Below are positions 1 to 60,892 of a DNA stretch of 60,892 nucleotides, in pieces (position 1 is the first letter of the stretch; each line of letters starts with the position of its first letter). The notes beneath the pieces were generated by a model. That model searched no databases. It saw only the letters and a program-made list of their open reading frames with translations, and was not told the origin of the DNA. The stretch covers positions 1 to 60,892 of the forward strand of contig JAGUYW010000009.1 in assembly GCA_020061105.1 (NCBI GenBank). Reading direction: 5' to 3'. Both the position numbers and the translations under genes were made by a program. Source of the stretch: Anaerolineales bacterium. GTDB lineage: Bacteria > Chloroflexota > Anaerolineae > Anaerolineales > UBA4823.

Positions 1-340
1 CAAAGTAAATATCCCCAATCTTGATCAGTTCAACTGGTGGTAATGGGATTTGCTCATAGTGCGCCTTGTCGATGCTAATCCAGCGATCTTTGGTGCGACG
101 CTGGCGTGGCAAAAAAGCGCGATCGAAATCGTGGTAGCGCCCCAGGCTGCCAACCACCAGGTTGATATCCACCTGGCGCAAGCCCAGGTAATGCTGGCCG
201 CGCAGTTCCAGGTGTTGGCGCACCTCGTCAAATGGCAGCAGCTCGTTCTCACTGCCGGTCAAACGACTGAGGACTTTTCTCCAAAAGCCTCGCGAAACGG
301 CGCGCTCAAAATCATCTTCAGCCAAACGACGAATCATCAT
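1..340 (-). CDS. ParB-like domain protein, truncated by the left edge of the window
   Basis: Reading leftward from the ATG at 340-338, the frame stays open to the edge, giving the first 113 residues of a longer protein. It starts MMIRRLAEDDFERAV and includes RQRRTKDRW, SIDKAHYEQI, LPPVEL and IKIGDIYF. As I remember it, this stretch precedes the 'DGxHR' motif of ParB/sulfiredoxin-fold proteins found in Chloroflexota next to metallophosphoesterases; the catalytic part lies outside the window. The start overlaps the stop of the upstream phosphoesterase (ATGA, 4 bp), so translation is probably coupled. Function is unknown. It is unlikely to be the chromosomal ParB, because no HTH region or parA neighbour is visible. 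Confidence 0.6.
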   Translation of the reverse strand, partial: MMIRRLAEDDFERAVSRGFWRKVLSRLTGSENELLPFDEVRQHLELRGQHYLGLRQVDINLVVGSLGRYHDFDRAFLPRQRRTKDRWISIDKAHYEQIPLPPVELIKIGDIYF

Positions 341-1005
341 ATACCCGTCCTGCTTTGAGCGCGGGCAACTTTGGCGCCCGGCAAATTCAACTGCACTTCT
401 TGAAATCCAAAGGCGTTGATTACCTGGGTGCGGCCAACCTGGGTAGCCACTTTATCATCGGGGCGATACAGGTGTACATGACCGTGAAAATGATAGGCGG
501 GTTGAAAGACCGTCACCAACCAGCGAAAAGCCTTAATCCCTTGGTGGGGTAAATCGTCGTCGTCATGAATTCCAGCCGAGGGGGCATGGGTAACAAAGAT
601 ATCGAGATAACGCCCATGGCGTGCGCGGTTATAGACCAAACCGGGCGTCAGCTTGAGTACATACTGCCACATCTCCATTTGAGAATATTGAAATTGACCG
701 GGGCGATAGCGCAAACAGCCCTGCACTCCTGCAATCAGCAGCCCTTGCTCGTAGAGCAGGCGACCATGTAAATCCTGCCCGCCATGCGGAGCTGTACGCT
801 GGCCTTCGCTGCTGTATTCAACTACTTTATCATGGTTACCGCGCACAAAATATAACGGCACATCCAGGATGGAGAGGATAAATTCCAGATAATAGTATGC
901 CAGGTCGCCGCAGCCCAGGATCAAATCAACATCTTGAAAGCGCCGCCGGACTTGTGGGCCATAAATAAAGGGAACGATTTTATCGCTTACCGCCAGGATT
1001 TTCAT
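337..1005 (-). CDS. Calcineurin-like metallophosphoesterase
   Basis: 222 aa. Metal-binding motifs of the calcineurin-like superfamily appear in order: D8, GCGD (31-34), GNHD (56-59), a THAP motif with H140, and HFHGHVH (172-178). The usual D-x-H first motif reads S-D-K, so one metal ligand differs from the textbook pattern. An acidic HDDDD run follows the THAP motif. The protein is soluble with no signal peptide, so a cytoplasmic phosphodiesterase or phosphatase is likely; the substrate is unknown. It is the first gene of a two-gene operon with the ParB-like gene. A consensus promoter (TTGACA, 17 bp, TATAAG) ends 9 nt before the ATG and there is no Shine-Dalgarno, so the mRNA is probably leaderless. 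Confidence 0.8.
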   Translation of the reverse strand: MKILAVSDKIVPFIYGPQVRRRFQDVDLILGCGDLAYYYLEFILSILDVPLYFVRGNHDKVVEYSSEGQRTAPHGGQDLHGRLLYEQGLLIAGVQGCLRYRPGQFQYSQMEMWQYVLKLTPGLVYNRARHGRYLDIFVTHAPSAGIHDDDDLPHQGIKAFRWLVTVFQPAYHFHGHVHLYRPDDKVATQVGRTQVINAFGFQEVQLNLPGAKVARAQSRTGI

Positions 1006-1014
1006 TCTGTGCTG

Positions 1015-1043
1015 CTTATACCCTGAAAGAGCTTTCTTGTCAA
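1015..1043 (-). promoter_or_regulatory. Sigma-70-type promoter of the phosphoesterase gene, leaderless arrangement
   Basis: On the minus strand, -35 TTGACA is at 1043-1038, followed by a 17-bp spacer and -10 TATAAG at 1020-1015. Only 9 nt (cagcacaga) separate the -10 from the ATG at 1005, so transcription should start at or within a few bases of the start codon. Confidence 0.75.
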
Positions 1044-1087
1044 AGGAAAACCGTCTCCCGAACCACCGCGCTGTATCAACTGCGCGG

Positions 1088-1093
1088 TATAAT
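1088..1093 (+). promoter_or_regulatory. -10 element of the cytochrome c gene
   Basis: A perfect TATAAT lies 9 nt before the ATG at 1103, with no Shine-Dalgarno between them. I see no convincing -35 hexamer. It sits back to back with the phosphoesterase promoter. Confidence 0.55.
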
Positions 1094-1102
1094 TAATGGC
1101 AT

Positions 1103-1759
1103 ATGAGACATTTCATTCCCTACACCACCGTTTTCTTGATCGCGCTGACATGGCTGGCGGTAGGCTGCGCCGGTTTATCAGTCCAGAACACCGCCGCGCC
1201 GCCGCCCACCCTGGAAGAAGACCGCCTGGCGGCGCCCCCCATGCCCCCCAACCCCACCCAGGCCGATCTGGGTTCGCATGTCTATTACCAGGTATGCATG
1301 GCCTGCCACGGCGATCGCGGCCAGGGGCTGACCGACGAGTGGCGGGAAGTTTGGAATGAAGACGCCAATTGCTGGCAATCGGAGTGCCACGGCAATGATC
1401 ACCCGCCAGAAGGTTTCAGCTTTCCCCAAACCTGCTGCGCCGCCGTCCTTGGGCCAGGTACGTTAACCCAGTTCCGGGATGGGCAGGCTTTGTTCGAATA
1501 TCTTGTAGAAACTATGCCATGGTGGAATCCGGGATATATGCCCGTCGAAGAATTCTGGCAGCTTACCAATTTTATGATGCGCGAGAACGGCGTTATCCCA
1601 GATGGGGTAACTTTAAATGCTGGCAATGCCGTTGCATTTAACCTGCACCCTGTCACGCCGCTTCCCGAAGACACCACCTGGCAAGTGCTGGTAATTGTCG
1701 GCATGTTAACCAGCATAGCAGCCCTGTTAGCTTTCCAAAAAAATTCTTCTATTGGCTAA
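1103..1759 (+). CDS. c-type cytochrome lipoprotein with C-terminal membrane helix
   Basis: 218 aa. A lipoprotein signal peptide ends in a lipobox (LAVGC, Cys22). A Pro-rich linker leads to a class I cytochrome c domain with heme motif CMACH (65-69). A second unusual motif, C90-WQSE-C95-H96, has CX4CH spacing, and a CC pair sits at 111-112. Candidate distal Met residues lie in the TMPWWNPGYMP stretch. A hydrophobic segment at about 194-211 suggests that a C-terminal helix as well as the lipid anchors the protein. The likely role is electron transfer on the outer face of the cytoplasmic membrane; no oxidase or complex III gene is nearby. The 3' end overlaps the convergent patatin gene by 11 bp. 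ATG 1103 is preferred because it begins the signal peptide. Confidence 0.8.
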   Translation: MRHFIPYTTVFLIALTWLAVGCAGLSVQNTAAPPPTLEEDRLAAPPMPPNPTQADLGSHVYYQVCMACHGDRGQGLTDEWREVWNEDANCWQSECHGNDHPPEGFSFPQTCCAAVLGPGTLTQFRDGQALFEYLVETMPWWNPGYMPVEEFWQLTNFMMRENGVIPDGVTLNAGNAVAFNLHPVTPLPEDTTWQVLVIVGMLTSIAALLAFQKNSSIG

Positions 1760-2546
1760 TGCTGCTACGGATGCAATCAATCTTCTCCAGGGTGGCCTGG
1801 CGCCCGAGTTCATATAATTCAGCGCGTTTCGAGAAACGCAAATAAGTCTTGCCCCGCAAATCTGGGGCAATCAGGCAATCGGCTTGCTCGATGCCGCCGC
1901 CGGCGCGTTCGAGCAAGATCTCAATAGCAGCCAGAAAATAACCCAGGGGGCCGAGAAATTTGCGCAATTTGAATTCAAAGATATCCACCCCAATCACATA
2001 GTCAGCGCCCATCTCCCGCAAAACCCTGACGGGCACCATGTCCGCCAGTCCACCGTCGCATAACCAGCGGTCATCGATTAGAACCGGCTCAATTGCGCCC
2101 GGCATGGCGCAACTGGCCTGCACAGCCGGCGCCACCGCGCCGCGATTCAAGCGCACCGGCTCACCGGTCATGATATCCACAGCCACGACGGTAAAGGGGA
2201 TGCGCGTTTTTTCAAACTGTAAATCGCCATATTCCTGGCGCATGCGGCGCGCCAGGTTATCAAAGCTAAACAGCCCCCGCCAGGGCCAGGTTGGGCGGGC
2301 AATATGCCGCCAGCGGAACCGCAGAGCGCGCTGGTAGATTTTTTCAGCGCTCCAACCTGCGCAGTATGCCGCAGCGATCAACGACCCGGCGCTAGTGCCG
2401 GCGATAAAATCGATCGGAATCTTGTATTCTTCGAGCACGGATAACACGCCGATATGCGCTAACCCGCGCGCTAACCCGCCGCCTAAAGCCAAACCCACGC
2501 GTTTCGTTTGAACAAACTGCAACGGTTCTGCTGGCGCTTCACTCAC
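1749..2546 (-). CDS. Patatin-like phospholipase, RssA/NTE type
   Basis: 265 aa, the size of short bacterial patatins. It carries the oxyanion loop GGGLARG (22-28), the nucleophile motif GTSAGS (Ser52) and the catalytic Asp in DGG (Asp164), so the Ser-Asp dyad is complete. There is no signal peptide or membrane segment. The family hydrolyses acyl esters such as phospholipids or lysophospholipids; the substrate is unknown. The start is GTG at 2546 with only weak Shine-Dalgarno potential. It lies 18 bp downstream of the iron-containing alcohol dehydrogenase on the same strand and probably shares its transcript. A second, larger patatin lies on the other side of that gene. Confidence 0.85.
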   Translation of the reverse strand: MSEAPAEPLQFVQTKRVGLALGGGLARGLAHIGVLSVLEEYKIPIDFIAGTSAGSLIAAAYCAGWSAEKIYQRALRFRWRHIARPTWPWRGLFSFDNLARRMRQEYGDLQFEKTRIPFTVVAVDIMTGEPVRLNRGAVAPAVQASCAMPGAIEPVLIDDRWLCDGGLADMVPVRVLREMGADYVIGVDIFEFKLRKFLGPLGYFLAAIEILLERAGGGIEQADCLIAPDLRGKTYLRFSKRAELYELGRQATLEKIDCIRSSISQ

Positions 2547-2564
2547 CTTCGTCGCTCTCTGTCT

Positions 2565-3731
2565 TTAGAAATCAACCTGCCTACCGTGATAGGCGCATTC
2601 GTACAGGCGCTCGATTTCTTCCAGGCTGGGAATGCGCCGCGACATCACCATGCCGGTGTCCATTTGCGCATTTGCACACAGCACGGAAAATTCTTGCTCA
2701 AATTGTTGGCGCGAGACGCCTGCCTGAGCCAGCGTGGTCGGTAAACCAAGCTGTTCCAGAAAAGCGCGCACAAATTGCGCCAGGTTGCGCGCCGCCTGGT
2801 CTTCATCCTGCGCTGGCAACCCCAGGACGGCAGCCACTTGTTGATAGCGTCCCAACCCGCCACAGTTGAGATATTCGATCACGTAGGGTAAAAAGAGGGC
2901 GGTGACGCGACCGTGTGGCAGGTGAAAAATCGCTCCGGCGCTGTGTCCAAAGGCATGCGCCAGGGCAATATTGGCGTTGTTAATCACCAGACCGCCCATA
3001 TTGGCCGCATTTGCCATGTGTTCACGAGCAACCAAATCTGCAGCGCCGTTTTTCACCGCTCTGGGCAGGTATTCGATAATCAGCCGGACGGCATGAATGG
3101 CCAATGCGTCTGAAAAATCGTTGCTCCAGGTACTGTTGAGACCTTCCAGGGCATGAGAAAGGGCGTCAACGCCCGTATCGGCTGTCAATTGCGGCGGCAT
3201 CCCTGCCGACAGGCTGGGATCCACAATCGCCAGATCGGGCAAGAATTCATAAGAGCCCAATTCAAGCTTTTGCCTGGTTTGCGGATCTTTGATGACTGCC
3301 CCAAATGAGGTCTCCGAGCCCGAACCAGCCGTGGTGGGGATCAAGACCAAACGCGCTTTGGCGCGCAGGCCGAAATCTTCTACCGGGTTGATACTATCTA
3401 AAGGCAAGTCGGGTCTCTCATAAAGAAACCAGGCCGATTTGGCGGTATCCATCACCGAGCCACCACCCAATGCAATAACCCAATCGGGAGCATAAGCAGA
3501 CATCGCCACGGCGCAGCGCTGCACCGTTTCCAAAGTCGGATCTGCTTCGACCTGGCTAAAGACTTCACATTCCAGGCCGGCGGCTCGCAGGCGTTCTTCC
3601 ACCCTGTTTACCAGACCTAAAGATTGCAACATGGCATCTGTGACAAGAAATGCCTTCTGTCCCTGAATCTGTTCTAACTCCGACAAGGCGTCTTCGCCAA
3701 AAACAATCAAAGGGCTACGAAAAAACCACAT
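2565..3731 (-). CDS. Iron-containing alcohol dehydrogenase (group III)
   Basis: 388 aa, full length for the family. The NAD(P)-binding GGGS motif (89-92, followed by MDTAK) and the metal-binding region are present. Probable ligands are D189 and H193 (DALSHALE), H259 (HAFGH) and H273 (LPHG). These enzymes interconvert short-chain alcohols or 1,3-propanediol-type substrates with aldehydes in fermenting cells; the exact substrate cannot be read from sequence. A GGAG Shine-Dalgarno precedes the ATG, and a near-consensus promoter lies at 3770-3798. It is the first gene of a transcript that continues into the 265-aa patatin. Confidence 0.88.
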   Translation of the reverse strand: MWFFRSPLIVFGEDALSELEQIQGQKAFLVTDAMLQSLGLVNRVEERLRAAGLECEVFSQVEADPTLETVQRCAVAMSAYAPDWVIALGGGSVMDTAKSAWFLYERPDLPLDSINPVEDFGLRAKARLVLIPTTAGSGSETSFGAVIKDPQTRQKLELGSYEFLPDLAIVDPSLSAGMPPQLTADTGVDALSHALEGLNSTWSNDFSDALAIHAVRLIIEYLPRAVKNGAADLVAREHMANAANMGGLVINNANIALAHAFGHSAGAIFHLPHGRVTALFLPYVIEYLNCGGLGRYQQVAAVLGLPAQDEDQAARNLAQFVRAFLEQLGLPTTLAQAGVSRQQFEQEFSVLCANAQMDTGMVMSRRIPSLEEIERLYECAYHGRQVDF

Positions 3732-3769
3732 GTTTCACTCCATTTCCTCAGGCTAACTTACCCTAACTA

Positions 3770-3798
3770 ATTATCTAATACTCATCGAGAAATGTCAA
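3770..3798 (-). promoter_or_regulatory. Sigma-70-type promoter of the Fe-ADH/patatin operon
   Basis: Minus strand: -35 TTGACA (3798-3793), 17-bp spacer, -10 GATAAT (3775-3770). The predicted start is near 3763, about 30 nt before the Fe-ADH start codon. Confidence 0.75.
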
Positions 3799-3845
3799 TC
3801 TGTTCTCAGGTCTGCCTTTTAGAAAAAGATCGACAACGTTACTTA

Positions 3846-3874
3846 TTGACACGCCTGCAAGTCAATAGTATAGT
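3846..3874 (+). promoter_or_regulatory. Sigma-70-type promoter of the 427-aa patatin gene
   Basis: -35 TTGACA (3846-3851), 17-bp spacer, -10 TATAGT (3869-3874). The -35 is also the left arm of an inverted repeat, TTGAC (3846-3850) and GTCAA (3861-3865) with a 10-nt gap, which could be an operator. It diverges from the Fe-ADH promoter. Confidence 0.7.
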
Positions 3875-3920
3875 TTAAATAATTGGGAAAACTTACTCGG
3901 TGTCGGTAGTGAGGGCGACG

Positions 3921-5204
3921 ATGATTAAAGATAGCAAAACAGCGCTCGTTTTAGCTGGCGGTGGTTTGACTGGCGCAGTGTATGAAATCGGCGCATTGCG
4001 GGCCATCGATGATTTACTCATCGATCGAACGGTGAACGATTTCGACATTTTTGTGGGCACCAGCGCCGGGGCGCTGGTAGCCTCGTTTCTTTCCAAGGGG
4101 GTTAGCCCGCAAGAAATGCTGCAAGTGATTGACGGATCACACCCATACGCCGGAAAATTTGAGCGCAAGCATATCTTCGATATGAACACGGCGCGCTACC
4201 TGCAATGGGGTCTTAACCTGCCCGGGAAACTGCTCGATGCATGGTTCACTTATTTGCGCAATATTGGAGATATGAGCCTGTTCGACCTGGTCTGGTCGCT
4301 CAGTGAAGCGCTGCCTTCGGGATTATACGATGGCATGGCGCTGGCGCGCTTCGTCCAACAGGGTTTACAAGACCTGGGCTTTACAGACGACTTTCAAAGG
4401 CAAGAGCGCGAACTCTATATCATTGCCACCGATCTCGATTCGGGCGAACGCGCCATCTTTGGCAACGGGTACATCGACGCCCCCATCTCCAAGGCTGTGG
4501 CGGCTTCATCTGCTTTGCCAATGCTGTATTCACCGGTGCAAATTGGCGATCGCGAATACATCGACGGCGGGATGCGCGGCACCGCCAGCATTGACCTGGC
4601 GATCGAACGCGGCGCCAACCTGGTGGTTGTCATCAACCCATTGGTGCCATATGATAACCAACAACCGCTAGAAATCCCTACCAAAGACAGCAATGACGAG
4701 CCCCTGACGCAAGAGGAAAAAGTGCATCTCAGCAAGAAAGGCGTGCAATCGATCGCCAACCAGGTCATCCGCATCGTGGTGCACTCTGGACTGCACTACC
4801 ATGTCAAACAGCTTCGCCGGGCGCACCCGCAAGTCGATATCATCCTGATCGAACCGGGGGCTGAAGATTTTCAAATGTTTTTCAACAACATCATGCGCTA
4901 TTCGGCGCGGCTCGCTGTTGCCAAGCATGGTTTCGAATCGGTAACCCTCGATCTGGCAGAAGAATATCCTATGTACAAAGAAACCCTGGGCCGGCATGGC
5001 ATCCCGATCTCTCGCCGGCTGGTGATTGATGAGCTAAATGAGATTGCTGCTTCGAATCATGACCCGCAGGTGATACGCCGGATAATGGAAGCCAAAGATC
5101 GTGATGGCTGCGGCTGGCGGCGCGCTGATCGCCCGTTGTGTAAACTGGAGCGCAGCCTCTCCGAACTAGAGATGATCTTGTACGACGCCGCCCATCGCTC
5201 CTAG
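3921..5204 (+). CDS. Patatin-like phospholipase, long form
   Basis: 427 aa from the ATG at 3921, chosen because AGGG lies 6 nt upstream; an in-frame GTG at 3900 would add 7 residues. Motifs: GGGLTG (13-18), GTSAG (46-50, nucleophile Ser48) and DGG (Asp215). The C-terminal half, roughly residues 230-427, is an added region rich in charged residues with no family I recognise. No signal peptide is seen. It is probably a cytoplasmic or membrane-associated acyl hydrolase. A PHA depolymerase role is possible because PHA-granule genes lie 4 kb away, but nothing in the sequence demonstrates this. It has its own promoter, divergent from the Fe-ADH operon. Confidence 0.82.
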   Translation: MIKDSKTALVLAGGGLTGAVYEIGALRAIDDLLIDRTVNDFDIFVGTSAGALVASFLSKGVSPQEMLQVIDGSHPYAGKFERKHIFDMNTARYLQWGLNLPGKLLDAWFTYLRNIGDMSLFDLVWSLSEALPSGLYDGMALARFVQQGLQDLGFTDDFQRQERELYIIATDLDSGERAIFGNGYIDAPISKAVAASSALPMLYSPVQIGDREYIDGGMRGTASIDLAIERGANLVVVINPLVPYDNQQPLEIPTKDSNDEPLTQEEKVHLSKKGVQSIANQVIRIVVHSGLHYHVKQLRRAHPQVDIILIEPGAEDFQMFFNNIMRYSARLAVAKHGFESVTLDLAEEYPMYKETLGRHGIPISRRLVIDELNEIAASNHDPQVIRRIMEAKDRDGCGWRRADRPLCKLERSLSELEMILYDAAHRS

Positions 5205-5326
5205 GCAGCCAGGCTGGCTCACTGCGGCTGGTGTCCGTTTAACCCCAATTCCTGTAAAACTCGAGGGTCGATTTGCTGCCCCTGTCGAAATATCCCCTCC
5301 AGAACAAACGATTCCCAAACCAACGA

Positions 5327-6523
5327 TCAACCAAAGAAAACCGAACGCCGCTGCGAAAGACGCCCATAAATCATGTTCTGCACAATGTTCCGCACCTGAT
5401 CGGTGAGTTGCGACACGAGCGCCGGGTTATCGGCTGCACCAGGCCCATAATGACTGGTTGGAATTGCTTCGCCAAAATCGATAAACCACTTGGTCGGCAA
5501 AGGCACAAAACCAAGCAAACCCAGCCACGGGAAAGTTGGCGAGATCGGGAAGTAAGGGAGGCCGATCAATTTTGCCATCGTCGGCGATTTATAAAGAGAA
5601 ATGTAAGTCTCTTCGGCCCCGACCACCGCTACCGGTATGATGGGCGCGCCAGTCTTGAGCGCCATCTGTACAAAGCCGCCGCGTCCAAAGCGCGCCAGGC
5701 GATAGCGTTCCCAGAAAAGTTTCCCCACCCCTTTGTAGCCTTCGGGATAAACCGCCACCAACTGATCTTGTTCGAGCAAACGGATGCCATTCTCATCGTT
5801 CGCCTGCACCTGGCCTAATTTCACAAACATCGATGAAAAGAAAGGCAGGGTTGGGATCCAGGTTGCATAAAGGGTGCGCACCAGGCGTTGCATCGGGTGT
5901 TCGTTGTAGACTGCTGCCGCGACCATTGAACCATCCCACGGCAATTGGCCCGAATGGTTGCACACCAGCAAAGCGCGCCCTTCATCGGGGATATTCTCTA
6001 CGCCAGTGGACTGAACCCGCCAGTAGGTTTTATACATAAAATTAAAAAATGGAATAAAGACTTGCAGCAACTCACTATCGAAACCCCATTCATCGGTTTC
6101 GTATTCGCCAGATAGCCGCCGTTTCAGCATGTCCCCCTGATATTCCACTGTGTAGTTGACCATGTACCAGACACCCTTCCAGGTATCTACATCGAAGAGA
6201 TCATTTTGCAAGCTGCTGCGCAGTTTTTCGACAATCCCCTGAAACATATCAGGGGAAAAATTGCGCAAATTGTATTCCAAGAGCCCGATCAAGCGTCGAG
6301 GGGAAAATGGCGGCGGTTGGTAGTCTGGATCGAATCCTCGAACGCGTTCCACCAGGCGATCCAATTCTTCGATTAGCTGTTGGCGCAAAGCTTCGTCTTG
6401 TGCTGCGTCGCCAGGGCTGTCAGTCCAATCGTCAGTTTCTGCCAGGGCGTCTTCCGCCTCGCCAACGGCATCATTTTGTTCCAGTTCGCCAGTCATGAAG
6501 TCCTCATTTTCTGCATCAATCAT
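5327..6523 (-). CDS. 1-acylglycerol-3-phosphate acyltransferase-like (PlsC family) protein
   Basis: 398 aa. The acidic N-terminal half (about 1-160) resembles no domain I can name. The acyltransferase domain starts near 165, with the catalytic motif CNHSGQLPWD (H190, D197) and the YPEG motif (258-261). The His-Asp spacing is H-X6-D rather than the usual HX4D; I recall this from relatives of mycobacterial Rv0502. It transfers an acyl group to a lysolipid or similar acceptor at the membrane. The start (ATG 6523, GGGAG upstream) overlaps the SDR stop by 8 bp, so translation is coupled. It is last in the operon SCP2, AAR-like, SDR, acyltransferase. After the TGA the frame stays open for 34 codons. 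Confidence 0.75.
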   Translation of the reverse strand: MIDAENEDFMTGELEQNDAVGEAEDALAETDDWTDSPGDAAQDEALRQQLIEELDRLVERVRGFDPDYQPPPFSPRRLIGLLEYNLRNFSPDMFQGIVEKLRSSLQNDLFDVDTWKGVWYMVNYTVEYQGDMLKRRLSGEYETDEWGFDSELLQVFIPFFNFMYKTYWRVQSTGVENIPDEGRALLVCNHSGQLPWDGSMVAAAVYNEHPMQRLVRTLYATWIPTLPFFSSMFVKLGQVQANDENGIRLLEQDQLVAVYPEGYKGVGKLFWERYRLARFGRGGFVQMALKTGAPIIPVAVVGAEETYISLYKSPTMAKLIGLPYFPISPTFPWLGLLGFVPLPTKWFIDFGEAIPTSHYGPGAADNPALVSQLTDQVRNIVQNMIYGRLSQRRSVFFG

Positions 6524-7604
6524 GTTGTTCTCCCTCGCCAGCCTGTTGGTCTGCGCTCAGGTCTTGGGCGCGCATGCGGCGACGGCGCTCGATCGTATCG
6601 CGTAATCTTTCTTCGTCGTAAGCCAGGACGGCTGATTCTGGCGTATAGCGCCTGACGCGCTGCTCGCCTGCGAATTCGCGCAAAGCCTCCTCGGCGGTAT
6701 ATTGCAGAGTGAAGCTGAATTCTTCGTGCATACGTTTCAAATCGCCCACCCACGAATAGCGCAAGTAATCCAATTCCATGGGGAAGTATGTTGAGGCTTT
6801 GACGCCTGCGCTGCCGGCAACATTGACCCCGAAATACGCGAAGAGGTGAAAGACGGGTAAATTAAATTTGGCCGCCAGAGCGCTCAGGCGGCTCAAAGGC
6901 AAGTTGCCTTCGGCAGCCACGTTGAAGACACCCGGCCTGTCTTGTTCCACAGCAAATTCGAGGGCACCGATGACATCCTTCTCATGAATGACTTGCATCT
7001 GCGGGTCGAAACCAAGCAAAGTCGGCGCCAGCGACTGCTTGAGAAAGCGCGTCAAAGGTGTACTGCACTTCGGGCCGATGATGCTCGAAAAGCGCAGAAT
7101 GGTCAGCATCATCTCTGGCACCTGGCGGCGGAAACCATTACAGAAAGCCTCGATTTCCACCAAATCGCGGGTATAACCATAGGCGCGACTGCCTTGAACA
7201 GGGTGCTCTTCGGTGAGAAAAGCCGGGTTCTGAGGCAGCGCGCCGTATACCGCCATGCTGCTCTTGAGGACAACTTTTTTCACCCCGGCTTCCGCACAAG
7301 CTCCTAGAAGTTTCATTGTGCCCATGACATTGAGATCAAAGGTCGCTTCATTCGGGCGATTGGTCTCTTGAAACACCAGGTGGCAGACGGTATGGACATT
7401 TTCAGATAGCAGCAAATTCAACAACAATGAGTTGCGAACATCCGCCTGGATAAAATCCAGGCCTTTAATCTCTTCTTCTGGAGGCTCAGCGTCCAGCCCA
7501 ATCACGTGGTAACCGTCGTGATTGCGTTCGATCAAACGACGAGCCATCTCGGCGCCCCAAAAATCGGACACTCCGGTGACGAGGATTACTTTCTTCTCAG
7601 TCAT
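6516..7604 (-). CDS. NAD-dependent epimerase/dehydratase family protein (extended SDR)
   Basis: 362 aa. The N-terminal Rossmann motif is a modified TGxxGxxG (TGVSDFWG, 10-17). KSSMAVYG supplies the catalytic Ser region. The active-site YxxxK reads Y142-GYT-R146, so the usual Lys is replaced by Arg, which may alter or weaken catalysis. The C-terminal 60 residues are Arg/Glu rich and probably helical. The pairing with a downstream acyltransferase mirrors the mycobacterial Rv0501-Rv0502 pair (from memory), suggesting a lipid substrate rather than a nucleotide sugar. The Shine-Dalgarno is GGAGGG. It lies 18 bp downstream of the AAR-like gene. Confidence 0.75.
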   Translation of the reverse strand: MTEKKVILVTGVSDFWGAEMARRLIERNHDGYHVIGLDAEPPEEEIKGLDFIQADVRNSLLLNLLLSENVHTVCHLVFQETNRPNEATFDLNVMGTMKLLGACAEAGVKKVVLKSSMAVYGALPQNPAFLTEEHPVQGSRAYGYTRDLVEIEAFCNGFRRQVPEMMLTILRFSSIIGPKCSTPLTRFLKQSLAPTLLGFDPQMQVIHEKDVIGALEFAVEQDRPGVFNVAAEGNLPLSRLSALAAKFNLPVFHLFAYFGVNVAGSAGVKASTYFPMELDYLRYSWVGDLKRMHEEFSFTLQYTAEEALREFAGEQRVRRYTPESAVLAYDEERLRDTIERRRRMRAQDLSADQQAGEGEQHD

Positions 7605-7622
7605 ATGCCCTGCCCTCCAAAC

Positions 7623-8729
7623 CTACGTTCTTTTCCGCAAATCGTCAGCCAGTTGACGCTTCTGGGCGATCATTTCATCAGTTAGCGCACGCCCAAAAGA
7701 ATGCAATCCGGCCCATTGAAATTGATGTTTTTCAAACAAGCCGGTAATTTCCTCTACCCGGTGCAAAGAAATATCTCTGCCCAACGTGTAATCTTCGAAA
7801 CGCCCTTCCAAAGCTAACAAAGCTGTCTCCGCCAGGCAGGCGTAGGCCAGCCCAGGTGGGAGGCCGATGTTGTAGCCAAAATCGATCTCGCCAGGGATCA
7901 AGACTTCGCCGCTCTCCACCACCAGGACATCCAGTCGTTCAGCAGCTTCTTCTGGCGAGATATTATGCGGTCGGGCGACATCGCAAATCACTGCTCCAGG
8001 CCGGCAGCGAGCGATATCGAGAACCCGCTGCGAAAAGGCTGAAGTGGTAGTGATGATCAGGTCGCACTCCGCAATCCGAGCGTTGGAATGGGTATCTACA
8101 ACTATTTTACACCCAGGGTTTTCAGCCAGGGTGCGACTTTTAAGATGCGCAAGTTGTTCCGGTTCCAGAGCAACCAGAGCCAGGTTGCGAGTGGATTGAG
8201 CGAGCAGGCGCGAGCAGGCTGAACCAATCGAGCCGCTGGCGCCGATCACCATCACGCGAGCTTCGGGCAAAGCGGGTGCACCCATTTTCTCCAACGCCCG
8301 CCTGGAAGTCTCGATCACTGCCTGTACCGTCAGGCTGTTGCCGGTGGTGATTGGGATCGCGGCCCGCCTGGCCAGCGTAACACCCGCATCACCTACCACG
8401 CTGGTAAAAGCGCCCAAACCTAAAATGCGCGCCCCGCGCCGCTCTGCCATGCGAGCCACCTGGGTCAGGTAGGAATAGATGAAATTTTCACTGTGCTGCA
8501 ACATCTGCCGCGGAGTAGCGCCTAACGAGAACAAGAAACCTTCAATCCTTTGACCGGTGGTGGGCGACTGCCCACCGGTAATGCGTGAAAGAAAAATTGG
8601 AGGAAACACCGCTGCCACTGTCTCCAGCATTGCGTTGGGCATCCAGCGCGTCCATCCAAACAAAGGATGCCGGTGAATAAAACCCAGGTTCAACGGATGA
8701 ATCACAAACGCAAAGCGATGAAGTTCCAC
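7623..8729 (-). CDS. Acyl-ACP reductase-like protein (cyanobacterial AAR relative)
   Basis: 368 aa. The pattern follows cyanobacterial long-chain acyl-[ACP] reductase: [10 protein letters not shown] and TTGNSLT in the middle, a Rossmann glycine loop GASGSIGS (163-170), and near the C-terminus the block [14 protein letters not shown]. In AAR the matching block (FACFAEAILLEFEG, from memory) holds the nucleophilic Cys; here it is Cys298. The expected reaction is NADPH-dependent reduction of an acyl-ACP or acyl-CoA to a fatty aldehyde. No aldehyde-deformylating oxygenase is visible, so the aldehyde would feed an alcohol, ether lipid or other product. The start is GTG 8729, 17 bp after the SCP2 gene. 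Its broad similarity to quinate/shikimate dehydrogenases means the substrate remains uncertain. Confidence 0.7.
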
Positions 8730-8746
8730 CAGGCCCTGGTTGTGGG

Positions 8747-9178
8747 CTATTTCATCACCATATCAGCATAGCCCTTTTCCTTCAGCATCGCCGGATAGAT
8801 TTTATACAGCGGCTCAACCGCCGGCAGAAGTTTCAGAATCTTGGGAATTGGGCCTGTGGCAACGATTTCTTTGCGCGCCAGGGCCGCTACCAGGTTGACC
8901 TTGCCATGCCAGAAGGCGTGGGAAATATCGGCCTTCATCTGCATCATCACATCCGGTTTCAAGTTGGTCGGCCCATGGAACACATCGCAAAAAGCCCCGG
9001 GTTGAGTGGGTTTATCCTTGGCATTGATGGTTGTAACGGCGTCGGGATCGGTGTACTTAAACTGGATGATGATGCCCGCTTTGGCGATTTTTGCGCCGAT
9101 ATTGGGGTCTTGTTTGGCTCGATCCATTAATTCCCCAACACATTCATAGAAATGCTGCGAGTCTCTAAATACGCCCAT
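8747..9178 (-). CDS. SCP2 sterol-carrier-domain protein
   Basis: 143 aa from the ATG at 9178, chosen because a strong GGAGGA sits 7 nt upstream; a TTG at 9247 in the same frame would add 23 residues. Features typical of SCP-2 domains include [16 protein letters not shown], a central [13 protein letters not shown] region and a C-terminal hydrophobic stretch before a [10 protein letters not shown] tail. SCP2 domains bind lipids or acyl-CoA non-catalytically. As first gene of the operon with AAR-like, SDR and acyltransferase proteins it may deliver the lipid substrate. The promoter is at 9268-9296. Confidence 0.75.
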
Positions 9179-9267
9179 GCCAATTTCCTCCGGAAAGAAC
9201 CAATATGAACGATGAGCCAGATCAGTGAAGGGAGAATACAGTGACAATTATTTGATTGCCTTAAATT

Positions 9268-9296
9268 AGTATAGTTTACAAGCATAAGCAAGTCAA
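9268..9296 (-). promoter_or_regulatory. Sigma-70-type promoter of the SCP2/AAR/SDR/acyltransferase operon
   Basis: Minus strand: -35 TTGACT (9296-9291), 17-bp spacer, -10 TATACT (9273-9268). The predicted start is near 9261, before both candidate start codons. Confidence 0.75.
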
Positions 9297-9324
9297 GATA
9301 TCAGGATAAACTGGGTAAAGCCTC

Positions 9325-9353
9325 TTGACATTTATGACGCGCTGTGTTATATT
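9325..9353 (+). promoter_or_regulatory. Sigma-70-type promoter of the phasin/PHA-regulator unit
   Basis: -35 TTGACA (9325-9330), 17-bp spacer, -10 TATATT (9348-9353). The predicted start is near 9360. The leader of about 100 nt to the phasin ATG carries two palindromes listed separately. Confidence 0.8.
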
Positions 9354-9358
9354 CACAG
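9342..9358 (+). promoter_or_regulatory. Candidate operator 1, CTGTG-N7-CACAG across the -10
   Basis: Perfect 5-bp arms (9342-9346 and 9354-9358) flank seven bases that contain the -10 hexamer. A protein bound here would block RNA polymerase. The promoter drives a phasin and a PhaR-type regulator, so autoregulation is the simplest explanation. Confidence 0.45.
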
Positions 9359-9361
9359 AGA

Positions 9362-9376
9362 TGACGCACTGCGTCA
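9362..9376 (+). promoter_or_regulatory. Candidate operator 2, TGACGCA-C-TGCGTCA at the transcription start
   Basis: A perfect 7-bp inverted repeat with a one-base centre, just downstream of the predicted start. Its left part, TGACGCACTG (9362-9371), is also nearly repeated as TGACGCGCTG at 9335-9344, 27 bp upstream, inside the promoter spacer. Confidence 0.5.
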
Positions 9377-9458
9377 ATATCATTACAAGTTCAACAATGC
9401 AACCAATACCGCCCATATTGCGATAAATCAAGTAAATTGTTCAAACAAGGAGAGAATA

Positions 9459-9827
9459 ATGGCTACAAAAGTTAAAAAAGAGGAAATTTTAGAGGAACCC
9501 GTCATAGAAGAACGCAATCCTCTGTTCGAGGCAGCCCGCAAAGTTTTGTTGGCTGGCATCGGTGCAATTGCGCTGGCCCAGGAAGAAATCGAAGAATTCG
9601 TGAACCGGCTGGTTGAGCGCGGTGAGATTGCCGAAAAAGACGGGCGCAAACTCATCAGCGAGGTGATGGATCGCCGCAAGAAAGACGTCGAGCGCACCGA
9701 AGACGAGGTCACCAAGCGCATCGAGAGCGTGATGGATCGCATGAGCGTACCTTCCAAAGCAGATATCGACACTCTGAGCGAGAAGATCAGCGTTCTGACC
9801 AAGAAGATCGATGAACTGAAGAAATAA
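9459..9827 (+). CDS. Phasin family (polyhydroxyalkanoate granule-associated) protein
   Basis: 122 aa. The acidic N-terminus is followed by an amphipathic stretch (ARKVLLAGIGAIALA, 26-40), the hallmark segment of PhaF/PhaI-type phasins. Long charged helices follow, including LVERGEIAEKDGRKLI (51-66) and a heptad-like coiled coil (about 98-122). Phasins coat PHA granules and set their size. The Shine-Dalgarno is AAGGAG, 6 nt before the ATG. No PHA synthase lies in the window. The gene is followed by a strong hairpin and then a regulator that carries the same C-terminal domain. Confidence 0.8.
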   Translation: MATKVKKEEILEEPVIEERNPLFEAARKVLLAGIGAIALAQEEIEEFVNRLVERGEIAEKDGRKLISEVMDRRKKDVERTEDEVTKRIESVMDRMSVPSKADIDTLSEKISVLTKKIDELKK

Positions 9828-9850
9828 GTAGAACCTTCACGATCTGCTAT

Positions 9851-9889
9851 GCGCCAGGCTCTCCGCTGGGATGAGCCTGGCGCTTTATC
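9851..9889 (+). terminator. Hairpin after the phasin gene, probable intrinsic terminator or attenuator
   Basis: A perfect 11-bp GC-rich stem (9851-9861 with 9873-9883) and an 11-nt loop are followed by only TTT. The short U-tract may allow partial read-through into the regulator gene, giving high phasin and low regulator output. Confidence 0.6.
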
Positions 9890-9948
9890 CGTTATAATAC
9901 CTGTATTCAATTTGCCCTGCTTTGGACTCACCCCAAGGAGCGAGCGCG

Positions 9949-10533
9949 ATGATTGTCATCAAACGCTACCCGAATCGAAAACTTTATAACACTCATACCA
10001 AACAATACATCAAACTCGATCAACTCGGCGAGATCATCCGCAAAGGCGATGAAATTCAAGTCATCGATAACGCCAGCGGGGAAGACCTGACTGCCCTGAC
10101 GCTGACGCAAATCATTCTCGAACAAGAAAAAAAGCAGAGCGGCGTGTTGTCGCATTCGATGCTCACCGGGTTGATCCGCGCCGGAGGCGACCGTTTGAAC
10201 GCCATACAGCGTGGTTTGCTATCGCCATTCAGTCATTGGGCCGAGGCCGATGAAGAAATCAAGCGCAGGGTAGAAAAACTGGTTTCCACAGGCGAAATGA
10301 ACCAGAAAGAAGGCGCCGCTCTGATTGATAAGCTGATCGCAGCCGGAGAGCAACTGCGCGTGGAACCCGTCGACAAAGAGGCAGATGTTTTCCACGCCGA
10401 TAAAATCACGGCCTTTTTCCGCCAGCGACAATTGCCCACCCAGGCTGATGTCAAGCGCCTTTCAGAACAACTGGCTGAGTTAGAAGCCAGGTTGGAAAGC
10501 GTTTTGAATGAACAAACCGCCGGCAAAGAATAA
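9949..10533 (+). CDS. PHA synthesis regulator: PhaR-type DNA-binding domain fused to a phasin-like domain
   Basis: 194 aa from the ATG at 9949, set by AAGGAG 8 nt upstream. The N-terminus (1-61) is the PHB/PHA-accumulation regulator DNA-binding domain: IKRYPNRKLYNT, then IKLDQLGEIIRKGDEIQV and LTLTQIILEQE. Residues 102-187 resemble the upstream phasin: KLVSTGEMNQKEGAALIDKL matches the phasin segment at 50-70, and LPTQADVKRLSEQLAELEARL matches its C-terminal coiled coil. By analogy with PhaR, it should repress the phasin promoter and be titrated off DNA by nascent granules. The likely target sites are the palindromes at 9342-9376. Confidence 0.8.
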   Translation: MIVIKRYPNRKLYNTHTKQYIKLDQLGEIIRKGDEIQVIDNASGEDLTALTLTQIILEQEKKQSGVLSHSMLTGLIRAGGDRLNAIQRGLLSPFSHWAEADEEIKRRVEKLVSTGEMNQKEGAALIDKLIAAGEQLRVEPVDKEADVFHADKITAFFRQRQLPTQADVKRLSEQLAELEARLESVLNEQTAGKE

Positions 10534-10559
10534 AGGGCCATCCCTGGCAATGATTGGCA

Positions 10560-11093
10560 ATGATTACAATCAGTAGTACTGCCCAGCGCACGTTTACTTT
10601 TCCCGCAGACCGGAAAACCGCCTTTGAGTATTACGCCAATCTGGATAACACCTTCGGATTCTTGCCGCACATCTCCCTGGTAAATGGTATTAGCAATGGA
10701 AACTACCGCCTGGTTTTTCGTACTAACGAATTGGGGATTTATCAAGTGCGGGTTTATTGCGATCTGCGAGCCGAAGTTGACCGCCAGGCCTGGGTATTGC
10801 GCATGCTGCCTGCTGAGAATGTGCAGCCAGCGCGCCGGGAGACCAGTCTCAACTTATTGAGCGGGCCGGGATATTTTTTCAGCCAGTCGGTCTTCAAGGA
10901 TGAAGGAGGGCAAACCAGCATCGATTACCGGCTCGACCTGAAAGCCAGCCTACCGATCCCCTTGGGATTGAGCATGATGCCTGAAGTTTTACTGCAAGCC
11001 ATCGCCAACAAAATCACCCGCCGGCGCTTTAATGAAACCATCGATGGGTTTATCGAGCGCTCCCTGGCTGCTTACCAGAATCACCCCCGGTAG
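10560..11093 (+). CDS. SRPBCC-fold protein, DUF1997-like
   Basis: 177 aa from the ATG at 10560; the Shine-Dalgarno is weak. The opening TFTFPADRKTAFEYYAN is typical of START/SRPBCC lipid-binding or cyclase-like folds, followed by beta-rich sequence and a long C-terminal helix ending RFNETIDGFIERSLAAY. The layout resembles DUF1997 proteins of phototrophs, but the match is only by eye. It probably binds a hydrophobic ligand. It lies 26 bp after the PHA regulator and may share its transcript. It ends convergently with the GT-C gene (13-bp overlap). Confidence 0.55.
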   Translation: MITISSTAQRTFTFPADRKTAFEYYANLDNTFGFLPHISLVNGISNGNYRLVFRTNELGIYQVRVYCDLRAEVDRQAWVLRMLPAENVQPARRETSLNLLSGPGYFFSQSVFKDEGGQTSIDYRLDLKASLPIPLGLSMMPEVLLQAIANKITRRRFNETIDGFIERSLAAYQNHPR

Positions 11094-13060
11094 TACATCA
11101 AAATACTGTAGATTGCATACCCATCCAGCGCCAGTAGTAGCCCCAAAAACAGGCCAACTACCGCCAGGTGCACGGTGCGGTTCTGGGCGATTTCGCCGAG
11201 ATCGCCGCTGATGCGCTTTAATCCCCATTCCAGCCCTCGGGCAATCTCCAACCAACCGTACAGCAGCATCAGCATGACCAGGATAATGACCGGATAAGTA
11301 TGGCGCGCCACGGTGTGGTACAGGCGGAAATCAAACAGGTAAGACACGCCGCGTAATAAAGTGATCGCCCAGACTGCCAAGACAACCAGGCCAAACATGA
11401 AGATCACATCGACAGGCAGCTTCTGACGGCGCCTGGCAACCGCAACAATTGCTGCCAGAGCGCCCAGGATCATCCAGGTTTCCATCAGGCGATAGACAAC
11501 CGGATTCGCCAGTTTGACATGCGCCCAGCCAAAGACTGCCCAGAACCTTTCTAACAACAACTGCCAGGAGAATTTCATATACCAGCCTGTGGCAGGCCAA
11601 TCCAGCAAGGAGGAGAGCAGCATCGAGGCGCGCGTGGAATTGGGGAGCAATTTGGCGCTCCAATTATCCAGGCGCGGCTGGATGCGCAAACCGGCTTGCT
11701 CTACAGACGGGTTGCGGAAGATGTTCTCAAATGGCTGCCCACCCCACTCGCCCCGGCTGCCGTCTAAAACCGTGAAGCGCGGCGGCTGGTCTAAGGGACG
11801 CTGCCCGCGCGCCAAGACAAAGCCATCATAGTAAAAGATCACCGCTTGTCCCGGGGAGAGGCTCGGCTCTAGCGAAACCCAGGCGCGCCGGGTCTCCTGT
11901 GACAGAAAGGTGTAATAGGCGTAAAAAACCGGCTCGGAATTCAGATTGACAATTTGGGGCGCTGAAGCCCCAAAGTTGGAGTTCAACGCCGGTAAACGCG
12001 CCTGGACGGGCTGGCTAGCCCACATCCACACTCCCAAAGTAACCACATCATTCTCAGCCTGGTCATGATACGACTGCGGCAGCAGCAGCTGTGTCAGCGG
12101 GGCAATCCAATAAGGCGTCTCGGGATAACGGTCGTTTATGACCAGGATCGATTTTCCAAGCACAGCCTGGGTGCTGACCTGGCGTGTGGCTGCCGGTTGA
12201 GAGGTGGCGCGGTGCCAATAAAGGGCATCGCCCCACCGCAAGCCAGCCAATATAACCAGCAACGATCCTGCCAGCAAGACGCTCCAGGCTGCCCAGCGTA
12301 GACGGCCGCGCAGCAGGCTGAAGAGCAGGGCTATTGGCAGGATGATGAGACACGATAAAGCTGTATTCTTGGTGAAATAAGCAATAACCGCCGCCCCGCT
12401 TATCCAAAACAAATCCAGTACTGAAAAACCATGCCGGACCAGCCGTAAACTTCCCCACAGGAAGAATGAACTGACAGCTACCGCCGCCGAATCGTTGTTG
12501 ACCGCGGTCATGACATCGACAAACGCCGGCGTCATGGCAACACTGACCGGCAGCAACCAGCGCAGCACATGCCCAGGGGCGAAAAGCTCGCTGACGATGC
12601 CCCAGGCCGTCAGGATCGTGACCAATAAAAAGAACAGCGAGACCGAACGGGCAACCCGCAACTGGCTTTCTATCGAGGCGTTTTTCATTGCCATCAATGG
12701 AATGGCAGCCAGAGAATAATACAAAGGCGGTTCGTCGAACTGGTCGTAACCTGGAATGCGAAAATTTTCGGCCTGGGTGTCGGGAACGAAGCCCATATTG
12801 GCATAGAAATCGTTGGCGATCATCGATTTGACCACCGCCCGGCTGAATTCAATGTCAATCTGTGCACTGGAGGGGAAGCGCCCATGCTGTGCGGTCAACC
12901 ACACGACCTCGAAGTGGTTGGGTTCGTCATAATGCTGCCAGGGCGGCACGATAAACAGATAGACCAGCCCGTGCAGCAAGGCGATCAGTAACGCCGCCCC
13001 CAGAACCAGCCTATCTCGAAAAATTTGCGCCTTCCCACCGGGTTCAACAGTTGGTTTCAT
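11081..13060 (-). CDS. Polytopic GT-C-type glycosyltransferase-like membrane protein
   Basis: 659 aa with about 12 membrane segments. The first hydrophobic helix is followed by a loop with HYDEPNHFEVVW, which contains the Asp-Glu pair that acts as the catalytic/metal site in GT-C transferases. A second loop contains DQFDEPPLYY. A large extracytoplasmic region spans roughly 290-520. This layout fits DUF2142/PMT-like proteins using polyprenyl-phosphate sugar donors. It is the last gene of the minus-strand polysaccharide cluster, 22 bp after the phosphatase. The sugar and acceptor are unknown. Confidence 0.7.
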   Translation of the reverse strand: MKPTVEPGGKAQIFRDRLVLGAALLIALLHGLVYLFIVPPWQHYDEPNHFEVVWLTAQHGRFPSSAQIDIEFSRAVVKSMIANDFYANMGFVPDTQAENFRIPGYDQFDEPPLYYSLAAIPLMAMKNASIESQLRVARSVSLFFLLVTILTAWGIVSELFAPGHVLRWLLPVSVAMTPAFVDVMTAVNNDSAAVAVSSFFLWGSLRLVRHGFSVLDLFWISGAAVIAYFTKNTALSCLIILPIALLFSLLRGRLRWAAWSVLLAGSLLVILAGLRWGDALYWHRATSQPAATRQVSTQAVLGKSILVINDRYPETPYWIAPLTQLLLPQSYHDQAENDVVTLGVWMWASQPVQARLPALNSNFGASAPQIVNLNSEPVFYAYYTFLSQETRRAWVSLEPSLSPGQAVIFYYDGFVLARGQRPLDQPPRFTVLDGSRGEWGGQPFENIFRNPSVEQAGLRIQPRLDNWSAKLLPNSTRASMLLSSLLDWPATGWYMKFSWQLLLERFWAVFGWAHVKLANPVVYRLMETWMILGALAAIVAVARRRQKLPVDVIFMFGLVVLAVWAITLLRGVSYLFDFRLYHTVARHTYPVIILVMLMLLYGWLEIARGLEWGLKRISGDLGEIAQNRTVHLAVVGLFLGLLLALDGYAIYSILMYYRG

Positions 13061-13082
13061 CCGAGATCAACCTGCCATGCGT

Positions 13083-13577
13083 CTACAAGCCCGGTTCGCC
13101 AGCCTTGGCGCTGCCAGCCTCTCCGGCGGCGAGCCGCTGGATGCGTTTAAAACCACGTTGGATCAAATCTTCGATTTCTCGAGCAGTATTTTCGAATTCA
13201 TCAACTTCCCCACCCATCGGATCCAGAATATCGGTCGAACGACCGACCATTTCCGTCAGCAAATAAATACGACCTGCGAGTTGTGGAAACGCCGCCTGCA
13301 AAGCCTCTTTATGGTTGCGCTCCATCACCAATACCAGGTAAAACTGTTCGATCATCTGGACGGTTATCTGGCGGGCGCGGTGCGCCGAGAGATCGACGCC
13401 GCGCCGCGCCAGGACAGCACGCGTGTTGGTCGCGGCGGCGTAATCGACCAACGCCCAAACTCCGGCCGATTCAACCCGCCAGCTTTCGACGCTCTCAGCA
13501 ACATGAGCCTGAAAAAGCCCCATCGCCATCGGTGAACGGCAGATATTGGCTGAACAGACAAATAACACAGATTTCAT
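13083..13577 (-). CDS. Low-molecular-weight protein-tyrosine phosphatase
   Basis: 164 aa. The P-loop CSANICRS (Cys8 to Arg14) opens the protein, and the general-acid motif DILDPMGG sits in the C-terminal half, so the active site is complete. In exopolysaccharide clusters these phosphatases (Wzb type) dephosphorylate the BY-kinase that controls polymer export; no such kinase is in the window. The ATG overlaps the upstream stop (ATGA), with AAGGAGG placed 4 nt before it. Confidence 0.85.
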   Translation of the reverse strand: MKSVLFVCSANICRSPMAMGLFQAHVAESVESWRVESAGVWALVDYAAATNTRAVLARRGVDLSAHRARQITVQMIEQFYLVLVMERNHKEALQAAFPQLAGRIYLLTEMVGRSTDILDPMGGEVDEFENTAREIEDLIQRGFKRIQRLAAGEAGSAKAGEPGL

Positions 13578-14578
13578 CCAACCTCCTTGCGAGCCAATCT
13601 TCGAAACCCATGTCGCCAGGTGAAGAACAAGCCGGCTAACACAACCGGTAAATAGGCAATTGCATGCAGAAGTATACCGTAACTTAGCGCCAGCGGCTGT
13701 TGAACACCAAAAACTGCCAGCGAGATAATACAGGTCAGTTCAAATGTCCCCAGCTTGCCCGGCGCGGCCGGTAGAGAGAACACAAATTGCAGCGCGATCA
13801 AGATCAATAATGACGCCGTGACCGGAAGTTCGACGCCCGTCGCAAATAAGACCATATGATTGGTCAGCGCCGCCGCCGCCCAAATACTGGTAGATGTAAA
13901 CGCCAACGCCGCCCAACTGGCAGGTCGCTTTAAAACTTTCAGGCTGCGCAGACCATTCCGCAATCCTCCAAGCAGGCGAACCTGCCAACGTTGGGGCAGA
14001 AATTTTGCCAGTTTCTGAGCCTGGGCAACGATCCACGCCCGCCCGGCAATAGCTAAAAACAAGAAAAGACTGATCATGATCGTCAATACGATCATAAAGC
14101 CGCCCGGTTGGGCTAACCAGGAGGGCGGCTGCATCCTTCCTGCTGGCCAAAGCAACAACAAGACGATGAGCATCGCCCCTAAAACCAGCAGATCGAAGAA
14201 TTTCTCCACCACGATGGTGCCCAGGACAAAACTGCGACCAGGGCCGGCGCGCCCAAGCGCCCAGATGCGGTGCAACTCTCCCAGACGCAGGGGAAGCAAG
14301 ATATTAAACATCTGGGAAATAGACAGGGCGCTATACAATGAGAGCCAGGAAAAGTCTTTCGCCGGCGACCCGAGCAGGATTCTCCAGCGCAGTGTTTTGA
14401 TCACATGGCTTGCTACTACAAAAAACAGCGCCCAGGCAATCCACCCCGCCTGCGCATGGGATAGAACCCGCCAGACTTCGGCCAGGTCTACATTGCGCAG
14501 CGCCAGGAAGATCGCCAAGACGCTGATTGCCAGTCCAACGAAGGACGAAAACCACTGCGAGCGTTCACCCCCGTTCAT
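13574..14578 (-). CDS. Lysylphosphatidylglycerol synthase TM region/UPF0104 flippase-like protein
   Basis: 334 aa with about 8 hydrophobic segments. RNVDLAEVW after the first helix, LRWRILL in the second loop and LPLRLGELHRIWAL are typical of the UPF0104/AglD-type family. A late PAAPGKLGTFE motif in a membrane segment agrees. Members lie in lipid or polyprenyl-sugar translocation and glycosylation clusters. It overlaps the upstream dehydratase gene by 14 bp and the downstream phosphatase by 4 bp, so the three are translationally linked. Confidence 0.75.
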   Translation of the reverse strand: MNGGERSQWFSSFVGLAISVLAIFLALRNVDLAEVWRVLSHAQAGWIAWALFFVVASHVIKTLRWRILLGSPAKDFSWLSLYSALSISQMFNILLPLRLGELHRIWALGRAGPGRSFVLGTIVVEKFFDLLVLGAMLIVLLLLWPAGRMQPPSWLAQPGGFMIVLTIMISLFLFLAIAGRAWIVAQAQKLAKFLPQRWQVRLLGGLRNGLRSLKVLKRPASWAALAFTSTSIWAAAALTNHMVLFATGVELPVTASLLILIALQFVFSLPAAPGKLGTFELTCIISLAVFGVQQPLALSYGILLHAIAYLPVVLAGLFFTWRHGFRRLARKEVG

Positions 14579-15536
14579 CGGCGTTCGCCAAACTACGCCA
14601 GTCTGCCTCCACCATCAAGCGAACCAATTCTGCAAACGAGGTTTGCGGCTGCCATCCCAATTCGTAGCACGCTTTATGCGGGTCGGCTACCAACTGGTGG
14701 GTTTCAGGCGGGCGCATAAAGCGCTCATCTTGCACCACATACTCCCGGTAATCCAGATCCAAGGTGGCAAAGGCCAGTTCACAAAATTCTCGCACAGCAT
14801 GTGTTTGGCCAGTGCCAATCACAAAATCAGCGGCTGGTTGGTGATGCAGCATCATCCACATCGCCCGCACATAATCGCCAGCAAAACCCCAATCCCGGCG
14901 CGATTCCAAATCGCCCAGATACAGTTTATCTTGCAGACCGAGCTTAATGCGGGCAGCGCTATGGGTGATCTTACGGGTCACAAATTCAAGCCCCCGGCGT
15001 GGGCTTTCATGATTGAATAGAATACCCGAGACGGTGTGCAAACCATACTGTTCGCGATAGCGCACGGTCATCCAATGCGCATACAGCTTGGCGACGCCAT
15101 ACGGGTTGCGCGGGCGGAAAGGCGTGTTTTCGCTTTGGGGCGTTTCGAGTGGATCGCCAAACAATTCGCTGGACGAGGCCTGGTAAAAACAAGCCTTGGG
15201 AACCATCTGGCGAACAGCTTCCAACAGGCGCGCCACCCCCAAAGCCGCCACATCGCCTACCATCACCGGGTTACCCCAGGAAGCGTAGGGCGCTGAAGGC
15301 GCTGCCAGGCAATAAATTTCATCGGGCTGGTGCTCTTCCATGCAAGCATTCAGAGAGGCCTGGTGCGACAAATCGCCTTCAACCATCGTTAAGTGTGCGA
15401 TACAGGCTTGCAAATGATCAAGCCTGACCGGGATAGTTTTCGGAATCCACCCCACCACCTGGTAACCCTGGTCTAACAACAGTTCGGCCAGGTAGGAACC
15501 ATCTTGCCCATCGACGCCGAGGATGAGAGCTTTCAT
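14565..15536 (-). CDS. GDP-mannose 4,6-dehydratase-like SDR, second paralogue
   Basis: 323 aa from the ATG at 15536; an upstream in-frame start would add 25 non-homologous residues. It keeps the Gmd-like glycine loop (GVDGQDGS, 7-14), SSSELFG, YGVAK (Y146, K150) and NHESPRRG followed by FVTRKI. The usual RRxSxxNTxRIDH NADP-binding stretch is missing and the 30-55 region is shortened. It may be a Gmd with altered cofactor binding, or may act on the Gmd product. It follows the canonical gmd by 13 bp. Confidence 0.75.
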   Translation of the reverse strand: MKALILGVDGQDGSYLAELLLDQGYQVVGWIPKTIPVRLDHLQACIAHLTMVEGDLSHQASLNACMEEHQPDEIYCLAAPSAPYASWGNPVMVGDVAALGVARLLEAVRQMVPKACFYQASSSELFGDPLETPQSENTPFRPRNPYGVAKLYAHWMTVRYREQYGLHTVSGILFNHESPRRGLEFVTRKITHSAARIKLGLQDKLYLGDLESRRDWGFAGDYVRAMWMMLHHQPAADFVIGTGQTHAVREFCELAFATLDLDYREYVVQDERFMRPPETHQLVADPHKACYELGWQPQTSFAELVRLMVEADWRSLANADERG

Positions 15537-15549
15537 AACGCTTCGGTTT

Positions 15550-16611
15550 CTAACCTTCGGGATGCAGGATCTGGTCTTCCCAGCGATGCCAGCGCCCGTG
15601 ATGAGTTTCAAGGATCTTGCGACCTTCGCCCGGAGATTGCAAACCGATCAGTTCCAGATCGGCATCGACCATCACACGCACCAGGTCACGGAAGAACACG
15701 CGCGGTTCCCAATGCAACACATTGTGAGCCTTTGAATAATCAGAAAGCAGGTAATCAACTTCGGTCGGACGAAAATAGCGAGCGTCGATTTGGACATATT
15801 TCTGCCACTCCAGTCCAAGATAGCCAAAAGCTTCGTCCAAAAATTCGCGCACCGAATGGGCTTCGCCCGTGCCGATCACAAAATCATCCGGGTGATCCAG
15901 CTGCAGCATCTTCCACATAGCGGCGACATAATCAGGAGCGTAACCCCAGTCGCGCTTAGCGTCCAGGTTGCCCAGGTACAGAGAGTCTTGTTTGCCAGCC
16001 ACAATGGCCGCCAGGGCGCGGGTGATCTTGCGGGTGACAAACGTTTCGCCGCGCCGGGGCGACTCGTGATTGAACAGGATGCCGTTGCAGGCAAACATGT
16101 TATAACCTTCCCGGTAATTGCGGGTCACCCAATAGGAATACACTTTGGCAGCCGCGTACGGGCTTTGGGGTTGGAAGACCGTGGCTTCGTTTTGAGGCGG
16201 CTTGGCGCTGCCGAACATCTCACTGGATGAGGCCTGATAATAACGCGCCGGAATACCGCTGCGGCGGATCGCTTCCAAAATGCGAATCGTCCCCAAGCCG
16301 GTGATGTCGCCCGTGTACTCTGGCAAATCGAAGCTCACCCGTACATGGCTTTGCGCAGCCAGGTGATACACTTCATCGGGTCGCACACTGTAGATCAGGT
16401 CGGTCATGTTGCCAGCGTTGGCCAGATCGCCATAATGTAAGTACAAATTCCCGCCGTTATGAGGATCGCGGTAAATATGGTCAATGCGCTGGGTGTTGAA
16501 AGTGCTGGCGCGGCGGATCAACCCATGCACTTCATAACCTTGCGAAAGCAATAATTCCGCCAGATAGGAGCCATCCTGACCGGTAATCCCAGTAATCAGA
16601 GCTTTTTTCAT
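15550..16611 (-). CDS. gmd: GDP-mannose 4,6-dehydratase
   Basis: 353 aa, canonical length. Motifs: TGITGQDG (7-14), [13 protein letters not shown] (33-45, the NADP-specific loop), SSSEMFG (128-134), YAAAK (Y152, K156) and [16 protein letters not shown]. It converts GDP-D-mannose to GDP-4-dehydro-6-deoxy-D-mannose, the precursor of GDP-rhamnose, GDP-fucose or perosamine. It sits 24 bp downstream of the NusG paralogue and upstream of the second Gmd-like gene, so 6-deoxyhexose synthesis for an envelope polysaccharide is a firm inference. No fcl or rmd homologue is obvious. Confidence 0.93.
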
Positions 16612-16635
16612 CAGCTGTCGATCATCCTTTCATCT

Positions 16636-17145
16636 TCATTTTTTCTTTTGGATCTGTCCAACATCCAACACCACCGGCACCTGGCGACGGTTGCTGAGTA
16701 ACTCCAGCAACACTCGCACCCGCGCAGTGCCAGGCAATCGTTCATCAAAAATCGCTTCATAGCCCTGGAAAGGCCCATGCTGGATTTGAACGTGATCCCC
16801 GGCCTTCAGGCCGTCGAAAACTTCTCCACCCGCTATGTTGATCTCCTCCACCCTGCGGCGAATTGCAACCAACAAGCTATCCGGCACTTCGGCGGGCTGC
16901 CCACCAAAGCTGACCAAACCGAGAGTATGCGGCATCCATTGAAAGGCCGAAAGGCCGACCACATCCAGGTCAGCCTGTACAAACAGATATCCAGGGAAAT
17001 AGGGTCTGAGCTTGCGGGCCCGCGGGTTTACGGGGTTGACCCGCAAACGCGGGTAAAAGACCTCGAAACCTTGATTTTGCGCTTGCCGCCAGGCAGCTTC
17101 TTCTTTGCGCGGCTTACTGCGCAAAGCATACCAAGTTTCTGCCAT
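16636..17145 (-). CDS. NusG-family transcription antitermination factor (RfaH/UpxY-like)
   Basis: 169 aa from the ATG at 17145. The N-terminal NGN domain opens with ETWYALRSKPRKEEAAW and contains KLRPYFPGYLFV. The C-terminal KOW domain (about 113-165) has GDHVQIQHGPFQGYEAIF. Specialised NusG paralogues placed first in polysaccharide operons load onto RNA polymerase and let it read long gene clusters. Here it directly precedes gmd and six further envelope genes. It has its own extended -10 promoter between its ATG and the upstream peptidase stop. Confidence 0.8.
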   Translation of the reverse strand: MAETWYALRSKPRKEEAAWRQAQNQGFEVFYPRLRVNPVNPRARKLRPYFPGYLFVQADLDVVGLSAFQWMPHTLGLVSFGGQPAEVPDSLLVAIRRRVEEINIAGGEVFDGLKAGDHVQIQHGPFQGYEAIFDERLPGTARVRVLLELLSNRRQVPVVLDVGQIQKKK

Positions 17146-17171
17146 TTCCAACCTTCCTCCATAAGTTACGG

Positions 17172-17180
17172 ATTATATCA
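17172..17180 (-). promoter_or_regulatory. Extended -10 promoter of the nusG-like/gmd operon
   Basis: Minus strand TG-A-TATAAT (17180-17172), just after the stop of the M50-like gene. No -35 is seen, which is acceptable for an extended -10. The start should be near 17165, giving a leader of about 20 nt that contains GGAGGAAGG. Confidence 0.65.
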
Positions 17181-17183
17181 CTT

Positions 17184-17942
17184 TCAAGCCACATCCAGAT
17201 TAGTAAGCCTGGATAAAACACGATGCGCCAGCCAGATGGGAGGCAAAAACGCCAGGTGGACGACCACGCTAATCCCAAACACCACCGCCACCGCCCGCAA
17301 GGCATGGTTGAGAAGTGGGGCCAGGTAAGTCGCCAGCCAGGGGCCAGCGCCAGCCAGAAGACTCCCGGCTAAAAGCACCACAATGATCATGGTTAATGGA
17401 AGCCATGCCCGCCGGTCAGAAGCAGACGGCATCATGGTACTGCTTACTACCACCGCTAAATAAAACCACAACCAAAAATCGGGTTGGCCCGGTAGATCTG
17501 CCAGCAATAGAAGGATAGATGCTGCTCCAGTTTCCAGCAACTGCTCCCAAAGCCTTTCCAGCCCCAGGCGAGCCAACCCAATATAAGCCACAAAAGCGCC
17601 TCCAGTCAGGAGCGGCGCTACGCCAATCAATGATTCGCGCACCCAGTCAGCGCCGGCAGTCTCCACATAGCCCAACTGCAGGCGTCCGCCCTCCAAGGGG
17701 CGCGGAATAAGCGAAAATCTACCCGTGCGAACTCCCAACAGCCTGGCAGTCAAGAAATGGCTGCCCTCGTGCAGCAAGACGCCCGGAAAGAAAAGCAGCG
17801 AAAAAAGCATCAGCGCAATATCCGTCCGGCGCGTCAGCAGCAAAAAAACGATTTGAATTTCTCGATGCAACCAGCGCTGCAAAAACAGCAGCGGCGCCAA
17901 CAGCGCCAGAAGCCACAGCAATCCATCCAGATTGGCAAGCAT
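17184..17942 (-). CDS. M50-like membrane metalloprotease-fold protein
   Basis: 252 aa with about 6 hydrophobic segments. The motif HEGSH (HExxH) lies in the third segment (LLHEGSHFLTARLLGV), as in site-2-protease-like M50 enzymes and related membrane proteins. The second metal motif may be the MMPSASDRRAW loop near 180, with its Asp as third ligand. No PDZ domain is present. The substrate is unknown. It lies 40 bp downstream of tpiA and probably belongs to that transcript. Confidence 0.65.
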   Translation of the reverse strand: MLANLDGLLWLLALLAPLLFLQRWLHREIQIVFLLLTRRTDIALMLFSLLFFPGVLLHEGSHFLTARLLGVRTGRFSLIPRPLEGGRLQLGYVETAGADWVRESLIGVAPLLTGGAFVAYIGLARLGLERLWEQLLETGAASILLLLADLPGQPDFWLWFYLAVVVSSTMMPSASDRRAWLPLTMIIVVLLAGSLLAGAGPWLATYLAPLLNHALRAVAVVFGISVVVHLAFLPPIWLAHRVLSRLTNLDVA

Positions 17943-17982
17943 TGCGCTGGATCAGCAACAAGACTGGGTTACTCTGCGCTGG

Positions 17983-18753
17983 TTAGCCAGCCGCGGCCTG
18001 GACAATTTGGGTGAAATCGGCCACTTTCAAGCTGGCCCCGCCAACCAGAGCGCCGTCGATCTCCACCTGGGCAAAGTATTCAGCGGCGTTATTTCCAGTC
18101 ACAGAGCCGCCGTACAACACCCTGACCGCCTGGGCAAAGGAAGCTCCAAAAAGATCGGCCAAAGCCGGGCGAATCACCTGGCTGACTACTTCTGCGGCGC
18201 CTTCGGCTGTCGAAGGGCGCCCCGTACCGATCGCCCAGACCGGTTCATAGGCCACAATCACTGATGCAGCCCCGCTGACATCGTCCAGACCGCTCAGGCC
18301 AGCCAACCCCAGGCGCACCTGGCGTGAGACAACTTCGGCAGTCAAACCGGCTTCATTTTCTTCCAGGGTCTCGCCAACGCACACAATCGTCTTCAAGTTA
18401 TGCACCAGGGCAGTGTGAACTTTGCGATTGACTGTTTCATCGGTATCGCCGAAGTATTTGCGCCGCTCTGAATGCCCCAGGATGACATACTGGCAAAGTT
18501 CTGCCAGCATGGGCGCCGACACCTCGCCGGTGTAAGCGCCGGAAAGCTCCCAGTGCATATTCTGAGCGCCCAGGCCAATTTGTGAGCCTTCCAATAAGGC
18601 CGCCACCGCCAGCAAAGACGGGTAAGGTGGGCAGAGAACCTTCTCTACGCCTGCCACCGCCTGCAAACCGGGCACCAGCTCTGAAACCAGGTGGCGCGCT
18701 TCGGCGACGGTTTTGAACATTTTCCAATTTCCAGCAACCAAAGGTGTTCGCAT
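17983..18753 (-). CDS. tpiA: Triosephosphate isomerase
   Basis: 256 aa. NWKM carries the catalytic Lys11, ILGHSERR the catalytic His, AYEPVWAIGTG the catalytic Glu on loop 6, and YGGSV the phosphate-binding loop. It interconverts dihydroxyacetone phosphate and glyceraldehyde 3-phosphate in the cytoplasm. It is third in the gap-pgk-tpiA cluster, 11 bp after pgk. Confidence 0.96.
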   Translation of the reverse strand: MRTPLVAGNWKMFKTVAEARHLVSELVPGLQAVAGVEKVLCPPYPSLLAVAALLEGSQIGLGAQNMHWELSGAYTGEVSAPMLAELCQYVILGHSERRKYFGDTDETVNRKVHTALVHNLKTIVCVGETLEENEAGLTAEVVSRQVRLGLAGLSGLDDVSGAASVIVAYEPVWAIGTGRPSTAEGAAEVVSQVIRPALADLFGASFAQAVRVLYGGSVTGNNAAEYFAQVEIDGALVGGASLKVADFTQIVQAAAG

Positions 18754-18764
18754 GATTTGCTCGT

Positions 18765-19940
18765 CTATTTATCTAACAATGCAGCCACGCCGGGCAAGGT
18801 CAGGCCTTCCAACATCTCTAAGGAAGCGCCGCCTCCGGTGGAAATGTGGGTGATTTTGTCCGCCAGGCCAGATTGGTTGATCGCCGCTACGGAATCCCCG
18901 CCGCCGACAATCGAAACGGCCTTGCTATTCGCTACGGCTTGCGCTACGCCAAACGTTCCGGCAGCAAAAGGCGCCAGTTCGAAGACGCCCATCGGGCCAT
19001 TCCAAACCACACAGCCGGCGCTTTCGATTATCTTGGAGAAAGCCTGGACGGTCTTCGGACCAATGTCCAGGATGCGCCAACCATCCGGCGTCGATCCTAC
19101 ATTCATGGTTCGCACTTCGGCGCCAGCATCGAAACGATCGGCTATCACAACATCCGCGGGCAGTTGTAATCGAGAGCCGCCCAGTTGCAGCAGTTCTCGA
19201 GCGAGTTCCACAGCCTCTTCTTCGACCAAAGAATCGCCCATGGCATAGCCCTGGGCTTTGAAAAAGGTGTTCGCCATCCCGCCGCCAATCAAGACCTGGT
19301 CGGCTTTCTGCAGCAAGTTGCGGATCACGCCGATCTTATCGCTGACCTTGGCGCCGCCTAAAATTGCCACAAATGGCCGTTTGGGATCTGCAATTGCCTG
19401 ACCAAGGTATTGGATTTCTTTTTCCATCAGGAAGCCAGCCACGGCGGGCAAGAACTGCGCCACACCCTGCGTGGACGAGTGAGCGCGGTGCGCCGAGCCA
19501 AAGGCGTCGTTGACATACAGATCCGCCAGAGCAGCCCACTGGCGAGCCAACTCCAGATCGTTCTTGGTTTCACCTTTGTAGAAGCGTGTATTTTCGAGCA
19601 CCAACACACCTCCGGGCTGCAGGGCTTGCGCGGCGGCAGTGGCAACCGGGCCAATCGCTTCTTCGGCAAATGCTACCGGTTTACCCAGCAAAACAGCCAG
19701 GTGGTCAGCGGTGGGACGCATACTATAAAGCGGGTCTGGCCCATCCTTGGGGCGACCCAGGTGAGAGAACAAAATCACCGCTGCGCCATGATCGAGCAAA
19801 TATTCGATGGTGGGCAGCGCAGCCCGAATGCGGGTATCGTCGGTTACCTTGCCATCTTTGATCGGGACGTTAAAATCGACCCGCGCCAGGACCTTTTTTC
19901 CCTGCACATCGACATCAGTAATCATTTTTTTGTTTAACAT
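18765..19940 (-). CDS. pgk: Phosphoglycerate kinase
   Basis: 391 aa from the ATG at 19940, set by GGAG 6 nt upstream; a TTG at 19964 is not needed. Recognisable blocks are [56 protein letters not shown] and the C-terminal [12 protein letters not shown] with STGGGASLE. It makes ATP from 1,3-bisphosphoglycerate. A long hairpin immediately upstream separates it from gap. Confidence 0.96.
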
Positions 19941-19953
19941 AGCAGTCTCCAAA

Positions 19954-19988
19954 AGGCTGCGCAATAGGAAGAACCTACAGCGCAGCCT
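19954..19988 (-). other. Hairpin in the gap-pgk intergenic region
   Basis: Outer arms AGGCTGCGC (19954-19962) and GCGCAGCCT (19980-19988) pair perfectly. Inner TAGG/CCTA arms add four more pairs around a short loop. On the mRNA the stem is followed by UUUU and then GGAG, the pgk Shine-Dalgarno. It could be a weak attenuator, an RNase-processing site or a stabiliser that sets the gap:pgk ratio. Confidence 0.55.
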
Positions 19989-20008
19989 ATGTCGGACGAT
20001 CGTGAGTT

Positions 20009-21064
20009 TTAGAGATACTTCGCCATCAGAGCGGCAAGGTCAGCCGTGCGCACCGAGTAGCCCCATTCATTGTCGTACCAGGCTACTACCTTGGCAAAAG
20101 TGCTCGATTCCTTGCCTAACATAGTCGTGAAGGGCAGGTCTACCAGCGAGCTATGGGGATCGCCTTTGAAATCGATGCTGACCAGCGGTTCGTCGATGGC
20201 CGCCAAAATGCCCTTCAGCGGGCCAGCCGCAGCGTCGCGAAAATCCTGGCGCAGCTGCTCAGTAGTGGTCGATTTCTCCAATTCGACGGTCAGGTCGATC
20301 ACCGAAACAGTGGAAGTTGGCACGCGCAATGCGTAGCCATCCAGTTTGCCGTCCAGGCTGGGGATGACCAGCTTGATGGCCTTGGCTGCGCCGGTGGTGG
20401 TGGGGATGATGCTCATCGCAGCGGCGCGGGCGCGGCGCAGGTCAGAGTGCGGCAGATCGAGGATTTTCTGATCGTTGGTGTAGGCGTGGATGGTGGTCAT
20501 GAAACCGCGCACCACGTTGTACTTATCGTGCACTACCTTGATCGCCGGCGCCAGGCCGTTGGTCGTGCAGGAAGCGTTCGATACTACGTGATGGTTAGCT
20601 GGATCGTACTTGTCTTGGTTGACACCCAACACGATCGTCAGGTCTTCCCCTTGCGCCGGGGCGGTGATGATGACCTTCTTGGCGCCGCCTTTGGTGATAT
20701 GATTGTCAGCGCCTTTTACCACCTTGCCTTTTTTATTCACGCCATCGCTCTTGATCGTAAAAATACCGGTGCCTTCGATGACAATATCGACGCCCAGGCT
20801 GCCCCAGGGGATATTGGCGGGATCGGTTTCCTTGAAAGCCTTGATCGGTTTCCCATCGATCAGTAATGCATCATCGCTTACCTCTACTTGCCCGTTGAAG
20901 CGTCCATAGTTCGAGTCGTACTTAAGCAAATGTGCCATGGTCGGCAGATCGCCAATGTCATTGAATGCAACAACTTCCAGTTCGTTTGAATGGAAATCTC
21001 GAATTGCCTTCAAAACCTGGCGGCCAATGCGACCGAAACCGTTGATACCTACTTTTGTTGTCAT
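20009..21064 (-). CDS. gap: Glyceraldehyde-3-phosphate dehydrogenase, type I
   Basis: 351 aa. NAD-binding [10 protein letters not shown], catalytic [12 protein letters not shown] (Cys166), and the C-terminal [11 protein letters not shown] block are all present. It oxidises glyceraldehyde 3-phosphate to 1,3-bisphosphoglycerate. GGAGG lies 5 nt before the ATG. It is the first gene of gap-pgk-tpiA, downstream of yvcK by 98 bp that contain a short GCTGC/GCAGC hairpin but no promoter I would call with confidence. Confidence 0.96.
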
Positions 21065-21162
21065 GTTAACCTCCGTGAAAATTTGAATCTTCTTTTGAAT
21101 TTTAATTTATTTTGAAGCTGCTCGTGCAGCACAAAAATCTGTTGTACAAACCTTCCAACCTA

Positions 21163-22494
21163 CTATTGTACCAAAGGTCCAGTGCGTTCTTGATACAAAT
21201 CCATGGTAACCTGGGCCAATTTTTGCGAATCGTGCCGCCAGGGTTGTAATTCATCGATCAAATCGGCCGGGTAAACCGGGTAATCCTCATCCAGATCGGG
21301 ATCGAGAACGACCCAATCGACATCGGGCGGTAAACTTCCCATGTGGCGGTTATTGACAATCGCGATATCGAACAATCGGCTGCCAGTATGCGCCTCCAGG
21401 GTGCGGATATGATCGCCGCAAGTAAAGCCGTCTGTCTCGCCCAGTTCGGTAGCCACATTGCAGATATACAGCTTGAGAGCCCGGCTGGCGCGCACTGCTT
21501 CGCTCAAGTCGGAAACCAAGATGTTAGGAAGCAGGCTGGTAAACAAGCTGCCCGGCCCAATCAAGATCAAGTCGGCAGCCAGGATAGCCTGGATGGCTTG
21601 CGGAAAAGCCGGCGGGTTATTGGGCTCCAACCAGACATGGCGCACGCGCCCCTGGCTCTTGGGGATCTGGCTCTCACCCTCCACACGCACCTCCGCCATG
21701 GTGTTGGGCAAGATCACATCCGCCACCAGGTGCACATCATGCAAAGTAGAAGGGAGCACCCGTCCGCGCACCGCCAAAACCCGCCCCGATTCGGCCACCG
21801 CGGCCTCAAAACTGCCGGTCACTTCCGCCAGGGCGGTGATGAAGAGGTTGCCAAACGAATGCCCTTCCAGGCCACCCTGGGTATCGGGCAAGCGATATTG
21901 AAAGAGCTGCCCCAAAAGAGCCTCGTCGTCCGACAGCGCCGCCAGGCAGTTGCGAATATCGCCAGGAGGCAAAATCCCAAAATCGCGGCGTAAACGCCCG
22001 GATGAACCGCCATCATCGGCAACCGTCACAATGGCGGTAATATTGTTCGAATAGCGTTTCAGGCCGCGCAGCAAGGCTGCCAGGCCATGCCCGCCGCCAA
22101 TTGCCACGATGCGCGGGCCGCGCTCGCGCTGGCGGTGCTGGCGCAAGGTTTCCGTCACCCCGGCGCCAGGGCGCAGGAATGGCTGGATCAGAGCGCGGTT
22201 CAACTGCAAGATCCCAAAAGCCACCACCCCCAACCCAATCCCGCCAAAAATCACCACTCGCAGTATGCGCGGAAGAAAGCGCAGCGAGGCCGCCGAAAGC
22301 GCCGGCAGCCACCAGGCGTCTGGGGCGTTGCGATAAAAATCCAGGATCAGAATCCCAAAGCCGACCGCCAGGAAGGTGGTGCCCAAAAAAATCACAATGA
22401 TCCAGCGTTTGACCCCCATGCCAGGGGTAAGCCAGGTGCGCAAGCTGCGCAATAGCTCTTGCCAGCGTTTAGTGGATGAAGGTGGAGTAGTCAT
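21163..22494 (-). CDS. yvcK: Gluconeogenesis factor YvcK/CofD-like protein with N-terminal membrane helices
   Basis: 443 aa, longer than the roughly 320-aa soluble YvcK. Two hydrophobic helices (about 31-52 and 77-98) precede the CofD-like domain. That domain begins at RIVAIGGGHGLAALLRGLK, then DDGGSSGRLRRD and PPGDIRNCLAALS. YvcK proteins bind UDP-sugars and control the balance between gluconeogenesis and envelope synthesis (known for Bacillus and relatives). Its position just before gap-pgk-tpiA and inside polysaccharide genes fits that role. A promoter with -10 8 nt before the ATG and no Shine-Dalgarno suggests a leaderless mRNA. Confidence 0.85.
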   Translation of the reverse strand: MTTPPSSTKRWQELLRSLRTWLTPGMGVKRWIIVIFLGTTFLAVGFGILILDFYRNAPDAWWLPALSAASLRFLPRILRVVIFGGIGLGVVAFGILQLNRALIQPFLRPGAGVTETLRQHRQRERGPRIVAIGGGHGLAALLRGLKRYSNNITAIVTVADDGGSSGRLRRDFGILPPGDIRNCLAALSDDEALLGQLFQYRLPDTQGGLEGHSFGNLFITALAEVTGSFEAAVAESGRVLAVRGRVLPSTLHDVHLVADVILPNTMAEVRVEGESQIPKSQGRVRHVWLEPNNPPAFPQAIQAILAADLILIGPGSLFTSLLPNILVSDLSEAVRASRALKLYICNVATELGETDGFTCGDHIRTLEAHTGSRLFDIAIVNNRHMGSLPPDVDWVVLDPDLDEDYPVYPADLIDELQPWRHDSQKLAQVTMDLYQERTGPLVQ

Positions 22495-22502
22495 GCAGTT
22501 GC

Positions 22503-22531
22503 ATGATAGCAGTCTTTACGAGAGTCGTCAA
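22503..22531 (-). promoter_or_regulatory. Promoter of yvcK, leaderless arrangement
   Basis: Minus strand: -35 TTGACG (22531-22526), 17-bp spacer, -10 TATCAT (22508-22503), then 8 nt (gcaactgc) to the ATG at 22494. Confidence 0.65.
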
Positions 22532-22539
22532 CCAGCATA

Positions 22540-23652
22540 TCAGGTTTCTAACACACTCTCAATGACCCTCACCCAGGCATTTTCCCAATTTCTGAGGTTG
22601 AAATGATCGCTCACCATCCCAGCTTGCTGCTTAGCTAGTTCTGTCCGATTATCCACAGCCTGTTGTAATTTTTCAGCAATACTCTGCGGAGTAGGTTGCG
22701 CTTTTAACGTTGGTAAATCTTTAAGACCTGCAATATCGGTGGATACAACTGGCGTTTTACAAGCCATACTTTCCAAAGCACTTAAAGAAGTACCCTCTCG
22801 TCTGAGCGATGGGATTAAAGTCAATTGAGCGGACGAATAGTAAATGGGCATTTCTTTATTTGAGACAGCACTCGCGAATTTGACTCGATTCTCTAACTGA
22901 AGTTTTCGGATCAAGTTCTGGCATTCTGCTGCATATTTTATACCACTTTTGGGCACTGGCCCCAAAAGCAGCATTGAATAGCCTCTTTCGCGCTGATCAA
23001 AAAGGAAAAAAGCCCTGATTGCCAGATCTATTCCACGATCTGGAGTAATTTGCCTGGGGACTAGGATAATTTTTTGTCTTTTCAGTTCATCCAATCCGGC
23101 TTTTTGAGTGAACAAGTGAGTATCCACACAATTCGGGATGAACCACTTACCAGGTGCGATTTGTTGATACAACGATTCGCCTGGCTCGACCTTGAGACCA
23201 AAATGGCGCAGATAATGTGTGTCGTTGGCCACAATGGTAAAACGGTCAAACGACTCCTGAGCCACCCTCTCACAATAGCGGTCATAAGAGCCTGCCCCGC
23301 CTGGGTTCCATTCAATTCCATGGGATTTAACGATCGTCCTATTTTGATAATCCCAAACTGGAACTGTAAAAAATGCATAATGGACAAGTACAACCTGGTT
23401 CTTTCGCAGCTGCTGGCGATAAAATAATCGCAACGTCCAATTAAATAAATGGTGGGCTGAGTAAGGAATAACACGGCCGATCAGAGGAATACGTGGAACC
23501 AGGATTGCATCAGAGGCAGACTTGCCCCAATTGGGTTGGTATACTTTGCTATCCCAACCTTGCTTTCGTAGGATTTCTTGTAAAGTTTGGATATAAACTT
23601 CCTGACCGCCACGTACCGGTTGGTAAAAGTATGAAATTTGCGCCAGATTCAT
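22540..23652 (-). CDS. Glycosyltransferase family 4 protein
   Basis: 370 aa from the ATG at 23652 (GGTGG upstream); a GTG at 23661 overlapping the preceding gene is possible. The N-terminus ISYFYQPVRGGQEVYIQTL has the GG nucleotide-sugar loop of GT-B enzymes. KIILVPRQITPDRGIDLAI opens the second Rossmann domain, and EGTSLSALESMACKTPVV is the E-x7-E donor-binding block. It adds one sugar to an envelope polysaccharide. Its sequence is visibly richer in A+T than its neighbours, with codons such as TTA, AAA and ATA more frequent, suggesting later acquisition. Confidence 0.8.
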   Translation of the reverse strand: MNLAQISYFYQPVRGGQEVYIQTLQEILRKQGWDSKVYQPNWGKSASDAILVPRIPLIGRVIPYSAHHLFNWTLRLFYRQQLRKNQVVLVHYAFFTVPVWDYQNRTIVKSHGIEWNPGGAGSYDRYCERVAQESFDRFTIVANDTHYLRHFGLKVEPGESLYQQIAPGKWFIPNCVDTHLFTQKAGLDELKRQKIILVPRQITPDRGIDLAIRAFFLFDQRERGYSMLLLGPVPKSGIKYAAECQNLIRKLQLENRVKFASAVSNKEMPIYYSSAQLTLIPSLRREGTSLSALESMACKTPVVSTDIAGLKDLPTLKAQPTPQSIAEKLQQAVDNRTELAKQQAGMVSDHFNLRNWENAWVRVIESVLET

Positions 23653-23653
23653 G

Positions 23654-24730
23654 TCATCCACCTGATAACATACGTTTCAGGTAAAAGGCTACCACACGTC
23701 TGAGATGACGAGGTCGTCTCCAGGTCGCATAAGGCGCCAAAAGCGAAAGATAGTTAAGCCACAAATAATGGCGGCGAGATACAGGGTCAACCACTGGGCT
23801 TTCATCGCTTTCTATTGCTTCGGCTACCTGGCGGGCGAAGCGCGGCCAGCAAAAATGTTCATCCAAAATGCGCCAGTTTTCTGCTTGCAGTTGAAGCAGT
23901 TCACGCTCAGGTGCTGTTTGCAAGTTGTTTAGAACATCCAGGGCCTTCTCAAGATCATCCACGGGAATATTGACAATTCCAGGGTATCCCACATATCCGC
24001 TTTGGGGTGAGCACACCGGAATCAACCCCCAGGCCATCGCTTCTAGAATAGTAGCCGGGTTGGCATCCGATCGGCCGACCGTGATCAAAAAGTCGTATTG
24101 CGATACGAAGCTGCGACCTTCTTCAGTGGAAAAGTCGCAATAACCGTGCGCGGATACACCCTGGATTGGCCTGCCCCGACCGATCCAGCCCAGGCTGCCA
24201 GGCAGCAACCTGCGGGCAATGTGGCTCAGATAGCGAATATTTTTTATGTGGCTTGATTTTCCGATGAATACAAAGCGCCTTTGCCCTGGAGGATTAAAAC
24301 GCTCCTTCAGCGGGGGAAAATCCTGGCGATCCACCGCCAGGTCGAGGTGTCGCATCTTCGGCGCCCAATGCGCAAACGGGGATTGGCGCAGCGTATCGAA
24401 CCAGTAATTCCCGGTAATTGCTAAAAACAAATCACATTTTTCGATAAACGAGTCGACGAAAGCATTATAGGTCGGGTTGCCATGAGAATGGGGTAGCATC
24501 AGGATAATTCTTTTCCAGCCAGGCTGCTTCATGCTCATGCGAAAGCAGGTGAAGGGTGAGGGGTTGGCATGCCCAATTAACACATCACCAGGTTTTGGGA
24601 CAATGGCTTTCTGGTCATCCCAACCATGATAGGTCACTTCATAGCGTTCTTGCAAGTGAAGGCCCAAGTTGCGCCCGATGGCATCCGGACAGGATATTTT
24701 CTTGTCATGGGGATAAACGAGATGGATCAT
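23654..24730 (-). CDS. Glycosyltransferase (GT-B fold)
   Basis: 358 aa. The C-terminal domain has FVFIGKSSHIKNIRYL, LGWIGRG, then GRSDANPATILEAMAWGLIPVC, the donor-binding Glu block of GT4-like enzymes. The N-terminus (MIHLVYPHDKKI) is less typical, with VLIGHANPSPF. It probably acts on the exported polysaccharide. It follows the Wzt ATPase gene by 47 bp and ends one base before the next transferase's ATG. Confidence 0.7.
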   Translation of the reverse strand: MIHLVYPHDKKISCPDAIGRNLGLHLQERYEVTYHGWDDQKAIVPKPGDVLIGHANPSPFTCFRMSMKQPGWKRIILMLPHSHGNPTYNAFVDSFIEKCDLFLAITGNYWFDTLRQSPFAHWAPKMRHLDLAVDRQDFPPLKERFNPPGQRRFVFIGKSSHIKNIRYLSHIARRLLPGSLGWIGRGRPIQGVSAHGYCDFSTEEGRSFVSQYDFLITVGRSDANPATILEAMAWGLIPVCSPQSGYVGYPGIVNIPVDDLEKALDVLNNLQTAPERELLQLQAENWRILDEHFCWPRFARQVAEAIESDESPVVDPVSRRHYLWLNYLSLLAPYATWRRPRHLRRVVAFYLKRMLSGG

Positions 24731-24777
24731 CGGTAGGTCAATCGGTTGGTCAAACTTGAGCAGGCGTTATGTGAAAT

Positions 24778-26070
24778 CTACAGCAACTGGAAAGGTATCA
24801 CCGGCGCCAACACCCCCGGGCGCGCCGACAGCCAATTGGGCGATTGGCTCAGGCCGCCACGCATGGAAAAGGACAGGCTGGGCGCATTCACCCCGGGTTG
24901 GCAAATCCATTCCTGGAAGTGCAAGCTGAGATTGAGTTCGATGCGGTAATCGCCTTCATTGAAAAGGTGGGCGGGAAGCCAGGCCAGCAAGCGATTCTCG
25001 CCTGTGCGCAGGACAGGCCAGTCGGTCTCGGGTGTATCGGTATGAAAGCTCCAGAACAGCAATTCCCCGCTAGCAGCATATAGCGCAAAGCCAATGTTGA
25101 CGGCGCTGCTGGTCGTTTGGCACTGCCCTTCGATCAGCACGCCGATTTTTTCGTCGCCGCGCACTTCGCGCTGCAGAGTCTTCAGGTCAGCATCGACCAG
25201 CGCAAAGCGGGTGGGGCGAAAGAAATTATTCTCCACCCACGCCTCATCGGTCGGCGTCCATGCGCTGTTCGAGATGCCTGATCTTAAATACTGGTTGACG
25301 ATCGCCCGGCTGTCACCCTGTTCTACCAATAGCCCGCGATCCAGCCACAGGCAGCGCGGGCACAATTCGAGCACGGCGTTCATCTGGTGGCTGACAAACA
25401 AGACCGTACGCCCCTGCCCGGCAACTTCATTCATCTTTCCCAGGCATTTCTTTTGAAAAGCCGCGTCGCCAACCGCCAAAACTTCATCGATGAGCAGGAT
25501 TTCGGTTTCTAAATGGGCAGCGACAGCGAAAGCCAGGCGCATGAACATGCCGCTGGAATAAAATTTGACCGGTGTATCGATAAATTTTTCCATCTCCGCA
25601 AAGGCGACAATTTCGTCGAATTTTACAGAGATCTCGGAGCGCTGCATTCCCAGGATGGCGCCATTCAGGAAAATATTTTCTCGCCCAGTTAATTCGTGGT
25701 GGAAACCGGTACCGATTTCCAGCAGCGCCCCCGTCCTGCCATACAGATCGACTACTCCGAGCGTTGGGGCGGTGATGCGCGCCAGGATTTTCAGCAGCGT
25801 GCTTTTGCCCGATCCATTGCGGCCGATGATGCCAACCACCTGGCCGCGTTCGATGTCAAACGAAACGTCTTTCAAAGCCCAGATCAACTTGCGGTTGGAA
25901 AGCCGCTGTGGCTGGGGTTGGCCTGCCAGACGGGCGCGCAGTGATTGCAGCGGGGCGCCAGCCCATTGAGTCAGTTCATCTCGTAAAGCGCGATAGCGCG
26001 GCGCGCCCTGCTCAATGCGATACTGCTTGGCAAGTTGGCGCGCCTGAATCGCAACCTGGCCTGGCTGCAT
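24778..26070 (-). CDS. wzt: Polysaccharide ABC exporter ATPase with C-terminal carbohydrate-binding domain (Wzt type)
   Basis: 430 aa. Walker A GRNGSGKS (83-90), the Q-loop region GALLEIGTGF, signature YSSGMFMRLAFA and Walker B ILLIDEVLAVGD are typical of O-antigen/teichoic-acid ATPases. Residues from about 270 form an added beta-rich domain, like Wzt C-terminal domains that bind the non-reducing end of the O-antigen and decide what is exported. GGAG lies 5 nt before the ATG. It pairs with the permease 51 bp upstream. Confidence 0.88.
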   Translation of the reverse strand: MQPGQVAIQARQLAKQYRIEQGAPRYRALRDELTQWAGAPLQSLRARLAGQPQPQRLSNRKLIWALKDVSFDIERGQVVGIIGRNGSGKSTLLKILARITAPTLGVVDLYGRTGALLEIGTGFHHELTGRENIFLNGAILGMQRSEISVKFDEIVAFAEMEKFIDTPVKFYSSGMFMRLAFAVAAHLETEILLIDEVLAVGDAAFQKKCLGKMNEVAGQGRTVLFVSHQMNAVLELCPRCLWLDRGLLVEQGDSRAIVNQYLRSGISNSAWTPTDEAWVENNFFRPTRFALVDADLKTLQREVRGDEKIGVLIEGQCQTTSSAVNIGFALYAASGELLFWSFHTDTPETDWPVLRTGENRLLAWLPAHLFNEGDYRIELNLSLHFQEWICQPGVNAPSLSFSMRGGLSQSPNWLSARPGVLAPVIPFQLL

Positions 26071-26121
26071 CGTTACTCCACCATCCTATCGAAATGAAGG
26101 GACTCCAAACCATTCATCCAT

Positions 26122-27003
26122 CTACACCAAATCGGCAAAAAATTTCTCGGAGCGCTGAAAATAGAACAAGCCGCTGACCAATACGAACAACACCATCAAA
26201 GAAGAGATTAATATTACCGGCCCGGCGTTGTTCTGAGCGCCCAAGAGCGCCCAGCGAAAGCCTTCCACCACCCCTACTAACGGGTTGAGGGCGTAGAACG
26301 GGCGCAGCCATTCTGGCGCCAGGCTGCTGGGATAAGCGATCGGTGTGATAAACAGCCAGAACTGGGTCAGGAAGGGCAGCACAAAGCGCACATCACGATA
26401 TTGCACATTCAAGGCCGACAACCACAACCCGACTCCAAATGCCGTCGCCAGGGCTAACAATAGGAAGAGCGGCAAGGTGAGGGCTGCGGCGGTCAAAGCC
26501 ACGCCATAATAGGCCATCATGGCCAACAGCACCCCTAAAGCCAGAAAAAAATCGACCAGGCCAGCCAACACCGCCGCCAGCGGGATCAACAGGCGCGGAA
26601 AATACACCCGGGTGATCAGGCGCTGGTGCACCACCAGGCTGTTGCTCGATTCGTTCAGCGCATACGAGAAAAGCTGCCAGGGCAGCAAAGCTGCGAAGGT
26701 AAACAACGGGTAGGGCAACCCATCGGAGGGCACTTGCGCCAGCCGCCCAAAGAAGAAACTGAACACCACCATGGTCAGGAAAGGTTGCAACAGCGCCCAG
26801 GCTACGCCCAGCGCGGTTTGTTTGTAGCGTACTTTAATATCCCGCCAAACCAGGAAAAAGAGCAATTCGCGGTAGCGCCAGATCTGCCCCAGTTCGAGGG
26901 CTGACCAGCGTCCGGGCGGTTCAATATGGATGTGCACTGCTGCTCCCGGCGTTTGACCGGTTGGCGCCAGCGAAGCCTGCACAGGGGGGTTCGTTTTCTT
27001 CAT
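26122..27003 (-). CDS. wzm: Polysaccharide ABC exporter permease (Wzm/TagG type)
   Basis: 293 aa with six hydrophobic segments. It contains the family block DIKVRYKQTALGVAWALLQP after the cytoplasmic N-terminus, then PLFTFAALLPWQLF, PRLLIPL and PEWLRPFYALNPLVGVVEGFRW near the end. With the Wzt ATPase it exports a lipid-linked polysaccharide across the inner membrane. The -10 TATAAT lies 7 nt before the ATG and overlaps the stop codon of the upstream flippase gene. Confidence 0.88.
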   Translation of the reverse strand: MKKTNPPVQASLAPTGQTPGAAVHIHIEPPGRWSALELGQIWRYRELLFFLVWRDIKVRYKQTALGVAWALLQPFLTMVVFSFFFGRLAQVPSDGLPYPLFTFAALLPWQLFSYALNESSNSLVVHQRLITRVYFPRLLIPLAAVLAGLVDFFLALGVLLAMMAYYGVALTAAALTLPLFLLLALATAFGVGLWLSALNVQYRDVRFVLPFLTQFWLFITPIAYPSSLAPEWLRPFYALNPLVGVVEGFRWALLGAQNNAGPVILISSLMVLFVLVSGLFYFQRSEKFFADLV

Positions 27004-27010
27004 GGCAGGT

Positions 27011-27016
27011 ATTATA
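27011..27016 (-). promoter_or_regulatory. -10 element of wzm, overlapping the upstream stop codon
   Basis: Minus strand TATAAT (27016-27011), 7 nt before the wzm ATG. The TAA stop of the flippase gene (27014-27012) lies inside the hexamer. No clear -35 and no Shine-Dalgarno. Confidence 0.5.
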
Positions 27017-28574
27017 CCTTTTTCGAAGGCGCGTCCGCATCTTTCCGTGCAGACCGTCCAGTTACGCCTTGCAGCCGCAAGACCTCTTCAAACAACTGGC
27101 GCAGCAAGCGCCCTTCGGCCAGCGCCAGGGTAACGGTATACCCCAACCCAAAGCCCAGGGTTTTCAAAATCAACACCAGCCAATCCGATCCTGCTGGACC
27201 GGCAAAATGCCCGCCTGCCCAGCTTAAAGCGCTGCCAATGAATAAACCCACTGCCGGCGCCAGGAACAGGCCTCGGAAAGATACATCCACATACGGGCGC
27301 ACCAGGTAAAACAGCAAGCCCATCCCAACCAACAGCATCAGGTCTACTGCCAGGGCTACCCCGGCGATGTCCAGGGCAAAACCAAGCCCGAACAACCCAC
27401 CGACCATGACCAGCAACTGCACAAAGCGCACCATGCTGACCTGCTCCGGTTTGCCAACTGCCACGAGCAAACTGCCAACGGTGGTCTTAATTGGCTCTAA
27501 CAAGGTAAACACCAGCATCAAGCGAAACGGCAGCACCATCGGCAGCCACTGCTCGCCCAGGAGGATGACCACCAATTCCGGCGCAGCCACGGCAAACCAG
27601 CCGCCGAGCAAGAAGCCCGAGCGCACCAACAGGGCATTGACACGGAAAAATGCCTGCGATCGGCGCGGCCGGTCGTGCTTGAGTTCGGCATACGTGGCAG
27701 AGGTCACCACGTTGAGCGGTTCTGCCAGCGCCAGGCGTGGGTAACTGGCAAAACGGTAGGCGCGTGAATAAAAGCCCAGCGCCAGGTCGCCCAGGAAAAG
27801 ATTGGTCCACAAATCATCGATATGCTCCAGGGCAACGCTCAGAACATTCCCCGGCGCCAGGCGCCGCCCAAAGTTCAAGTAATAGCGCATTGCCGGCGGG
27901 TCCCACAGCCAGCGTGGTCGCCAGACCGGTTTCCATAGATAGAAGAACACCAGGCTGAGCGCCACCGTGATGATCGGATAGATCAACAAAGCCCAGATCG
28001 AATGGCTGGCAATCGCAATCCAACTGGAAACAAAAAGCACGACGATCGAAACGACGACATCGAAGAAAGCCAGGCGTTTATGCTCCACCCGGCGCATCAG
28101 CAGCAAGCGCGGCACATCCACCACCCGCATGATCGCTAAAACACTACCCCACACCAGGAAAACCATCTGGCGCACACCGCTCAAGAAGATTACTGCAATC
28201 AGAAGCGTCAATACCCAGAAGACCAGGGAAAATAAGATGCGCAGCGTAAACAGCACCGCTGTGGCGCGCTGTTCATCTTCTGTCTCGGCCGAACGGTGAA
28301 AATAAGCCCCCACCATGCCAAAATCGAAAAACACCACCAGCAGCGAGAGAAAGGCCTCGATGCCGGCGACAATGCCGAAATCTTCCACCGCCAGGTTACG
28401 AGCCAGGATCACCGACAGCAGCAAGCCTGCCGGCAGCTTGATGAAGCGCGCCAACACATTCCAGGTGACGGATCGCACGCTGCGCTGCGCCAGGCTGGAA
28501 CGCCCGCTGGCGCCAGGCGCAAGAGATTCTGGCGGGGGAGAGTCGGGAGGCAGAATGGGGTTGCCGGATTCCAT
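27012..28574 (-). CDS. Oligosaccharide flippase / polysaccharide biosynthesis protein (MOP superfamily)
   Basis: 520 aa with 12-14 hydrophobic segments after a Pro-rich cytoplasmic N-terminus. The opening block SVTWNVLARFIKLPAGLLLS and ILARNLAVEDFGIVAG is the PST/Wzx-like signature. YYLNFGRRLAPGNVLSVALEHIDDLW in the middle also fits the family. It translocates undecaprenyl-linked oligosaccharides. A Wzx-like flippase next to a Wzm/Wzt exporter implies two polymers or two steps. It is the first gene of the minus-strand cluster and has a promoter at 28588-28596 with a very short leader. Confidence 0.85.
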   Translation of the reverse strand: MESGNPILPPDSPPPESLAPGASGRSSLAQRSVRSVTWNVLARFIKLPAGLLLSVILARNLAVEDFGIVAGIEAFLSLLVVFFDFGMVGAYFHRSAETEDEQRATAVLFTLRILFSLVFWVLTLLIAVIFLSGVRQMVFLVWGSVLAIMRVVDVPRLLLMRRVEHKRLAFFDVVVSIVVLFVSSWIAIASHSIWALLIYPIITVALSLVFFYLWKPVWRPRWLWDPPAMRYYLNFGRRLAPGNVLSVALEHIDDLWTNLFLGDLALGFYSRAYRFASYPRLALAEPLNVVTSATYAELKHDRPRRSQAFFRVNALLVRSGFLLGGWFAVAAPELVVILLGEQWLPMVLPFRLMLVFTLLEPIKTTVGSLLVAVGKPEQVSMVRFVQLLVMVGGLFGLGFALDIAGVALAVDLMLLVGMGLLFYLVRPYVDVSFRGLFLAPAVGLFIGSALSWAGGHFAGPAGSDWLVLILKTLGFGLGYTVTLALAEGRLLRQLFEEVLRLQGVTGRSARKDADAPSKKV

Positions 28575-28587
28575 AGGCTGCGCGGTA

Positions 28588-28596
28588 AGTATAGCA
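28588..28596 (-). promoter_or_regulatory. Extended -10 promoter of the flippase/Wzm/Wzt cluster
   Basis: Minus strand TG-C-TATACT (28596-28588), 13 nt before the flippase ATG. No convincing -35 and no Shine-Dalgarno. It is divergent from a second extended -10 at 28624-28632. Confidence 0.6.
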
Positions 28597-28623
28597 CGAG
28601 TCCCTTTCCAAAGCAGGTAAGAC

Positions 28624-28632
28624 TGGTATACT
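28624..28632 (+). promoter_or_regulatory. Extended -10 promoter of the plus-strand glycosyltransferase pair
   Basis: TG-G-TATACT (28624-28632). The predicted start near 28639 gives a leader of about 83 nt. The leader holds a CCAGGC/GCCTGG hairpin (28646-28669) and a palindrome (28673-28687). Confidence 0.55.
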
Positions 28633-28672
28633 CCAGGTGATCAATCCAGGCGGTTTCAGACAGGCCTGGCGC

Positions 28673-28687
28673 TTACCTGACAGGTAA
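28673..28687 (+). promoter_or_regulatory. Perfect 15-bp palindrome TTACCTG-A-CAGGTAA
   Basis: Seven-base arms around a single A, inside the leader of the glycosyltransferase pair and 100 bp upstream of the divergent flippase gene. The size and symmetry suggest a homodimeric repressor site; no cognate regulator is nearby. Confidence 0.45.
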
Positions 28688-28721
28688 TTTCACCGAGGTT
28701 TCTTTTCGGCAGTTGGATACG

Positions 28722-29864
28722 ATGTTTATCGCAATCGACGCTCGCATGCTCTTACCCCAAATGACCGGTGTGGGGCGTTATCTGTCCGGGCTGGCGCAAG
28801 GGCTGGCGAGTATCTTGTATGAAGATAACGACGCGGAACAGGTTGAATTCTGGTTGCAGGCCGGTCTGCCGCCGGAGCATTCAATCTGGCAACTGCAATC
28901 GCCGCGTATGAAAATGTGCGCCATTGCCGCTCGCCACATGTCGCTGCGCCAACAATGGGTCGTGCCCATCGAAGCACGCCGCAGGAAGCCCGCTCTCTAC
29001 CATTGCCCGCATTTTGACCTGCCAGTGCTCACCCCGGGCAAGATCGTGGTCACCATCCACGACCTGAAATACCTGGCGCACCCGCAATTTTTTGCCCGCA
29101 AGGCGCACGCCCGGCGCTTGCTGATGCGCCTGATGATGGGCGCGGCCGTGCAACGCGCCCGGTTGGTGATTACCGATGCGGAGTTTACACGCCGTGATCT
29201 GGCGCAGCGCCTGAATGTTCCAATGAACAAAACACGATCCATCCCCTTGGGAGTCGAGGCGCGCTACCAGCCGCAGATTCCGTCCCAAGCCATCCAGGAG
29301 ATGCGCCAGCGATATCACCTGGCTGAGAACTATCTCCTGTTCATCGGCGAACGCCGCCCTCATAAAAATATCCCCGGGCTGCTGCGCGCCTTTGCGATTT
29401 TCCAGAAAATGAGCCAACAGCCTTACCAACTGGTGATTGCCGGGAAAAAATATGCCCAGTATGATGAGCCCGAACGGCTGGCGCAAGCGCTGGGGCTGGA
29501 AGGTTCGGTGCGTTTTCTGGATTATGTCGCTGACGAACATCTGCCGGCGCTCTATGGCGACGCCAAAGTTCTAGCGCTGCTCTCGTTGTACGAAGGCTTT
29601 GGGCTGCCCATCCTGGAAGCCATGGCCTGCGGGACGCCCGTGGTTGCCGCCAACCGCACTGCCCTTCCGGAGGTGTGCGGGCAGGCTGGGCTTTTGGTTG
29701 AACCGCAGGAAGCACAGCAAGCCGCCCTTGCATTACTCGAAGCCGCCGAAGGCGAACCACGCCAGGAGTGGATTGAAAAAGGTCTGGCATGGGCAAAGCG
29801 CTTCACCTGGGAAGCATGCGCCCGTCAGACCCTGGAAGTTTACCGGGAGGCATTGCGCGCATGA
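28722..29864 (+). CDS. Glycosyltransferase family 4 protein
   Basis: 380 aa from the ATG at 28722; a TTG three codons upstream is also possible and neither has a good Shine-Dalgarno. DARMLLPQMTGVGRYLSGL opens the acceptor domain. HCPHFDLPV and VVTIHDLKYLAHPQFF follow, and FIGERRPHKNIPGLLRAF with YEGFGLPILEAMACGTPVV form the donor site, as in mannosyltransferases of the WbaZ/MtfB group. It adds a hexose to a lipid-linked glycan. It ends in a 4-bp ATGA overlap with the next transferase. Confidence 0.85.
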   Translation: MFIAIDARMLLPQMTGVGRYLSGLAQGLASILYEDNDAEQVEFWLQAGLPPEHSIWQLQSPRMKMCAIAARHMSLRQQWVVPIEARRRKPALYHCPHFDLPVLTPGKIVVTIHDLKYLAHPQFFARKAHARRLLMRLMMGAAVQRARLVITDAEFTRRDLAQRLNVPMNKTRSIPLGVEARYQPQIPSQAIQEMRQRYHLAENYLLFIGERRPHKNIPGLLRAFAIFQKMSQQPYQLVIAGKKYAQYDEPERLAQALGLEGSVRFLDYVADEHLPALYGDAKVLALLSLYEGFGLPILEAMACGTPVVAANRTALPEVCGQAGLLVEPQEAQQAALALLEAAEGEPRQEWIEKGLAWAKRFTWEACARQTLEVYREALRA

Positions 29865-31024
29865 AAACGCCAGTGCGAGTCTTACATCCCATTACGCGCA
29901 TGATCGTGGGCGGCGCGCAAGAAAACACCCTGCTCACCGCCGCCCTGCTGGACTCTGCCCGCTTCCAGGTTGAAATTCTGTGCGGCCCGCAGACTGGCAG
30001 TGAGGGCAGTTTGATCGACGAGGCGCGCCAGCGCGGCGTCGCGCTCACCATCCTACCCGATTTGCTGCGCCAGGTCAGCCCACTGCACGATTTGCGCGCC
30101 CTATCCCAGATGACCCAACTGATCCGCCAGAAAAAGGTTCACATCGTGCATACCCACAGTTCTAAAGCAGGCATCCTGGGGCGAGTGGCTGCTCGCCAGG
30201 CAGGCGCGCCGATCATCATCCATACCATTCATGGCTGGAGTTTCCACGAGTATATGTCACCGGTCATCCGCAGCCTGTATATCGCCCTGGAACGCTGGAC
30301 GGCCCGATTCACCCAAGCCCTGATTGCCGTTGCCCAAGGCGATATCGAAAAAGGGCTGCGGGCTGGGATTGGCAAACCAGAACAGTATCATCTGATCCGC
30401 AGCGCCATCCCGCTGGACGAATTTAACCCCGCTATGGTGGATCGCCAGGCAGCCCGGCAAAGTTTAGGTTTACCGCAAGATGAACTGGTGGTGGGCAATG
30501 TCGGGCGTTTCTCCCCCCAGAAGAATCCCCTGGATTGGGTGCGCGTGGTTGGCGTTGTGGGGCGCGCCATGCCACAGGCGCGCTTTTTGCTGGTCGGCGA
30601 TGGGCCGCTGCGCAGCCAGGTGGAAGCGCAACTGGCGGCCGAAGGCCTGGCAAATCGTTGTATCCTGACCGGATTGCGCAGGGATATCCCACACATGCTG
30701 GCAGCCATGGATATTTTCATGCTCACCTCGCTGTGGGAAGGCCTGCCGCGCGTCATCCCGCAGGCCATGGCGATGGGGTTGCCAGTGCTCGCCAACCGGG
30801 CAGACGGCGTCGACGAAGCCGTGCAAGACGGCCAAACCGGCTACCTGTTCCAGGCCGGGCAAATCGAAGAAATGGCAACGGCCTGCATCGAATTAGCCCA
30901 ACAGCCACAATTACGCCAGGTGCTAGGCCAGGCCGGCCAGGCCGTGGCACGCCAACGTTTTGACCTGCGTAACATGATTGCGCAGATCACTGCTTTATAC
31001 GATCAATTGCTCCCCGGTATTTAA
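29861..31024 (+). CDS. Glycosyltransferase family 4 protein
   Basis: 387 aa from the ATG at 29861, set by the ATGA overlap and GGGAGG 10 nt upstream. The N-terminal RMIVGGAQENTLLTA loop, VHIVHTHSSKAGILGR, VGNVGRFSPQKNPLDWV and SLWEGLPRVIPQAMAMGLPVLA (E-x7-type donor block) are typical of GT4. It is translationally coupled to the transferase before it and likely acts at the next step of the same glycan. Confidence 0.85.
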   Translation: MKTPVRVLHPITRMIVGGAQENTLLTAALLDSARFQVEILCGPQTGSEGSLIDEARQRGVALTILPDLLRQVSPLHDLRALSQMTQLIRQKKVHIVHTHSSKAGILGRVAARQAGAPIIIHTIHGWSFHEYMSPVIRSLYIALERWTARFTQALIAVAQGDIEKGLRAGIGKPEQYHLIRSAIPLDEFNPAMVDRQAARQSLGLPQDELVVGNVGRFSPQKNPLDWVRVVGVVGRAMPQARFLLVGDGPLRSQVEAQLAAEGLANRCILTGLRRDIPHMLAAMDIFMLTSLWEGLPRVIPQAMAMGLPVLANRADGVDEAVQDGQTGYLFQAGQIEEMATACIELAQQPQLRQVLGQAGQAVARQRFDLRNMIAQITALYDQLLPGI

Positions 31025-31048
31025 AAAGGCTCCTGGCAAGCCTGGCTT

Positions 31049-31996
31049 TTAGAAGGCCTGGTGAGGAGTGCGCACAACCGCGCCGATGAAGTTCAAAATC
31101 AATTGCCCGGCAGTGATGGCAGAGATGCCGTTCACGTCACGCGCCGGGGTGATTTCAACGATATCCATGCCCAGCAAAGCGCCTTTCTCTGCCAGGCCGT
31201 GGATCAGGCGGCGAACCTGGTGGAAGAGCAGTCCGCCAACCGCCGGACCTGCCACGGCTGGCATGATGCTGGGGTCAAGCCCATCGGCGTCAATGGTCAG
31301 GTAATAGCGCCCGCCGGCTGGAATTTGCGCCAGCACATAATCCATGCCCTTTTCGTGAATCTCATACGCCGTAAAGAGATGCGCTCCATAAGCCATGGCA
31401 TCTTGCACATCCTGGGCGCGGGCGCTGCCCTGGGCGCGTAGTCCAACCTGAAAGATATCCGTAAAATGCGCCATCTCGGAGGCGCGCCGGATCGGGCTGC
31501 TGTAGCCCAGCCGCACCCCGTTGATTTCATCGCGCCAGTCCAGGTGCGCGTCTACCTGCACGAGTGTAACCGGCGCCTGGTCGTGCAGCGCCCGTAAGGC
31601 AGGAATCGTAATCCCATGATCGCCTCCCAGGATGATGGGAAGCGCCCGGCGCGCCAGGATTTGTCGCACCGCCGCCTCCGCAATTTGGTAGCACCGCTGC
31701 GGGTCGCGCGGGTCGCCCGGCGCATTGCCGCAATCCACAACCCGAACTTCCCGCCCGGCGAACAACAGGCCGCCCAGGTCAAAATCCCAACAATCCAGCC
31801 CCAGGCTCAGGCGTTCGGATTCACGCCGGATGGCGCCTGGCGCATTGGATTGATCGTTGCCCAGTTCTTCAAGGGTGTAAGCCGCACCATAGGGAATACC
31901 CAGGATCGCTAATTGGGCGTCCAATGTATCCAGGTCTACACACAGCGGAAAATTCATGAATGTCTGGTATTCGACAGGCGGCGGAAGGGTTTGCAT
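31049..31996 (-). CDS. Agmatinase/arginase family ureohydrolase
   Basis: 315 aa from the ATG at 31996 (AAGG 8 nt upstream). The binuclear Mn site is complete: GGDHG, DAHLDWR and TIDADGLDP, with EITPARD near the end. Agmatinases release urea from agmatine to make putrescine; guanidinobutyrase or arginase activity is also possible. It is divergent from a polar amino-acid ABC importer and shares a -10 region with it, which suggests joint control and a guanidino substrate. A weak 5-bp stem (AGGCT/AGCCT) followed by five Us lies just after the stop. Confidence 0.85.
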   Translation of the reverse strand: MQTLPPPVEYQTFMNFPLCVDLDTLDAQLAILGIPYGAAYTLEELGNDQSNAPGAIRRESERLSLGLDCWDFDLGGLLFAGREVRVVDCGNAPGDPRDPQRCYQIAEAAVRQILARRALPIILGGDHGITIPALRALHDQAPVTLVQVDAHLDWRDEINGVRLGYSSPIRRASEMAHFTDIFQVGLRAQGSARAQDVQDAMAYGAHLFTAYEIHEKGMDYVLAQIPAGGRYYLTIDADGLDPSIMPAVAGPAVGGLLFHQVRRLIHGLAEKGALLGMDIVEITPARDVNGISAITAGQLILNFIGAVVRTPHQAF

Positions 31997-32045
31997 GGCA
32001 TCAACCTTTCTGAGAATCACTCAACCATCTGGTGACTTTTTTCAC

Positions 32046-32099
32046 TTGTTGAGGATGAATGAGATGTGATATTATACAATGGCTCAAACCGAGACGCAA
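32046..32099. promoter_or_regulatory. Bidirectional promoter with a shared, overlapping -10
   Basis: Plus strand: -35-like TTGTTG (32046-32051), 18 bp, extended -10 TG-A-TATTAT (32067-32075). Minus strand: TTGCGT (32099-32094), 17 bp, TATAAT (32076-32071). The two -10 hexamers overlap by five bases, so polymerase can serve only one gene at a time. The 13-mer TGTGATATTATAC recurs at the promoter near 46256. Confidence 0.6.
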
Positions 32100-32137
32100 A
32101 AAACACAATATCCATCTCAGAAAGGAAAAAACTATAA

Positions 32138-32929
32138 ATGAAACGTCTGAACTTTTGGTTCGCCCTGGTTGTCGTGATGAGCCTGCTGCTTTCAGCATGC
32201 GGCGGCGCATCGGGGGACAACCAACTCGAGAAAATCAAAAAAGCTGGCGTCATTAAAGTCGGCACCAGCGCCGATTATCCACCCTTCGAGTATATCGATG
32301 AGAGCGGTAAAAAAGCCGGGTTTGATATCGACCTGATGGAAGAGATCGCCAAGCGTCTGGGCGTTAAGATCGAATGGGTGGATATGCCCTTCGACAGCCT
32401 GATCGCGGGCGTACAAGAAGGCAAGATCGATATCTCTATCTCGGCCTTCAACTACACCGAAGAGCGCGACAAAGTGGTGGACTTCAGCGAGGCTTATTAC
32501 GACGGGGAAGATGCCTTCGCCGTTGCTGATGGTTTCACCGGCAGCATCAATGCTCCGGAAGATGTCGCTGCCTACAAAGTTGGCGTACAGACCGGCACCA
32601 CCCAGGATGAATGGCTGTCCGGGTTGGTGGAAGAGGGCATCCTGCCTGAAAGCAATCTCTTCCGCTACGACCGCGCCGACCAGGTTGCCCTGGATCTAAA
32701 AAATGGGCGCATTGATGTGATGATGGCCGACGCCATCCCCGCCCAGGCATTGGCAGCCCAACTGGGCGGTTTGAAGATCGTTTTTGTAGGCATTGTTTCC
32801 AGCGGCCCGATGAATATCGTGATTCCCGAAGGGGTCAGCGAACTGGCGCAGGCCATCAATGAAATCATCAAGCAGTTGAAAGCTGAAGGTTTCATCGATG
32901 GTTTAGCCATCAAGCACTTTGGGCAGTAA
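32138..32929 (+). CDS. ABC transporter substrate-binding lipoprotein, family 3 (polar amino acid)
   Basis: 263 aa. The signal peptide ends in the lipobox LLSAC (Cys21). The mature part begins with VIKVGTSADYPPFEYIDESGK and continues GFDIDLMEEIAKRLGVKIEWV, both classic for family 3 binding proteins. Related proteins bind Arg, Gln, cystine or diamines. It is the first gene of the operon with two permeases and one ATPase, followed by a terminator-like hairpin that would leave the binding protein in excess. Confidence 0.9.
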   Translation: MKRLNFWFALVVVMSLLLSACGGASGDNQLEKIKKAGVIKVGTSADYPPFEYIDESGKKAGFDIDLMEEIAKRLGVKIEWVDMPFDSLIAGVQEGKIDISISAFNYTEERDKVVDFSEAYYDGEDAFAVADGFTGSINAPEDVAAYKVGVQTGTTQDEWLSGLVEEGILPESNLFRYDRADQVALDLKNGRIDVMMADAIPAQALAAQLGGLKIVFVGIVSSGPMNIVIPEGVSELAQAINEIIKQLKAEGFIDGLAIKHFGQ

Positions 32930-32943
32930 TTCGGCATGACGAC

Positions 32944-32983
32944 GGCCTGGTAGGTTGGTTAACTCTGCCAGGCCTTTTCTTTT
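32944..32983 (+). terminator. Hairpin with U-tract between the binding protein and the first permease
   Basis: A 7-bp stem GGCCTGG/CCAGGCC (32944-32950 with 32968-32974) and a 17-nt loop are followed by TTTTCTTTT. It probably terminates part of the transcripts and so lowers transporter relative to binding protein. Confidence 0.65.
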
Positions 32984-32992
32984 GGGAGGCCC

Positions 32993-33640
32993 ATGCTAAG
33001 CAATTTTCTTTCATACATATTCCAGGGCATTTCTATCACCATCGCCGTTACTCTGGTTGCCTTACCTGCCGGGCTGGTATTGGGGCTTGGGCTGGCGCTG
33101 GTCAACACCTACGGCGGGGTGTGGCTGAAACGCCTGTCTGCACTCTACAGCCTGTTAATGCGCGGCGTCCCCCCGGTTGTCTTGCTTTTCATCTTGTATT
33201 TCATCCTTTCCGGCAACCTGGTCAACCTGACGCCTTTTTGGGCTGGCTCGGTTTCGTTGGGGGTCATCAGTTCGGCCTACCAGATGGAAATCCTGCGCGG
33301 CGCTTTGCTGTCCATCAGCGGCGGGCAGATGGTCGCTGCCCGCGCCATCGGGATGAGCCGCCTGCAAGCCATCCAACACATCATCTTGCCCCAGGCTTTG
33401 CGAATCGCCATTCCGCCCTGGTCGAATGAAGCCTCCATCGTCCTGAAAGATTCCTCGCTGGTTTACGCTCTCGGCGTGCCCGAAATTTTGCGCCGCGCCC
33501 AGCAACTGAGCGCCACCACCCAGCAGCCCTTGCTGGCTTTCGGCGCGGCCGCGTTGATCTACTTTGTCCTGGTATTCTTCGTCAACCGCGGACTCGACGT
33601 CCTGGCTAAAAAGACCAGACTCCCCACCCAGCACGCTTGA
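32993..33640 (+). CDS. Polar amino-acid ABC transporter permease 1 (HisMQ family)
   Basis: 215 aa with about 5 hydrophobic segments. It contains RGVPPVVLLFILYF, the EAA-loop region GGQMVAARAIGMSRLQAIQHIILPQALRIAIPPWSNE split across two helices, and LKDSSLVYALGV. GGGAGG is placed only 3 nt before the ATG. It presumably forms a heterodimer with the second permease. The ATPase gene starts 22 bp after its stop. Confidence 0.88.
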   Translation: MLSNFLSYIFQGISITIAVTLVALPAGLVLGLGLALVNTYGGVWLKRLSALYSLLMRGVPPVVLLFILYFILSGNLVNLTPFWAGSVSLGVISSAYQMEILRGALLSISGGQMVAARAIGMSRLQAIQHIILPQALRIAIPPWSNEASIVLKDSSLVYALGVPEILRRAQQLSATTQQPLLAFGAAALIYFVLVFFVNRGLDVLAKKTRLPTQHA

Positions 33641-33662
33641 GGAAACGTTACAGGAGCCAAAT

Positions 33663-34427
33663 ATGGATTCTCCCATTTTACAAGCCAAAAACCTGACCAA
33701 AATCTACGGGCAAAATGTGATCTTCCAGGATATCTCGCTGGATGTCTACCGCGGCGAAACCATCGTCATCATTGGCCCTTCCGGCACCGGAAAAAGCACC
33801 CTGCTACGCTGTATGAACCTGCTCACGCCCATCGACAGCGGCAAAATTTTCTTGAACGGCAAAGAAATCACTGCCCGAGACGCCAACGAAGACAAAGTCC
33901 GCCAGCAGATCGGCATGGTTTTTCAGAACTTCCTGCTCTTCAACCACCTGACCGCCTTCGATAATGTGATGATTGGATTGAGCAAGGTCAAGAAAATGCC
34001 CAAGGCCCAAGCGCGCGAAAAAGCGCTTTACGAATTGAATCGCGTCGGCCTGAGCGATCGCGCTGACCACTACCCTGGCCAACTGTCTGGCGGGCAATTG
34101 CAGCGCGTGGGCATTGCGCGCGCCCTGGCAATGGATCCCAGCGTGATGCTCTTCGACGAACCCACCTCCGCCCTCGACCCTGAACTGATCGGCGAGGTGT
34201 TAGGCGTAATGGAAACGCTTTCGCGCGAGCATATGACCATGCTGGTGGTGACGCACGAAATGGGCTTTGCCCGAGAAGTGGCCAACCGGATCGTATTTAT
34301 GGAAAAAGGCAGCATCGTTGAGCAAGGCGCCCCCGACGACCTGTTCTACCGGCCGCAACACGAACGCACACGCGAATTCTTGTGGAAGATCACAGAACTC
34401 TACGGCAAGAAGGAAGAGAAATCATGA
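33663..34427 (+). CDS. Polar amino-acid ABC transporter ATP-binding protein (GlnQ/HisP type)
   Basis: 254 aa from the ATG at 33663 (GGAG 6 nt upstream). Walker [10 protein letters not shown]-loop MVFQNF, signature [15 protein letters not shown], Walker [15 protein letters not shown] and the His switch VVTHEMGFA are intact. It energises import of the amino acid bound by the upstream lipoprotein. Its stop overlaps the next permease start (ATGA). Confidence 0.93.
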
Positions 34428-35104
34428 GCGATGTGCCCGAGTTTTTGATCCGTTTTTGGCCAATTTTGTTGCAAGGGGCTGGCGTTACCTTGCTCCTGAC
34501 CGTCCAGGGTTTGGCAGCCGGGCTGGTACTGGGCATGATCACCGCCCTGGGGCGCGTCTACGGCGGAAAAACCTGGCGCGGCCTGGCAATCGGTTATGTT
34601 GAACTCTTTCGCGGCACCCCATTATTGGTGCAGTTGTTCCTCATTTACTACGGCCTGCCGGGCCTGGGGATCACGCTCTCGCGAGAATGGTCGGCCTTTT
34701 TGGCGTTGGGCTTGAACTCCGGCGCTTACCAGGCCGAATACTTGCGTGGCTCGATTTTGGCGATTGGCAATGGCCAGATGATGGCCGGGCGCGCCATCGG
34801 GATGTCGAAATGGCAAACGATTCGCGAAATCATCGTACCGCAAGCCTTGCGCCTGGCAATCCCGGCCTGGGCTAACGAACCGGTGTCGCTGCTCAAATCG
34901 ACGGCGGTGGTCTTCTTGATCGCCGTACCCGAGTTGATGGCGCAGGGCAAAATCATCGCCGCCCGCACGTATAACCCGATCGGCGCTTACATGTCGGTAG
35001 CGGTGATCTACATGTTTATGGTTTTTGTATTAGATTACGGTTTGAAATTCCTGGAAAGGTACGTGCGCATTCCCGGTTTCGAAATGGAAGCCCGCAAGGC
35101 TTAA
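34424..35104 (+). CDS. Polar amino-acid ABC transporter permease 2 (HisMQ family)
   Basis: 226 aa from the ATG at 34424, set by the 4-bp overlap with the ATPase. RGTPLLVQLFLIYYGLP and GRAIGMSKWQTIREIIVPQALRL (first 20 are the EAA loop core), then NEPVSLLKSTAVVFLIAVPEL, are diagnostic. It is related to but clearly distinct from permease 1, so the importer has a heteromeric membrane core like HisQM. Confidence 0.88.
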   Translation: MSDVPEFLIRFWPILLQGAGVTLLLTVQGLAAGLVLGMITALGRVYGGKTWRGLAIGYVELFRGTPLLVQLFLIYYGLPGLGITLSREWSAFLALGLNSGAYQAEYLRGSILAIGNGQMMAGRAIGMSKWQTIREIIVPQALRLAIPAWANEPVSLLKSTAVVFLIAVPELMAQGKIIAARTYNPIGAYMSVAVIYMFMVFVLDYGLKFLERYVRIPGFEMEARKA

Positions 35105-35128
35105 TTTAGAATCGAGCCCTTGCGCAGC

Positions 35129-35353
35129 TTATTTACCGCATGTGGCGCAAGACGAGCTGCTGCAAGAAGCGCAGCTTGGCGCGCTGCTGGCAATCGCTCG
35201 GCCGCCGCTTGAAGCAAAGAAGAGCGATAGCATGCGAGAGGTATGGTCGCTGGCGCACTGCTTACAGGCAACCGGCGCATCGGAGTCTTTCATCGACCGC
35301 ATCATTTCGAAACGTTGGCCGCAATCCAGGCAGACATATTCGTAAATCGGCAT
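35129..35353 (-). CDS. FmdB family zinc-ribbon protein
   Basis: 74 aa from the ATG at 35353, set by AAGGTGAG 6 nt upstream. MPIYEYVCLDCGQRFE and CKQC form the four-Cys zinc ribbon. The tail is Ser/Cys rich (SCASCSSSSCATC), common in this family. FmdB proteins are small putative regulators of unclear role. It stands alone between convergent and divergent neighbours. Confidence 0.85.
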   Translation of the reverse strand: MPIYEYVCLDCGQRFEMMRSMKDSDAPVACKQCASDHTSRMLSLFFASSGGRAIASSAPSCASCSSSSCATCGK

Positions 35354-35507
35354 CAGCATCTCACCTTGAGTAGGGTACATGAATTCTAATCCCCCTCAGG
35401 CAGCCGGTCAAGTGGCTGGTTGGTGATTCAACCTCTGCAAGCCAAATAGGGGGCATCTCCTATACAAATACTCACCACAACCAACCTGAGCGACGGGTCA
35501 AAGCAGT

Positions 35508-35513
35508 TATAAT
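35508..35513 (+). promoter_or_regulatory. -10 element of the ROK kinase/recJ operon, leaderless arrangement
   Basis: Perfect TATAAT 7 nt before the ATG at 35521. AGGA in between is too close to the ATG to act as a Shine-Dalgarno. No clear -35. Confidence 0.6.
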
Positions 35514-35520
35514 TAGGAAC

Positions 35521-36489
35521 ATGAAAGAAATAATCGCAGTTGACATCGGCGGCACCCAGTTACGCGCCGCGCTCTATTCCGATCAAGAACTGAAACCGGT
35601 CAAACTGGCGCGCATGAGCACCCAAAAGACTCCCAAAGAAAGCGGGCCGCAAGAGCCCGTAGAACGATTGGCGCAACTGATCGAGTCGATTATCCCACCC
35701 GACAACAAGGTTGATGTGATCAGCGTGGCTGCGCCAGGTCCGGTCAACCCGTACACCGGGGTTCTGCTGGAAGCGCCTAATATCCCCGGATGGTGGGATG
35801 TGCCCTTAGCAAGCATCCTGGAAGAACGCTTTCAGGTGAAAACGCTGCTCGGCAACGACGCCAACCTGGCCGCCCTGGGCGAATGGATGTACGGCGCCGG
35901 GCGCGGCCATAAACATATGATCTACCTGACCGTCAGCACCGGCATCGGCGGCGGAATCATCGTGGATGACCGCCTGCTGCTGGGAGCGCGCGGCCTGGCT
36001 GCCGAAGTCGGCCATGTCACCGTGCTGCCAGAAGGCCCGGTCTGCGGCTGCGGGCAGCGCGGCCACCTGGAAGCCCTGGCTTCCGGAACAGCGATTGCCC
36101 GTTGGGTGACTGAACAACTGGCGCGAGGCGCTGAATCGCAGCTTTCACCCAAGCAGCTGGTAACGGCAAAGATGGTCTCAACAGCCGCCCAGGCCGGCGA
36201 CTCACTCTGCATTTCAGCCCTGGCGCAAGCCGGGTATTACCTGGGAATTGCGATCGCCAGTTTGCTGCAAACGTTCAACGCCACGGCAGTGATTATGGGC
36301 GGCGGCGTTGCACGCAGCGGCGCGCTCTTGTTCGAGCCGCTCATGGTTTCACTGAAACAACATATCATGAACAGCCATTACCTGGATGACCTGGTCATCA
36401 CCCCCGCCGCTTTCGGCGACGAGGCCGGGTTAACCGGCGCCCTGGCGCTCGGCAGAAATTATCTTAACCAGATTGCGAACTCAGATTGA
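35521..36489 (+). CDS. ROK family sugar kinase (glucokinase-like)
   Basis: 322 aa. ATP-binding DIGGT (8-12), catalytic GNDAN (Asp113), STGIGGGI and the ROK zinc site AEVGH (His165) with CGCGQRGHLE (175-184) are present. The third Cys of the usual CxCGxxGC is His182 here. It phosphorylates glucose or another hexose to the 6-phosphate, feeding the glycolytic genes found elsewhere in the window. It is the first gene of a long plus-strand run, and its stop overlaps the recJ ATG by one base. Confidence 0.85.
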   Translation: MKEIIAVDIGGTQLRAALYSDQELKPVKLARMSTQKTPKESGPQEPVERLAQLIESIIPPDNKVDVISVAAPGPVNPYTGVLLEAPNIPGWWDVPLASILEERFQVKTLLGNDANLAALGEWMYGAGRGHKHMIYLTVSTGIGGGIIVDDRLLLGARGLAAEVGHVTVLPEGPVCGCGQRGHLEALASGTAIARWVTEQLARGAESQLSPKQLVTAKMVSTAAQAGDSLCISALAQAGYYLGIAIASLLQTFNATAVIMGGGVARSGALLFEPLMVSLKQHIMNSHYLDDLVITPAAFGDEAGLTGALALGRNYLNQIANSD

Positions 36490-38219
36490 TGATCGATACT
36501 CCTAAGAAGCGCTGGATCGTCGCCGCTGATCCAATCACGCCGCAAGCCAACCAGGCTCTTCAAAACTATCCACCGATCCTCAGACAAATCCTGTTCAACC
36601 GCGGCCATGCAACCGAAGAAAGCGCCCGGCAGTTCCTATCCGCCGAAAGCCCGCCTGGCACGCAGCCGGAAAACCTGCTAGGCATGCCCGAAGCAGTGGA
36701 TCGGATTTTCTGGGCTATCCAACACAATGAACCGGTTGCGATCTATGGCGATTATGACGCCGACGGCGTCACCGCTACCGCCCTGCTAACCGAAGCCTTG
36801 CGCTCGCTGCAAGCCCAGGTGCGCGGGTATATTCCAAACCGCTTCGATGAAGGCTACGGGCTGAATACAGAAGCCCTGGATACGCTGCACAGCGAAGGGG
36901 TTCGTCTGGTGATCACCGTCGACTGCGGCATTCGCTCGCCAGAAGAGGCGCAACACGCCCAGGCGCTGGGGATGGACTTGATTATCACCGATCACCACCA
37001 CCCCGGCCCAGAAATTCCCGTCGCTCGTTCGGTCATCAACCCCAAACAACCCGGCGACCAATACCCGGATAAAAACCTGGCAGGAGTTGGCTTGGCTTAC
37101 AAACTGGCCTGCGCCCTGATGGACAAAGCCAGCCAGGAAGGCCTTCTGGAAAGAACCATTGCAGAGGCGGAGGAGTATCTCGATCTGGTCGCGCTGGGAA
37201 CGGTTGCCGATTTGGCGCCATTGGTGGGAGAAAACCGCAGCCTGGTGCGCGCCGGGTTGCGTTATATCCAACGCCCATACCGCCAGGGCGTCCTATCTTT
37301 GATCGGCGCGGCTGGTCTGACGCCCGAGCGCATCCGTTCCACCGACATTGGTTTTGCGCTCGGGCCGCGCCTGAACGCCGCTGGACGCCTGGACTCTGCC
37401 CTGGCTGCCCTGGAATTGCTGACCACCCAAGATGTCGCCACAGCCGCTCGATTGGCGCAAATGCTGGACAACCAGAACCGTGAACGCCAGCAAATCACCC
37501 GTGAAATCCAGGCCCACGCCGAACAACAGGCGCTTGCCAAAGACCCGCAGGCGCGCCTGCTCTTTGCCGTCGATGCCAGTTACAACCCGGGCGTGGTTGG
37601 GTTAGCCGCTTCTCGCCTGGTTGAGCAATACTATCGCCCGGCGATCGTCGCTCACCAGGGCGAAGAATTTACTCGCGCTTCTTGTCGCAGTATTCCGGAA
37701 TTTCACATCACCGATGCCCTCGATGAAACAGCCGAACTGCTGGTGCATCATGGCGGGCATGCCGCGGCGGCAGGATTCACCGTACGCAACCAGGATCTGC
37801 CCGAACTGATGCAGCGTTTGCATGAGATTGCCATGCGGGAACTGGGCGACCTGGACCTCAGACCCACCCTGAAAGCCGATGTGGAGGTTGCATTGCGCGA
37901 AATGCATCCTGATTTGCTGAAGATTCTCAAAGGCGTCCAGCCCACTGGCATGGGAAACCCCGAACCGGTGTTTGTGGCCCGCGATTTAAAGGTGCGCAGT
38001 AAACGCGCCGTGGGAAAAGACAGCACCCATCTAAAACTGGTGGTTACCGATGGTTGGATCACTTTCGATGCCATCGCATTTCGGTTTGGGCATCTACAAA
38101 GCGATCTGCCAGAACGCCTCGATCTGATGTTCACATTCGAGGTCAATGAATATAATGGACGCCAAACGTTACAATTAAATGTGCGCGACCTCAAAGCTGC
38201 CGGGACGCCAGATTATTAA
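36489..38219 (+). CDS. recJ: Single-stranded-DNA-specific exonuclease RecJ
   Basis: 576 aa from the ATG at 36489 (TGATG junction). DHH domain: GDYDADGV (87-94), ITVDCGIRS, TDHHHPG (168-173). DHHA1 domain: HHGGHAAAAGF near 418. The OB-like C-terminal domain follows (TLKADVEV onward). It degrades 5'-ended single strands in recombination and mismatch or base excision repair. Length and motif order match RecJ. Confidence 0.93.
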   Translation: MIDTPKKRWIVAADPITPQANQALQNYPPILRQILFNRGHATEESARQFLSAESPPGTQPENLLGMPEAVDRIFWAIQHNEPVAIYGDYDADGVTATALLTEALRSLQAQVRGYIPNRFDEGYGLNTEALDTLHSEGVRLVITVDCGIRSPEEAQHAQALGMDLIITDHHHPGPEIPVARSVINPKQPGDQYPDKNLAGVGLAYKLACALMDKASQEGLLERTIAEAEEYLDLVALGTVADLAPLVGENRSLVRAGLRYIQRPYRQGVLSLIGAAGLTPERIRSTDIGFALGPRLNAAGRLDSALAALELLTTQDVATAARLAQMLDNQNRERQQITREIQAHAEQQALAKDPQARLLFAVDASYNPGVVGLAASRLVEQYYRPAIVAHQGEEFTRASCRSIPEFHITDALDETAELLVHHGGHAAAAGFTVRNQDLPELMQRLHEIAMRELGDLDLRPTLKADVEVALREMHPDLLKILKGVQPTGMGNPEPVFVARDLKVRSKRAVGKDSTHLKLVVTDGWITFDAIAFRFGHLQSDLPERLDLMFTFEVNEYNGRQTLQLNVRDLKAAGTPDY

Positions 38220-38314
38220 TATCGCTGCGCCCGGATCAAATCTTTCCGCAAAGCGTTTATCAGCATAGAAGGGCTGCGCAGCACAGGATAGATTTGTAAA
38301 AAAGACAATTCGGT

Positions 38315-38320
38315 TATAAT
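38315..38320 (+). promoter_or_regulatory. -10 element upstream of the AAA ATPase gene
   Basis: TATAAT 50 nt before the ATG at 38371. The best -35 candidate (TTGTAA, 38294-38299) has only a 15-bp spacer. It would give a leader of about 44 nt with AGAGG before the ATG. Confidence 0.45.
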
Positions 38321-38370
38321 TTTTCAAACTTTGCAAATATGCAGAATTGGGAAAACAAGAGAGGCTACTT

Positions 38371-39717
38371 ATGGTCAATGCATTGCGTCCCAGAAAATCA
38401 ACCGGCGCTCTGAAACCACCCGGATCGGCTGAAGTTTTTTCGCCGAACCAATTATCGCGCATCGAGGACACCGGGCTTTCGGGCCTGTGGCTCCAGGACC
38501 TGGCCTTGAAAATTTTATATTTCCAGGGTTACATTTCCGGATATAAAGTAGCCGAAGAAATCGCCTTGCCATTTCCGGGAGTGGTTGACCAATTATTGGA
38601 AATTCTGAAACGCGAAAAGTTGGTCGAGATCAAGACCGCCCAAACCATCGGCCTGGGAGAAGGGTCGTATGTCTATGGCATCACCGGCCTGGGCATCCAG
38701 CGCGCCCGGGAGGCCCTGGAGCGCAGCCAGTATGCCGGGCCGGCGCCTGTGCCTTTGCACCAGTATTATCGATCGGTGCTGACCCAGAGTCGCGACCGCA
38801 ACATTGTGACCGACTCGAGTTTGCGCCAGGTACTGGCCCACCTGGTGTTGAACGAACAAATCATCGAGCGCATTGGCCCGGCAGCGAATTCTGGCACCTC
38901 GATATTTTTCTATGGCCCTCCAGGCAATGGCAAAACCAGCATTGCGCGCGCCATTGGCTCCTTGACATTGGGCGAGGCTATGTACATCCCCTATGCAATT
39001 CACATTGATGGGCAGGTGGTTAAACTGTATGATTCGGTCAATCATGAAATGATCGCTGAGGAAGCGCCTGCTACTGGAACCGGGCAATTGCGCAGCAATC
39101 GAGTTGACCCGCGCTGGATCAAAATTCGTCGCCCATTCATCGTGGTTGGCGGAGAACTGACCCTGGAAGGCTTAGACCTGGTTTTCGACCCGGTCAATAA
39201 ATTCTATGAGGCGCCATTCCAGGTGAAGGCCAATGGCGGTATCTTGTTAATCGATGACTTCGGACGGCAGTTGGTGCGCCCACGCGATTTGCTCAATCGC
39301 TGGATTGTCCCATTGGAAAATCGCATTGATTACCTCACACTGCATACCGGGCGCAAAATAGAAATGCCCTTCGATGTCCTGGTGATGTTTTCCACTAACT
39401 TGCCGCCCAAGGACCTGGTCGATGAGGCATTTTTACGCCGCCTGCGCCATAAGATTGAAATCCCCGACCCATCCTATGATGAATATCGCCAGATTTTCAA
39501 GCAGGTGGCGCAAGCCAAACGCGTCAACTATAGCGAATCAGGGTTAGCTTATCTGCTCCAGGAATGGTATATCCGGCGCGGTCGCAAGTTGCGCGCCTCT
39601 CACCCACGCGATTTATGTGACCAGATTTTAGATATTTCTCGCTATTTGAACATCGATGCCGACATGAGCACGGACTTAATCAACCGGGCAGCCGGGGCAT
39701 ATTTTGTGGATGTGTAA
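38371..39717 (+). CDS. AAA-type ATPase with N-terminal winged-helix-like region
   Basis: 448 aa from the ATG at 38371 (AGAGG 6 nt upstream). Walker A GPPGNGKTS (182-190), Walker B GILLIDDFGRQ (290-300) and a sensor-1 block FSTNLPP (340-346) identify a P-loop ATPase. Residues 45-88 look like a small DNA-binding or protein-binding winged helix. The PIRs around 200-280 (IPYAIHIDGQVVKLYDSVNH) are unlike ClpX or MoxR. I recall similar uncharacterised ATPases in Chloroflexota and a few other phyla. Partners and substrate are unknown. It begins the packed run ending with the GH3 gene. Confidence 0.7.
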   Translation: MVNALRPRKSTGALKPPGSAEVFSPNQLSRIEDTGLSGLWLQDLALKILYFQGYISGYKVAEEIALPFPGVVDQLLEILKREKLVEIKTAQTIGLGEGSYVYGITGLGIQRAREALERSQYAGPAPVPLHQYYRSVLTQSRDRNIVTDSSLRQVLAHLVLNEQIIERIGPAANSGTSIFFYGPPGNGKTSIARAIGSLTLGEAMYIPYAIHIDGQVVKLYDSVNHEMIAEEAPATGTGQLRSNRVDPRWIKIRRPFIVVGGELTLEGLDLVFDPVNKFYEAPFQVKANGGILLIDDFGRQLVRPRDLLNRWIVPLENRIDYLTLHTGRKIEMPFDVLVMFSTNLPPKDLVDEAFLRRLRHKIEIPDPSYDEYRQIFKQVAQAKRVNYSESGLAYLLQEWYIRRGRKLRASHPRDLCDQILDISRYLNIDADMSTDLINRAAGAYFVDV

Positions 39718-39719
39718 AA

Positions 39720-40532
39720 ATGACCGGTATTCAGACCAGTTTGCGGAACGAGAACTTTTTCTACCAATTTAACGCGCCCCTCATCTTTGCCCACCGCGGC
39801 GCCAGCGCCTATGCGCCCGAGAATACACTGGCGGCTTTCGAACTGGCGGTGCGACAGGGCACTGACGGCATCGAGCTGGACGCCAAGCTCAGCGCAGATG
39901 GGCAAGTGGTGGTGATCCATGATCAAACGGTGGATCGCACGACCTCGCACAGCGGAACCGTGCGCCAGTTTGACCTGGCGACATTGCGTACAATGGATGC
40001 AGGCAGTCATTTTGATGTTGCCTTTCGTGGCGAGCCAATCCCCAGCCTGGATGAAGTGCTTGAAAGCGTAGGGCAGCAAATCTTTATCAATATCGAACTG
40101 ACCAATTACGCTTCTCTGACAGACGACCTTCCAGAGCGCGCCGCTCAATTGGTCAAGCGCCACAATCTCGGCCAACGGGTGCTGTTCTCTTCATTTAACC
40201 CTATGGCTCTGCGGCGCGTTCGCCGCCAACTGCCCGACACTCCGATCAGCATGTTGGCCTTGGCGGGTGGCAAAGGCGCCCTGGCGCGCGGCTTGATGGC
40301 GCGCCTTTTGAGATGCCAGGGCTTACACCCCGACCAGGTGGACGTCAACGCTCGCCTGATCGAGCAGGCCAAGCAGAGAAGCATGAAGGTGATGGCATAC
40401 ACGGTCAATCGCGAAGAAGACATGCGCCGCCTGTTCCAACTGGGCGTGGATGGCATCTTTACCGACGACCCACCGTTGGCGCTGCAAATCTTGCAGCGCC
40501 TGGCTTCAGAAGAAAACAAGCTGGCGGCTTAG
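39720..40532 (+). CDS. Glycerophosphodiester phosphodiesterase
   Basis: 270 aa. FAHRGASAYAPENTLAAF (His25, Arg26, Glu34), GIELDAKLS (Glu52, Asp54) and VVIHDQTVDRTT (His67) form the catalytic TIM-barrel signature, and VNREEDMRRLFQLGVDGIFTD closes it. No signal peptide, so cytoplasmic. It hydrolyses glycerophosphodiesters to glycerol 3-phosphate plus alcohol, consistent with lipid turnover by the acyl hydrolases in the window. It lies 2 nt after the ATPase gene. Confidence 0.88.
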   Translation: MTGIQTSLRNENFFYQFNAPLIFAHRGASAYAPENTLAAFELAVRQGTDGIELDAKLSADGQVVVIHDQTVDRTTSHSGTVRQFDLATLRTMDAGSHFDVAFRGEPIPSLDEVLESVGQQIFINIELTNYASLTDDLPERAAQLVKRHNLGQRVLFSSFNPMALRRVRRQLPDTPISMLALAGGKGALARGLMARLLRCQGLHPDQVDVNARLIEQAKQRSMKVMAYTVNREEDMRRLFQLGVDGIFTDDPPLALQILQRLASEENKLAA

Positions 40533-40545
40533 CACAAGGGTAGCG

Positions 40546-41496
40546 ATGATCCCATACACCTGGATTCTCGAAGCGCAAGAACGTCTGGCAGAGCATATTC
40601 GTTGCACGCCGTTGACCTATGATGCAGAGCTGGATCTCTACATAAAATGGGAAAACCAACAGGTCACCGGTTCCTTCAAAGCCCGCGGAGCGCTGAATAA
40701 AGTGTTGGCCTTGCAGGATTGGGAGCGACAACGCGGCCTGGTGGCCGCCTCAGCTGGCAACCACGGTCAAGGGCTGGCATTGGCTGGACAGCTATGCGAA
40801 GCGCCCGTGATCATTTTTGCCTCCGAACACGCTTCGCCTACCAAGATCGCCGCCATGCAAGCCATGGGCGCCGAGGTGCGCCTGGTTCCTGGCGGGTATG
40901 GCGAAGCCGAAGCGGCCGGATTGGCGTACGCCAGCCAACACCAGGCCACCTGGGTTTCACCCTATAACGACGGTCAGGTGATTGCCGGACAGGGCAGCCT
41001 GGGCCTGGAAACGCTCAAGCAGCTTCCCGACCTGCCGCAAGCTGCCTGGGTGGTACCCGTGGGGGGCGGCGGTCTGATTTCGGGGATTGGCGCGGCGATC
41101 AGAAGCGGCGCACAAACCGATCATCGCTTGATCGGCGTGCAATCTGAGGCTTCGCCTTTTATGCATGCTCTGTTCCACCTTGGCAGCCAGGCAGAGGTGG
41201 TCGAACTGACCAGCCTGGCAGACGGCCTTTCTGGACCAGTAGAGCATGGCTCTTTGACAATCCCGATGACGCGCCAGATGGCCGACGATGTACGCCTGGT
41301 CAGCGAGAGCGAGATTGCCCAGGCCATGCACTACTCCTGGCAGCGCTATCAAGAACGCATCGAAGGCTCGGCAGCCACCGCCCTGGCAGCCGTACTGACA
41401 GGCAAAGTTCCCGAGCGACCGGCAGTGGTCATCATTTCTGGCGGGAATATCCAAACCCGCAGCGATGGCGCGCCATGGATTGATTTGACGGAATGA
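40546..41496 (+). CDS. Threonine dehydratase-like PLP enzyme
   Basis: 316 aa from the ATG at 40546 (AAGGG 5 nt upstream). The PLP-Lys motif is GSFKARGA, the Asn loop SAGNHGQG, and the phosphate-binding loop GGGGLISG. The short length without a C-terminal ACT domain fits catabolic threonine/serine dehydratase or serine racemase-like enzymes. It deaminates Thr to 2-oxobutyrate or Ser to pyruvate. It overlaps the CoA-transferase subunit start (ATGA-type), which suggests the oxoacid or acyl-CoA product is used next. Confidence 0.83.
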   Translation: MIPYTWILEAQERLAEHIRCTPLTYDAELDLYIKWENQQVTGSFKARGALNKVLALQDWERQRGLVAASAGNHGQGLALAGQLCEAPVIIFASEHASPTKIAAMQAMGAEVRLVPGGYGEAEAAGLAYASQHQATWVSPYNDGQVIAGQGSLGLETLKQLPDLPQAAWVVPVGGGGLISGIGAAIRSGAQTDHRLIGVQSEASPFMHALFHLGSQAEVVELTSLADGLSGPVEHGSLTIPMTRQMADDVRLVSESEIAQAMHYSWQRYQERIEGSAATALAAVLTGKVPERPAVVIISGGNIQTRSDGAPWIDLTE

Positions 41497-42335
41497 TGAA
41501 TTTTACTTACGACGATTTGATGGTAGTGTGCATATCCCGGCATATCCAGGACGGTGAGATTGTGGCGCAAGGCCTGGCAACTCCGCTGGTAGCGGCCGGT
41601 TATCTACTGGCGCGCCACACGCACGCCCCCAACCTGTATTTCACCTCCGCCATTGGACAGGGCATCTGCCGCTTGCCAGCTCCATTAGGCCTGACACGCG
41701 TCGAGAGTTTGTGGCTGGATCAATCGTTAATCACCGTTGGTTTTGTGCGAGCCGCGGCGGACATGCTGCCACGCCTGCGCCCCAAAGAATTTTTCCGCCC
41801 GGCGCAGGTCGACCCATTTGGCAACTTTAACAATATCGCCATCGGGCAGGATTACCAAAAACCGCGCTTACGTTTGCCCGGTTCGGGTGGCATCCCCGAT
41901 GTAACCACTTTCTTCCATAAAATCTGCTTATACGTGCCTCGCCACTCTCGCCTGACGTTCACTCCGAAACTGGATTTTATCTCCGGAATGGGTCATCAGG
42001 CTGACCGGCGGCGCGGTGCTGGGGCCAATTTCTTGGTCAGCGATATGGGAGTGTTCGACTTCCAGGGCGGCGCGCCAGATCAACCTTGTCTACGCCTGGT
42101 CAGTTATCACCCTGGCGTGACGCCAGAAAGAATCCAGGCCAAAACCGGTTTCGAGCTGGAACTGGCTGACGGTGTACACGAAACTCCGCCACCCAGCTCT
42201 GAAGAATTACGCCTGCTTTACGAAGTAATCGATCCGCTCGGCATCCGTCGCCTGGAATCGCTCAGCGGCTCTGAACGGCGCAAATTATTGCATGAAATTA
42301 TTGCCAACGAAGCCCAGGAAGAGGTAGCCCGGTGA
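41493..42335 (+). CDS. CoA-transferase beta-subunit family protein (glutaconate CoA-transferase B/IpdB-like)
   Basis: 280 aa. YDDLMVVCISRHIQDGEIVAQG opens the domain (first 20 residues only partly conserved), then LGLTRVE, SGGIPDVTTF, LTFTPKLDFISG and DMGVFDF match subunit B of class I CoA-transferases. The alpha subunit, normally the preceding gene, is absent: the neighbour upstream is a PLP enzyme. Either the partner lies elsewhere or the protein acts alone, as some ring-cleaving IpdB-like hydrolases act only as heteromers. It is coupled to both neighbours by 4-bp overlaps. Confidence 0.7.
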   Translation: MMNFTYDDLMVVCISRHIQDGEIVAQGLATPLVAAGYLLARHTHAPNLYFTSAIGQGICRLPAPLGLTRVESLWLDQSLITVGFVRAAADMLPRLRPKEFFRPAQVDPFGNFNNIAIGQDYQKPRLRLPGSGGIPDVTTFFHKICLYVPRHSRLTFTPKLDFISGMGHQADRRRGAGANFLVSDMGVFDFQGGAPDQPCLRLVSYHPGVTPERIQAKTGFELELADGVHETPPPSSEELRLLYEVIDPLGIRRLESLSGSERRKLLHEIIANEAQEEVAR

Positions 42336-45202
42336 GATCGCAAAATTCCACTCCGGCATCCCACTCAACCTGGCGCCGCCTGGCCCACTTGCTGGCGCTG
42401 GTTTGTTTCCTGGTCAGTATTTTCTCGCCAGCCTACGCACAAATCTCTGCCTCTGCCCCAGATCAGGCTGCTGCGGTACTGGAAACCATGACGGCAGAGG
42501 AGCGCGTCGGCCAATTATTCCTGGTAACATTTCAGGGCAACCAAATCGACACCGGCAGCCCGATTTTCAATTTGATCACAAACTACCATGTCGGTGGCGT
42601 CATTCTGCAATCCAGCAATGGCAATTTTCAGGATACCGAGCAAGAACTGGCAAGCACCGCCGCTCAGGGGATCCGGCTGACGCGCCAGCTTCAACAGGTC
42701 GAGTGGGACGCTTCGCTCACCTCGATGATCAATCCGACCTCGGGGGAGCCTTTCGAGCCTCTTTTTATCCCCATATTCATTGGGGTTGCACAAGAAGGCG
42801 ATGGATACCCATATGACCAGATTCGCAACGGGCTAACCCCGCTGCCCAACGCTATGGCGCTTGGCGCAACCTGGAATCCCAACCTGGCAACCCAGGTGGG
42901 TAATATTGCCGGACAGGAGCTTACAGCGTTAGGCATTAACTTGTTGCTTGGCCCTTCGCTGGATGTACTCGAAGATACCCAATTGGGGCAAGGCGGAAAT
43001 TTGGGAACCCGTACTTTCGGCGGCGATCCTTACTGGGTCAGCGAAATGGGGCGCGCTTATATCCGAGGCGTGCATGAAGGCAGCGCCGGTAAGGTAGCGG
43101 TAGTAGCCAAACATTTCCCGGGTCACGGGAGATCTGACCGTCTGCCCGAAGAGGAAGTAGCCACTGTTCGGAAATCGCTAGATCAGTTAAGAAGCTTTGA
43201 GCTGGCGCCCTTCTTTGCCGTCACCGGCAACGCTGCCACAGTGGGCGAAACTGTGGATGGCTTGCTGAACTCGCATATTCGCTACCAAGGCTTACAAGGC
43301 AACATCCGCGCTACCACGCGCCCGGTGAGCTTTGACCCGCAAGCCTTGAGCCTGCTGCTTGGCTTGCCAGCTTTGGATATCTGGCGGCAAAATGGCGGGT
43401 TGATGATCAGCGACGACCTGGGTAACCAGGCAGTGCGCCGCTTTTATGATCTAACCAGCCAGACATTCGACGCCCGGCGGGTTGCGCTCAATGCCTTCCT
43501 GGCAGGCAACGACCTGTTGTTCATTGCCAATTTCACTTCTGCCGACGAACCAAACGAATACCAGGCAACTGTTCGCACCCTGGAATTCTTCTCCCAAAAA
43601 TACCGCGACGACAGCGCCTTTGCAGCAAGGGTGGATGCTTCGGTGCTGCGCATCCTGACTCTTAAGCAGCGCCTGTACCCGCAATTCAGCCTGGAGAGTG
43701 TGCTCGCCGACCCCGACAACCTGGGCAAGCTGGGACTTTCAAGCCGGGTGACCTTTGATGTTGCCCAGCAGGCTGCCACCCTGATCAGCCCAACCCAGCA
43801 AGAACTGGATGAGACCATCCCCGATCCGCCCAACCTTAACGACCGGATTGTTTTCATTACAGACGCCCGGACGGTGCAGGCCTGCCCAGAATGTGAACCA
43901 AAAGCCTTGCTGCCAGTCACAGCGCTGCAAGATTCGGTCACTCGCTTGTATGGACCGGCCGCCAGTGGGCAGGTAAGACCGAATTTGCTTTCCTCTTACT
44001 CGCTGGCAGATTTGAAGACATTGCTCGATGGCAAACGGTTCGAAACGAACCTGGAATTTGATTTGCGGCAAGCCAACTGGATTGTGTTTAGTATGCTCTC
44101 TAAGCGCTCCGACATCCCATCCTTCGATACCCTGAACCAATTTCTAAGCGATCGCCCAGATCTTTTCCAACAGAAACGCATGATCGTTTTTGCATTCTCC
44201 GCGCCTTATTACCTTGACGCCACCAATATCTCCAAGTTGACAGCCTATTATGGGCTCTACAGCAAGGCGGCGCCATTTGTAGAAGTGGCTGCTTATTTGC
44301 TGTTTGGTGAACTTCGTCCTGACGGGGCTTCTCCGGTTTCAATCTCTGCCATTGGATATGATATCAACCAGGTGCTGTTCCCCGATCCGCGTCGAGGGTT
44401 CACAATTGAACTAGAAACCGCTTCAGCCAGCATTCCCACCGCCCAGACCACGCCCGAGCCCAGTCCTACCCCAGACCTGCGCCTGGGGGAGGTACTGCAA
44501 CTGCGTACGGGCGTGATCCTGGATTATAACGGCAACCCTGTGCCCGATGGCACCCCGGTGGGTTTTGTATTTTCAACTGCCGGGGTGAGCGTCCGCCAGG
44601 TAGAATTCACGCGGCGAGGGCTGGCGCGCACAACCTACTCGATCAACCAACCTGGCACGCTCGATATCTACGCCGAAAGCGAAAACTCGCGCTCGAATGA
44701 TTTGCGCTTCGAAATACCAGCGCCTCCTGGCGGCTCACCCCCGATCGAATCGCCCACTCCGATTCCACCCACCGATACGCCGGAGCCCACTGCTACCGAA
44801 ACCCAACCTGCACCCACCCCGGAAGCAGCGACACCCGCTCCTCCCGCACCTTCCATAGGCATGGGCGAATGGTTGTTAGCCATCTTACTCTCGGGCCTGG
44901 CTGGCTGGCTGGTCTATCGTGTGGCGGCGTTGCTGGGACATGTACGCTGGGGTGTGCGCGGCGGTTTTTTGGCATTTATTGGTGGCTTGTTTGCCTATTC
45001 TGTGTGGGCCAGCCAGGTCGGCTTGAACCCCGCTTTGCTGGTGGAACCAGCCATCCGCAGCGCGTTATTAGTCACCCTGGGCGGAATCGCCAGCGGGATT
45101 GTGGGAGCAATTATCTGGTACCTGGTTGCCCGCAGACTTTACCACAAGGTCGCCAAAGAAACTACCGACCGGCGCGCTTCTAAATCACGCCAGCACGGCT
45201 AG
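42332..45202 (+). CDS. Secreted, membrane-anchored glycoside hydrolase family 3-like protein
   Basis: 956 aa from GTG 42332 (GTGA overlap). Signal peptide about 1-36 (cleavage near AYAQ). The GH3 barrel includes [35 protein letters not shown] (259-269) and a nucleophile block MISDDLG (Asp361). The DSH motif that supplies the acid/base His in NagZ-type hexosaminidases is replaced by DRLPEE. After the second domain (to about 690) come a beta-rich domain, a Pro/Thr linker (about 795-850) and three hydrophobic helices (about 855-945) that anchor the C-terminus. It may process peptidoglycan or extracellular glycans, or may be catalytically altered. Confidence 0.8.
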
Positions 45203-46188
45203 CGAAGCAATGTAGCCAACAGGCTAACGAATAGCAGTCCCCCAGAAAGAAATAAAAGTAGACGCTCCACTGGCGATGAAACCAGGTCTGCCAGCGAAGG
45301 CCCGGGCAAAGGCGCCCGCGGCCGCGAGCTGGGGTCCCAATCGCCCAGCAACGCTTCTCGAAACGCTTGCGCATCTTTGGGGCGATCATCGGGATGCAAA
45401 TTCATCGCCCATAAAATTGCTCTTTCGGTACGCAGGCTGACATTTGGGTTATACTGGCGCGGCGGGGTCAATGTGTCCGGATGCATAAAAAGTTCACGAG
45501 CCTCAACAGGAGAATGGTTGGTCAACAAATGGTACAGAGTAGCGCCAAAGGCGTAAAGATCGCTGCGTGCATCGGTATGACCGGTATCGCCGCCATATTG
45601 CTCGAGCGGTGTATAGAGAGCAGTTCCGCGGCCCTGCAATACCGTGATAGTGACATCATCCGAAGCCAGGATTTTTACCAGGCCGAAATCCACCAGTTTG
45701 AGCAGCCCGCTGGGGGTGAGTTTTAGATTGCTGGGTTTGATATCCCGATGCAAAATAGGCGGTTCCTGGCTGTGCAGGTAAGTTAGCGCATCAATGAGCT
45801 GGCTGGCCCAGGCCAACACGTCTCGTTCAGGTAAAAATTCTCCTCGCTGGCGCGCTTCGTTCATCAAAGCTCGCAAATCTTTTCCGGGTACAAAATCCAT
45901 CACCAGGTAATCCCGCCCGCCTACCGAGAAAAAGTCGGACACCTTGGGTAGATTGGGATGATCCAGGCGCGCCAACACGGTAGCTTCGCGCAAGAATTGC
46001 TCACGAGCCTCCTTTAGCAGTTGGGCCGGCAGAGTGCGATCGTGTTCAACTTCTTTCAGGGCGCACAGCCGGCCTTCCAGGCGCAAATCATCAGCCAGGT
46101 AGATACTCCCCATGCCGCCATGCCCAATAATCCGGTTGATCCGGTAGCGGCTGCGCAGCACTTCGCCTGTCTTAATCGGGGTTGGCAT
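45199..46188 (-). CDS. Membrane-anchored Ser/Thr protein kinase (Hanks type)
   Basis: 329 aa. Gly loop [10 protein letters not shown] (21-30), Lys45 in CALKEV, catalytic loop HRDIKPSN (147-154), DFG (167-169), and a Thr-bearing activation loop ([17 protein letters not shown]). A single helix at about 306-327 ends the protein, so there is no extracellular sensor. It is divergent from an FHA/winged-helix regulator, its likely substrate. It overlaps the convergent GH3 gene by 4 bp. TAGGAT lies 8 nt before the ATG, so the mRNA may be leaderless. Confidence 0.9.
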
Positions 46189-46196
46189 TCCTGGAA

Positions 46197-46225
46197 ATCC
46201 TAAAAATCATCAATGTTTCTGTCAA
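46197..46225 (-). promoter_or_regulatory. Promoter of the Ser/Thr kinase gene, leaderless arrangement
   Basis: Minus strand: -35 TTGACA (46225-46220), 17-bp spacer, -10 TAGGAT (46202-46197), 8 nt to the ATG at 46188. An alternative minus TATAAT at 46266-46261 would give a 66-nt leader. Confidence 0.5.
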
Positions 46226-46256
46226 TTGTTAAAACCTTCGTAAAATTTAGCAACTG

Positions 46257-46265
46257 TGATATTAT
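46257..46265 (+). promoter_or_regulatory. Extended -10 promoter of the FHA regulator gene
   Basis: TG-A-TATTAT (46257-46265). The surrounding 13-mer TGTGATATTATAC is identical to that at 32066-32078. The leader is about 38 nt, with GGAG 11 nt before the chosen ATG. Confidence 0.55.
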
Positions 46266-46309
46266 ACCTGAGAACCAAGGTAAGCCCCTTCATTGGAGTC
46301 CATACAACT

Positions 46310-47026
46310 ATGCAACCTGCAAATCGAGAAGAAATGCCCATCCTGGTAGCCCAAGGCGGCCCGTTAAACGGCCAACGTTGGGATTTGAAGGACGTGTTTA
46401 TTCTCGGTCGGGATGTCAAATGCGACATCACGATCAACGACCGCCAGGTTTCGCGCCAACATGCCCGCCTGGTGCGGACCGAAGAAGGTATGCAGGTGGA
46501 GGATCTGGGCAGCAAAAACGGCACACATCTGAATGGGCAGATCATCGAAAGCGCCGTAACCTTGCAAGACGGCGATATCGTCCAGATTGCTTTGGCGCAA
46601 AAATTTATGTTCCTGAGTTCAGACGCCACCTTGCCGCTCGAACTGCAAGGCATCGATTGGCAAAACGCCTCGCAAGAGCCAGCCAGCGATACGCCGCGGC
46701 GTTTACGGCTGGACAAGCGTTCTCACCAGGTTTGGCTGCGTTTGGGGCATGCGCCAACTTACAAGGAACAGGAAATCATACCGCCCCTTTCGGTTTCACA
46801 ATTCCGGATGCTCGAGATGCTGTATGAAAACCAGGGGCAGGTTGTTTCCAGGCGCTCGTTGGTGGAAGCTGTTTGGAGCGAAAAAGAGGCCTATAATGTA
46901 TCGGAACAGGCCCTGGATGCCCTGATCCGGCGCTTACGCGAGCGCATTGCATCCTTCGACCCACATCACGAATACATCGTAACCGTGCGCGGGCACGGTT
47001 TACGCCTGGACAACCCCGGATTATAA
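46310..47026 (+). CDS. FHA-domain transcription factor with C-terminal winged helix
   Basis: 238 aa from the ATG at 46310; an in-frame ATG at 46334 is possible. The FHA domain (about 10-105) has all phosphopeptide contacts: GR (33-34), SRQH (48-51), NGT (70-72) and NG (75-76). After a linker, residues about 150-236 form an OmpR/PhoB-type winged helix (LSVSQFRMLEMLYEN, ALDALIRRLRERI, VRGHGLRL). There is no receiver domain. It should read a phospho-Thr signal, most simply from the adjacent kinase, and bind DNA. The order is opposite to EmbR (winged helix first, FHA last). Confidence 0.85.
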   Translation: MQPANREEMPILVAQGGPLNGQRWDLKDVFILGRDVKCDITINDRQVSRQHARLVRTEEGMQVEDLGSKNGTHLNGQIIESAVTLQDGDIVQIALAQKFMFLSSDATLPLELQGIDWQNASQEPASDTPRRLRLDKRSHQVWLRLGHAPTYKEQEIIPPLSVSQFRMLEMLYENQGQVVSRRSLVEAVWSEKEAYNVSEQALDALIRRLRERIASFDPHHEYIVTVRGHGLRLDNPGL

Positions 47027-47038
47027 AATCAAGTACGT

Positions 47039-48388
47039 TTACGAGCCCGCAGCCAGATTCTTACGCATCGAGAAGCCCAAAACCTGACGGTTGGCTTGCC
47101 GGAAACGCTCAATCATCTCGTGATCACCGCTGGCCTCTACCTGGGATGAAATATTGGCCAACATCTCAATAAAACCATCCCCGATCTGATCGGCGTGAGC
47201 TTCTAAAAATTCCTGGCGCTCTGCCTGCGACTCGATTTCAAGAAATTCCTGCACCAAAGCCAGTTCGGGCGGGCTGCTCATCTTTTCGATCATCTCGCTA
47301 ATCTGGTTCAGTTTTGCAGAACGCTCCAGATTGCCCTGGCGGCGAGCCTCATTGATCGAGTTACTCAACTCTTGCATAAAGAATTCGTCGATGGCCGGGA
47401 TGCTTTGCAGCAGCGCTTCTTGTAAGTCGCTGGCTTTGAGCATCGCTTCGATCATGTTGCGCGCCTCTTGCTGGCGCGCTTCCATCTGGCGATCGATCTC
47501 CTGCACCATCTCCAAAAGCCTGGCGCGCAGTTCGCTTAAGCTCTCTTTTTGTTCTCCAGAAGCATTACCGATGCGTTCACTCAAAAGTTGAAAGAACTGG
47601 TAATCCAACACCGGGCGCGCCAGGCTAACCAAGACGCTCAAACGCGTCTCATCCGGCGATTTGGTGAGCAAATCCAAGAAATTCTCGCGGTTGAGGTTTT
47701 GCCCCAAGGCTTGCAATTCGTTGATCGCAGATTGGATCTGGGCGGATTGCTCCTGCACCTGGCGACCATATTCGGTGATCGGCAGCAATTTTTTCTGAAG
47801 TTCGGCCAGGCGGCGCGCCGATTCCTGGTCGCCGCCAGCCATACCCGCCTCAATCAAGCGATTCATCAACATAAAGAACTCACTATCGATCAGCTTTTCT
47901 TCCTGGCTGACTACCTCGGTCAACACGCTGTCATCGGTAATCGTTATCAGCCGGCGCAGCAAGGCGACGCGCTGCTGTTGGGCTTGGATCATTTCTCGTG
48001 TAATTCCTTCCGATTCCAAAACGCGTTCCACCATGCCCTGCAGTGTGAGCGCCGATTGCGGATTTAACAAATAGCCCTTGCGCTTTTCTTGCGGCAGTGC
48101 GTTGATCACCTGGTTGAGCAAACTTCCTATCATGCGTTCTTGTTCATTGCGTGGCATGCCCATTTCTGGCGGCACAAAGGTCATCAGCAGTTCTTTGTCT
48201 GGGTCGTGATACAACAACGGTATCGCTACCATCCCCTGATAGCCGCAGGCCTGGCACTGTAAGACGTTAAAAGCGCCAGACATAAAGCGTTGTTTCGCCG
48301 ATGGATCTTGAAAGACATCAAAAACCTGATCAATTTCGGCAATCACCGGTTGGCGGCAGTTGGGGCAGTCAATACGAGTTCGTGGCAT
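47039..48388 (-). CDS. CpXC-domain protein with long helical C-terminal region
   Basis: 449 aa from the ATG at 48388 (GGAG 6 nt upstream). The N-terminal CpXC zinc-binding domain has CPNC (8-11) and CQAC (45-48), then LLYHDPDKELLMTFVPPEMG. Residues 110-449 are predominantly charged, Gln/Glu-rich helices with repeated leucines, probably coiled coil. Function is unknown; I recall the domain in Chloroflexota and Firmicutes proteins. It lies 52 bp downstream of the histidine kinase on the same strand. Confidence 0.7.
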   Translation of the reverse strand: MPRTRIDCPNCRQPVIAEIDQVFDVFQDPSAKQRFMSGAFNVLQCQACGYQGMVAIPLLYHDPDKELLMTFVPPEMGMPRNEQERMIGSLLNQVINALPQEKRKGYLLNPQSALTLQGMVERVLESEGITREMIQAQQQRVALLRRLITITDDSVLTEVVSQEEKLIDSEFFMLMNRLIEAGMAGGDQESARRLAELQKKLLPITEYGRQVQEQSAQIQSAINELQALGQNLNRENFLDLLTKSPDETRLSVLVSLARPVLDYQFFQLLSERIGNASGEQKESLSELRARLLEMVQEIDRQMEARQQEARNMIEAMLKASDLQEALLQSIPAIDEFFMQELSNSINEARRQGNLERSAKLNQISEMIEKMSSPPELALVQEFLEIESQAERQEFLEAHADQIGDGFIEMLANISSQVEASGDHEMIERFRQANRQVLGFSMRKNLAAGS

Positions 48389-48440
48389 TCTATTCTCCAT
48401 TTACTTTGCGCGGCAAGAGCGCAGTAAGATCATAACCCGC

Positions 48441-50072
48441 CTATTGTACTTCATTTCTCAACCGGTAGGGCTGGGTAATTGGCAGCGAAAAACACAAGCG
48501 CGCCCCCTGCCCAGGTTGAGGGTCAACCCAAATCCGGCCTCCATGCGCCTCCACTACCGCCCGCGCCAGGAACAACCCCAGACCAGCGCCCTTGGTGGTG
48601 CGCGAAGCCTGATCAGAACGGTAAAAACGGTCGAAAATGAAGGGGATATCGCCAGCATCAATTCCTGGCCCCTGGTCGCTGACGCAGATCACCACCTGCT
48701 CGGAACGCACCTGTCCAGTAATATGAATCTCGCCGCCCGCCGGAGAATATTTGATGGCGTTGGAAACCAGGTTCGAAAGCACCTGCGCCAGGCGGTCTTC
48801 ATCTGCTAACACGATCGGGAAACGCGGCGGAAAATCGACCTGGAAAGTGTGCTGATTGGTTTGTGTGCGAAAGCGTTCGGCAATGCGTTGGGCCAGATCG
48901 TTCAAAGCCACATCCGAAAGGTTGATCGAGAGCGCGCCAGCCTGCAAGCGCGAGGCGTCCAACAAATTTTCGATCAAACCGGTCAGGCGGTCGGCTTCTT
49001 CCTCGATCACTGCCAGGCTGTCCTGGACAATTTCACGATCCCAAGTCGCATCCTCGCGGCGCAAAGTGCTGACATAGCCTTTAATCAAGGCAACCGGCGT
49101 TTTGAGTTCATGGCTGATCACCGAAACAAAGGTGCTTTTCAGTTTCTCGGCCTCGCGGAAGCGGGTGATATCGCGTACCACGGCGATCACATTGAGCAAA
49201 ATTTCCCCGGACGAACGCAAGGAAGGTTCGCCAGGGGTACGCAGGATCGACGAATCCGTCGAAAGCAAGGGCGAGTAGGTCACTCCGACCGGCAGCGGCG
49301 GCAAGCCCGGGCGCACCAAATCACCTTCCACATACAGGGTGGCGTTGGTAGTTAACGGCCATCCATCCGCCTCAGCCTGCTCCAGGCTCAGCCCATCTTT
49401 CTGGTAAGCCCAGCGGATGATTTCTGCGTGCTTACGGCCGCGAATTTCGGTTTGCGGCAGCCCCAACATGCGCGCCAAAGCCGGGTTGCAATTTTGGACA
49501 GTGTGATCGGCAGACAAAACCAGAATACCATCTGCCACGGCGTCGAGCATGGCAGCCATGCGGCGTTCGTCGTGACTGACACGGGTATAAAGCTGGGCGT
49601 TTTGCACGGCGATGGCGGCCTGGTCTGCGAAGCTTTGCAGCAAGGCCGTGTCGTTGGAAGAAAACACGCCCAGGTAATTACGAAAGATGAAGATCACCCC
49701 AATCACCTGGCGGCGGGCGATGAGCGGCAAAGCCACCCCGGTCAACAAGCCCAGGCTGGCGGCGCGCGTCAGGCCTTGCAGCAGGCGGTTGATTTCGGGC
49801 AGTTCATAACGGCCGGGGTCTTCGTGTTCGGGGATATCGACTAAAAGCGGTTCAAGCTGGCGCAGAAAGGCCGGGGGAATTCCCTGGGCAGCCGCCACCC
49901 GCCAGCCCCCCGGCAGTTCTCGCAAAGCGATGATACCGGCCTGGCCAGCCAGCATCTCAATTGAAATATGCAAAATGCGCGCCAACACCTTGTCTAACTC
50001 AAGCTCCTGGGTGATGGCGCGCGAGATCTCTAACAAATAATCGCGCTGGCGAACGCGAAAATCAGGCAGCAA
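48441..50072 (-). CDS. Sensor histidine kinase (GAF-PAS-HisKA-HATPase)
   Basis: 543 aa from a TTG at 50072, supported by GGAGGA 8 nt upstream. Soluble, with no membrane helix. GAF-like domain about 20-160, PAS about 172-305, dimerisation helix with phospho-His in SHELKTP (His321), N box [14 protein letters not shown]1 DQGPGID, G2 [10 protein letters not shown]. No response regulator is nearby, so the partner is elsewhere. Its start lies inside the C-terminal coding remnant of the interrupted aminotransferase (11-bp overlap), implying coupling in the ancestral operon. Confidence 0.88.
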
Positions 50073-50220
50073 CGAAGGCTTCCTCCGTCACTTGATGGGC
50101 GTCCAATCCTTGCTCGCTGGCGCGCAGCGCCTCTTCGAAGATTTCCATGCCTTCGTCGATTTCGCTTTTGGTGATGCTCAATGGCGGCGCAAAACGAATC
50201 ACGCTCTTGGCGCATCCTAG
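50062..50220 (-). pseudogene. C-terminal remainder of the aminotransferase after an in-frame amber codon
   Basis: Directly after the TAG at 50223-50221, the same frame continues for 52 sense codons to a TGA at 50064-50062. The first residues are [15 protein letters not shown], then [17 protein letters not shown], which is the normal ending of class III aminotransferases (RGLxLLGCxKSxIRxxPPL). The TAG sits where Leu is expected and differs from TTG by one base. With the stop read as Leu the protein would be 453 aa, the family length. Confidence 0.8.
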
Positions 50221-51423
50221 CTAGATCAGGCCACGCAAGTAAGCGTGGTGTACAACCTGGTCGCGCAGTTTCGCGGCAGGCTCTTTAGTGTACAAGTCTT
50301 TGACAAATTCAACGCCAATCATCAGGCCTTTGCCGCGCACCTGGCCGATTACCGGATGGCGGGCCTGGATCTGCCGCAAAATCCCCATCATATATTCGCC
50401 CATTAAGCTGGCGTTTTGCAGATATTCTTCCTCGATCAGTTCAATCGTCGCCAGGGCAGCCGCGCAAGCCAGTGGATTGCCGCCGTAGGTATTGCCATGC
50501 GCGCCGCGCTGCCAGTTGAAAATGTGCTCACGGGCAAACATCACACCCAACGGCATGCCCGAAGCGATACCCTTGGCAGAGCAGACAATATCCGGTTCAA
50601 CGCCGAAATGTTCGATGGCCCACCATTTGCCGGTGCGCCCCATGCCCGACTGAACCTCGTCGGCAATCAGCAGGATATTATGCCGGTCGCACAATTCACG
50701 CAATGCCGGGAAGAAGCCCGGGGTCGGCACAACATAGCCTCCCTCGCCCTGGATCGGCTCTAATAAGATCCCGGCTACATTTTTCACCGGCAACAAGCGA
50801 TCCAGCACCTGTTCTTCAATGTAACGAACTACAGTCACGCCATAATCCTCGCCTGGATTCGATTGCAGAATCGGGCGGTAAGGGTCTGGGTAAGGGACAT
50901 GCACCACGCCATTCATCATCGGGTAGAAATCGCGGTGGTAAAGCGCTTTGCTGGCCGTGAAACTGACTGCTCCCATGGTACGGCCGTGAAAACCGCCAAA
51001 GAAACCGATGAACTCGGTGGCCTGCGTATAATGGCGCGCCAGCTTGATGGCAGCTTCGACGCTTTCGGCGCCCGAATTGGTCATAAATGAAATGGCGTTG
51101 TCCATGAAAGGAGCAATCTGGTTGATCTTTTCTCCCAATTCGACCCATTTGGTGTGGTAGAAATCGGAAGAAATGTGGATGAATTTTTCTGCCTGCTCCT
51201 GGATGGCTTTGACCACTCTCGGATGGCTATGTCCGGTTGAAACCACGGCAATCCCAGCAGCAAAATCCAGAAAACGGTTGCCATCCACGTCCCAAACTTC
51301 CGTTCCTTTGCCATGATCCATTACAAAGGGATAATCGCGAGGATAAGAAGGGGAAATGACATCTTGATCGCGCTTGACGATGGCCCGCGCTTTGGGGCCG
51401 GGCAAATTCATCATGACGCCCAT
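50221..51423 (-). CDS. Class III PLP aminotransferase (acetylornithine/4-aminobutyrate type), interrupted by amber codon
   Basis: 400 aa up to the TAG. NSGAESVEAAIKLAR, FHGRTMGA, ADEVQSGMGRTG (Asp255) and SAKGIASGMPLG (PLP-Lys284) show an intact active site. The frame stops at RGLI before the conserved C-terminal segment, which lies in frame beyond the stop (50062-50220). The fold without it would lack part of the C-terminal small domain. The substrate could be acetylornithine, 4-aminobutyrate or ornithine. AGGAG lies upstream of the ATG. It is the first gene of an operon with the histidine kinase and CpXC protein. Confidence 0.85.
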   Translation of the reverse strand: MGVMMNLPGPKARAIVKRDQDVISPSYPRDYPFVMDHGKGTEVWDVDGNRFLDFAAGIAVVSTGHSHPRVVKAIQEQAEKFIHISSDFYHTKWVELGEKINQIAPFMDNAISFMTNSGAESVEAAIKLARHYTQATEFIGFFGGFHGRTMGAVSFTASKALYHRDFYPMMNGVVHVPYPDPYRPILQSNPGEDYGVTVVRYIEEQVLDRLLPVKNVAGILLEPIQGEGGYVVPTPGFFPALRELCDRHNILLIADEVQSGMGRTGKWWAIEHFGVEPDIVCSAKGIASGMPLGVMFAREHIFNWQRGAHGNTYGGNPLACAAALATIELIEEEYLQNASLMGEYMMGILRQIQARHPVIGQVRGKGLMIGVEFVKDLYTKEPAAKLRDQVVHHAYLRGLI

Positions 51424-51521
51424 AAATTTTTTATTCTCCTGAACCTAGATTGAATTTGGTTTTTCTTACTCAGAGCAAGAGCAAGAATAAAACCGCCACT
51501 TTAATGTAGATGAATGCCGGA

Positions 51522-51527
51522 ATTATA
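51522..51527 (-). promoter_or_regulatory. -10 element upstream of the aminotransferase operon
   Basis: Minus strand TATAAT (51527-51522). The start would be near 51515, giving a leader of about 90 nt. No clear -35. Confidence 0.4.
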
Positions 51528-51617
51528 CCGCGCCCTGGAAGGGAATTACTAGCCCTAAAAAGCAGGAGAGGATGGAATACACGGGAAACAGGGTGACTTT
51601 TGGAACCAACACTACGG

Positions 51618-51623
51618 TATAAT
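51618..51623 (+). promoter_or_regulatory. -10 element of tgt, leaderless GTG start
   Basis: TATAAT followed by 8 nt (cggtcttt) and the GTG start codon at 51632. No Shine-Dalgarno can fit, so the transcript should begin at or next to GTG. Confidence 0.55.
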
Positions 51624-51631
51624 CGGTCTTT

Positions 51632-52768
51632 GTGGCTGCTTCTGATCATCCGCTGGCTGAACAAGGCCGTGAAAAACCCATTTTTTCTTTCGAGGTGATT
51701 GCCCAGGATGGGCGCGCTCGGGCAGGCGTTTTGCATACCCCGCATGGCGATATCCTGACACCGGTCTTCGCGCCGGTGGGCACGCAGGCGACCGTCAAAG
51801 CAATTACCCCAGCCCAGCTTGAAGAATTGGGCGCCAGCCTGGTGTTGTCGAATACATACCACCTGTACCTGCGCCCGGGCGATGAACTGGTGGCGGAAAT
51901 GGGCGGGTTGCATCGCTTCATGAACTGGCCGCGCCCAATGCTGACCGACTCCGGCGGATTTCAAGTTTTTTCTTTGGCTGAGGCGCGCAAAATCGACGAA
52001 GATGGCGTCACATTCAAAAGCCATATCGATGGCTCGCAGCACCGCCTGACCCCCGAAAAATCGATTGCTATTCAAGAAAACCTGGGCGCCGATATCATGA
52101 TGGCATTCGATGAGTGCGCCCCGCCCTACGATCGGGAATACAACCAGCGCGCCATGCAGCGCACGCATGCCTGGCTGGAGCGCTGCCTGCTCGCCAAAAC
52201 GCGCCCCGACCAGGCCCTATTTGGGATTGTGCAGGGCGGCGTCTTCCCCGACCTGCGGGCTGAATCGGCGCGCTTCGTCGCCTCGCTCGACCTGCCCGGC
52301 AACGCCATCGGCGGGCTTTCAGTGGGCGAGTCTAAAGAGGAGATGTACGCCATGCTGGACGTGGTCGAAGCGCTGCTGCCAGCCGGGAAACCGCGCTACC
52401 TGATGGGCGTCGGGGCGCCCGATGACTTGCTCAACGGGGTGTTACGCGGGATAGACATATTCGATTGTGTCCTGCCCACCCGTCTGGCGCGCCACAACGC
52501 TGCCATGACCTTGACCGGGCGCTTGAACCTGGTCAACGCCAGTTTCACCCACAATCAGCGCCCAATCGACGAGAATTGCGCCTGCTACACCTGCCGCAAC
52601 TTCAGCCGCGCCTACCTGCGCCACCTGATCAACGCCAAAGAGATGCTTTCCGCCACCCTGCTCTCGATCCACAATCTGCACACCTTGCTCGAACTGGCGC
52701 GCCAGATGCGCCAGGCCATCCTCGAAGCTCGCTTCGAGAGTTTCATGAAGACTATTTTGATGAAATAA
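51632..52768 (+). CDS. tgt: tRNA-guanine transglycosylase (queuine tRNA-ribosyltransferase)
   Basis: 378 aa. DSGGFQ (Asp106), the nucleophile in DIFDCVLPTR (Asp278) and the zinc site CACYTC (316-321) with His347 are all present. It exchanges guanine 34 for preQ1 in tRNAs with GUN anticodons. The N-terminus is about 15 residues longer than usual if GTG 51632 is used, but no better-placed start is visible. uppP starts 7 nt after its stop. Confidence 0.96.
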   Translation: MAASDHPLAEQGREKPIFSFEVIAQDGRARAGVLHTPHGDILTPVFAPVGTQATVKAITPAQLEELGASLVLSNTYHLYLRPGDELVAEMGGLHRFMNWPRPMLTDSGGFQVFSLAEARKIDEDGVTFKSHIDGSQHRLTPEKSIAIQENLGADIMMAFDECAPPYDREYNQRAMQRTHAWLERCLLAKTRPDQALFGIVQGGVFPDLRAESARFVASLDLPGNAIGGLSVGESKEEMYAMLDVVEALLPAGKPRYLMGVGAPDDLLNGVLRGIDIFDCVLPTRLARHNAAMTLTGRLNLVNASFTHNQRPIDENCACYTCRNFSRAYLRHLINAKEMLSATLLSIHNLHTLLELARQMRQAILEARFESFMKTILMK

Positions 52769-52775
52769 TAAGCCC

Positions 52776-53594
52776 ATGTCGCTACTCCAAGCCATCCTAC
52801 TCGGCATTATCCAAGGCCTGACCGAATTCCTACCCATCTCCAGTTCCGCCCACCTTGTCTTAACACCCTATTTATTGGGCTGGGAAATTCCTGCCCAAGA
52901 CGCCTTTGTATTTGATGTGCTGGTGCAGGTCGCCACCCTGGTAGGGGTGTTCGCCTATTTCTGGAAAGACTTGCTCGCCATCGCGGGCGCTTTTCTGGAC
53001 GGCATACGAAAACGCCAACCATTTGAAGAACCGCAGGCGCGCGCTGGCTGGTTCATCCTGCTAGCCAGCCTGCCAGCCGGGGTGGTTGGCCTGGCGATCA
53101 AAGACCTGGTAGAGCAAGCCTTCGCCAGCCCGGCTGCCACCGCCGGCTTTCTGCTCATTACCGCCGGGCTATTAGTGGTCGCCGAGCGGGCTGGCAAGCG
53201 CCAACGAAGCAGCGAGGAGATGAATTGGATTGACGCTCTGGTGATGGGCTGCGCCCAGGCATTGGCGGTCTTCCCCGGAATTTCGCGCTCCGGGGCGACG
53301 ATCGCTGGCGGAATGCTGCGCGACCTGAAACGCCCCGACGCGGCGCGCTTCTCTTTCATGATGTCCATCCCGATCATGCTGGCGGCGGGACTCTTGGGGG
53401 TCAAAGATTTATTGGAAATTCCACACTTCGCCGACTTGCTGCCGGTTTACCTGCCCGGCTTTATCGCCGCCGCTGTCACCGGCTACCTGGCAATTCGCTG
53501 GTTGCTAGGATTTCTGACCCGCCGGCCATTGTATGTTTTTTCGATCTACTGCGCCGCCCTGGCGCTGATCTCGCTGGCGCGGTTGGCGTTCTGA
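52776..53594 (+). CDS. uppP: Undecaprenyl-diphosphatase (BacA/UppP)
   Basis: 272 aa, about 8 membrane helices. GIIQGLTEFLPISSSAHL near the N-terminus and FPGISRSGATIAGG in the middle are the two catalytic motifs. It recycles undecaprenyl diphosphate to the monophosphate carrier used for peptidoglycan and the polysaccharides made by the glycosyltransferase clusters. No Shine-Dalgarno is visible, so translation probably relies on termination of tgt 7 nt upstream. Confidence 0.95.
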   Translation: MSLLQAILLGIIQGLTEFLPISSSAHLVLTPYLLGWEIPAQDAFVFDVLVQVATLVGVFAYFWKDLLAIAGAFLDGIRKRQPFEEPQARAGWFILLASLPAGVVGLAIKDLVEQAFASPAATAGFLLITAGLLVVAERAGKRQRSSEEMNWIDALVMGCAQALAVFPGISRSGATIAGGMLRDLKRPDAARFSFMMSIPIMLAAGLLGVKDLLEIPHFADLLPVYLPGFIAAAVTGYLAIRWLLGFLTRRPLYVFSIYCAALALISLARLAF

Positions 53595-53671
53595 CAGGCC
53601 TCCCAATTCCACTAATTCATAAAAATTTCTAAAAACGCCCAACCTGGCAACCCGCTTTCCCCAAAAAAAGC

Positions 53672-53677
53672 TATAAT
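53672..53677 (+). promoter_or_regulatory. -10 element of the DUF11-repeat surface protein gene
   Basis: TATAAT, predicted start near 53684, leader about 88 nt with GGAGG 6 nt before a TTG start codon. No clear -35. Confidence 0.5.
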
Positions 53678-53771
53678 AGTATTGGGGCGAGTGGGTATTC
53701 TCTTACGAACTTGTGTGGGGAAATTTCCTGCGCCGAAAGAAAAAAGGGTTGATCTTTTACGGAGGTGTAAA

Positions 53772-56700
53772 TTGTTCAAAGCGTCTTTTTCCCGAATTTT
53801 CTCGAAAAGTCTGGTTGGAACTGCCCAGGCCATCTTGATTACCGGCTTGCTGGTTTCCCTGGTCATGCCGGGGATTAATAACCAAGGTGTCCTTGCCGCC
53901 GGCGAACTGACCATCCAACCGATTACCTGGAATATCATCGGCCTGGACAGCAACAATGTCAATGTCGGACCGAACCATTTTCCGATTGGGGCGCGAGTGT
54001 GTAATACCACTGGCGTCGCTTTGAGTCCTGTCACGGTAACATTCAACTGGTATGATGGCCTCAATAAATACAGCGGCAATGCCTATATCAATCTACGCGG
54101 CGGCACCCTGGATGTGGTCAGCCTTTCGCTGCCTGCCAACCAGTGCGAAGACGCCTATTTCGAAGTAGCCGTCACCCGCGATCCAAACGCCTACCGCAAG
54201 ACGCGCAATTATTCCATCACCGCTCAGTACCTGAGCACCTCCGTCACAACCCCGCAACCGCGCCAGCTGTATGTCGAATACCTGATTTCGCAATCGCGTA
54301 ACTCTGTAACCGACATGCAAGTCAGCAACGATGGAGTAAGCTTTACCAGCATCCCGAACGGCGGAAGTCTGACTCTAATGGTCGGGCAGACCTACTTCAT
54401 CAAACTGGTGGGTAAGACCGCCACCAACGGTTACGAGCAAATTGAATCGTTTATCAATTTCCCCAATACAATTTTCCAAGTGCTGTCGGTCGATACGACT
54501 TATACGGCAGATACTTCCGCTACCGTAAATCCACCCTATGATCAATTATATGGCGATGGCTGTGTTTGGGAGAATAACCCCTCCAGCCCGAACTATCGCT
54601 CGTGTTTAAGCACTGGAAAATTAGGTGGAGATGTGACAGTAACCTACGAGGTCAAGATTATTTCCATGCCCTCTGCGCTGCTGGTCAACCCCGAGCCGCT
54701 CAGCACGCTGATCTACGACTTCTCTGGCGCCAGCTACCACTATAACTCCGACTTTGGCGTTTCGACGCGCTATGCCAATATTGTTAACGCCAGCATCGAA
54801 AAATCCTTCTCTCCTAAACGGATCCTACCTGGCGGAACTGCCGACCTTACTTTCACCATTCGCAATCCTGGCCCAGAGGCGATTAGCGGCGTAAGCTTCG
54901 CGGACACATTACCCTTAGGCACAAGCATTTCATCCACCGCCATCACCTATACCAACTGCGGCTCGCCATCTCCTGCTACTGGATTGTTAACCGTTGGGCA
55001 AATCGAACTCAACTTCTCGAATATCACCGTGGCCGGACTGGGCGCTTGCACAATCACCGTAAAAGTCACATCTTTGACAAACAACACCTATCTCAACACC
55101 ACCGGACCACTGTATATCGGCGATACGAACACCGGCAGCGTGGGCACAGATACATTGGTGGTTTCGTCCATGCCGGCTGCACCTTCTACGTGTGCGACAC
55201 CTGTAGAAATGGCGCGCTGGGAATTTAGCACCGCAGGATCAACAACATTTTTATCTAAAGCAACAGATGTCTCTTTCGCAAATGCGACATTTAGCGGTAC
55301 AAGTTCCGGTGTAACTGGTGGAGCTGGCGCTGCTGGCTATTGGTGGGGGCGAGGCTGGATCCAAAACAATAATCCGGCCCCACCAGCTCCAACTGCCAAT
55401 GATGCTCACTTCCAATTCGCCATTGATACGTCCAATTATGGCGGTGTTTTTATTCAGTTCTCGGCAAGAATCAACGCCAATGGAAACTGGACAGGTACCA
55501 ACAACAACTTGCGAGTCTGGCACAGTGTGGACAATGCCGCGTTTACATTGGCTGGTACAGACAACACTAACTTATCTACCACCTGGAACCCTTATTCCCG
55601 AATCCCTAATACCACTGGTGTTACAAATACTCGATTTCGAATTCAAGGTTACTATGCACACCAATCGCAAGGCGCAGATGCTGAAGTCTGGCTGGACAAC
55701 GTTGTCATCAGTGGTTGTGCACGCCCATCTCAACAGCCCACCCTTTCCAAAACCTTTTCACCCACCTCCATCCGGCAGGGTGGTTCCAGCACGCTAACCT
55801 TCACAATTACAAACCCCAATACGATCTCCCTGGGCAGCGTGGCTTTTCAGGATATCCTGCCGGAAGGGCTGGTGGTGGCCAGTCCCAACGGTTTGAGCGG
55901 ACCTACCTGTACGACCGGTTCGATTTCTGGCCAAAGCATCAGCGCGATTTCAGGCGAGAGGTTAATCAGCTTGAGCGGCGCAACCCTGACGGCTGGCGCA
56001 TCCTGTAGTTTCTCCGTCAACGTCCTCGGAGTTACAGCCGGGCAGTATACCAATGTAACCAGCCCGATCGAATCGACCGCCGGAGTAAACCTGACCGCAT
56101 CGGGATCTGGCAAAGCGAACCTGAATGTGCTCGCCCCGCCAATTATCAGCAAGAACTTCGGCGCAACCAACCTCCTCACTAATGGGACGATCAGTCTGTC
56201 CTTCACGATCAGCAATCCCAACAACTTTGCAGACTTGACAGGGGTTGCCTTTACGGATACCCTGCCAGCTGGGTTGTTGGTTGCAGACCCGAATGGCCTT
56301 ACCGGCACATGCGGCGGCGGCACGATTACAGCCATTGTTGGTTCTGGCAGCATCAGCCTGAGCGGCGCAACACTCGCGGCAAGCGCTTCCTGCACCTTCT
56401 CAGTGAATGTGACCGGGACCACGACGGGAGAAAAGGTAAATTCAGTCAAGGTGAGTTCGACCAACGGCGGCGACGGCAACACTTCCACAGCCAGCCTGCT
56501 GGTTAGAGCGCCCGTTCCAGGATTAGCGCTCTCGAAAAAAGTTGGTTCAGGCAACCTCATTGACGGGGTGTGGCTGGATTACCTGGTTGACCCGCCTGGA
56601 CCGGTTTATTATCTCTTCACGATTGAGAACACGGGCGATGTGGATTTCACATCCTTGAATATCTCAGATCCACTGTTGAATCCGGTTTCTTGCACATGGT

Positions 56701-57260
56701 ACAAATACAATCCTACCGAAAATCCTCTGTATATCTCTACGACCACCCTGCCATACGCTTCCGCCGATGGCGACCCGATCGCATACTGTATTGTAGGCCC
56801 AGTGAATACTGTAACCGGCATTACAGTTAACACGGCACAGGCCAGCGGAGTATATGGCGGCGTAACTAATTTATCGAATCCCGATTCAGCCACTTACCAG
56901 CTCGTTCCAACGGCAATTAGCCTGTCACAGTTTGAAATCACCGCCAACTTTGGCCAGATCACCCTCAACTGGGCCACCATCCTGGAAATCGACAGCCGCG
57001 GTTTTAATATCTACCGCGCCACAGACCCGGACGGACCGGCCGTGCTGGTCAACAGCGCTCTGATCGACAGCCAGACCTGGCTGGGCCAATCGATCTCGCC
57101 GCCTTATGAATACCAATACATCGATACCGATGTGCTGCCGGGTGTGGTTTATTTCTACTGGTTGGAAGAAATCAGCACCAGCGGCCAACCTACTCTATAT
57201 GGTCCTGAAAGCGTGCTCAACCCTCACTGGATTTATCTGCCAGCATTGAGAAGGCCGTAA
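53772..57260 (+). CDS. Large secreted surface protein with DUF11-like repeats and shared C-terminal module
   Basis: 1162 aa from a TTG at 53772, set by GGAGG 6 nt upstream. Signal peptide about 1-43 (hydrophobic core ILITGLLVSLVM, cleavage near VLAAG). Order: N-terminal beta domain; first DUF11-like repeat near 355 (IEKSFSPKRILPGGTADLTF); an inserted beta-sandwich-like domain at about 480-650 ending DNVVISGC, with more A+T-rich codons; two further repeats (LSKTFSPTSIRQGG, ISKNFGATNLLTNG) and a degenerate fourth (LSKKVGSGNLIDG); then a 117-residue FN3-like module (56907-57260) ending IYLPALRRP. No LPXTG or PEP-CTERM helix is present. It is probably a cell-surface or fibre protein. Confidence 0.8.
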   Translation: MFKASFSRIFSKSLVGTAQAILITGLLVSLVMPGINNQGVLAAGELTIQPITWNIIGLDSNNVNVGPNHFPIGARVCNTTGVALSPVTVTFNWYDGLNKYSGNAYINLRGGTLDVVSLSLPANQCEDAYFEVAVTRDPNAYRKTRNYSITAQYLSTSVTTPQPRQLYVEYLISQSRNSVTDMQVSNDGVSFTSIPNGGSLTLMVGQTYFIKLVGKTATNGYEQIESFINFPNTIFQVLSVDTTYTADTSATVNPPYDQLYGDGCVWENNPSSPNYRSCLSTGKLGGDVTVTYEVKIISMPSALLVNPEPLSTLIYDFSGASYHYNSDFGVSTRYANIVNASIEKSFSPKRILPGGTADLTFTIRNPGPEAISGVSFADTLPLGTSISSTAITYTNCGSPSPATGLLTVGQIELNFSNITVAGLGACTITVKVTSLTNNTYLNTTGPLYIGDTNTGSVGTDTLVVSSMPAAPSTCATPVEMARWEFSTAGSTTFLSKATDVSFANATFSGTSSGVTGGAGAAGYWWGRGWIQNNNPAPPAPTANDAHFQFAIDTSNYGGVFIQFSARINANGNWTGTNNNLRVWHSVDNAAFTLAGTDNTNLSTTWNPYSRIPNTTGVTNTRFRIQGYYAHQSQGADAEVWLDNVVISGCARPSQQPTLSKTFSPTSIRQGGSSTLTFTITNPNTISLGSVAFQDILPEGLVVASPNGLSGPTCTTGSISGQSISAISGERLISLSGATLTAGASCSFSVNVLGVTAGQYTNVTSPIESTAGVNLTASGSGKANLNVLAPPIISKNFGATNLLTNGTISLSFTISNPNNFADLTGVAFTDTLPAGLLVADPNGLTGTCGGGTITAIVGSGSISLSGATLAASASCTFSVNVTGTTTGEKVNSVKVSSTNGGDGNTSTASLLVRAPVPGLALSKKVGSGNLIDGVWLDYLVDPPGPVYYLFTIENTGDVDFTSLNISDPLLNPVSCTWYKYNPTENPLYISTTTLPYASADGDPIAYCIVGPVNTVTGITVNTAQASGVYGGVTNLSNPDSATYQLVPTAISLSQFEITANFGQITLNWATILEIDSRGFNIYRATDPDGPAVLVNSALIDSQTWLGQSISPPYEYQYIDTDVLPGVVYFYWLEEISTSGQPTLYGPESVLNPHWIYLPALRRP

Positions 57261-57283
57261 CGCCTGATTGTGTAGACTTCGAG

Positions 57284-57317
57284 ACCCGGTTTCTGATGAA
57301 ACCGGGTTTCTTTTTTC
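57284..57317 (+). terminator. Intrinsic terminator of the DUF11-repeat protein gene
   Basis: Perfect 10-bp stem ACCCGGTTTC/GAAACCGGGT (57284-57293 with 57298-57307), loop TGAT, then TTCTTTTTTC. Confidence 0.88.
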
Positions 57318-57614
57318 TATCTCCACAACAACCAGATGCGTGCAGAGCGCCTGTCACGTTAAACGAATCCTGATCAAAAGAACTGGCCCAATAATTCCAG
57401 AATTCCTGTCAAGACTTACTTTCTCCGCAAGTTGTGTCGCAGTTATTCTATTCATAAAGATTTCTTAAAACTCTTCGAACAACCCCTCACTTTTTTGCAT
57501 CTTTGGTATTATTCGCTTGATCAAATTTATTCAACCGGCGACATTGTCGATCTTTAAATACCAAATCCAATCGAATGAGAGCCGGAAAAAGTTCTTGTAT
57601 GATTATTGAGTATC
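57318..57614. other. Intergenic leader and promoter region between the two surface-protein genes
   Basis: Apart from the terminator before it and the extended -10 at 57504-57512, I see no gene, repeat or riboswitch here. It is A+T rich. A short CGAC/GTCG hairpin lies near 57539-57551 in the leader of the downstream gene. Confidence 0.6.
57504..57512 (+). promoter_or_regulatory. Extended -10 promoter of the GEVED-domain surface protein gene
   Basis: TG-G-TATTAT (57504-57512). The predicted start near 57519 gives a leader of about 95 nt, similar in length to that of the upstream surface-protein gene. Confidence 0.5.
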
Positions 57615-59714
57615 ATGAAAAAAAATTCTTACACCCTATTTTCAAGCAAAGGAACCGTTATCGTCGCGCAAATCACCCTGATCATCATTCTTCTGTTTGC
57701 GCAATTCAGTTCATCAGCGCCCACCCAGGCCAATTCGAACGCCCCGACTGTCAATGGGTTGTATTACGGCGATGGCGATTTCCAAAGATATATCCTTTAC
57801 AATACCTCCAATTACGGCAGCGGGTTGTATTATTATCTGGACAACTGGACGCTGTATGTTTCGCTGGTGGTTAATCGCAACGTAAATGATAATGTCTTTG
57901 GGAATCGTTCCTACACGCAAAGCGCAGGATGGGGTCCACCTCGTCTCGCCAACCGCTTGATTGACTCAGAGTACGCGGCTTTCAGCTTATCGTGCGGCCC
58001 AAACACCTGGCTCTGGCGGCAGGGCTACGCCGGGCAACTGGATAATCCTAAAAACACCACCTATCCGACCTGGTTTTCGAATCATACCGTATCAGGCGGC
58101 GGTGGAACCCCCCCTCCAGGGACGGCTTCAAGCAGCTCTTTTGTCTGGAATTTAAATAATTACGCGTCCAACCCCAATCCAGCCTGGAACATGACGGTCA
58201 ACGGAACCAACATCGGCGACTGGAAATCGCCCTTCTCAGCCGCCGCTCCGAACCAGGTCATCGGGTTGGACGGCTACCCGGCAACCGGCGCGATTGTCTA
58301 CAGCTCCGTCTACCAATGGGAATGGCCGATGGTATATGAATGGTCGGTGGACCTGGCAGCCATTTGCGGTCAGAATCCGCTGTTTGTTTTCTCAGGCTCA
58401 TCCCACCATTCCCCAGCAAAAAATGGCGTCGATAATGACAATTTCCCCGAGCCAGAACCAGGCGATGACGGCGATCCTACTTTTTTGTTGACCGATTTTG
58501 GCGACCTGCCAGCTGTTTATAAGACGATGCTAGAAGACAACGGCGCCCGTCACACCATTGTTGTCAACAGCGCATTTTTAGGCTTACAAGCGCCTGACGC
58601 CGAGAGCTTCGCCCAACCCAGCACCAACGCCAAAGGAGACGACATCCTGGGGAGCAACGACGAAGACGGGGTGGTTTTCTTTTCGCCCTTCATGCCCGGT
58701 CACCAGGCGCTGATCCAGGTCACTGCCGGCGCGCCGGGTTACCTGAGCGCTTTCATCGATTTTAACAACGACCTCACCCTGGACCCGGTAACGCTCATCT
58801 CCGCCTCCGGACCGGCGCCGGTAACTGCTGGGATTATTGGCGATACCTATCTGGCAGCTGCCGGCGTTTACACCCTGCGCATCAGCGTTCCCGCGAACGC
58901 CAAAGGATTGATGTATTCTCGGTTTCGGATTACAAATTCCGCCGGACAGGGCGGCAACAGTCCTTTTGGATTGGCGTCGAGCGGCGAAGTGGAAGATTAC
59001 ACCCTTTCCACCATCAAAGGGTTGGTCTGGAATGATTTCAATCGCGACGGCTATAAAGACTTCAACGAAGAAATACTGCCATTTATGCCAGTAAAACTGC
59101 TGAAAGACAATGGCGTTCCCGTTGTAGACGCCTCCGGCGCGCCCATTGTAAAGTCTACTGACGAAAACGGCGCTTATGAATTCCCTGGGACGCCCCCTGG
59201 AAGCTACAGGCTGGAATTCGTCGCCCTGGAAGGTTACCAAATATCGCCAAAGGTGCCAGGGGGCGATAATATCGCCGACCCGCTGTCCGGCAGGACCACA
59301 GTTGTCTCACCAGCCCCAGGCGTGGCAGTCACCGGGCTGAACGCTGGTTTGTACGAAGTTCCGACGGCAATCTCCCTGGCCAGCATAGAAATATGCGCTG
59401 CTTTCGACCAGGTAACCCTCAGTTGGAGCACCCTCCTGGAAATCGACAGCCTGGGTTTCAACATCTACCGGTCAACAGATCCAGATGAGCCAGGGGTGAT
59501 GATCAATTCCGATCTCATTCCCAGCCAATCCTGGCTTGGAGTAGCGATATCGCCGCCCTTTTCCTATCACTTCACCGACCCAAATATCGAACCCGGTATG
59601 ACCTATTTTTACTGGCTGGAAGAAGTCAGCACAGATGGGAGATCCACCCTCTACGGCCCCGAGCAAGTTCTCAACAACTACCGCATCTTCCTGCCCACCC
59701 TGCGGCGACCGTAA
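57615..59714 (+). CDS. Secreted surface protein with GEVED and SdrB-like domains and shared C-terminal module
   Basis: 699 aa from the ATG at 57615; a TTG three codons upstream is possible and the Shine-Dalgarno is poor. Signal peptide about 1-40 (VAQITLIIILLFAQF core). An N-terminal region of about 230 residues has many aromatic/Gly residues and no family I know. Then comes a GEVED domain (about 290-475: DFGDLPAVYKT, ADGARH-like DNGARHTI, DEDGV, SGEVEDYTL), an SdrB-like Cna_B fold (about 478-580: KGLVWNDFNRDGYKD), and a 117-residue FN3-like module (59361-59714) ending IFLPTLRRP. The last module matches the upstream surface protein at 75 of 117 positions without gaps. Confidence 0.8.
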   Translation: MKKNSYTLFSSKGTVIVAQITLIIILLFAQFSSSAPTQANSNAPTVNGLYYGDGDFQRYILYNTSNYGSGLYYYLDNWTLYVSLVVNRNVNDNVFGNRSYTQSAGWGPPRLANRLIDSEYAAFSLSCGPNTWLWRQGYAGQLDNPKNTTYPTWFSNHTVSGGGGTPPPGTASSSSFVWNLNNYASNPNPAWNMTVNGTNIGDWKSPFSAAAPNQVIGLDGYPATGAIVYSSVYQWEWPMVYEWSVDLAAICGQNPLFVFSGSSHHSPAKNGVDNDNFPEPEPGDDGDPTFLLTDFGDLPAVYKTMLEDNGARHTIVVNSAFLGLQAPDAESFAQPSTNAKGDDILGSNDEDGVVFFSPFMPGHQALIQVTAGAPGYLSAFIDFNNDLTLDPVTLISASGPAPVTAGIIGDTYLAAAGVYTLRISVPANAKGLMYSRFRITNSAGQGGNSPFGLASSGEVEDYTLSTIKGLVWNDFNRDGYKDFNEEILPFMPVKLLKDNGVPVVDASGAPIVKSTDENGAYEFPGTPPGSYRLEFVALEGYQISPKVPGGDNIADPLSGRTTVVSPAPGVAVTGLNAGLYEVPTAISLASIEICAAFDQVTLSWSTLLEIDSLGFNIYRSTDPDEPGVMINSDLIPSQSWLGVAISPPFSYHFTDPNIEPGMTYFYWLEEVSTDGRSTLYGPEQVLNNYRIFLPTLRRP

Positions 59715-59732
59715 CAATTGCCCTTCATATGA

Positions 59733-59765
59733 AAAACCGGCTTCTCTCCGAAGCCGGTTTTTTTT
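59733..59765. terminator. Bidirectional intrinsic terminator between the surface protein and FIST genes
   Basis: Perfect 12-bp stem AAAACCGGCTTC/GAAGCCGGTTTT (59733-59744 with 59750-59761), 5-nt loop, T-run on the plus side and A-run on the left that serves the minus strand. Confidence 0.88.
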
Positions 59766-60892
59766 ATGCTTTACCAGCGAATAACACTACCACAATATGT
59801 TGGTTTAAAAATTCAAAAGGATCGTTGGAAGAGCGGCGCACCAGTTGTCCCAGGGTGTAGCCGCCAAAAATGGGCGTTTGCGCGCCGATGACGTCTCGCA
59901 CGGCTTCAATTTCTCCCTGCGGCTGCAGTTCGAGCATCACTTGCCAGGCGACATCGACCAGCAGCAAGGCAGCCACCGGTTGGGCGTCTCCCAACATGGC
60001 TTTGGCCTGCCCGGCAGCCTGACGAGCGGCCTGCTGGCAGCCATCGATCGTTCCGATCATCAAGTCGACCAGCGCGCCTTCTGCCAGCCGGCTGTTCATG
60101 CGCAAACTGCCATCTGCCTCCATGCGCAAGGGAGAACGAATCTGCAACGCCTGACCGGGCTGGCCATGAACTCCCAGCGGATACTGGCGCACGAGATCGT
60201 TCAAAGGCGGGAAAGACCAATCGCGGGCCGGGAAACCAAACCAGCGAGCGTAGATATGGCTGGCGGGTTCATCGTCCAGCATGCGCACCCACTGCCCCTG
60301 GACACGCGTCAAACGCGCCAGCGCCCCCACCGGCCGCCATCCATGCGCCGCGCCCACGCCTATAGCGATCTCGCCGCTCAACAGCATACCCGCCAACCCA
60401 CCGCTGCCGGACTGACGCCCGCCGATCTGGTAAGTGCGGCCGCGGTTGACCTCACCGCCAGCCAGGCAGCCTGCTACCACGAAGTTCCCCGCCGCCAGGT
60501 ACTCACCAAGCAAGCTGGCGTCGCCGTTCAAACCATCCGCCGCCAGCAATAATACTGACGATGATTCGGCTGGGGGGTTTAAGACATGCAGCATGTTTTG
60601 GATGGCGCTGCGGCTATCCTGGTTAAAATCAGGCCACCAACCGGCGCGGCCTTGCACGCCTTCCCCGGCAAACAAAGCCGCCACAACCGAGCGCCGGCTG
60701 CGCCCTGCAGGACTGAGTTCTGCGGAAGTCGAGAATCCGAGCAGTGGAAGATCGCCCAGGGTTTCCAGCGCCCCGCCTAACACTTCTTGAATTGGATAGG
60801 CGTAGGAAGAAATCAGCCACCCAAAAGCCGGGCGGGCGGTTTTTCCCAGGCCTTCCATGGCCTGCTGGACGGATTCTACACCGGCCTGGTGG
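59764..60892 (-). CDS. FIST-domain protein, 5' end beyond the right edge
   Basis: The frame is open to the right edge. An ATG at 60858 would give 364 aa, but the in-frame codons upstream (HQAGVESVQQA) are protein-like and FIST_N domains normally begin about 30-60 residues earlier, so the real start lies outside. FIST_N: LPLLGFSTSAELSPAG, SVVAALFAG, LLLAADGLNGD, VVAGCLAGG. FIST_C: RWFGFPARDWSFPPLND, YPLGVHG, LRMEADGSLRM, then PIFGGYTLGQL near the end. FIST proteins are ligand sensors often coupled to signalling enzymes; the ligand is unknown. Confidence 0.8.
   Translation of the reverse strand, partial: HQAGVESVQQAMEGLGKTARPAFGWLISSYAYPIQEVLGGALETLGDLPLLGFSTSAELSPAGRSRRSVVAALFAGEGVQGRAGWWPDFNQDSRSAIQNMLHVLNPPAESSSVLLLAADGLNGDASLLGEYLAAGNFVVAGCLAGGEVNRGRTYQIGGRQSGSGGLAGMLLSGEIAIGVGAAHGWRPVGALARLTRVQGQWVRMLDDEPASHIYARWFGFPARDWSFPPLNDLVRQYPLGVHGQPGQALQIRSPLRMEADGSLRMNSRLAEGALVDLMIGTIDGCQQAARQAAGQAKAMLGDAQPVAALLLVDVAWQVMLELQPQGEIEAVRDVIGAQTPIFGGYTLGQLVRRSSNDPFEFLNQHIVVVLFAGKA

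Follow-up and report, generated by a model that had tools for sequence, protein, structure and literature searches.

The C-terminal domain that marks substrates of the type IX secretion system (T9SS) of Bacteroidota is folded and comprises ~70-100 residues. In one published account, this domain is assigned a role in outer-membrane translocation (PMC8545088). Known helix-type sorting signals are tripartite, with a motif, a membrane helix and a basic cluster (PMC11980579, PMC1569441). Chloroflexota have been reported to lack BAM and outer-membrane genes, and some of their envelopes are diderm-like and multilayered (PMC13319060). 

The window (the whole 60,892-nucleotide stretch of Anaerolineales DNA that was analysed) encodes two proteins, ORF A and ORF B (Table 1), whose C-termini carry no membrane helix. 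As the first-pass annotation had observed, these proteins end in a shared module although their N-terminal parts are unrelated, with DUF11 and DUF7933 repeats in the former and GEVED and SdrD_B domains in the latter. BLASTP aligned the two C-termini without gaps over 118 residues, 76 of them identical (64%, E = 3e-47), and detected no further significant similarity between the proteins outside this cassette, which no Pfam or NCBIfam model matches. At the DNA level the cassettes are 65.5% identical; third positions are unlike at 60 of 118 codons, and of the 76 identical residues no more than 35 are encoded by the same codon. The DNA flanking them is unrelated (19% identity upstream and 27% downstream, ungapped). 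This divergence of codons and third positions, together with the unrelated flanks, indicates that the cassette is old and shared rather than a recent tandem copy. Four cassette copies were found in the genome from which the window derives (1.95 Mb, 54% complete).

Table 1. Features of the window gene pair, and other tail carriers encoded in the same genome.
Feature	Position in window	Strand	Description
ORF A	53682..57260	+	1192 aa as listed; start TTG, true start possibly further in; hydrophobic signal stretch (~residues 45-64), DUF11 and DUF7933 repeats, FN3 domain, tail
FN3-like domain, ORF A	56904..57218	+	cassette residues 1-105 (alignment, AlphaFold model, Foldseek); strands at cassette residues 5-15, 18-28, 31-39, 68-74, 82-91 and 96-105 (AlphaFold model)
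C-terminal tag, ORF A	57231..57257	+	IYLPALRRP, outside folded domain
ORF B	57606..59714	+	702 aa; N-terminal signal stretch, GEVED, SdrD_B, FN3 domain, tail
FN3-like domain, ORF B	59358..59672	+	sequence comparison
C-terminal tag, ORF B	59685..59711	+	IFLPTLRRP
CSLREA beta-helix protein			IYLPLILR; label supported by Pfam and NCBIfam
Repeat protein, 2408 aa, SdrD_B-like in appearance			YLPLINR; sequence reading
Sugar-dehydrogenase-like/DUF11-like/cytochrome-like protein			FLPVVQR; sequence reading
C25-like peptidase			YLPMLQRK; sequence reading
Subtilase-like protein			FLPLLFRN; sequence reading

Structural modelling divides the cassette into two parts, a fibronectin type III (FN3) domain of ~105 aa and, distinct from it, an unfolded tail of ~9 residues. 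An AlphaFold2 model built from ten related cassettes contains a confidently predicted beta-sandwich over residues 5-105 (mean pLDDT 86.6), while the last 13 cassette residues are modelled as coil. The model has six strands of at least three residues, and its best Foldseek matches are FN3 domains (Ihog FN3, titin FN3 and an FN3-like protein of Clostridium thermocellum), in agreement with the FN3-like character first read from the sequence. It differs from described FN3 domains in belonging to a subfamily for which Pfam and NCBIfam hold no model.

The tail also occurs on other proteins. A codon search of the window's own genome for [FY]-[LF]-P-hydrophobic-hydrophobic-x-[RS] followed by an in-frame stop returned five matches, all at the ends of large, exported-looking proteins of unrelated kinds (Table 1); in three of these proteins there is no FN3 domain. 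The 117-residue module had been read as the signal; most tagged proteins are without the FN3 domain that makes up ~105 of those residues, and the signal appears to lie in the last ~9. The FN3 domain is optional, and we propose that it serves for spacing or display where it precedes the tag. Across 40 loci from three genomes, an N-terminal signal was recognized by a simple test in 37 of 43 tailed ORFs, and our own signal-peptide test (home-made rather than SignalP) was passed by 42 of 46 tagged proteins vs. ~25% of 496 untagged ORFs. The same 46 proteins include no multi-span membrane proteins and a single lipobox-like match. Carriers are diverse, with Pfam domains of the amidase_2, M23, clostripain, trypsin and GDSL lipase types, beta-helices and beta-propellers, as well as architectures built of DUF11 and SdrD_B repeats. 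This bears out the expectation that a terminal tail is retained on many signal-peptide proteins while the rest of the sequence differs. One carrier (L175) has a Tat-like signal; the tag thus apparently rides on Sec-exported and, at least once, Tat-exported proteins, and seems to come into play once the carrier has been exported, whichever the route.

The tail consensus is (R)-[VI]-[YF]-L-P-L-[VI]-x-R-stop. Our initial loose pattern was noisy and close to its control in many genomes, and the claims made here are therefore based on stricter patterns, one of which gave 90 matches in eight genomes vs. 11 for its reversed form. Two positions ahead of the motif that the pattern leaves free are also biased (V/I/L in 35 of 46 tails, R/K in 19 of 46), and the order of the motif is kept: the proline is nearly invariant, with a leucine before it, an aromatic residue before the leucine and an arginine at a fixed distance. 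The LPxLRRP ending reported in the first-pass annotation is indeed common to both window proteins, yet it is only a local spelling of [YF]LPL[VI]xR. The two window tails deviate slightly from the wider consensus.

To keep the test from being circular, conservation of the tail was examined by removing the last 12 residues from 12 tagged proteins and querying the remainder against 20 further genomes from the same family. The core [LIVMF]P-hydrophobic-hydrophobic recurred within the last 12 residues of 60 of the 63 homologues (37-61% identical). Of 509 untagged genes, 20 have it, and among internal 12-mers from these homologues its frequency is 1.6%. Domain and tag are separated by 5 to >100 residues, which may be poly-E, DNG repeats or PTS-rich; the tag is kept despite this variation, which indicates selection on the tag and drift of the linker. 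A few homologues continue for 2-20 residues beyond the core (QGS, QGSEDP, ...PYPIP), so the motif need not always lie at the very C-terminus.

Pattern searches place the tail almost entirely within some Chloroflexota lineages. A scan of 84,980 species for YLPLVxR followed by a stop returned 98 stretches, and 71 of the 80 matches listed are from named Chloroflexota, among them Chloroploca, Viridilinea, Oscillochloris, Roseiflexus, Herpetosiphonaceae, Caldilineaceae, Ardenticatenaceae, Anaerolineales and Thermoflexales. Of the other nine matches listed, some look like chance (one Marinobacter gene in two copies, lacking a signal peptide, and two short ORFs), some are fragments or unassigned, and some lie on seemingly misbinned contigs; the end of an ‘Elioraea’ protein matches that of a Roseiflexus protein (L136, L158), and its contig looks wrongly binned. 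Within a set of 201 Chloroflexota genomes, tail matches are frequent in some lineages (families f21, f31, f57, f20, f3 and f5) but missing, or no commoner than background, in others (e.g., f19, f27 and f29). The earlier suggestion of a surface-targeting system general to the phylum holds in so far as the tail is spread over much of the Chloroflexota, but several families have none. A 134,699-base contig and a tagged protein are common to one of these genomes (G061) and to Chloroflexales bacterium ZM16-3 (L104).

Proteins that carry the FN3 domain show what takes the place of the tag when it is missing. With its tail removed, the domain (query A3) was found in 29 of the 201 genomes. Of 69 FN3-domain proteins, 52 have at their C-terminus the tag or a P-anchored variant of it (e.g., RVLVPIIQR, RIFAPMTTR, TIYGPAVMR), eight have a membrane helix there, mostly preceded by a PT-rich linker, and six have neither, while three run off the stretch that was read; ten script assignments in this set were re-sorted by eye, two to helix (L289, L330) and eight from ‘other’ to variant tag (L297, L301, L302, L305, L306, L307, L308, L331). 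Tag and C-terminal membrane helix occur together in none of the 69. In six proteins, mostly of the beta-helix type, the tag directly follows a choice-of-anchor Q domain (NCBIfam NF041518), a domain that precedes other sorting signals at the same site and is itself not an anchor. One protein (L053) scores above cut-off as a homologue of ScyF, a cyanobacterial PEP-CTERM protein, yet ends in the tag instead. The exclusion of the helix, the position after choice-of-anchor Q and this last protein place the tag at the site where other proteins bear an anchor.

The conserved processing enzyme that the first-pass annotation expected to co-occur with the tail was not found. No dedicated partner emerged from 696 clustered ORFs around tagged genes; the neighbors belong to common families only, of the kinase, response-regulator, ABC-transporter and glycosyltransferase types. 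In one genus, 13 of 16 genomes have no sortase (PF04203), two of them being 97% complete and containing tail matches (G168, in 9 contigs, and G200), and sortase genes, common in the phylum, are widespread in families without the tag; we therefore rejected sortase as a general partner. Exosortase (PF09721) was rejected as well, being nearly absent from the genomes tested: it scored above cut-off in 3 of 44, only one of which (G011) is tag-rich. CPBP proteins are present in all 44 and so do not discriminate between genomes with and without the tag. Omp85 was detected in none of 26 Chloroflexota genomes while 7 of 14 controls were positive, in agreement with the reported lack of BAM genes (PMC13319060), and an outer-membrane route was rejected on this ground.

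Taken together, these comparisons make it probable that the ~9-residue tail is a C-terminal tag by which Chloroflexota exoproteins are retained at the cell surface via a conserved partner. The carrier would be exported by Sec or, at least once apparently, by Tat, and the unfolded tag would then be displayed, either directly behind a domain or behind a linker that varies. Outside the cytoplasmic membrane it would be recognized by a putative conserved component of the wall or outer layer, which would keep the protein at the surface as a substitute for a membrane helix or lipid anchor. The sequences show the motif, the diversity of its carriers, its conservation, its exclusion of other anchors and its near-restriction to some Chloroflexota; the retention and the dedicated partner are what we infer from them. 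Against this reading stand the partner searches, which found none, and the homologues that extend beyond the core. Such a mechanism would also have no close precedent, because the tail, unlike sortase-type signals, has no membrane helix. We put forward more tentatively, as something that could about equally prove wrong, that many Chloroflexia and Anaerolineae place exoproteins on an outer envelope layer by means of a dedicated helix-free tag and machinery that is neither sortase nor exosortase; such sorting would be mechanistically of a new type.

Other explanations of the tail fit less of the evidence. It might be a signal for release or translocation that guides proteins through the outer layers, after which they are freed rather than held, as the many carriers that are secreted-type hydrolases (trypsin, clostripain, GDSL, subtilase-like) could suggest; a crossing step is conceivable given that some Chloroflexota envelopes are multilayered and diderm-like (PMC13319060). 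We consider this unlikely: tag and membrane anchor replace each other among the proteins with this FN3 domain, and the tag follows a choice-of-anchor domain, both of which point to retention, and Omp85 was not found in the 26 genomes. Somewhat less probable again is that the tail, with six hydrophobic residues between basic ones, is a short amphipathic, basic-ended segment that binds the membrane surface alone with no dedicated partner. The exclusion of other membrane anchors would agree with this, but the order of residues is conserved beyond mere composition, and membranes occur in nearly all bacteria while the tail is almost limited to some Chloroflexota lineages.

Its LP core and basic end, and the abundance of sortase genes in the phylum, invite comparison with a shortened LPXTG-like signal processed by sortase; we think this very improbable given the helix-free tail, the tag-bearing genomes devoid of PF04203 and the tag-free families in which sortase is common. 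Both window proteins have domain and tail, and the tail often follows the domain elsewhere, such that it could have been a part of the FN3 domain by shared descent with no role of its own. This is refuted by the tagged proteins without the domain, which are the majority, and we give it almost no credence; the tail is also modelled as coil outside the fold, and the domain is found with a membrane helix and with no tail. The first-pass annotation had allowed that the tail might be absent from other secreted proteins, or the resemblance confined to a tandem duplication of this gene pair. Neither is the case, and local duplication was rejected because it leaves the tail elsewhere unexplained.

Tagging by surface retention, the reading that we favor, would have practical uses. 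Up to dozens of exoproteins in a single genome carry the tag, which could provide a list of surface proteins, serve as bait for isolating the receptor or enzyme and allow proteins to be targeted to the surface. No earlier description of the tail was found in the open-licence papers searched, in Pfam or in NCBIfam; a report elsewhere is possible.

Among described systems, LPXTG/sortase, PEP-CTERM/exosortase, GlyGly-CTERM/rhombosortase and MYXO-CTERM/myxosortase are most similar in that a short C-terminal signal is carried by dozens of unrelated signal-peptide proteins per genome, with the same many-to-one logic, a basic end and a position after choice-of-anchor domains. Their signals have a helix, whereas the Chloroflexota signal is helix-free and ~9 residues long, and the enzymes tested do not track it. 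Compared with LPXTG signals, the motif lies within the last ~9 residues, with no helix, and sortase is not found in every tag-bearing genome; compared with PEP-CTERM, the tails have neither PEP motif nor helix, and exosortase is present in few genomes. They also lack the Gly-rich motif and helix of GlyGly-CTERM, and the cysteine and helix of MYXO-CTERM, for which an Arg-rich end and a CPBP enzyme are also expected. Type IX secretion resembles the present system in its C-terminal signal without a membrane helix, in a beta-sandwich near the end and in the C25-like and other peptidases among its substrates, but here the signal consists of nine unfolded residues rather than a folded C-terminal domain, in genomes where Omp85 was not detected. 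If our reading is correct, the C-terminal sorting signals would come to include a class without a helix.

ORF A and ORF B, the two window genes whose products carry the FN3 domain and tag at the C-terminus, each have a terminator-like hairpin downstream, and the two hairpins resemble each other. The flanking genes are ordinary neighbours.

Hairpins and neighbouring genes of ORF A and ORF B in the window
Feature	Position	Sequence
Terminator-like hairpin and T run, 3' of ORF A	57283-57317	GAAACCGGGTTTC
Terminator-like hairpin and T run, 3' of ORF B	59732-59766	GAAGCCGG
Class-III aminotransferase, queuine tRNA-ribosyltransferase, BacA (undecaprenyl-diphosphatase), FIST-domain protein	50221-53594 and 59764-60858	

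L277, L278 and L279 are giant surface proteins: their reading frames span 5187-5995 aa, contain SdrD_B repeats and close with the FN3 domain followed by a variant of the tag (RVLVPIIQR, TVMLPLIVR). In L243, L259 and L265 tag copies are doubled or internal, for example IHLPIITK...VYLPTITN, AIFLPMLRV...VYLPLTLR, and KLYLPLSE with ~100 more residues and then a final tag behind it. Tagged protein ends also occur in two records outside the Chloroflexota, L136 (Elioraea MAG) and L107 (Scytonema assembly), whose contigs look like misplaced Chloroflexota contigs.

In the genus of the tag-bearing genome G168, L285 and L286 carry the same FN3 domain with the terminus ...SARALKKIK in place of the tag. 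The sortase family (PF04203) had no match in 13 of the 16 genomes of this genus, several with a completeness of 95% or more, unlike elsewhere in the Chloroflexota, where it is common. The ...SARALKKIK end may be a further C-terminal signal in a genus so poor in sortase.
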